From a virus, in IMG/VR virus record IMGVR_UViG_3300032334_001355, positions 1 to 23,664 of that record: 23,664 nucleotides of DNA; one strand, given 5' to 3'. Made by a program: the position numbers and the translations under genes. This document shows positions 1-23,664 of the stretch, piece after piece; within the stretch, counting starts at the first letter, position 1; every line of letters begins with the position of its first letter. The notes beneath the pieces were generated by a model that ran no database searches, was not told where the DNA came from, and saw only the letters and a program-made list of their open reading frames with translations.

Positions 1-2
1 CC

Positions 3-434
3 GGCTCCGAGCGGGACCAACCCTCCACCAACACATCGAAAGACGAGGAAGACATGGACAAGGTCCAGTTTGACGCGCTTTCCCAGAAGGTTGACGCCCT
101 CTCGGAGAGCATGAAGCCCGATGCCCTGGCCACGGCAATCGGCAACGCGGTCGCGGCGGCTATGAAGCCGATCAACGACCAGCTGGAGGCCCAGGCCAAC
201 AGCGCCAAGGCGACGGAAGAAGCGGAGCTGAAGACTCTCCGGGAGAAGATCGTCGCCGGCAATATCATGGACGAGGCCGCCGCCGGCGAACTCACCTTGA
301 ACGCCGCTCGCGCCCTGGCCCCCAAGGCCGAGCCCGGCAAGGCCGCAACCATCGCCAACAGCGGCTTCAAGCTGCCGACCGGCGACGCCAAGCCCAGCTT
401 CAAGCTGCCGGCCGCCGCCAAGAAGGAGGGCTGA
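3..434 (+). CDS. C-terminal part of a prohead protease/scaffold-like protein (5' partial)
   Basis: The frame is open through the left edge of the window (GSERDQPSTNTSKDEED precedes the Met at 54), so this is probably the end of a longer protein. An internal start at ATG 54 is also possible, because GAGGAAG lies just before it. From position 54 the chain has 126 residues, is rich in Ala, Lys and Glu, and has heptad-like helices in about the first 75 residues (FDALSQKVDALSESM). Its tail is low in complexity, with GFKLP and SFKLP repeated near the C-terminus. A charged helical domain directly before decoration and major capsid genes is typical of a scaffold, often fused to or nested inside a capsid maturation protease. 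The protease part, if present, lies outside the window. Function is inferred from position and composition, not from a recognised motif. Confidence 0.6.
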   Translation, partial: GSERDQPSTNTSKDEEDMDKVQFDALSQKVDALSESMKPDALATAIGNAVAAAMKPINDQLEAQANSAKATEEAELKTLREKIVAGNIMDEAAAGELTLNAARALAPKAEPGKAATIANSGFKLPTGDAKPSFKLPAAAKKEG

Positions 435-437
435 TCC

Positions 438-887
438 ATGGCCCGCTTCAACAAAATCTACGCAGGCCCGGTCGATCAGCCGAAGCCCCAGGTCCAGGAG
501 CGCATCTGCGACACCTCGGTCCTGCCCGGCACGCTGGTGGTCGAGTCCGGAACGAAGTTCGCACCGGCCGGCGCCAACTCGGGCGAGAAGCTCTACGTCG
601 TCCAGGACAACTATCTGGCGCTGAAGGGCGTCGATGACGCCTGGCCTGCGGGCGACACCATCATCGGTATGGAACTGCTGGATGACCAGTTCTTCAACGT
701 CCGCGTGCCGACCGGAGTCAACGTCGCTCGCGGCGCCAAGCTGACCAGCAACGCGGCCGCCAAGCTGGCGCTGGCCACCACGGGGCAGAACATCGCCTTG
801 GTCGCCGAGGAGGCCTTCAACAACAACACCGGTTCCGACCAGCTCGTGCGTGCGCGCGTGGCCCGTCGCAACACGGCCGTCGCCTAA
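438..887 (+). CDS. Capsid decoration / head stabilisation protein
   Basis: This 149-aa protein has a good ribosome site (GGAGG) ahead of ATG 438 and begins three bases after the scaffold-like gene. The sequence is beta-rich and Gly/Ala/Val-rich (LPGTLVVESGTKFAP, GEKLYVVQDNYLA, LVRARVARRNTAVA), as expected of a small trimeric decoration protein that cements the outer capsid. It has no signal peptide or membrane segment. Placement between scaffold and major capsid genes matches the head order of many siphophages. I do not recognise an exact family, so the call rests on size, composition and position. A less likely alternative is a minor structural head protein of another kind. Confidence 0.65.
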   Translation: MARFNKIYAGPVDQPKPQVQERICDTSVLPGTLVVESGTKFAPAGANSGEKLYVVQDNYLALKGVDDAWPAGDTIIGMELLDDQFFNVRVPTGVNVARGAKLTSNAAAKLALATTGQNIALVAEEAFNNNTGSDQLVRARVARRNTAVA

Positions 888-901
888 GGAGGGGTCGGAC
901 C

Positions 902-1969
902 ATGCGTTACTTCGACGAACAGCTCGTCGCCAACTCGCGTCCGCACCAGCAATGGTGGGGCGAACTGAGCGTGGCGCGCGAGCACTTCCACCGGGTCGAG
1001 GACGGTCACGCCGCCCTCTACGGCGAGATGGCCGGCGTCGCGAACGCCGCAGCCGTCCTGCCGCGCGACGCCTGGCTGGAGCTGGACGGCATCACGACCC
1101 GCGTCATGCGCGACGACGGCGGCCAGCCCTTCATGCGCGACCTGATGGCCCTGGCCAAGCCGGTCAACATCGGCACCATGGCTCACCTGACCCGCGTCGC
1201 CTCGGACACCAACAACCCGGTCGTCCGCTCGCTGTCGGGCCAGGTTCCGGTCGCGATGGACAAGACGACCTACGACTATCGCGGGACCGTCGTGCCCATC
1301 TTCTCGGACGGCTATGGCCGGGAATGGCGCGAGTGGAACACCCTGCAGGCCGCCAACTTCGACGCCCTGGCTGACGATCAGGAAGGCGCGCTGGACAAGA
1401 TCAATCGCAACATGGCGGACTATGCGCTGGACGGCGATTCCACGATCAAGTTCCAGGGCTACACCGCCTATGGCGTCCGCAACTCGCCGCTGACGAAGCT
1501 GATCAACCTCGGCTCGGCTGCCGGCGGGGCGAACATCGACCTGACGACCGCCACACCGGACGAACTGGAAGCGTTCTTCGTGGGGCCGTTCGGCGCCATG
1601 CTGGACGCCAACCTGATCACCGAGGCCGTCAACCTCTACATCTCGCCGGACATCGCTCGTTCGTGGGACCGCTCCTATTCCACGGCGGAAGGGTTCAAGA
1701 CCGGCACCATCCGCGAGTTCGTGGGCCGTAACCGACGCATCGCCAAGATCGAAGTGACGCACAAGCTGTCGGGCAACCAGTTCTTCGGCTTCGTGCCGAA
1801 TGCTCGGTATGTTCGCCCGCTGATCGGCATGGCGGTCAACACCACGGCGATCACGCGGCTCAATCCTACTGATAATTATCAGTTTCTTGTAATGGGAGCC
1901 ATGGGCATCGAAGTCCGCGGTGACTATGCGGGCAAGAGCGGCGTGTTCGCATCCACGGTCATCAACTGA
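902..1969 (+). CDS. Major capsid protein (HK97-fold type expected)
   Basis: The 355-aa product is the size of a phage major capsid protein and would form the icosahedral shell. AAGGAGGGG stands ahead of ATG 902, a very strong ribosome site suited to high expression. The order decoration protein, capsid protein, head-tail connectors supports the role. Recognisable features are a long N-terminal helical arm (residues 1-60, with HQQWWGEL), a central alpha/beta region (YDYRGTVVPIFSDGYGREWREW) and a C-terminal strand-rich end (YQFLVMGAMGIEVRGDYAG). It resembles the phage capsid family known as DUF6260-like, though I cannot confirm this without a search. A 386-aa antisense reading frame over this gene is a GC-driven shadow. 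An HNH gene on the opposite strand ends only 10 bp beyond the stop. Confidence 0.85.
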   Translation: MRYFDEQLVANSRPHQQWWGELSVAREHFHRVEDGHAALYGEMAGVANAAAVLPRDAWLELDGITTRVMRDDGGQPFMRDLMALAKPVNIGTMAHLTRVASDTNNPVVRSLSGQVPVAMDKTTYDYRGTVVPIFSDGYGREWREWNTLQAANFDALADDQEGALDKINRNMADYALDGDSTIKFQGYTAYGVRNSPLTKLINLGSAAGGANIDLTTATPDELEAFFVGPFGAMLDANLITEAVNLYISPDIARSWDRSYSTAEGFKTGTIREFVGRNRRIAKIEVTHKLSGNQFFGFVPNARYVRPLIGMAVNTTAITRLNPTDNYQFLVMGAMGIEVRGDYAGKSGVFASTVIN

Positions 1970-1979
1970 TCCGGATAGA

Positions 1980-2555
1980 TCATTCCAGCCAGGCCCAAGC
2001 CTGACGCTTCCGAACCCGGCGGATCGTTTCTGGATCAACGCCATACTTGGCGGCCAGATCGATCTGCCGGGCCTTGGAGTCGCGGATTTCTTTTACAGCG
2101 TCTTCGGTCAGCTTCGCGGCGTGCTGATCCTCCCCTCGGCATCGCGTTCCCTGCTCTACAGAGTCCGCGATGTTCTCTCGCTGCGTCGCCCATCGTAAGT
2201 GTCGCGGGTTGACGCAGCCCTCATGTCCCTTGCCGCAGGAATGCGCCGCGCCATGGTCATGGGTCGGTGCTTCACCACATGCTAGGCTGCACATCACGCT
2301 GGACGCGTGGGTTGTCCGTCCTTCGAAGACGACAGCGGCGTACCCGTTCGGAAAACGAGCGAACGGCCAAATCAGGCAGGCTTCACCCTCATGGGCGACA
2401 TACTGATCGAGCCACGCGCGTGGCTCGCCTTGGGCCGCCTTCCCCGCCAGCGGATCGCCGTGGGTCCGAAGGCGATGATAGTGATTACGGCAGTAGCGGC
2501 GCGCGTAATGCGACTTGCCGCATCCATCGACAGAACATAGGGCTCTGGTAGCCAT
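1980..2555 (-). CDS. HNH homing-type endonuclease, antisense insert (HNH-1)
   Basis: The 191-aa protein has three parts. An N-terminal zinc-finger-like motif is C7-x4-C12-x9-C22-x2-H25 followed by YHRL. A central HNH_3-type nuclease core covers residues 60-130 (CLIWPF, then HDHGAAHSCG, then GCVNPRHLRWAT, ENIAD). A C-terminal helix-turn-helix covers residues 147-191 (KLTEDAVKEIR, KYGVDPETIRRV, AWAWLE). Such proteins are selfish DNA-cutting enzymes common in phage genomes. I chose ATG 2555 rather than the GTG 15 bases upstream because GGAGG lies 8 bases before the ATG. The gene runs against all its neighbours and its stop is 10 bp from the capsid stop. The flanking genes are intact, so it is free-standing rather than intron-borne. 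A conserved hairpin precedes it at 2585-2620. Confidence 0.9.
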   Translation of the reverse strand: MATRALCSVDGCGKSHYARRYCRNHYHRLRTHGDPLAGKAAQGEPRAWLDQYVAHEGEACLIWPFARFPNGYAAVVFEGRTTHASSVMCSLACGEAPTHDHGAAHSCGKGHEGCVNPRHLRWATQRENIADSVEQGTRCRGEDQHAAKLTEDAVKEIRDSKARQIDLAAKYGVDPETIRRVRKRQAWAWLE

Positions 2556-2584
2556 TCGCTGATCCTCCACGATCGCGTTGGTTA

Positions 2585-2620
2585 GGGCCGGATGACGGTG
2601 TTAGCGCACCTCTCCGGCCC
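2585..2620 (-). promoter_or_regulatory. Leader hairpin of HNH-1
   Basis: On the minus strand the outer stem is GGGCCGG/CCGGCCC (7 bp) and the inner stem is GGTG/CACC with a 6-nt loop CGCTAA. TAACC follows immediately, then GGAGG 16 nt after the outer stem, then the HNH-1 start. The same architecture occurs ahead of HNH-2 and of the antirepressor operon. A -10-like CATACT lies just upstream, so the hairpin may be the 5' end of the transcript. The structure is seen; the regulatory role is inferred. Confidence 0.6.
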
Positions 2621-2690
2621 GCTCAGTATGCCCCAAACCCGCACTAGAAGCAGCCGGAAACGGCGTTTGGCAGACTGAAAGGAAAGAGCA

Positions 2691-3038
2691 ATGCGCATCA
2701 CCATCACCAAGGGCGGCATCTACGGCGCTGATGGCAAGGAAGTCCCGGTCGGCACCGAACTGACTGTGGCTGACCACGACGACGACACCCCGCACCCCTG
2801 GGCTGGTCGCTTCGAGGTCATCTCGGGCGGCGATGAGGCCAAGGCCAAGGGCGGCAAGAAGACCCCCGTCACCAATCCAGCCAAATACGAGGCCAAGGCC
2901 AAGGGCGACGAGTGGTTCATCTTCGACGCCGGCGGCAAGGAACAGGGCGGCGCCCTGCCCGAGAAGGACGCCGAGGACTTCAACGGCCTGTCGGACGAAC
3001 TGAAGGTTGCCTTCGTCGCCGAACACACGAAGGCCTGA
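2691..3038 (+). CDS. Small phage head-region protein of unknown function
   Basis: This 115-aa protein starts at ATG 2691 after AAAGGAAAG, a good ribosome site. The N-terminus reads like a small beta domain (MRITITKGGIYGADGKEVPV, then GTELTVADHDDD). A Lys/Ala/Gly-rich linker with two AKAKG segments follows (residues 48-75), and the C-terminus is acidic and helical (EKDAEDFNGLSDELK). It directly precedes the head-completion genes, with three bases between its stop and the next start. Small proteins with this beta N-terminus are common between capsid and connector genes in phages, but I know no experimentally defined role. The HNH-1 insertion separates it from the capsid gene, so it may once have been directly downstream. 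Confidence 0.75.
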   Translation: MRITITKGGIYGADGKEVPVGTELTVADHDDDTPHPWAGRFEVISGGDEAKAKGGKKTPVTNPAKYEAKAKGDEWFIFDAGGKEQGGALPEKDAEDFNGLSDELKVAFVAEHTKA

Positions 3039-3041
3039 CCA

Positions 3042-3536
3042 GTGAGTGGTTACGGATCAGATCAAGGGTTCACCGAGTGGGCGGCCGAGAACGGCTATTC
3101 CACATCGACCGGAGACCTGACCGTAGCCCAGCTGCGCCAGCGGGCCAGCGACTATCTCGACGGCCTCTACGGTGCCCGGTTCCGCGGCGAGCCGACCGGC
3201 GGCATCGACCAAGAGCGCGCCTGGCCCCGGATCAACGCGACGGCGTGGAAGACACCCGTCGCCGCCGACGTGATCCCGCGCAACGTCATCATCGCTAGCT
3301 ATCACGCGGCCATCCAGGAGAGCGCCAACCCTGGCAGCCTGTCCGTTGGCGTCACAGCCGCCGGCGCCGTGAAGCGCGAGCGCATCGAAGGCGCTGTGGA
3401 CACCGAGTATTTCGAAGGATCCGGCGATGTCGCCGCCGACGCCACTGTCAGGCTGAGCGCCGTTGAAGGCTTGCTCGCCCCGTTCCTGATGTCAGAAGTT
3501 GCCGCCGCTGGCCTGGGCCTTTGGTCCGTCGGCTGA
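3042..3536 (+). CDS. Head completion / head-tail connector protein (DnaT-like annotated family)
   Basis: The 164-aa product is helical and starts at GTG 3042 (MSGYGSDQGFTEWAAENGY); the ribosome site before it is weak. The pattern FTEWAAENGYS, LRQRASDYLDGLYG, then WPRINATAW and VPRNVIIASYHAA-like helices matches the phage family often labelled a putative DnaT-like ssDNA-binding protein. By gene position that family is an adaptor joining portal and tail (head completion). The replication-type name is probably an annotation artefact. It sits in the head-closure gene cluster and overlaps the next gene with TGATG, which suggests translational coupling. The broad connector role is likely; the exact position in the neck is not visible. 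Confidence 0.7.
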   Translation: MSGYGSDQGFTEWAAENGYSTSTGDLTVAQLRQRASDYLDGLYGARFRGEPTGGIDQERAWPRINATAWKTPVAADVIPRNVIIASYHAAIQESANPGSLSVGVTAAGAVKRERIEGAVDTEYFEGSGDVAADATVRLSAVEGLLAPFLMSEVAAAGLGLWSVG

Positions 3537-3904
3537 TGCCCAAGTTCGACTACGGCCGCCCGCTGGCGACGGTAAACCGGCTGTTTGATCGTTATGGCCA
3601 GCGCGGCGCGATCCGGCGCACGGTCCCCGGCACAGGCCCCAAGTACGACCCAGGCCCTTCCACATATTCCGACGATCCGGCCGATATGGTCGTCACCGAC
3701 TTCAGCAGCCGCGAGATCGACGGCACCCGCATTCTGGCGACCGACAAGAAGATCATGGTCGCGCCCGGCACGCTGACCACGGCGCCCGCACTTTCCGACA
3801 AGGTGGTCCAGGCCGACGGAACGGTCTACAACATCGTTCCGCCGATCCAGACGAAGCGCCCGGCAGGGACGACGCTGGTCTACATCCTTCAGGGCCGCCG
3901 ATGA
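3536..3904 (+). CDS. Head closure / neck protein
   Basis: This 122-aa protein starts at ATG 3536, which overlaps the upstream stop as TGATG; I prefer it to a TTG 15 bases upstream. It is basic at the start (MPKFDYGRPLATVNRLFDRYG) and then beta-rich (TDFSSREIDGTRILATDKKIMV, then VYNIVPPIQTKRPAGTTLVYILQGRR). A small beta-barrel with a VVQADGTVYNI-type segment in this position is typical of phage head-closure (stopper) proteins that seal the connector after DNA packaging. No membrane or signal features are seen. The next gene overlaps by ATGA. Family identity was not confirmed; the assignment rests on size, composition and gene order. Confidence 0.65.
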   Translation: MPKFDYGRPLATVNRLFDRYGQRGAIRRTVPGTGPKYDPGPSTYSDDPADMVVTDFSSREIDGTRILATDKKIMVAPGTLTTAPALSDKVVQADGTVYNIVPPIQTKRPAGTTLVYILQGRR

Positions 3905-4107
3905 CCACGAAGAACTCTGTGATGCTGGCGACCGCCACGCTGCAGGACATCATCAGCAAGGGTAAGGCGATGAGCGCGTGCGCGATGCGCGAGGACGGCG
4001 CCGGACCCCGCGAAGCGCTCCGCAACGACGCCCACGCCCTGCTGGACGCCTATCTCGACCACATGGCTGACGCCGGCACCCACGCCCGAGCCATCATTCC
4101 GGATTGA
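3901..4107 (+). CDS. Small helical phage protein, unknown
   Basis: The 68-aa ORF begins with the ATGA overlap at the end of the preceding gene and ends three bases before the minor head gene, so it sits tightly in the operon. The protein is predicted helical (LATATLQDIISKGKAMSACAM, LRNDAHALLDAYLDHMADAGTHA) with no motif I recognise. Tight packing on both sides and matching codon use argue that it is real. Its role is unknown; it may be a small neck or assembly factor. Confidence 0.6.
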   Translation: MTTKNSVMLATATLQDIISKGKAMSACAMREDGAGPREALRNDAHALLDAYLDHMADAGTHARAIIPD

Positions 4108-4110
4108 TCC

Positions 4111-5145
4111 ATGGCCACCACCCGCGCGAACCGGCAGGTCTATGCCGACCTGTTGGCTCGCTATGGTGTGGCGGTCGCTGACGCGTTCTTCCGGGCGCTG
4201 GACAGCCTTCGGGCCGGGGTTGAGCTACAGCGGGTTACAGCGGCTCTCCAGAACGGCGACATCGACGCGGCGCTGGAAGCCCTCCACATCGACCCGGAAG
4301 CGCTGAACGAGATCGCCGAGCGCGCCAAGCAGGCTCATGACGAGGCCGGCAAGGTGACTGCGTCCGCCATACCGAAGCGGAAGCCAGACGGAACTGCACT
4401 GATCGTGCGCTTCGATGGGCGAAACCCTGAGGCAGAGGCGTGGGTTTCGCGCCATTCGTCGGATCTAATTACGCGCATCACGACGGAGCAGCGCGATCTG
4501 GTCCGCGCCACCCTCACCGAAAGCATGCGCCGAGGCGCAAACCCTCGGCAGGCCGCGTTAGACATCGTCGGGAAGGTGAACAGGGCAACCGGCAAAAGAG
4601 AAGGGGGCATTCTCGGCCTGTCGAAACCCCAGGCGGAATATGTCGCTTCGGCGCGAACCGAACTGGCCAGCACCGACCGCGCCTCTCTTGAAAACTATCT
4701 GGGCCGGGGGCGGCGCAACAAGCAGTACGACGGACACGTCCGACGGGCGTTGAAGACGGGCAAGCCGATCCCCGCCGAGGCCGCAACCCGGATGATCCGC
4801 GACTATGAACGTTCGCTACTGAAGCAGCGAGGCGAGCTCATCGGGCTGCACGAGACCTTTGCGGCCATGGAGCAAGGAAAGCAGGAGGCCTACAGGCAGG
4901 CGGTCGCGTCGGGCAAGATCGCCGAGGCCACCGTCACCAAAACTTGGCGAGCGCTGAGCGTCCGCAACTATCGACACCAACACCGGGCCATCAACGGGCA
5001 GAAGGTCGGGCTCAACGGACTATTCGTGCTGCCCGATGGCACGACCATGAAGCACCCCCACGACAAAGACGCCCCGGTCAGCCACACGGCCGGATGCCGG
5101 TGCCAAACTGACTATTCAGTCGATTTCTACGCGGCGTTGCGGTAA
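4111..5145 (+). CDS. Minor head protein, Mu F / SPP1 gp7-like
   Basis: The 344-aa product carries the C-terminal signature of phage head morphogenesis proteins. This is a region of W-R-A-L-x-x-R-x-Y-R-H-Q-H-R (about residues 280-295), followed by a G-x-F-V-L-P-D-G loop and the Cys-rich end H-T-A-G-C-R-C-Q. The preceding 250 residues are mainly helical and charged. Proteins of the Mu gpF/SPP1 gp7 family bind the portal inside the procapsid and act in early head assembly or DNA exit. Usually this gene is near the portal, upstream of the capsid gene; here it follows the connector genes. ATG 4111 follows the previous stop by three bases with a weak ribosome site. An HNH gene is inserted downstream. 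Confidence 0.75.
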   Translation: MATTRANRQVYADLLARYGVAVADAFFRALDSLRAGVELQRVTAALQNGDIDAALEALHIDPEALNEIAERAKQAHDEAGKVTASAIPKRKPDGTALIVRFDGRNPEAEAWVSRHSSDLITRITTEQRDLVRATLTESMRRGANPRQAALDIVGKVNRATGKREGGILGLSKPQAEYVASARTELASTDRASLENYLGRGRRNKQYDGHVRRALKTGKPIPAEAATRMIRDYERSLLKQRGELIGLHETFAAMEQGKQEAYRQAVASGKIAEATVTKTWRALSVRNYRHQHRAINGQKVGLNGLFVLPDGTTMKHPHDKDAPVSHTAGCRCQTDYSVDFYAALR

Positions 5146-5152
5146 AAATGAC

Positions 5153-5188
5153 GGGCCGACGAGGTGTTACCAGCACCTACATCGGCCC
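5153..5188 (+). promoter_or_regulatory. Leader hairpin of HNH-2
   Basis: The outer stem is GGGCCGA (5153-5159) with TCGGCCC (5182-5188). The inner stem is AGGTG (5162-5166) with CACCT (5174-5178), closing loop TTACCAG. TAACC follows, then AGGAGG 17 nt on, then ATG 5216. The architecture and several flanking bases match the HNH-1 leader, and a related form precedes the gene at 9256. An A/T-rich -10-like stretch (TAAAAAT) lies 3 nt upstream of the stem. It lacks a T-run, so it is not a typical terminator. Confidence 0.6.
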
Positions 5189-5215
5189 TAACCGAAACGA
5201 CCGTAGGAGGGTCGA

Positions 5216-5929
5216 ATGGCTGAGCATCGGATATGCTCTGTTGAAGGCTGTGAGAAGCCCTATCTCAGCAAGGGCTTGTGCAACGCCCATTACATCCGTC
5301 AGCGGAAACACGGGTCGCCAAGCGGCGGCGCCTATCCGACTAACAATTCAGGTCCATGCAGCGTCGAGAGTTGCGAGACGAAAGCGTGGTCGCTCGGCTA
5401 TTGCCGGAAGCACTACAACCGCCTGAAGCGAAATGGCGATCCTTTGGCCGGCATCGCTTTTCATGGCGAGCAGGCCGCTTTTCTACGGCATGCCGCATCG
5501 GCAACCGCTGAAACATGCATTCTCTGGCCCTTCGCAATAGCGTCCAACGGGTACGGAGTGACGGGCTCCGGGCCGTCTAGGGGAGCGCACCGGGCGGCCT
5601 GCATTATCGCTCACGGAAGCCCGCCAAGCCCGGATCACGAAGCTGCGCACTCGTGCAACGTCAGGAGTTGCGTCAACGGCAAGCACCTTCGCTGGGCGAC
5701 GGTTGAGGAGAACATGGCCGACAAGATCGGACATGACACCCACCTTCGCGGCGAACGGAACCACCAAGCCAAGCTGACGGAAGCCGATGTTCTGGCGATC
5801 CGGACGATGGAAGGCCGGTTCATCTTGCGAGAGGTGTCGGAACGCTACGGCGTTTCGATCTGCACTGTTCACCGAATCTGGCGTGGGGAGGCATGGACAT
5901 GGCTCAAGGAAGCTTCTCCAGCGCCGTAA
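5216..5929 (+). CDS. HNH homing-type endonuclease with duplicated zinc finger (HNH-2)
   Basis: The 237-aa protein is a clear relative of HNH-1. It has two N-terminal zinc-finger-like repeats with identical spacing, C7-x4-C12-x9-C22-x2-H25 and C48-x4-C53-x9-C63-x2-H66, where HNH-1 has one. The HNH core follows (CILWPFAIASNGYG, then PDHEAAHSCN, CVNGKHLRWAT, EENMADK), and a helix-turn-helix ends the protein (KLTEADVLAIR, ERYGVSICTVHRIW, EAWTWL). AGGAGGGTCGA precedes ATG 5216. The C-terminus runs seven residues (KEASPAP) past the conserved WTWL into the next gene. It therefore overlaps the gp10-like gene by 31 bp and also covers that gene's ribosome site. The role is DNA cleavage for self-propagation. 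Confidence 0.9.
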   Translation: MAEHRICSVEGCEKPYLSKGLCNAHYIRQRKHGSPSGGAYPTNNSGPCSVESCETKAWSLGYCRKHYNRLKRNGDPLAGIAFHGEQAAFLRHAASATAETCILWPFAIASNGYGVTGSGPSRGAHRAACIIAHGSPPSPDHEAAHSCNVRSCVNGKHLRWATVEENMADKIGHDTHLRGERNHQAKLTEADVLAIRTMEGRFILREVSERYGVSICTVHRIWRGEAWTWLKEASPAP

Positions 5930-6492
5930 CCGCATGGGTCCGCGAGACGAAGGAACGGGCCGTCGCCGTCCGAAACGGCAGCACCCAGGCGATCATCGAG
6001 ATCATGCAGGAGCCGGGGCCGTCTCGCGCCACCACGGCTGCCGCAGTCTCCACGGGGGCTGGTCTCGGCAAGGTGAAGAAGGACGGAAGCCGGGGCGTCA
6101 GCAAACGCGCCTTCGGCCCCGTAGCGGCATCGGGCGGCGCCGGGCGCTTGCCCGTCGATACGGGCTTCCTCAGGGCGTCCCTTCAGGTCTCCATCGGAGA
6201 GACGATCCCTGCCCTCGTTGAGACGCCCAATGATGGTTCGTTCAGCTGGGATTCGGGAGAGGTCACCCTCGCCCTTGAAGGCGCGGAACTGAGCGACACG
6301 GTAATCGCGGTCTACACGGCAGCCTACGCCCGCAGGATCGAATACGGCTTCAAGGGCAAGGACGAGAAGGGGCGGACCTACAACCAAGCCGGAACGCGGT
6401 TTGTCGCCCTGGCAGCGCAGAGGTGGCCACAAGTGGTCGCACAGGAATGCGCGAAAGCTCAAGCAGCGGTCACAGCCCAGAACAAGGGATAG
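5899..6492 (+). CDS. HK97 gp10-like tail completion / neck protein
   Basis: The 197-aa protein lies immediately before the tail terminator. It carries the usual features of the gp10 family: a helical N-terminus, the motif R-L-P-V-D-T-G-F-L-R-A-S-L (residues 79-91), and a late Y-A-R-R-I-E-Y-G-F patch followed by a C-terminal helix. The protein joins the closed head to the tail. I chose ATG 5899 because GGGGAGG stands 7 bases before it; the alternative ATG 5893 is only one base after that site. That ribosome site lies inside the HNH-2 coding sequence, so the two genes are probably translationally linked. A Gly/Lys-rich loop at residues 55-65 (AGLGKVKKDGSRG) is somewhat unusual. Confidence 0.75.
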   Translation: MAQGSFSSAVTAWVRETKERAVAVRNGSTQAIIEIMQEPGPSRATTAAAVSTGAGLGKVKKDGSRGVSKRAFGPVAASGGAGRLPVDTGFLRASLQVSIGETIPALVETPNDGSFSWDSGEVTLALEGAELSDTVIAVYTAAYARRIEYGFKGKDEKGRTYNQAGTRFVALAAQRWPQVVAQECAKAQAAVTAQNKG

Positions 6493-6495
6493 AAT

Positions 6496-6918
6496 ATGGC
6501 CGATCCCGCCATCGTCGCCGACCTGCTTCTGGCTCGCGCCGCGCTGATGGAGACCGAAGGGCCAGCCCTGCCGGTCGCAATGCCTGACGTGGCTTTCCAA
6601 CCGCCCGTCGATGGCCAAGGCGGCGCCCTGCCCTATCTTCGCGTCGAGGTCTTCTCCAACCAGCCCGCATGGGAAGGCCTGTCGTCAGGCCGCATCGACC
6701 AAGGGCTTCTGCAGGTCACCGTCGTTTGGCCCGAGGGCGAAGGCATCGTCGCCGCCCGCCGCGCCGCCGCAGATGTCATGGCCCACTTCCACAAGGGGCT
6801 GCGCCTTTTCGGCCCAGCCAACCGCGTCACCGTCAACAAAGAGCCTTGGGCCGCATCGCCGATCACAGAGGCAGCTGAGACGCTGACGCCCATCACCATC
6901 AGTTGGACGGCTGTCTGA
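6496..6918 (+). CDS. Tail terminator protein
   Basis: The 140-aa protein has the organisation of the phage tail terminator family (DUF4128-like): an N-terminal helix (ADLLLARAALMETEG), a P-Y-L-R-V-E-V-F strand, a G-L-L-Q-V-T-V-V-W-P-E-G strand-turn, a long helix (AARRAAADVMAHFHKG) and a closing strand pair (TLTPITISWTAV). Terminator subunits form a ring on the completed tail tube and bind the neck. It starts three bases after the gp10-like stop, with AAGGGAT ahead of ATG 6496. It is the last gene before the 332-bp non-coding gap and the terminator at 7132. Confidence 0.8.
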   Translation: MADPAIVADLLLARAALMETEGPALPVAMPDVAFQPPVDGQGGALPYLRVEVFSNQPAWEGLSSGRIDQGLLQVTVVWPEGEGIVAARRAAADVMAHFHKGLRLFGPANRVTVNKEPWAASPITEAAETLTPITISWTAV

Positions 6919-7013
6919 GCCTTGACCTTCTGATCGGCACGCTCCATTCTCGCCTCTCGGTGTTACGGCGAGAGTTCACCCGATCAACCTCGCGCCCCAG
7001 AAATGTGGTTCTT

Positions 7014-7123
7014 GGCAGGCATGGCGAGGCCCGGCGAGGCGTGGTTTGGCAAGCCGAGGTGTGGCTAGGCAGGCGTGGCTTGGCATGTCGGGGTCCGGCG
7101 TGTCACGGCAAGCCTAGGCAGGC
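7014..7123 (+). repeat. Irregular GCNNG pentamer tract in the 6919-7250 gap
   Basis: About 22 consecutive five-base units fit the frame GCNNG (examples GCATG, GCGAG, GCGTG, GCAAG, GCTAG, GCTTG). There is a phase slip of one base about halfway and again near the end. The tract is G-rich on this strand, has no convincing reading frame and is not an exact tandem repeat. It fills the centre of the gap between the tail terminator and tail tube genes. The rest of the gap holds a small hairpin (CTCTCG/CGAGAG near 6953-6974), the terminator at 7132 and a 10-bp palindrome CCGATATCGG at 7171. No gene is visible in the gap. Confidence 0.7.
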
Positions 7124-7131
7124 TGACCAAT

Positions 7132-7157
7132 AGGGCGATCCTTCGGGGTCGCCCTTT
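7132..7157 (+). terminator. Rho-independent terminator, copy 1
   Basis: AGGGCGATCC (7132-7141) pairs with GGGTCGCCCT (7146-7155), with one T-G wobble, around a TTCG tetraloop, and ends in TTT. It closes the head operon before the tail tube gene, which has its own strong ribosome site. Copy 2 at 11266 differs by one base in the loop. Confidence 0.75.
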
Positions 7158-7250
7158 CCATATCTGATTACCGATATCGGACCCGGCGCCGCCGGACGAT
7201 GCCCTCTCGCCGCGTGGGCTGCGGACCCCCAAACATCAAAGGAGAGACAG

Positions 7251-7724
7251 ATGGCCATTGGCACGTCTGAAGGGTCAACCGTGTTCATTGGACCGACGAC
7301 CTCCGCAACCACCCTAGCCGCGCTCAAGGCCCTGACGGGTTGGGTTGAGATCGGCAGCGTCGAATCCATCGGCGAGTTCGGCCCCCAGGCGCAGGACGTG
7401 AGTTTCACGCCGCTGAAGGGACCGAGCGTTCAGCACCTCAAGGGCGCGATCGACAACGGCACTCTGCCGATCGTCTACGCCCACGACCCGCTGGATGCCG
7501 GTCAGATCGCCCTGCGCGCCGCCTCCGGGACGAAATACGAGTTCGCGGTGAAGATCGTGCTGGCTGACGAAGCCGATGAAAACGACAAGCCAACGACTTT
7601 TTATGCTCGCGGTCCCGTCTTCGGGAACCGAACCAATGTCGGCGGCGCAAACGACGTCAGGAAAAGAACGAGCTCCATCGGTCTGAACGTCTTCGAAGAA
7701 GAGCCCGGCACGGCCGTCACCTAA
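7251..7724 (+). CDS. Major tail tube protein
   Basis: The 157-aa protein matches siphophage tail tube subunits in size and pattern. It starts MAIGTSEGSTVFIGPTTSAT, then has G-W-V-E-I-G-S-V-E-S-I-G-E-F-G, a loop with PQAQDVSFTPLKG, a central L-P-I-V-Y-A-H-D strand and an F-Y-A-R-G-P-V-F-G-N-R segment near the end. Such proteins stack as hexamer rings to form the tail tube. AAAGGAGAG ahead of ATG 7251 is a very strong ribosome site, and the gene stands alone behind a terminator. Both points fit a highly expressed structural protein. The following genes are the tail assembly chaperones, in the usual order. Confidence 0.82.
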   Translation: MAIGTSEGSTVFIGPTTSATTLAALKALTGWVEIGSVESIGEFGPQAQDVSFTPLKGPSVQHLKGAIDNGTLPIVYAHDPLDAGQIALRAASGTKYEFAVKIVLADEADENDKPTTFYARGPVFGNRTNVGGANDVRKRTSSIGLNVFEEEPGTAVT

Positions 7725-7792
7725 GGCGCGTCCCTCCCCTCAACTTAACGGCCGGGTCGCGCCCGCGCCGTCCTTTTCCCAAGGACACCTCT

Positions 7793-8236
7793 ATGAGCCT
7801 CGCATCCCTCAACTTCGCCACGGCCGCCAACGAAGGTCGCGTTCTGACGGTGCTTCATCCGATCGAGCGCACCACGCTGTTGGGAGCCGACGGCAAACCC
7901 GTCACCATCACCTTGTTGGGCAAGGACTCCGACGCCTTCGTGGCGGCCGAGAACGCCGCTCGCAACCGAGCTGTCGAGCAGGTCACTAGCGGGGCCAAGT
8001 TCAGCGCCGCCGCCTCCGACGAGGAAGCCGCTTCCAGCCTAGCCCGCGCCACGACCGGATGGTCCGGTGTTGTGCAGGGTTGGATCGATGGAACCGACGA
8101 CGAGACGCCAGCGAAGTTCTCGGTCGAGAACGCCCGCAAACTCTATCTGAACCGGGGCGTGAAATGGCTTCGGGATCAAGCCGACCGCTTTGTCGGAGAC
8201 CGGGCGAATTTTTTGCCAGCCTCGCCGACGAACTGA
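7793..8236 (+). CDS. Tail assembly chaperone, lambda G-like
   Basis: The 147-aa protein precedes the tape measure region and is the zero-frame product of a frameshift pair, as in lambda G and GT. The first half is a small beta domain (GRVLTVLHPIERTTLLGADG, PVTITLLGKDSDAF). The second half is helical, with N-A-R-K-L-Y-L-N-R-G-V-K-W-L-R-D-Q near the end, typical of chaperone proteins of this type. It binds the tape measure protein during tail assembly and is absent from the mature particle. AAGGACACCTCT precedes ATG 7793. Translation that does not shift ends at TGA 8234-8236. Confidence 0.85.
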   Translation: MSLASLNFATAANEGRVLTVLHPIERTTLLGADGKPVTITLLGKDSDAFVAAENAARNRAVEQVTSGAKFSAAASDEEAASSLARATTGWSGVVQGWIDGTDDETPAKFSVENARKLYLNRGVKWLRDQADRFVGDRANFLPASPTN

Positions 8237-8592
8237 TCGAGTTCGTCGAGGCCGTCGCAGGCGGCGTCGATCAAAGGCGCCGCCCTCCGCTGCCAGCCGC
8301 TCTTGCTCACGTCTGGTTCGCGTTCGTCGATCTCCAGGCCACCCGAGAGCGCGGCATGGCCGTTGGGCCTATTCAGTGGCGCGAGATTGAGGCCTACGAC
8401 GCCGCCACCTTCGCTTGTCTCTCAGCCTTCGACAAAAGGCTGATCCGGAGATGCGACGACGCCGCAGAGGTCATTCGGCTGGGGATCAAACCGAAGCCGA
8501 CCAGCGTGAGCAGCATGAAGGCCAACCTTCGAGCGGCCATCGCCGCACGCAAGGCTCGCCAAGGTCAGGGTGACTTGTCGTCGGGAGCGTGA
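7793..8592 (+). CDS. Frameshifted tail assembly chaperone fusion, lambda GT-like
   Basis: A -1 shift on T TTT TTG (8209-8215) joins the first 141 codons of the G-like gene to 125 codons of the overlapping frame that ends at 8592. This gives a fusion of about 266 aa. The junction reads RANFL then ASLADELIEFVEA. The T part is helical and basic at the end (KANLRAAIAARKARQGQGD). It has no good ribosome site of its own, which supports synthesis only as a fusion. In lambda the GT protein recruits tail tube subunits to the tape measure. The shifted fraction cannot be read from the sequence. Confidence 0.85.
8209..8215 (+). other. Programmed -1 ribosomal frameshift site (T TTT TTG)
   Basis: In the zero frame the codons are AAT TTT TTG, giving the X XXY YYZ heptamer T TTT TTG. 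Slipping back one base re-pairs both tRNAs and enters the T frame, which stays open to 8592. The zero-frame stop lies only 21 bases after the heptamer. Position and layout match the conserved tail chaperone frameshift of siphophages. Confidence 0.85.
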
Positions 8593-8617
8593 CACCCTCC
8601 GAATCCTTCGGAGGGTG
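8593..8617 (+). promoter_or_regulatory. Hairpin burying the ribosome site of the MmpS-like gene
   Basis: CACCCTCCGAA (8593-8603) pairs perfectly over 11 bp with TTCGGAGGGTG (8607-8617) around a 3-nt loop. It begins directly after the chaperone stop codon and ends three bases before ATG 8621. The descending arm contains GGAGGG, the only ribosome site for that gene. It could repress translation unless opened. No T-run follows, so a terminator role is less likely. Confidence 0.65.
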
Positions 8618-8620
8618 GCT

Positions 8621-8983
8621 ATGACAAAACTACTGCGAGCTACGGTCGTGTTGCTGGCCTTTGGCACGTTGAGCTGCGAAGCGCCGCCACCCCGCGAGGA
8701 GGTCACGATGACCTATAAGGTGACCGGCGCAGCCAAAAGCGCCTCCATAACGATCCTGAACGAGCAAGGCGGAACCGAGCAGCACGACTTCAAGGTGCCG
8801 GTGAACTATCCGATCCGAGTATATCCCGGAGCTTTCGTCTCAATCATCGCTCAGAACATGGGATCCGGCGATATGGCGTGCGATCTCGAAGTAGAAGGCG
8901 TATCGTTCCGGCACGCGAAATCCACTGCGCAATTCGGCGTGGTCACATGCTCCGGCAATGTTCCGGAGCCCTCAGCGCGATAG
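8621..8983 (+). CDS. MmpS-like domain lipoprotein (accessory gene)
   Basis: The 120-aa protein begins with a lipoprotein signal (MTKLLRATVVLLAFGTLSC; lipidated Cys19) and then a Pro-rich linker. The mature part is a compact beta domain with the pattern seen in MmpS-type proteins: V-T-M-T-Y-K-V-T-G (28-36), A-S-I-T-I-L-N-E-Q-G-G (41-51), a V-S-I-I-A-Q-N-M-G-S-G-D segment (73-84) and Cys87/Cys110, which probably pair. Mycobacterial MmpS proteins are membrane-associated partners of MmpL transporters; outside that setting the domain's role is unclear. ATG 8621 was chosen because GGAGGGTGGCT precedes it, rather than an upstream start inside the chaperone frame. It is not part of a normal tail module and looks like cargo that may alter the host surface during lysogeny. 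It overlaps the convergent repressor gene by 12 bp. Confidence 0.7.
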   Translation: MTKLLRATVVLLAFGTLSCEAPPPREEVTMTYKVTGAAKSASITILNEQGGTEQHDFKVPVNYPIRVYPGAFVSIIAQNMGSGDMACDLEVEGVSFRHAKSTAQFGVVTCSGNVPEPSAR

Positions 8984-9124
8984 TCCCCGCTCAACCAATC
9001 TTCGTATGGCTTCAGAACGAGTGGGTATGTCCTCCTGCGTCCGTCGCCAGTCATCAATGGCCTTCGCAAGCTCGTCGGAAAGGCGCAGCTGCACCAGCTG
9101 GGGAAGGGTAACTGCTCTAGCCAT
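8972..9124 (-). CDS. Ribbon-helix-helix repressor, 50 aa
   Basis: This short minus-strand gene encodes MARAVTLPQLVQLRLSDELA, then a helix KAIDDWRRTQ, then P-T-R-S-E-A-I-R-R-L-V-E-R-G-L-S-R. The pattern is classic for ribbon-helix-helix DNA binders: a strand with alternating residues (LVQLRLS), helix, turn with R-S-E-A, second helix. Length and fold match Arc-type phage repressors (Arc is 53 aa). It diverges from the antirepressor operon across a nested inverted repeat that would be its operator. There is no ribosome site before ATG 9124; a -10-like TATTAC on the minus strand ends about 10 bases upstream, so the message may be leaderless. Its 3' end overlaps the lipoprotein gene. Confidence 0.8.
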   Translation of the reverse strand: MARAVTLPQLVQLRLSDELAKAIDDWRRTQEDIPTRSEAIRRLVERGLSR

Positions 9125-9133
9125 GCATTTCGT

Positions 9134-9175
9134 GTAATACACCACTTGACGGCGGTCAACGCTTTCACGTATTAC
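9134..9175. promoter_or_regulatory. Divergent operator/promoter: nested inverted repeats
   Basis: The outer arms are GTAATAC (9134-9140) and GTATTAC (9169-9175). The inner arms are TTGAC (9146-9150) and GTCAA (9155-9159) around GGCG. On the plus strand TTGACG (9146-9151) and TATTAC (9170-9175) make a sigma-70-like promoter with an 18-base spacer. On the minus strand TATTAC sits just before the repressor gene. A repressor bound here would cover both promoters. Repeats are seen; function is inferred. Confidence 0.65.
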
Positions 9176-9183
9176 ATGAATAC

Positions 9184-9219
9184 GGCCCGACGAGAGGCGG
9201 CAACCTCAATCGTCGGGCC
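9184..9219 (+). promoter_or_regulatory. Leader hairpin of the antirepressor operon
   Basis: GGCCCGACGA (9184-9193) pairs with TCGTCGGGCC (9210-9219), and GAGG (9194-9197) with CCTC (9204-9207), interrupted only by an AA bulge, around loop CGGCAA. TGACC follows, and GGAGG stands 21 nt further on, ahead of ATG 9256. With the predicted promoter, transcription would begin almost at the base of the stem. The layout matches the two HNH leaders. Confidence 0.65.
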
Positions 9220-9255
9220 TGACCAGAGCAACCGATCTATGGAGGATCGTTCACA

Positions 9256-9426
9256 ATGGCTTCCGCAGCCTATAGCACGCCTGCCCGGCTGAACCCAACC
9301 TGGGTGCCCGCCCCCTACCCGCTCGGCGATCTCGCCCGCTTCTTCAGCGGTCGCGGAAATGCCCCGGCCATCGCGTCCAATGTCCCAGCCCGTCCGGCTC
9401 CCGCAGCGGAGTTGGTCGCATGCTGA
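9256..9426 (+). CDS. Small protein, first gene of the antirepressor operon
   Basis: The 56-aa frame starts at ATG 9256 with GGAGGATC 10 bases upstream and ends at TGA 9426, overlapping the next start (ATG 9420) by seven bases. The peptide is Ala/Pro-rich (MASAAYSTPARLNPTWVPAP, then YPLGDLARFFSGRGNAPA) with no membrane segment and no family I recognise. The strong ribosome site, start-stop overlap and placement right after the promoter and hairpin argue that it is translated, perhaps as a coupling leader for the next gene. Confidence 0.5.
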   Translation: MASAAYSTPARLNPTWVPAPYPLGDLARFFSGRGNAPAIASNVPARPAPAAELVAC

Positions 9427-9821
9427 GCCGCCGTTCGATCTTCGGCGCATCAGCCGCAGCAGTCGCCGTCGCGGCGATGCCCATGGCCGTTGCCGCTCTA
9501 CCCGCTCCGCTGTCCGCTACCGAGGCCAACACCTATGCTGAGCGCGAAAGCGCAGCCATCAACGCTATTGTTGCTCGACTGAACGCCGGCCAATATTCCG
9601 AAGATGTATGGGACGCCTGGGCCGACAGAGACGCGCGGTTCCACGCCTGGGCCGAAAGTCTGCCCCTGGCCCCTGAGTTCGCCAGAGCCAAGGCTATCGC
9701 ATTCCGCACGATCTATGCTCGCAATGGCGGCCTAGACGAGTTTCTGGACGACAGCGCGACCACGGATAACCGCCTCGCGCTTCAAGTCATCAAGTGCATC
9801 CTCAACGGAGGGCTGAACTGA
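9420..9821 (+). CDS. Exported protein with Tat-like signal peptide, unknown
   Basis: The 133-aa product opens MLSRRSIFGASAAAVAVAAM, a twin-arginine (SRRSIF) followed by a hydrophobic stretch and an A-V-A-A-L-P-A cleavage region near residue 28. The mature part is acidic and helical, rich in Trp and Ala (DVWDAWADRDARFHAWAESL), and contains one Cys near the end. The signal resembles Tat signals but lacks the usual Phe-Leu-Lys spacing, so Sec export is possible. Its start lies within the end of the previous small gene. An exported protein beside an antirepressor is unusual and suggests lysogenic conversion or superinfection functions, which the sequence cannot prove. I do not recognise the family. 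Confidence 0.65.
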   Translation: MLSRRSIFGASAAAVAVAAMPMAVAALPAPLSATEANTYAERESAAINAIVARLNAGQYSEDVWDAWADRDARFHAWAESLPLAPEFARAKAIAFRTIYARNGGLDEFLDDSATTDNRLALQVIKCILNGGLN

Positions 9822-10008
9822 CGCCCTTGTCGAACCACCATGTTTGTGAGACGGCCGGGCTATTATTCAGCGCGAACAGAGATAGAACATTTCATTAATG
9901 CTCCACCGGTTTGGCGGGTTGGCTGTCGAAATGCTCTCGACCCAGCCAGTCAGGGAAGTAGGGCTGAACCAATCCCCGCAAGGGGTTCCGCCCCACTACG
10001 GCGGCACA

Positions 10009-10050
10009 CGCGGCAGGCCAGCTACTTTCGACGGGAACTGGCCTGCCGCG
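10009..10050 (+). promoter_or_regulatory. Long hairpin before the antirepressor gene
   Basis: CGCGGCAGGCCAG (10009-10021) pairs perfectly over 13 bp with CTGGCCTGCCGCG (10038-10050) around a 16-nt loop. It lies 62 bases before ATG 10113 and has no T-run. The 291-bp spacer around it (9822-10112) also holds an AT-rich stretch near 9880-9902 and a short hairpin CCCC-GCAA-GGGG near 9974-9985, with no convincing gene. It may control translation or stability of the antirepressor message. Confidence 0.55.
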
Positions 10051-10112
10051 CTCACATCAGCCTCGACGGACCTGTAGTGGCGGCACGTCTTGGCGAACGG
10101 AGACGAGCGTTT

Positions 10113-11006
10113 ATGCGACGCACACCAAAAGTCCAGACCGAACCGAAACCCGCCAAGGCCTTCAAGCCGAAGGCATCACAGCCGCCCACCATCATTGTGG
10201 CGGCAAATGAGGGTCACGAACCCTCTCCCGCGAACCTCGTCGTCTTGCCCTTCCATGGCGATGAGATCGTGACCTTCCAGGCAGACGATGGCCCTCGCGT
10301 TGCTATGCGGCGGATCGTCGAAAACATGGGGCTCGATTGGAGCAGCCAGCACAAAAAGCTGGTCGATCAAGGGCAGAAGTTCACGTGTGGCGATATCACC
10401 ACGCGTGACAGCCTCGGACGCCTTCAGTCCATGACAACGATGCCCGTCGCCAAGCTCGCGCTATGGCTAGCGACCATCAACCCCAACAAAGTCCGCGCGG
10501 ACTTGCGCGACAAAGTCGAACTCTATCAGGCAGAATCGGCCGTCGCCCTTCACGACTACTGGACCAAAGGCGTCGCCATGCGCGGCGATCTCGACGGTAT
10601 CGTGACAGGCCTCGATCCCAAGGTGGCTTCGCAGATCGGCGGCATCATCAAGGGCATCGTGCACAACCAGTTGTCGGTCATCCTGCCTCAGTTGATCCAG
10701 GCTGAGGTCACCTCTCACCAATACGTCGGGGTTCGCGGCCTCACGGCAGGCGAAGTGCTCGACATGGCTGGCTTCACCAACCGAAAGGGTCTTCGCGGCC
10801 TCGCTGGCTGGGCATCCAGTCAGTTGCGCAGGTTCCACGCCGCTAAAGGGACGGCATCGCCCCTGGCCACCCTGGGCCGTTCTACGGCCTACGTGTTTGA
10901 CAGGGCTCTCTCGCGGGAGTGGCTGGATGTCGGCGGGCGCCAAGCGATTGAAATGAAGATCGCTGAGCGGCGCGGCCAGACGGTCATGAAGCTGGTGCGG
11001 ACATGA
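10113..11006 (+). CDS. Phage antirepressor, P22 Ant-like N-terminal domain
   Basis: The 297-aa protein has a basic, Pro/Lys-rich start and then a P22-antirepressor-type N-terminal domain at residues 40-152. It includes L-P-F-H-G-D-E-I-V-T-F, V-A-M-R-R-I-V-E-N-M-G-L-D-W-S-S-Q, then K-L-A-L-W-L-A-T-I-N and a helix ending in A-L-H-D-Y-W. The remaining 145 residues form a separate domain (LTAGEVLDMAGFTNRKGL, SSQLRRFHAAKGT, ALSREWLDVGGRQAIEMK). Proteins of this kind bind and inactivate phage repressors. ATG 10113 has GGAG 10 bases upstream; the 91 codons open upstream of it cross the hairpins and are not used. It is probably controlled by the divergent RHH repressor at 8972. The C-terminal domain was not identified. 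Confidence 0.82.
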   Translation: MRRTPKVQTEPKPAKAFKPKASQPPTIIVAANEGHEPSPANLVVLPFHGDEIVTFQADDGPRVAMRRIVENMGLDWSSQHKKLVDQGQKFTCGDITTRDSLGRLQSMTTMPVAKLALWLATINPNKVRADLRDKVELYQAESAVALHDYWTKGVAMRGDLDGIVTGLDPKVASQIGGIIKGIVHNQLSVILPQLIQAEVTSHQYVGVRGLTAGEVLDMAGFTNRKGLRGLAGWASSQLRRFHAAKGTASPLATLGRSTAYVFDRALSREWLDVGGRQAIEMKIAERRGQTVMKLVRT

Positions 11007-11257
11007 TGCAGCACATCGATACCGCGCCAAGGGACGGCACGGCGGTGCTGCTCTACATGCCGAGCGTTGAGTCCCCCAAGAAACCGCACAACAACGCTCG
11101 ACCGTATATGTGGCCAGAACGTTTTGCAGTCGGAAGGTGGTTTGAAGACCGGAGCGGCAGTCCCCGCATCGGATACTGGTCTACGCACATAAAGGGCGGC
11201 GATAGCATCGAGCGACCCGTCACCCATTGGCAAGAGTTGATCGCGCCGGAAGGCTGA
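11003..11257 (+). CDS. DUF551-like small protein
   Basis: The 84-aa protein begins M-M-Q-H-I-D-T-A-P-R-D-G-T-A-V-L-L-Y and ends near V-T-H-W-Q-E-L. This matches the DUF551-type pattern common in phages (a start of I-D-T-A-P-R-D-G-T and a late T-H-W-x-x-L). Its ATG overlaps the antirepressor stop, so it is coupled to that gene, and the terminator at 11266 follows the stop directly. The function of this family is not known to me. It closes the accessory operon. Confidence 0.65.
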   Translation: MMQHIDTAPRDGTAVLLYMPSVESPKKPHNNARPYMWPERFAVGRWFEDRSGSPRIGYWSTHIKGGDSIERPVTHWQELIAPEG

Positions 11258-11265
11258 TCAACCAC

Positions 11266-11291
11266 AGGGCGATCCTCCGGGGTCGCCCTTT
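11266..11291 (+). terminator. Rho-independent terminator, copy 2
   Basis: AGGGCGATCC (11266-11275) pairs with GGGTCGCCCT (11280-11289) around loop TCCG and ends in TTT. It is the same as copy 1 at 7132 except for one loop base, and it ends the accessory operon. Both copies are followed by TTTCC. Confidence 0.75.
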
Positions 11292-11309
11292 CCAATTCAG
11301 GAGATCGTT

Positions 11310-11612
11310 ATGCGGACGATCTATGGACAGCCCGCGTATGACCCACGCTGTGATGCAGCCATGAAACCGCTCGCAATCGATTTGTCAGGTTTTTGTCCAG
11401 GTGGGCTTGGCACCGAGTTTGCTCATGACGAGATCGTCGAGTGCTTTCTTGCTGGCCTCGATCATGGCCTGGCGCACTTGGGAATACGGGCCGAACGTTC
11501 GACCGCATCCGGTGCACGAGATGATTTCGTCGTCATCGGGCGTGCGGTCTACCGGCCCCATGACGGTTTGACCGCAGTCGTTGCATTTGAAGGTGATGCG
11601 GTCGGTCACTAG
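11310..11612 (+). CDS. Doubtful ORF opposite the zinc-ribbon gene
   Basis: A 100-codon frame starts at ATG 11310 with a good AGGAG six bases upstream. Its first 25 codons precede the antisense zinc-ribbon gene, but the rest lies wholly opposite that gene and does not resemble any family I know. The strong ribosome site suggests that a real gene once began here (MRTIYGQPAYDPRCDAAMKP) and was cut short or overwritten by the antisense gene. It could also be a genuine short overlapping gene. I favour remnant over functional gene. Confidence 0.25.
   Translation: MRTIYGQPAYDPRCDAAMKPLAIDLSGFCPGGLGTEFAHDEIVECFLAGLDHGLAHLGIRAERSTASGARDDFVVIGRAVYRPHDGLTAVVAFEGDAVGH
11385..11609 (-). CDS. Small zinc-ribbon protein, unknown
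   Basis: The 74-aa minus-strand protein has two CxxC knuckles, Cys9/Cys12 (FKCNDCGQTV) and Cys32/Cys35 (ISCTGCGRTFG), and then a charged helix (YSQVRQAMIEASKKALDDLV). This is a compact zinc ribbon that may bind nucleic acid or a protein partner. It starts at GTG 11609, with GGGAGAG six bases upstream. It is transcribed against the tail operon from the gap before the tape measure gene, so it has its own promoter. Similar short zinc-ribbon proteins occur in phage genomes without a known role. Confidence 0.7.
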   Translation of the reverse strand: MTDRITFKCNDCGQTVMGPVDRTPDDDEIISCTGCGRTFGPYSQVRQAMIEASKKALDDLVMSKLGAKPTWTKT

Positions 11613-11694
11613 TCGCTCTCCCGTGAGGGTTGCGACCCTGCCCTACGGTTTTTGCGCCGTCACCCCGAACACATCGTGAATCCACGGAGGCGCT

Positions 11695-14007
11695 ATGAGC
11701 GATCTCGCATTACTCGGCATGCGCTTCGAAACGCATGGGGCCGAAGCCGCCGAGCGCCATCTCGACGCAATCACCGACAAGTCCGAGCGAGCCGAGCGCG
11801 CGACTGACTCGTTGTCGGACGGGTTCGGCCGGGCCGGAACGGCGACCGGACACATGGATGAGCAACTGATCCGCTCGATAAAGTCGCAGGAGGAGGCAAT
11901 CCGCCACGCCAAGAACCTCGGCGGCGCGCTGGGTAATCTCGCCGGTGATGCCGCAACGGGAGGGGCATCCTTGGATAGCATGGCGACCAACGGCGCACGT
12001 GCCGCGACCTCCCTGATCGGGCTGGGTAGCGGCGCTGTCGTTGCTGCGGGGGCGGTTAGCCTGCTGGTGGGGACTATCGGCGTCGGTGTCGCAGCCTGGC
12101 TAGATGCCGAGAAGACGTTGGTCACGCTGGATCGCGCCGCATCCGGGCTTGGTCGCACGGCCGGCCTAACCGGCGTCGAGTTGCAGCGTCTCGCCATCGC
12201 CGCCGCCGACCAGGGCAACATTTCCGTGCGGTCAGCCGAGGAACAGGCGGCGGCCTATATCAGCACCGGGCGGATCGGCAGCGAGATGATCTCTCAACTC
12301 ATCGCGGACTCCAAAGACCTCGCCGCCTTCCTCGGCAAAGACCTGCCGGACGCCACGACCTTCCTCGCCAAATCGATGGAAGACCCGGCAAAGGCGGCGG
12401 AAGACATGACGCGGCAGTTCGGCCTGCTGACCCAGGCGCAGATCGAAGAGATCAAGAAAGCGCAGGAGGCCGGAGACGCTTATCGCGCCCAGAAAATCCT
12501 GATGGATGCGCTGTCTGGCGCGGCCGAGGGGCATGCGGGCAAGGTGGGCGTTATGACGTCCGCGTGGGACGCATTGGCTAAAGCTGCTCAAGACGCCTGG
12601 AGTTGGATGGGAAGAGCCCTCTATCTCGACGAGAATGAGAAGCTCGAAAAGATCATGTCGCGGCGCCAGCGGTATGAGACGGCCCTTCAGCAAAACGGTT
12701 CTCGGGGGCTCACTACAGGTCTAGCCCGCGTCCAATACGAACAAGACACGCAGGCCATGTCTGACATCTTGGGCGCTCGCTCCCGCCGAGAAGCGTCCGA
12801 TGCGCGTGCCGTAGCCAACCAGCAGGCTCAAATCCGCGCCGATGCAGCCACCACGCGCACCGCCCGCACCCGAACCGGAGGCAGCGGGCTATCTCAGGGC
12901 GACCGCGACCAAGCCAACCTCATTCGTCAATCTCAACAGTTGATCGAACAGCTTGAACGAGAAGCACAAACCTACGGACTGACCTGGGAACAGCTGGCCC
13001 GCTATAATGCCGAGAAGCAAATCGCCGAGTTGGCGAGCGGCGGGTTTACCGCGCAAGAAACGCAGCTGGCGGCAGCCATTCGCGAGGCCACCGAAGCGAT
13101 GATCGCGCATCGGAAGGTCGTTGACGGCGAGAAACTGGACGCTCTGCCCCGCGTCGATATCCGTCCGCTGGATGTTCCGGAGATCAAGCTTGTTGATGAG
13201 CTCCAACTCGCCGCCAATGAGCTGCGGCTCGTCAACGATCTGGCTCGGGATGCGGGCTACGGAATGGCCGAAGCATTTGGCGCCTCTGGATCGGCGCTCG
13301 CTGGGCTGCTGGTTACCGCAACAGACTATCAGTCCCGTCTGGTGGACATAAAGCTTGCAGTCCGAGACAAGACGCTGACCGAAGCCCAAGGCGCGCGCGA
13401 CGCCGCCATTGCCCAAGTGCAAGCCTACGGCGACATGTTGGGTTCAGCCAAAATGTTCTTCGCTGAAGGCAGCGACGGGTATCGCGCTCTCCAAGCTGCT
13501 GAAGCCGCATATCGAGTGTTTCAGTTTGCAATGTCCGTCCAAGCGATGGCGCAAGGCGCGGCCGAAACTAGCGCCCACGTAGCCCAAAGCGGAGTGAAGG
13601 CATCAGCTTCGACGGCGGCCGGCGCGGCGAAAATGTTCGAACAACTCGGCCCCTACGCGTTCCCCGTCGTCGCAGCGATGATCGCCTTGCTGGCGTCGCT
13701 GGGCCTCAAGGGCAAAGGTGGCGGTGGCGGATCGGCCTCACCCTCGCTCGACGGATCGGTCGCAAAATCTCAGGGCTACAGCCAGCAGGCGGACGCAACG
13801 CAGTCGGCCTTCGCCGCGTCGGTAGCCCAGAAGGTTGAAGTGCGTGTCACCGCCGATCGTGACGGCCTGAATGCCTATGTGGCGCAGACAGCGCGCGAGG
13901 AAGCCACGCCCCTGGTCATGCAGGGCATGGCGGCGGCCTCCGGCGCAACCCGAGCCCAGGTGATGTCGGACCTCGACAAGGGTCGCACCTATAGCCGAGG
14001 CGGATGA
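11695..14007 (+). CDS. Tail tape measure protein
   Basis: At 770 aa this is a tape measure protein that sets tail length and is ejected during infection. The N-terminus is a helical region of the tape-measure type (residues 1-90, with ERHLDAITDKSERAERATDSL). A hydrophobic stretch follows at about 100-135 (GSGAVVAAGAVSLLVGTIGV). Long Ala/Gln/Glu-rich coils make up the middle (370-540), a second hydrophobic segment lies near 648-668 (YAFPVVAAMIALLASLGLKG), then a Gly-rich hinge (KGGGGGSASP) and a short C-terminal domain. By the usual ratio of about 0.15 nm per residue it would specify a tail near 115 nm. CGGAGG precedes ATG 11695. The next gene overlaps by ATGATG. Confidence 0.85.
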   Translation: MSDLALLGMRFETHGAEAAERHLDAITDKSERAERATDSLSDGFGRAGTATGHMDEQLIRSIKSQEEAIRHAKNLGGALGNLAGDAATGGASLDSMATNGARAATSLIGLGSGAVVAAGAVSLLVGTIGVGVAAWLDAEKTLVTLDRAASGLGRTAGLTGVELQRLAIAAADQGNISVRSAEEQAAAYISTGRIGSEMISQLIADSKDLAAFLGKDLPDATTFLAKSMEDPAKAAEDMTRQFGLLTQAQIEEIKKAQEAGDAYRAQKILMDALSGAAEGHAGKVGVMTSAWDALAKAAQDAWSWMGRALYLDENEKLEKIMSRRQRYETALQQNGSRGLTTGLARVQYEQDTQAMSDILGARSRREASDARAVANQQAQIRADAATTRTARTRTGGSGLSQGDRDQANLIRQSQQLIEQLEREAQTYGLTWEQLARYNAEKQIAELASGGFTAQETQLAAAIREATEAMIAHRKVVDGEKLDALPRVDIRPLDVPEIKLVDELQLAANELRLVNDLARDAGYGMAEAFGASGSALAGLLVTATDYQSRLVDIKLAVRDKTLTEAQGARDAAIAQVQAYGDMLGSAKMFFAEGSDGYRALQAAEAAYRVFQFAMSVQAMAQGAAETSAHVAQSGVKASASTAAGAAKMFEQLGPYAFPVVAAMIALLASLGLKGKGGGGGSASPSLDGSVAKSQGYSQQADATQSAFAASVAQKVEVRVTADRDGLNAYVAQTAREEATPLVMQGMAAASGATRAQVMSDLDKGRTYSRGG

Positions 14008-14594
14008 TGTCGAAGCAGCTTCCGACCCCGCGCTTTATCAGCGCCGAGCCGACCATCGTGTCGTCCAGCATCGATCAGCGCAGCGCCACGGGATCAAATC
14101 GGCAGAAGGGACTGCGCAAAGGCAGCCACTACGCCTACGACATCGCCCTGGAGCCGATGAGCTACGCCGAGGCGCTGGATTGGCTGGACCTGCGGAACGA
14201 GGCCGACACGGTCATTCTGTCGATCCCACAGATGGGCCTGACAATAACGGGAGGGGGCAGTCCGCGCGTCCTCGGCGGCGGACAGGCTGGCACAAACCTG
14301 ACTATTGATGGACTGGACGCAGGATATCTGATCCGCAAAGGCCAAGCGTTCAATCACTTGGGTAGTGATGGCGTTAGACGCATCTACATCGCCAGCGCAA
14401 CGGTCGCCGCCAATGGTTTGGGCATCGTGACGGTGCCTCTTGAAACACTTTTGAATTGGCCGCCGCAGGATAACGACGTCATCGACTTCGCTGATGTGCG
14501 GATCGAGGGCTTCGCTAGCGTCGAGAAGGGCTCGTTTCTCCAAGACGGCAACGGCTGGCACCACATCCGCTTCATGGTCGAAGAGCCGGGCTGA
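14004..14594 (+). CDS. Distal/minor tail tip protein (lambda M position)
   Basis: The 196-aa protein starts within the tape measure stop (ATGATG) and abuts the next gene. It is beta-rich, with a central run of Gly-rich strands (MGLTITGGGSPRVLGGGQAG) and an F-A-D-V-R-I-E-G-F-A segment near the end. It stands in the position of the lambda M / distal tail protein that joins the tail tube to the tip complex. I do not see a diagnostic motif; the call rests on gene order, size and composition. The start could be ATG 14004 or the adjacent ATG 14007. Confidence 0.6.
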   Translation: MMSKQLPTPRFISAEPTIVSSSIDQRSATGSNRQKGLRKGSHYAYDIALEPMSYAEALDWLDLRNEADTVILSIPQMGLTITGGGSPRVLGGGQAGTNLTIDGLDAGYLIRKGQAFNHLGSDGVRRIYIASATVAANGLGIVTVPLETLLNWPPQDNDVIDFADVRIEGFASVEKGSFLQDGNGWHHIRFMVEEPG

Positions 14595-15160
14595 TGGATC
14601 CCGCCACCTCTGCCGCCTACAGCCAGCGGATATGGACGCGGGCCCTATTGGTGCGCCTGGACCTCCCCGGCGGCACCTACTGCCTGACCGATGGCGGCTT
14701 CGTCTTCTACGACGGCTTCTACTATCTCGGCGCGGAGCCAACGCTTGGACTGTTCCAAGGCGTCTCTGGCCTGACCAGCGGCATGGGCAACCAGACGACG
14801 CGCGTTGACCTGCGCGTCCTGCCCAAGAGCAACGCCGCGGCCTCGATCCTGGGGTCACCCAACACACAGGGCAGCCGGGTTCGCGTCTGGCGCGGCGCCA
14901 TTGATCGGCACACCGGTTTGCTGGTCGGCGCACCTGTCCTCCGCTTCGACGGCGAGATCGATCAGCCTCGGTTCGCCATCAGCTCCGACCGATCGCTGAC
15001 CATCGCCTGCGGCACTCAATCGGCTCGCCAGCTGGAAGAGAACGCCGACTGGCGCGCCAACCACAGCTTCCACACCACTCGGTGGCCCGGCGAGGCTGGA
15101 ATGGTCCGCGTCGCCGGCATTTCGAAGATCACGCAAGATTTGGGGACGTGGCGCACATGA
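14594..15160 (+). CDS. Minor tail tip protein (lambda L-position, DUF2163-like)
   Basis: The 188-aa protein begins with its start codon on the last base of the preceding stop (TGATG). It has the pattern of DUF2163-type tail proteins: T-R-A-L-L-V-R-L-D-L (15-24), then F-Y-D-G-F-Y-Y-L-G, G-S-R-V-R-V-W-R-G, and L-R-F-D-G-E-I-D-Q-P. An F-H-T-T-R-W-P segment lies near the end. Such proteins form the lower tail hub. The stop overlaps the next gene by ATGA, so this whole tail-tip cluster is translationally coupled. I am fairly sure of the tail-tip role and less sure of the family. Confidence 0.65.
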   Translation: MDPATSAAYSQRIWTRALLVRLDLPGGTYCLTDGGFVFYDGFYYLGAEPTLGLFQGVSGLTSGMGNQTTRVDLRVLPKSNAAASILGSPNTQGSRVRVWRGAIDRHTGLLVGAPVLRFDGEIDQPRFAISSDRSLTIACGTQSARQLEENADWRANHSFHTTRWPGEAGMVRVAGISKITQDLGTWRT

Positions 15161-15579
15161 TCGATGACCGCATCCGCCGCGCCGCCGCAGCCGAAGCCTG
15201 CTGGAAGCGCTTCTACGGCAAGGCCTACGACCCCGGCAAACGCGACTGCGTAAAGTTGGCGACCCATGCACTGATCAAGATGGGCCACGGCTCTGGCCCG
15301 ATGAAGGGGCTCGTTTATGCGAGCGAAGCGAAGGGCCTGAAGCTACTTCGCAAGGCCGGCTTCAAATCGCTGCCCGAGGCGCTGGATGCTCGGGGCTTGC
15401 CGCGGATTGCTCCGGCCGCCGCCATGCAGGGTGACCTGATCGCACTCGATGCGGGCGAAGATAACCCCTTCGGCGCCGCGCTCACAGTCGCCATGGCTGA
15501 TGGTGTCGTCCTCGGCTTCAGCGAGGGCATCTGCTCGACGTGGCGTCCCCTCGCCTATCAAGCGGCCTGGCGGCTGTAA
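15157..15579 (+). CDS. DUF6950-like, NlpC/P60-fold tail protein
   Basis: The 140-aa protein has the features of the phage peptidase-fold family DUF6950. The motif Y-D-P-G-K-R-D-C31 places a Cys at the start of a helix as in NlpC/P60 enzymes. A Q-G-D-L-I-A-L-D strand follows, then A-L-T-V-A-M-A-D-G-V-V-L-G, and A-W-R-L closes the chain. In siphophages this position (lambda K) carries a peptidoglycan-cutting tail-tip protein. The His usually found in the strand after G-D is replaced by Ala/Leu here, so activity is doubtful. ATG 15157 overlaps the upstream stop (ATGA) and is the better start than an upstream frame inside the L-like gene. The next gene begins TAATG on this stop. Confidence 0.75.
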   Translation: MIDDRIRRAAAAEACWKRFYGKAYDPGKRDCVKLATHALIKMGHGSGPMKGLVYASEAKGLKLLRKAGFKSLPEALDARGLPRIAPAAAMQGDLIALDAGEDNPFGAALTVAMADGVVLGFSEGICSTWRPLAYQAAWRL

Positions 15580-18500
15580 TGCCGGAGATCGCTGCCGCAG
15601 TTGTAACGGCTATCGCCTATGTCGGAACCGCGACCACGGCCGTCGTCGCCGGAACCGCGACCCTTGCCCAAATCGCGACGGTCGCAGCGGTTGGCATTGG
15701 GGCCGGTGTCGGGAGCATGGCCGCCGCCAAGGCGCTGACACCCGAGATCGGCAGCCAGGGCGCCGCCGTGCGCTGGGAAGCCAACCCCGACGCTCCGCTG
15801 CGCTTCGCCTTCGGTCGTGTCGGCGTGAAGGGCAACATCGTCGACGCGGCCATTTACGGCCCCGACCGGATGTACGTGTCGTTCGCCTGCACGGTCTCGG
15901 CGGCTGGACCCATCAAGCGCTTCGTCAGCTTCCGCGCCGGCGACTACTACATGTCGTTCGATGGCGCGGGCGCGGCGATCAACGAGCCCTATCGCGGCGA
16001 GATGTGGCTTTCGACCCGCCTGGGCACCCAGCCAGACACAGCCCTATCCCTTCCCTCAGGCCTCAAGAACGGCGTCAGCTTTCCCGGCTGGGACGCGACC
16101 CGGAAGATGTCGGGGTCGGCAGGGTATCTCGTCACCCTTGGCGAGAACTCCAAGCGATCGGCCTACGAGGGCAAAATCCCGGCCTTCGTGACCACGATCG
16201 AAGGCCTGTTCTGCTACGACCCGCGCCAGGATTCGACCTATCCGGGCGGCGCCGGCTCCTGCCGACTGAACGATCCCTCGACGTGGGTTTGGACGCAGAA
16301 CCCCATCCTGTACGCCCTGAAGTGGGCGCTCGGTCTCTGGGAGGGACCGAACGGCAAGGGTGCGCCACAGGTCGACTATCAGGTCGGCGGCATCGGCGCG
16401 AAGGTCGAGAGCATCCGCCTGACGACCGTCGTAGAAGCTGCCAACATTGCGGACGCCAACGGCTGGACGTCTGCCGCCTGGCCCTCGACCGACGACGACA
16501 AGGCCCAGGTGCTGGACGGCTTCCTTAAGGCGGCCGGAGCCCGCTACGCCGAGATCGCCGGTCAGATCGCCTTCATCCACCGCGCCGCGCCGCGCGCGCC
16601 GGTGTTCACGGTCCGCGCCCGAGACACAGCCGGCCCGGTCGAGATCGACACCGCCTCGTCTAAACTCAACCGCTTTAACACCGTCAGACCTCGCTTCTGG
16701 TCCGAAGCCAACGAATGGGAAATGACGGCGCTGCCTGAGGTCACGGCGACCGAATGGCAGATCGAGGACGGGCAAGGCGTTGCGGTGAAGCGGACGCGCG
16801 GGGCCGACTACACCTTCGTGGTCGATCCGAAGCAAACCCGCGAGCTGGCCAGCCTTGAGATTTCGAACAGCCGGGAAGGCATCAGGGGCCGCGTGCCTTT
16901 GCGGCCCTACATGGACCCCGAGCCGGGCAACACCTTCATCTTCGATGAGCCCGACTTCGCCCTGTCGAACCTGAAGTGCTTCGTCCTGGACGTCGAAGAC
17001 GACACCGAAAACGACACGGTCGTCGTCACTTTCGAAACAGAGACCGACGGCAAATATCCCTACGCCTACGGTCAGACCGGCAGCCCGCCGCCGGCTCAGG
17101 AACTCGACCCGCGCGACCCTTTCTACGTCACCCCGCCCGCGCCAGGCGACTGGACCGTGACGCCCCGCCCGCCGTCGCAGGGCGGCGCGCAGCAGCCCGG
17201 ATTCGACTTGACGGGCTTCGTGTCGAACTCGACCGCCACGGCCATCATCGTCGAGACTGGACCGAGCGCGAACGGTCCATGGACACAGGCCTATCAGGGA
17301 CCGCCAACGGTCACGAACATCCCGATTGACGGGCTGGAGTCCGGCGCGACCTATTACGTCGCGATCCAGTATCAGCGGAACCAGAACTATTCCGAGCGAC
17401 ACGTCTATGGGCCGTACACGGCCCCGGTGCTGGACCCCGGCCCAAATGCCCCGAGTATCGCCGCCGTTCGCGCGGACATCGAGGCGGCCTTCGGCGACAT
17501 CTTGGATGTGTCTGACCTCATCAGTCAGACTCGGATTGAGCTGAACGCCGTTGATGCCGCTTTGTTGGGGGCGATTGAGGACACGAACGCTTCGCTCGGC
17601 GCTGCTTCGGCAAGTCTGCTTGAGGCTGACGAAGCTCTGTCTCTGGCGATCGGTGCAGTGGGCGACCGGGCTCAAGCGCTGGAACAGACAACGGCGAGCC
17701 TGGAGGCAAACAAGGCCAGCGTCACGTCGTTGAACGCACAGGTCGCGCGGATCGACAACGTCGAGGCGGTCAACGCCATGCAGGCGTTGGCCCTGGTTGA
17801 TCTGGAAAACGGCAAGGTTGCGCTGAGCGAATACAATACGCTCAAGGGGGAGGTTCTCTCGGCGCGAGATGGCGCGCCGTCGCTGCTAGGCAAAATCCAG
17901 AGCCTGAAAGCGGTGGACTTGGACCTCGAAGCCAGGAAGGCCAGCGTCGCCTCGTTGAACGCCCTTGCCGCCCGCACGACGAACACCGAAGCCGACATCA
18001 TCGATCTGGAGAACGCCCTAGCGACAGAGACGGGCGCGCGCGCCCAAGCGATCAGCCAGATAGCGGCGCGCCAGAACGTCAACCGCAACCTCCTCCCCGG
18101 AGGGAGCGGCGAGCGGGGCGTCGGGGGATGGATTGCGCCGGCCGGGTTCGGCGTGGTGGACAGCCCAGCGTTCGGAGGAACGATTTTCTACAAGAACTAT
18201 ACCGGTGCCGGTTCTGTCGATCAGACTTACGTCTCACCTCGGGTTCCAGTTGGTATAGCGCCCTTCATCACCATGTCTTGGCGCGGCGCCGCTACTGGCT
18301 TCAGCGGCGCGGGCAATCGCCAGATTGCTTACTTGGTCTTCTACGACGAGAGCGATGCCTACAAGGGAGAATCCCCTTTCCTTCCCCTCGCGGGAGGGAC
18401 CGTAACGGCGGCTGTCCCGACCGGGGCGACGCGTGTCGCCTTCTTTGCCCATGTCCGGGGCGCAGCCTCTGCCGATTACGCGGAGATTCACTTCGAGCAG

Positions 18501-18923
18501 ATCAAGATCGAGCCGGGTCAGGTCGCGACCATCTATTCGAACGATGCGCTTGAGAAAGTGCTGTCCGCTACCGTCACCGAACAGTCGCTCGCCATCATCG
18601 ATCTGGAGAATAACCAGGCGCTGGCGAGTTTCCGTAAGATTGCGGAGGCTTCGGGCGGCGCCCCTGCCTATTATGAGTTCGTGTCGTCCAGCAGCGGCGG
18701 TTACGCGGCTATCGCGGGGCCGGTCGTGGCCCTGGTCAACACAGCGCCGGGTGGCGGCGCGCCGTTGGTCGCGCTGGAGGCCGCCAACGGCGAGGTTCGG
18801 GTGGCGCGTCGACTCTACGTTGGCAGCGGAGCGGGTCAGTTTCTGATCGATGCGCCAAACCAGATACAGACCCTGCGCGACGCCTCCGGAAACCTTCGCC
18901 TCGAACTTGGCCTGCTGCCCTGA
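15579..18923 (+). CDS. Central tail hub / host specificity protein, lambda J-like
   Basis: The 1114-aa protein starts at ATG 15579, overlapping the previous stop (TAATG). Domains in order: a hydrophobic Ala-rich N-terminus (2-55); J-type hub domains (about 60-510), with GRVGVKGNIVDAAIYGPDR and a PILYALKWALG segment; a Fn3-like beta domain (about 540-605); a long coiled region (about 627-835) with two copies of a K-A-S-V-x-S-L-N-A unit; a carbohydrate-binding-like sandwich starting NLLPGGSGERG (about 835-990); and a DUF1983-like C-terminus with SLAIIDLENNQALA. Such proteins form the tail tip and determine the receptor. The sugar-binding-like domain is a candidate for host recognition. A 539-codon antisense frame here is a GC shadow. 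Confidence 0.85.
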   Translation: MPEIAAAVVTAIAYVGTATTAVVAGTATLAQIATVAAVGIGAGVGSMAAAKALTPEIGSQGAAVRWEANPDAPLRFAFGRVGVKGNIVDAAIYGPDRMYVSFACTVSAAGPIKRFVSFRAGDYYMSFDGAGAAINEPYRGEMWLSTRLGTQPDTALSLPSGLKNGVSFPGWDATRKMSGSAGYLVTLGENSKRSAYEGKIPAFVTTIEGLFCYDPRQDSTYPGGAGSCRLNDPSTWVWTQNPILYALKWALGLWEGPNGKGAPQVDYQVGGIGAKVESIRLTTVVEAANIADANGWTSAAWPSTDDDKAQVLDGFLKAAGARYAEIAGQIAFIHRAAPRAPVFTVRARDTAGPVEIDTASSKLNRFNTVRPRFWSEANEWEMTALPEVTATEWQIEDGQGVAVKRTRGADYTFVVDPKQTRELASLEISNSREGIRGRVPLRPYMDPEPGNTFIFDEPDFALSNLKCFVLDVEDDTENDTVVVTFETETDGKYPYAYGQTGSPPPAQELDPRDPFYVTPPAPGDWTVTPRPPSQGGAQQPGFDLTGFVSNSTATAIIVETGPSANGPWTQAYQGPPTVTNIPIDGLESGATYYVAIQYQRNQNYSERHVYGPYTAPVLDPGPNAPSIAAVRADIEAAFGDILDVSDLISQTRIELNAVDAALLGAIEDTNASLGAASASLLEADEALSLAIGAVGDRAQALEQTTASLEANKASVTSLNAQVARIDNVEAVNAMQALALVDLENGKVALSEYNTLKGEVLSARDGAPSLLGKIQSLKAVDLDLEARKASVASLNALAARTTNTEADIIDLENALATETGARAQAISQIAARQNVNRNLLPGGSGERGVGGWIAPAGFGVVDSPAFGGTIFYKNYTGAGSVDQTYVSPRVPVGIAPFITMSWRGAATGFSGAGNRQIAYLVFYDESDAYKGESPFLPLAGGTVTAAVPTGATRVAFFAHVRGAASADYAEIHFEQIKIEPGQVATIYSNDALEKVLSATVTEQSLAIIDLENNQALASFRKIAEASGGAPAYYEFVSSSSGGYAAIAGPVVALVNTAPGGGAPLVALEAANGEVRVARRLYVGSGAGQFLIDAPNQIQTLRDASGNLRLELGLLP

Positions 18924-19195
18924 TGGCTGGCTACGGACTTCGGGTCTGGGACGCGTTGGGCCGAAAGATATTCGATACGACGACGCGCACCGGTCGGGCT
19001 TTCGGTTCCGTCGTCCTAGCTCCCGGTCAAAGCGCCACACGAGATTTGCCGGTGACGCCCGGCAAGACCCCTTGGGTTATCGCCTACGCCTCCGGCGGCA
19101 TCGTGGCCCTCTATGACTTCCCAACCGCTTCGACGGTCGAGTTCTCGACTGGAGGAAGCGCGGGGCAGGTGATCTTCTTCTATGGAGAGCGCTAG
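18923..19195 (+). CDS. Small tail-tip protein with YGLRV module
   Basis: The 90-aa protein starts on the last base of the J-like stop (TGATG). It begins A-G-Y-G-L-R-V-W-D-A-L-G-R-K-I-F-D-T, then shows alternating strands (ALYDFPTASTVEFSTGG) and a final V-I-F-F-Y-G-E-R. The opening module recurs twice in the next protein. Proteins with a YGLxV(W/F/Y)DxxG start commonly follow J genes in phages. I take it as a small beta-sandwich that decorates the tip or fibre. Its exact role is unknown. Confidence 0.65.
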   Translation: MAGYGLRVWDALGRKIFDTTTRTGRAFGSVVLAPGQSATRDLPVTPGKTPWVIAYASGGIVALYDFPTASTVEFSTGGSAGQVIFFYGER

Positions 19196-19912
19196 TTGAC
19201 GTATGGCCTGCGCGTATTCGGCGGCGATGGTCGCGAACAGATTGACAGCCGCAAATCCGCCTTCGCCCTGGGGGTCGTGCGGCGGCAGACAGCTTCCGCA
19301 ATCGGCATCTTCCCCTTCGTTGATCCGCAGGCGGCGCGCTATTTCGACATCACGCATGAAGGCGAGTGCCCGATGGTCGCGCTGATCATCCCGCCTCCGC
19401 TTTCGGGTGGCGTTTTGACCGCGACGCGATCCGGAACGACCTGGACGATCCGGGTGATGATCTGCGCGAACACAGCGAGCGCCAATCCCGGCACGCCGAC
19501 GACGCCCTTCACCTACATCCTTCTGGATCGGGTCAAGCCGGTGCGCGGCGGATATGGGATGAACGTATTCGATGCGCTTGGAAATCTGGTGTTTTCGACC
19601 CTGACGAAGACGCTGGAGGTGATCGGTGGGGCTGGCGCGGCAATGCCGACCACTAACCTTGCGGTCGTTTATACCGCCGCGCTGCGGGTCGAGTCCGAGA
19701 CCGTCACCGACGAAGGCGCAGGCCTCATCTACACCGATTGGCGGCTCTACTTTGCGGGCGCCACGCGGAACGGCAATCAAATCGACTTCCGAGAGAACAT
19801 CGTCGGCGCGGACCGGATCGAGGGCGGTTCAGGCGTGCCTTCAGCCGGATCTGGTCTGAACGGATGGGGCGCGTTCTCCGATCTACTAGTCATTGATCCC
19901 ACCAACTATTGA
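19196..19912 (+). CDS. Tail-tip/fibre protein with two YGLRV modules
   Basis: The 238-aa frame starts at TTG 19196, directly after the TAG of the preceding gene; GGAGAG lies about 8 bases upstream. It begins M-T-Y-G-L-R-V-F-G-G-D-G-R-E-Q-I-D-S and repeats the module near residue 118 as G-G-Y-G-M-N-V-F-D-A-L-G-N-L-V-F-S. The remainder is strand-rich (IIPPPLSGGVLTATRSGTTW, AVVYTAALRVESETVTD), ending I-D-P-T-N-Y. It looks like two fused copies of the 90-aa neighbour's domain with added loops. A minor role at the tail tip is likely; receptor contact is possible. The TTG start is unusual but gives a protein start aligned with its neighbour. Confidence 0.7.
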   Translation: MTYGLRVFGGDGREQIDSRKSAFALGVVRRQTASAIGIFPFVDPQAARYFDITHEGECPMVALIIPPPLSGGVLTATRSGTTWTIRVMICANTASANPGTPTTPFTYILLDRVKPVRGGYGMNVFDALGNLVFSTLTKTLEVIGGAGAAMPTTNLAVVYTAALRVESETVTDEGAGLIYTDWRLYFAGATRNGNQIDFRENIVGADRIEGGSGVPSAGSGLNGWGAFSDLLVIDPTNY

Positions 19913-19928
19913 GCGAAGGCGACATCCC

Positions 19929-20285
19929 GTGACCGACAAAACTGATGCTGAAAAACTAGCAGAGGCTGAAGCCATGATGGCGGAAGCCGCTGCTCTGGCT
20001 AAAGCGGCTCGCCTGCCGTCGGCACAGGCCGCCGTGGACCTGCTGGCCGGGACGAAGGGGCAAGCCTTCCTGGCTCAGCTCAAGGCCGCCGTGGAGGCCA
20101 ACGCCGACGACCTGGCCCGCCCTCTGGGTCAGCCGGGCGCAGAAGGCACAAAACAGATGCTTCAGCGCATCGTCGTTTCGTTCGAAGGCGGATTGATCGC
20201 GGCTCAGGCCCGCGTCAGCTCCTTGCAGCCCGCTTCGCCTTCCGACGATGCCCAGCCAAGCCCGGTCACACCGGCTGAGACTTAA
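19929..20285 (+). CDS. Small coiled phage protein, unknown
   Basis: The 118-aa protein starts at GTG 19929 (MTDKTDAEKLAEAEAMMAEA) after a weak GCGAAGG. The first 35 residues form an Ala/Glu/Lys coil, a second helical region follows (VDLLAGTKGQAFLAQLKAAV), and the last 30 residues are Ser/Pro-rich and probably disordered. No family is recognised. It lies between the tail-tip genes and the lysis genes and overlaps a convergent tiny membrane ORF by four bases. Possible roles include a tail chaperone or fibre assembly factor. Confidence 0.6.
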   Translation: MTDKTDAEKLAEAEAMMAEAAALAKAARLPSAQAAVDLLAGTKGQAFLAQLKAAVEANADDLARPLGQPGAEGTKQMLQRIVVSFEGGLIAAQARVSSLQPASPSDDAQPSPVTPAET

Positions 20286-20440
20286 AGGTCTTTTGCTGGG
20301 CCGCCCGGCTCATCCGGCTCCCCGTCACGGTCTTTGTCCGTGAAATGGTCAGGCCGATACGAACCATTGAACCGGGCTGAAACGGCGAACAGAACGCCCG
20401 CAAGAATGACGGCGCCGATGATGAGCAGGATCGTGTTCAT
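20282..20440 (-). CDS. Tiny single-span membrane protein, antisense
   Basis: The 52-aa frame encodes MNTILLIIGAVILAGVLFAV as an N-terminal membrane segment. A short tail follows with an acidic D-K-D-R-D-G-E-P-D-E run, similar to calcium-binding loops, and a Pro/Gly end. It fills the gap between the preceding gene and the first holin-like gene. The ribosome site is weak (GCGGGAC). Good hydrophobic/acidic partition and absence of a better plus-strand frame support a real gene. It might modulate lysis, but this is only a suggestion from position. Confidence 0.5.
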   Translation of the reverse strand: MNTILLIIGAVILAGVLFAVSARFNGSYRPDHFTDKDRDGEPDEPGGPAKDL

Positions 20441-20535
20441 AGTCCCGCAACGCGCCGATGTGCGCTCGGTTCTGCCCTGACCCTCACAAGCCGCCCAACG
20501 GCTGTTCCACCACGGCCTGACATCTGGAGACCTCC

Positions 20536-21015
20536 ATGGCTCGTTTCATCCGCTGGGTGGCGGAACCCTTCACCGTGTTCGGGATCGGCGCGCTGCTGAA
20601 CCTGATCCTGAGCGCAGCGGCCTATGCCGGCGTCATCGGGGCGGACCGGATCGACCCGGACTGGATTTTTCTCGCGGGCGCGGCGGGCGGCATCGTGTCC
20701 GCCCTCGTCCACGTCGGCGTGGTCTCGCTGGGGTCCGAACCGGCGACCTCGCGCGAGATCATGCGCGCGGTGATCGAGGGTGTGTTCGCCGTCGTCGTCG
20801 GCGCGCTGGTCGCCCGGTTCTGGGCCGCGCCCATCGCCCTGCGACTGGCGCCTGACATCAACCCGTCGGACCTGAGAGCCATCGGCTTCGGGATCGGCAT
20901 GGGGGCGTGGCGCTTCGCGCCTGGTCTGTTTGGGGCCGTCAAACTGCTGTCCAACCCCGCCACCCTTCGCGATCTGGCCCTGCGCTGGTTGGGCGGCACG
21001 AGGGCCAACCCATGA
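20536..21015 (+). CDS. Holin-like membrane protein 1
   Basis: The 159-aa protein has three to four hydrophobic segments, near residues 12-34 (VFGIGALLNLILSAAAYAGV), 43-63, 80-103 and possibly 116-137. A basic C-terminus follows (RDLALRWLGGTRANP). It precedes a second membrane protein, an endolysin without a signal peptide and a spanin pair, so one of the two is expected to be the holin that opens the inner membrane. TGGAGAC precedes ATG 20536. Which one is the holin is not visible; lysis clusters often carry two related membrane proteins with opposing roles. Confidence 0.65.
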   Translation: MARFIRWVAEPFTVFGIGALLNLILSAAAYAGVIGADRIDPDWIFLAGAAGGIVSALVHVGVVSLGSEPATSREIMRAVIEGVFAVVVGALVARFWAAPIALRLAPDINPSDLRAIGFGIGMGAWRFAPGLFGAVKLLSNPATLRDLALRWLGGTRANP

Positions 21016-21485
21016 CCCCTGTCGATATCGTCACCGTCATCGCCGCCGGGCTGGTCGGCCTGACCGTTCTCGCCCGAGCGGAGTTGGTTTCGCCGCGCGT
21101 TCGCAGTTCCTACGCCAGCAACGGGTTCGTGCGGTTCGGCATGGACGCCGTCGCCTTGGTGACGGTGTTCGTCATCTTCGAGGTCGTTGGCGGCGCGCAT
21201 GTGCCCGACGCCGTCGCCTGGTTCTTCGTCGTCGCCGCCCTGACCTCGACCGCCATGCTGGTCAGCATGTTCGTCCACGATGGGCGCGAGGTGCTGGAGG
21301 TGCGCCGGGCGGAGACACGGGCCGCCGACGTTCAGGACATGAAAGAGGCGGTGGCGGAGACGATCCCGCCGGTCGTGGAGCGCTCTCTGGAAAAGGTGGT
21401 CACGGGTTTCGCCGAACCTGCGCCCGATTACGACCGGCTGATCCGCATCGACCCGGTCCCGCCTGCCTCGCCGCCCGCCGACTGA
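21012..21485 (+). CDS. Holin-like membrane protein 2
   Basis: The 157-aa product starts at ATG 21012, overlapping the preceding stop (ATGA). It has three predicted membrane spans, near residues 4-24 (VDIVTVIAAGLVGLTVLARA), 46-64 (DAVALVTVFVIFEVVGGA) and 67-90 (WFFVVAALTSTAMLVSMFV). A charged C-terminal half follows (RAETRAADVQDMKEAVAET) and ends in a Pro-rich tail. Three spans and a charged cytoplasmic tail are holin-like. Coupling to the first membrane gene suggests they act together as holin and partner or antiholin. Confidence 0.65.
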   Translation: MTPVDIVTVIAAGLVGLTVLARAELVSPRVRSSYASNGFVRFGMDAVALVTVFVIFEVVGGAHVPDAVAWFFVVAALTSTAMLVSMFVHDGREVLEVRRAETRAADVQDMKEAVAETIPPVVERSLEKVVTGFAEPAPDYDRLIRIDPVPPASPPAD

Positions 21486-21500
21486 CGAACCGGGTTCGCG

Positions 21501-21617
21501 TCAGGGCCAAATCGCGCGCAGCAGGCCCCATGCCGCCACGGCGACATTCGCGACCAGCACAACGATGAAGGCGGCCTCCAGCAGCCGCCCCGACCCACGT
21601 TTTCGGTTGCCTCTCAT
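21501..21617 (-). CDS. Possible 38-aa membrane peptide, antisense
   Basis: The frame encodes a basic start (MRGNRKRGSGR), a hydrophobic segment (LLEAAFIVVLVANVAVAAWG) and the end LLRAIWP. It occupies the 168-bp gap between the second holin-like gene and the endolysin. No clear ribosome site is seen, so the gene is uncertain. It mirrors the antisense 52-aa membrane ORF before the first holin-like gene. Confidence 0.35.
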   Translation of the reverse strand: MRGNRKRGSGRLLEAAFIVVLVANVAVAAWGLLRAIWP

Positions 21618-21653
21618 GGCGGCCAGCTAACCCCAAAAATCTGGAGACTGACC

Positions 21654-22274
21654 ATGGGCCTGATACCAGCTGACAGGTTCCGCACGTTTGCGCCTCGGGC
21701 GACGGCGGGCACGCGCGAGGCACTGGAGGCGGCAGCGGCCGCACACGGCTTCTCCGGCCTGGTTTTGGCCCACTGGCTGGGTCAGATGTTCGTCGAAAGC
21801 GCCGGGTTCACGACCCGCGAAGAGAACCTCAACTATTCGGTCGACGGCCTGCTGAAAATGTTCGGCCGGCACCGGATCAGCGAGGCCGATGCCCGTAAGT
21901 TCGGCCGCGCACCCGGTAGGCCGGCCCACCAGAACGCGATCGCCAATATCATCTACGGAGGCGAGTGGGGCCGAAAGAACCTGGGCAACACAGAGCCCGG
22001 CGACGGCTGGCGGTTCAGGGGCGGCGGCGAGAAACAAATCACCGGCCGGGCCAACTACCGCGAAGCCGGTCATGAGCACGATCCCGAGACCTTGCGCACC
22101 GATCCTGTCGCGTCCGCCAAAGCCGCCGCCAACTTCTTCGTCAAGCACGGCTGCATCGCCCCCGCGGCGCGCGACGACGTGAAGGGCGTGACTTTGAAGG
22201 TCAACGGCGGCGTCAACGGGCTGGACGCGCGGATTGCGGCGACGGCAGCCGCCAAAAAGGTCGTGGGCCTGTGA
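21654..22274 (+). CDS. Endolysin, glycoside hydrolase family 19
   Basis: The 206-aa protein has the family 19 layout: L-A-H-W-L-G-Q-M-F-V-E48-S-A-G-F, E56-E57-N-L-N-Y-S, I-A-N-I-I-Y-G-G (97-103), then G-D-G-W-R-F-R-G-G-G-E-K-Q-I-T-G-R-A-N-Y. Glu48 and Glu56 or Glu57 are the likely catalytic acids. Phage enzymes of this family cut the glycan strands of peptidoglycan. There is no signal peptide, so release needs a holin. TCTGGAGACTGACC precedes ATG 21654, close to the leader of the first holin gene. The Rz gene overlaps the stop (GTGA). Confidence 0.9.
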   Translation: MGLIPADRFRTFAPRATAGTREALEAAAAAHGFSGLVLAHWLGQMFVESAGFTTREENLNYSVDGLLKMFGRHRISEADARKFGRAPGRPAHQNAIANIIYGGEWGRKNLGNTEPGDGWRFRGGGEKQITGRANYREAGHEHDPETLRTDPVASAKAAANFFVKHGCIAPAARDDVKGVTLKVNGGVNGLDARIAATAAAKKVVGL

Positions 22275-22642
22275 CCGCCCTCGCCTTCCTTCGCTCCATG
22301 CCGCGCCTGCTCAGCCCGACTGGCTGGCTGATCGTCGCTATCATCGCCGCCTTCATCCTCACCGGCGCCTATTGCTCTCACAGGGGCGCAAAGGGCGAGC
22401 GGGACCGTCAGGCGGCACAGATCCAGAAGACCGAGGCGAAGGCCGCCAGCGCGCGGGAAATCGCTGCCGGCGAGGCCTCAGTCGAAACCCCCATCATCAA
22501 CACCCGCGAAAAGGATCTATCCGATGCGGTCAACTCGCTCCCTGATGCTGTCCCTAGCGCTCGCCGCGTTCGTCTTGCCTGCGAGCGGTTGCGCCACCAG
22601 GGGAACACCCGTCTTCCCGCCGAGTGCGGACCTGCAGGTTGA
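22271..22642 (+). CDS. Rz: Inner-membrane spanin, Rz-like
   Basis: The 123-aa protein starts at GTG 22271, overlapping the endolysin stop (GTGA). One N-terminal membrane segment lies near residues 17-35 (GWLIVAIIAAFILTGAYC), then a charged periplasmic helix (GERDRQAAQIQKTEAKAASA) and a Cys-containing basic end. This is the topology of i-spanins, which with the lipoprotein partner disrupt the outer membrane after endolysin action. The o-spanin gene begins inside this gene in another frame, as in lambda Rz/Rz1. The host is therefore Gram-negative. Confidence 0.82.
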   Translation: MTALAFLRSMPRLLSPTGWLIVAIIAAFILTGAYCSHRGAKGERDRQAAQIQKTEAKAASAREIAAGEASVETPIINTREKDLSDAVNSLPDAVPSARRVRLACERLRHQGNTRLPAECGPAG

Positions 22643-22820
22643 GCCGAAGCCGGTTCTAGCGCCCGAGGCGATCTATTCGGAAGCTGCGCTCGACGCCTAC
22701 GACATCGCCATAGAGGCGCGAGGCGATCGGCTGGCGGCCCAAGTTGGGCGTCTCTGCCGGTTCTTCGACACCATGGGGATGCGAGGGCTGGACTGTCCGC
22801 CGCCGCCCCGACCGGGCTAG
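22524..22820 (+). CDS. Rz1: Outer-membrane lipoprotein spanin, Rz1-like, nested
   Basis: The 98-aa protein starts at ATG 22524 inside Rz, in the next frame, and extends 178 bases beyond it. It has a lipoprotein signal MRSTRSLMLSLALAAFVLPA followed by S-G-C23, and a mature part with Pro-rich segments (PVFPPSADLQVEPKPVLAPE and the final PPPPRPG). It is longer than lambda Rz1 (60 aa). Position, lipobox, Pro content and overlap all fit the o-spanin. Confidence 0.82.
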   Translation: MRSTRSLMLSLALAAFVLPASGCATRGTPVFPPSADLQVEPKPVLAPEAIYSEAALDAYDIAIEARGDRLAAQVGRLCRFFDTMGMRGLDCPPPPRPG

Positions 22821-22964
22821 AGGAAGCGGTCTCGGCGCGTCAACATCTTTAGGAGACTGTCAGCACCGATCAGAAGGTTGGCTAGGATGGTCATGACGAA
22901 CCAACGTGGGGTCTGACCTGCCGTTCCGCTATGTCCAGCGTCGAGCCTCGGCTCCGCTATTGAG

Positions 22965-22994
22965 GCCGCTCCGGGAGACCGGGGCGGCTTTCTT
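22965..22994 (+). terminator. Terminator after the lysis operon
   Basis: GCCGC-T-CCGG (22965-22974) pairs with CCGG-G-GCGGC (22979-22988), with loop GAGA and one internal T-G position, followed by TTTCTT. It stops rightward transcription just before the convergent minus-strand operon, whose last stop is at 22999. The 144 bases before it (22821-22964) show no gene; an AGGAGAC at 22851 resembles the lysis-gene ribosome sites but no start follows. Confidence 0.75.
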
Positions 22995-22998
22995 GCAT

Positions 22999-23172
22999 TC
23001 AGAACCCGAAATAGATCGCGCGCGCCTTGTCCATTTCCTCGGGGTTCTTCTCCTCCAAGGCTCTGAACGCGGTGAGCGCGTGTCGGAAGGACGGGCCGTT
23101 CTTTTGCTCGATGGCACGATAGTACTGGCGCAGAAGTTCGACTCCCGCTTTGATAACGGGGTCGCTGGTCAT
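22999..23172 (-). CDS. Small helical protein, minus-strand operon
   Basis: The 57-aa frame encodes MTSDPVIKAGVELLRQYYRA, then IEQKNGPSFRHALTAFRALE and EKNPEEMDKARAIYFGF. It is helical and charged, with no family recognised. Its ATG overlaps the stop of the upstream gene (ATGA), so it is coupled to it. It is the last gene of a leftward operon that meets the lysis operon at the terminator. It may belong to the early or regulatory genes of the phage. Confidence 0.65.
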   Translation of the reverse strand: MTSDPVIKAGVELLRQYYRAIEQKNGPSFRHALTAFRALEEKNPEEMDKARAIYFGF

Positions 23173-23606
23173 GGGGCGCGAAGCTCGATGTCTAGCGCCT
23201 CACCCCGTGCCAAACGCTGCATCGTGCGGGGGTTAAAGCCGTCTTCATCTGGGCGGATCGCCGCTATCGCCTCCAGCGTCATTTGTGCCCTCCCAAGCTT
23301 CAAAACGGCAGCATCATGCGCCGCCTGAAGGTCGGAGGCCCGTTTCTCGGATTCTACTGACACAACGCAGGCGCTGTGCGGGTCGCCAATGGCGAGCGGG
23401 CAAACCTTGGCGTCCGCTTCCTCCGCATCACGCAAAGCCCGGCTGGCGGTGTATCGCAGCCCGTGGATGGCGCCGACCACATCGTAGAGGTCAGCAAGGG
23501 GGACATACACCTCGCGTCCGCGCACCAGACGAGACGCCGCCATAGACTGGTCGATGATCGTCTCGATGCGCTGTTCAATGGGACGTAGATCGTTCGAAAC
23601 GCTCAT
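23169..23606 (-). CDS. Hypothetical protein, minus-strand operon
   Basis: The 145-aa protein starts at ATG 23606, which has GAGGAGG 8 bases upstream; the ATG six bases before it is too close to that site. The protein is helical (IEQRIETIIDQSMAASRLV, DVVGAIHGLRYTASRALRDA, ALKLGRAQMTLEAI-like helices), soluble, with two Cys near the middle (KVCPLAIGDPHSACVV). No family is recognised. It overlaps the next gene by ATGA. Operon position suggests an early phage function, but nothing in the sequence shows which. Confidence 0.7.
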   Translation of the reverse strand: MSVSNDLRPIEQRIETIIDQSMAASRLVRGREVYVPLADLYDVVGAIHGLRYTASRALRDAEEADAKVCPLAIGDPHSACVVSVESEKRASDLQAAHDAAVLKLGRAQMTLEAIAAIRPDEDGFNPRTMQRLARGEALDIELRAP

Positions 23607-23608
23607 GG

Positions 23609-23664
23609 TCATTCCTCCTCATCAGCGGCTATGACCTCGGGCCATTCCGCTCGGATGGTGTCTA
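23609..23664 (-). CDS. C-terminal end of an upstream minus-strand gene (partial)
   Basis: Reading leftward from the window edge, one frame gives D-T-I-R-A-E-W-P-E-V-I-A-A-D-E-E-E and then TGA at 23609-23611. The GAGGAGGAATGA at its end also supplies the ribosome site of the next gene. This arrangement is typical of a coupled operon. Only 17 residues are visible, so nothing can be said about function. Confidence 0.45.
   Translation of the reverse strand, partial: DTIRAEWPEVIAADEEE

Follow-up and report, generated by a model that had tools for sequence, protein, structure and literature searches.

The question raised by this locus is why three genes under separate control, two HNH genes and an antirepressor operon, should be preceded by one and the same hairpin-leader design, and on which strand the conserved structure acts. 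The window, namely the whole stretch of 23,664 nucleotides that was analysed, is an IMG/VR virus record that encodes capsid, head and tail proteins, two HNH proteins and one Ant protein. An earlier note had described, at each of the three sites, a hairpin made of an outer and an inner stem, followed directly by TRACC and, at a short distance, by GGAGG; positions, arms, TRACC and spacing of GGAGG were all found to be exact (table 1). Among the 100 listed stems of at least 7 bp in this size range (both strands, whole window), only three are followed by TRACC, which are the three sites, and an SD sequence is present at all three. Folding of the sense strand (z = −4.2 to −4.5 for the three leaders) placed a second hairpin (hp2) around the SD at each site, downstream of the first one (hp1). 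The layout is well beyond chance and the original observation is confirmed.

Table 1. Positions of the three elements, their genes and the associated promoters in the window.
Feature	Positions	Strand	Details
hp1 of HNH1 mRNA leader	2585–2620	−	followed by TAACC (2580–2584)
hp2, SD hairpin of HNH1	2561–2574	−	GATC GTGGAG GATC
HNH1, zinc-ribbon HNH homing endonuclease	1980–2555	−	start ATGGCT; PHROG HNH families
HNH1 predicted antisense RNA	2550–2624	+	R3 match 2550–2621, 49.1 bits; fold z = −5.18, two hairpins
HNH1 putative antisense promoter, inside HNH1	2515–2543	+	−35 TTGCCG (2515–2520), 17-nt spacer, −10 TAGGGC (2538–2543)
hp1 of HNH2 leader	5153–5188	+	followed by TAACC (5189–5193)
hp2, SD hairpin of HNH2	5198–5214	+	CGACC GTAGGAG GGTCG
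HNH2, zinc-ribbon HNH_3 homing endonuclease	5216–5929	+	start ATGGCT; Pfam HNH_3 8e-7; PHROG
HNH2 predicted antisense RNA	5148–5221	−	R3 match 5152–5221, 62.5 bits; fold z = −5.06
HNH2 putative antisense promoter, inside HNH2	5228–5256	−	−35 TTCTCA (5251–5256), 17-nt spacer, −10 TATCCG (5228–5233)
Divergent 50-aa putative ribbon-helix-helix (Arc/Mnt-like) regulator	8972–9124	−	class inferred from sequence
Antirepressor operon sense promoter	9146–9175	+	TTGACG (9146–9151), TATTAC (9170–9175); within inverted repeat GTAATAC/GTATTAC
hp1 of antirepressor operon (site 3)	9184–9219	+	followed by TGACC (9220–9224)
hp2, SD hairpin, site 3	9233–9249	+	CGATC TATGGAG GATCG
Site 3 predicted antisense RNA	9179–9261	−	R3 match 9183–9261, 33.5 bits; fold z = −5.20
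Site 3 putative antisense promoter	9269–9298	−	−35 TTGGGT (9293–9298), 18-nt spacer, −10 TATAGG (9269–9274)
Antirepressor operon ORF 1, 56 aa	9256–9423	+	start ATGGCT; 3' end overlaps next ORF start at 9420
ORF with anti-repressor Ant C-terminal part	9840–11006	+	phrog_524 2e-40

The design was found to recur widely, as had been anticipated. A pattern made of the 3' arm, TAACC/TRACC, SD and ATGGC matched 68 viral contigs, nearly all with the matching 5' arm approximately 30 nt upstream, and a pattern of the loop only gave 83 contigs, mostly true elements with new outer stems; a match in Brevibacillus phage Jimmer2 with the same loop, lacking ATG and SD, was set aside as probably a terminator. 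In a pattern-free sample of 80 viral loci, fetched solely by HNH protein similarity, the element lies directly upstream of the HNH gene in about 55, nine of which belonged to the training set of the covariance model R3 described below. Named host taxa are Pseudogemmobacter, Rhizobium, Brevundimonas, Paracoccus, Gluconobacter, Luteimonas, Desulfomicrobium and Terriglobia, and the phages carrying the element include Rhizobium phage RHph_N3_2, Sulfitobacter phage phiGT1, Synechococcus phage Yong-M3-232, Mycobacterium phage KashFlow, Gordonia phage BENtherdunthat and Acinetobacter phage Acba_1. Among the hosts are Alpha-, Gamma- and Deltaproteobacteria, Acidobacteriota, Cyanobacteria and Actinobacteria. 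A recognizable copy is also present in six E. coli genomes; in the two that were examined it has a divergent YlcI/YnfO-family gene on one side and an Icd-like gene on the other, the same gene layout as at site 3 of the window.

The compensatory base changes proposed from the three window copies were borne out by swapping 3' arms among 62 distinct elements, which lowers pairing in the outer stem (z = 12.9), the inner stem (z = 11.0) and the SD hairpin (z = 5.1). The claim of an independent promoter upstream of each stem also holds, the profile across leaders, TTG...17 nt...TANAAA, keeping a constant distance to the stem. The full order of the element is thus sense promoter, hp1, URACC, SD hairpin, AUGGCU and, in the first ca 40 nt of the ORF, a σ70-like promoter on the opposite strand. 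Four of its features had not been recorded in the earlier note: the hairpin around the SD, the conservation of ATGGCT, the promoter on the antisense strand and the base-pair code that follows that strand. A CCUAACC–GGAGG pairing, returned by RNAalifold on a MAFFT alignment, fell to the strand and swap controls.

With a promoter at a fixed distance from hp1, and with hp1 and hp2 that do fold in the sense RNA, the element could be a plain mRNA leader acting with no antisense RNA, in which hp1 would be a 5'-terminal protecting or insulating stem and hp2 would sequester the SD, as in T4-like phages, where SD hairpins restrain translation of the homing endonucleases I-TevI, mobE and segB (PMC3014915). 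The mismatches that the stems tolerate argue against this reading. In the outer stems of 90 leaders, sense G·T pairs number 0 versus 22 expected from swapped arms, while A·C pairs number 60 (76 expected) and C·A pairs 11 (11 expected), all counts including related sequences. An independently fetched set contains 22 A·C/C·A and no G·T/T·G, the inner helices contain 11 A·C and no other non-Watson–Crick pair, and the one-sided bias agrees across three differently fetched sets. Since a sense A·C becomes a G·U on the complementary strand, whereas sense G·T is never tolerated, selection acts on an RNA antisense to the gene. Thus, the conserved RNA most likely lies on the strand opposite to the gene.

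The antisense fold was better than the sense fold in 91 of 91 distinct leaders; the energy gap is partly due to composition, which is allowed for in the z-scores (mean −4.95 for antisense versus −2.68 for sense). A two-domain antisense fold is found in all 76 leaders scored (76/76), with an AGCC–GGUYA closing stem in 70 of the 76. On the antisense alignment, 90.4% of the cells pair and double changes occupy 65 cells versus 18.6 in shuffles, with pairing dropping to 25–50% when the structures are slid. The predicted antisense RNA is approximately 75–80 nt long, has its 5' end at sense +5 and consists of two hairpins: in the first, AGCC pairs with GGUY (the complement of URACC) and the anti-SD lies in the loop; the second, on the 3' side, is the counterpart of hp1. 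Conservation of both URACC and ATGGCT is explained by the closing stem AGCC–GGUY, which needs both, and the pairing of URACC and GCU exists in the antisense RNA only, a further point against the sense leader. For HNH1, the predicted RNA begins 5'-AGCCAU, with the anti-SD in the loop of hairpin A and hairpin B complementary to hp1. The 3' side of the antisense RNA is T-rich in most leaders (mean 4.9 of 10), and the predicted 3' ends of the HNH1 and site 3 RNAs have no good U-tract. The idea that the element acts solely as an intrinsic terminator of antisense transcription was rejected, the U-tract being absent in HNH1 and E. coli.

A putative promoter for such an RNA can be recognized inside the downstream ORFs, although these are unrelated. 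GCT is the second codon in 70 of 91 leader ORFs versus 4.8% of control ORFs, and ATTCTA-like letters are shared at about +12 to +18, which correspond to TAGAAT on the complementary strand. In 42 of 76 leader ORFs from unrelated families, the best antisense σ70 site within 100 nt falls at sense +10 to +15, as opposed to 33 of 454 controls (p = 6e-25); the −10 profile is T84 A82 ... T67, TTG is enriched at −35 (p = 2e-8), and the expected start is the A of AGCCAU. A predicted 5' end a few nucleotides inside the ORF, with an ORF-embedded promoter, is the SymR-type arrangement. The conservation of this promoter across unrelated genes is not expected of a sense leader, which is therefore considered unlikely. 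As the pairing structure follows the antisense strand, the ‘leader stem’ most plausibly serves as template for a cis-antisense RNA: of the proposal of a common control or stability element, one common control element stands, and the mRNA stability stem does not, given that sense G·U is excluded. Among the window copies, the HNH1 antisense −10 (TAGGGC) is weak and that copy may be drifted or inactive.

The relation to known RNAs was explored with home-made covariance models, whose E-values are rough because of a short calibration. R3, an antisense model, was trained on viral and prophage-type elements, with the window copies, SymR and R1162 all left out of the training set. It detects the three window copies (site 3 with the lowest score), E. 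coli SymR and the IncQ R1162 antisense RNA. Its match on SymR covers 936–1010, the annotation being 936–1012, and its score on the IncQ1 plasmid is 41.4 bits, so that the R1162 RNA and the phage elements share a covariance model. The match boundary is at sense +5 in the window copies and in SymR, and mostly so in the loci fetched by HNH similarity; the symR annotation itself begins at sense +5 of symE. A phage-trained sense model (R1) also finds the symE leader; it scores low on copies from gamma- and actinophages, which R3 scores well. R2, built with an automatic structure, covered only part of hp1 and was superseded by R3. Searching the window with Rfam gave no match at threshold. Below it, SymR (RF01809) scores 18.4 bits at HNH1 (gathering 61; best elsewhere 39.0, L205) and R1162 (RF00043) matches full-length at the three sites with 20.1, 23.2 and 19.3 bits (gathering 55; best elsewhere 38.9), in both cases at the coordinates of the element. 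With scores below gathering, none of the window copies qualifies as SymR or R1162 RNA proper.

The likeness to SymR extends to the predicted architecture: like the window RNAs, SymR lies opposite the 5' end of its target, has an ORF-internal promoter, is approximately 77 nt long and has two hairpins with the SD complement in a loop. Folding of SymR and of the three window RNAs gives similar structures (z about −5.1 to −5.3), and the window RNAs are predicted to have the two strong hairpins covering SD and AUG that are typical of SymR. The targets differ, being SymE, a LexA-controlled toxin-like protein, in one case and HNH genes and an antirepressor operon in the other. SymR represses SymE mainly at translation, from a promoter inside symE in which a silent −10 mutation relieves repression (PMC1891008). 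The R1162/RSF1010 RNA shows the same order, GCC–UAACC ... SD hairpin ... AUGGCU, but, unlike the window elements, controls a plasmid replication operon. In P22, sar is a small two-hairpin RNA made inside ant and complementary to the ant ribosome-binding site, beside Arc/Mnt-like repressors; compared by description only, it follows the same logic as site 3. The T4-type leaders are instead hairpins intrinsic to the mRNA, whereas in the phage elements the pairing code, and with it the selected structure, follows the antisense strand. The SAS/ESAS of Cluster K mycobacteriophages, where an SD in a small inverted repeat and a second inverted repeat upstream precede many genes, are one fixed 13-mer confined to that cluster, for which the authors saw little support for mRNA hairpins (PMC3203893). 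The phage elements do not carry GGGATAGGAGCCC at the start codon; they vary in sequence while keeping pairing, and the arms of their SD hairpins vary freely (GATC, ACCT, GAAC, GTTA ...). A search of the literature collection available found no paper tying these RNAs to homing endonucleases, which is weak evidence of novelty.

The downstream genes bear on the remaining explanations. The 88 different proteins encoded downstream belong most often to the families HNH_3, zf-His_Me_endon, NUMOD4, NUMOD3, HNH/HNH_5 and endonuclease VII, with up to 24 of the 88 matching a single PHROG HNH family. The main classes are homing endonucleases (HNH, GIY-YIG/NUMOD) and antirepressor/Icd-type operons; outside the endonuclease families, the downstream genes are short ORFs that open an operon. 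In the 3 kb that follow such operon-type elements, Bro-N, ANT/KilAC, Rha, P22_AR_N and integrases recur, and a divergent small RHH or HTH protein stands beside several of them. That the element accompanies mobile homing endonucleases in many contexts would fit a DNA-level role, either as the edge of a mobile cassette, which had been considered from the outset, or as a recombination or protein-binding site. This is very improbable: the hairpin lies between promoter and ORF, off the insertion boundary; relatives lacking HNH1 have a different short spacer after the capsid gene, and the insert reaches further than the hairpin; the element also precedes antirepressor and Icd operons, and strand-asymmetric pairing is unexpected for a double-stranded DNA site. 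Riboswitch-like recognition of hp1 and URACC in the mRNA by a trans-acting RNA-binding factor or a ligand, which the conserved loop (CUACCAA/CGNNAA) and URACC might suggest, deserves hardly any credence, the antisense fold accounting for the conserved parts, the loop giving a YU-type antisense loop and the downstream genes sharing no metabolic theme. A CsrA-type GGA loop, integron attC, Helitron/IS91 ends, put-type antitermination and ribosomal-protein mimicry were dropped by reasoning for poor fit.

The elements are thus, with high probability on the grounds of the modelled structures and promoters, cis-antisense RNAs of the SymR/R1162 type that would repress translation of the downstream phage genes; we infer both the synthesis of the RNA in the window phage and the translational repression. 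Each site would be a face-to-face transcription unit, in which a σ70-like promoter starts the mRNA at hp1 or immediately upstream of it and a short antisense RNA starts at codon 2 of the ORF (sense +5) from its own promoter, running over the start codon, SD, URACC and hp1, and ending just past hp1. Its hairpin A, with the AGCC...GGUY closing stem, would expose anti-SD bases in the apical loop, and hairpin B, the complement of hp1, would often be followed by a U-rich stretch. By pairing with nascent or free mRNA, the antisense RNA would cover SD and AUG, so that translation of a potentially harmful accessory gene (homing endonuclease, antirepressor/Icd operon) would be held low; in the antirepressor operon, translational coupling would extend the repression of ORF 1 to the genes downstream.

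Phage genes that are selfish DNA cutters or that break lysogeny probably have their translation blocked by the antisense RNA. This offers a concrete explanation for how a phage host can carry free-standing homing endonucleases without harm, and it ties two small antisense RNA families, so far catalogued separately, to numerous phage elements that have not been catalogued. We lean towards the broader view that SymR, the R1162 RNA and the phage elements form one ancient, portable antisense ‘safety catch’ superfamily, present in several phyla and repeatedly captured by selfish or dangerous genes, on which it would force Met-Ala starts. The capturing genes would then comprise homing endonucleases of several unrelated folds, antirepressors, Icd, and replication and toxin genes. 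Since six E. coli genomes carry a recognizable copy, the system is directly testable in that organism. According to the superfamily view, unrelated proteins would begin with Met-Ala because the antisense 5' end and promoter sit in their first codons, so that an oddity at the protein level, ATGGCT across unrelated genes, would be explained as an RNA constraint.

Arthrobacter phage MargaretKali (locus L474, 901-1040) has hp1, the hairpin first reported in the leader, and the SD hairpin, without the URACC motif between them, in front of an unannotated ORF (start, MKSIAQRIQEAVQIDEATGCWLWQRMLD) that is close to the genome end and looks like another HNH gene. In the actinophage copies of the predicted antisense element (L385, 898-979; L386, 888-964) an additional outer stem, such as CAAGTGA/TCACTTG, appears to flank hp1 in the sense reading. 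In Synechococcus phage Yong-M3-232 (L384, 795-971), the element is found downstream of the annotated start of the HNH CDS, the true start of which is probably the ATG at L384:966, 3' of the SD hairpin.

At three separate loci of a single Desulfomicrobium MAG the element is followed, approximately 0.6-0.9 kb downstream, by an int-alpA RNA, and a mobile-element architecture common to the three is likely. Within the window itself, two overlapping ORFs are a possible frameshift pair encoding tail-assembly chaperones.

Features near the Desulfomicrobium copies and inside the window
Feature	Position	Location	Remark
int-alpA RNA (RF02996)	L199 2138-2214	Desulfomicrobium MAG	Rfam match
int-alpA RNA (RF02996)	L204 1990-2075	Desulfomicrobium MAG	Rfam match
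int-alpA RNA (RF02996)	L202 2411-2498	Desulfomicrobium MAG	Rfam score slightly below gathering
GC-rich stretch	window 7010-7120	between gene ends	imperfect GGC(A)AGGC/GTGGCTTGGCA repeats
Overlapping ORFs	window 7793-8592	upstream of tape-measure region	7793-8236 and 8059-8592

Identical or near-identical elements, together with their downstream ORFs, recur in separate records (loci L055/L066; L013/L022; L017/L025/L030/L038/L064/L067), which suggests prophages that are shared widely.
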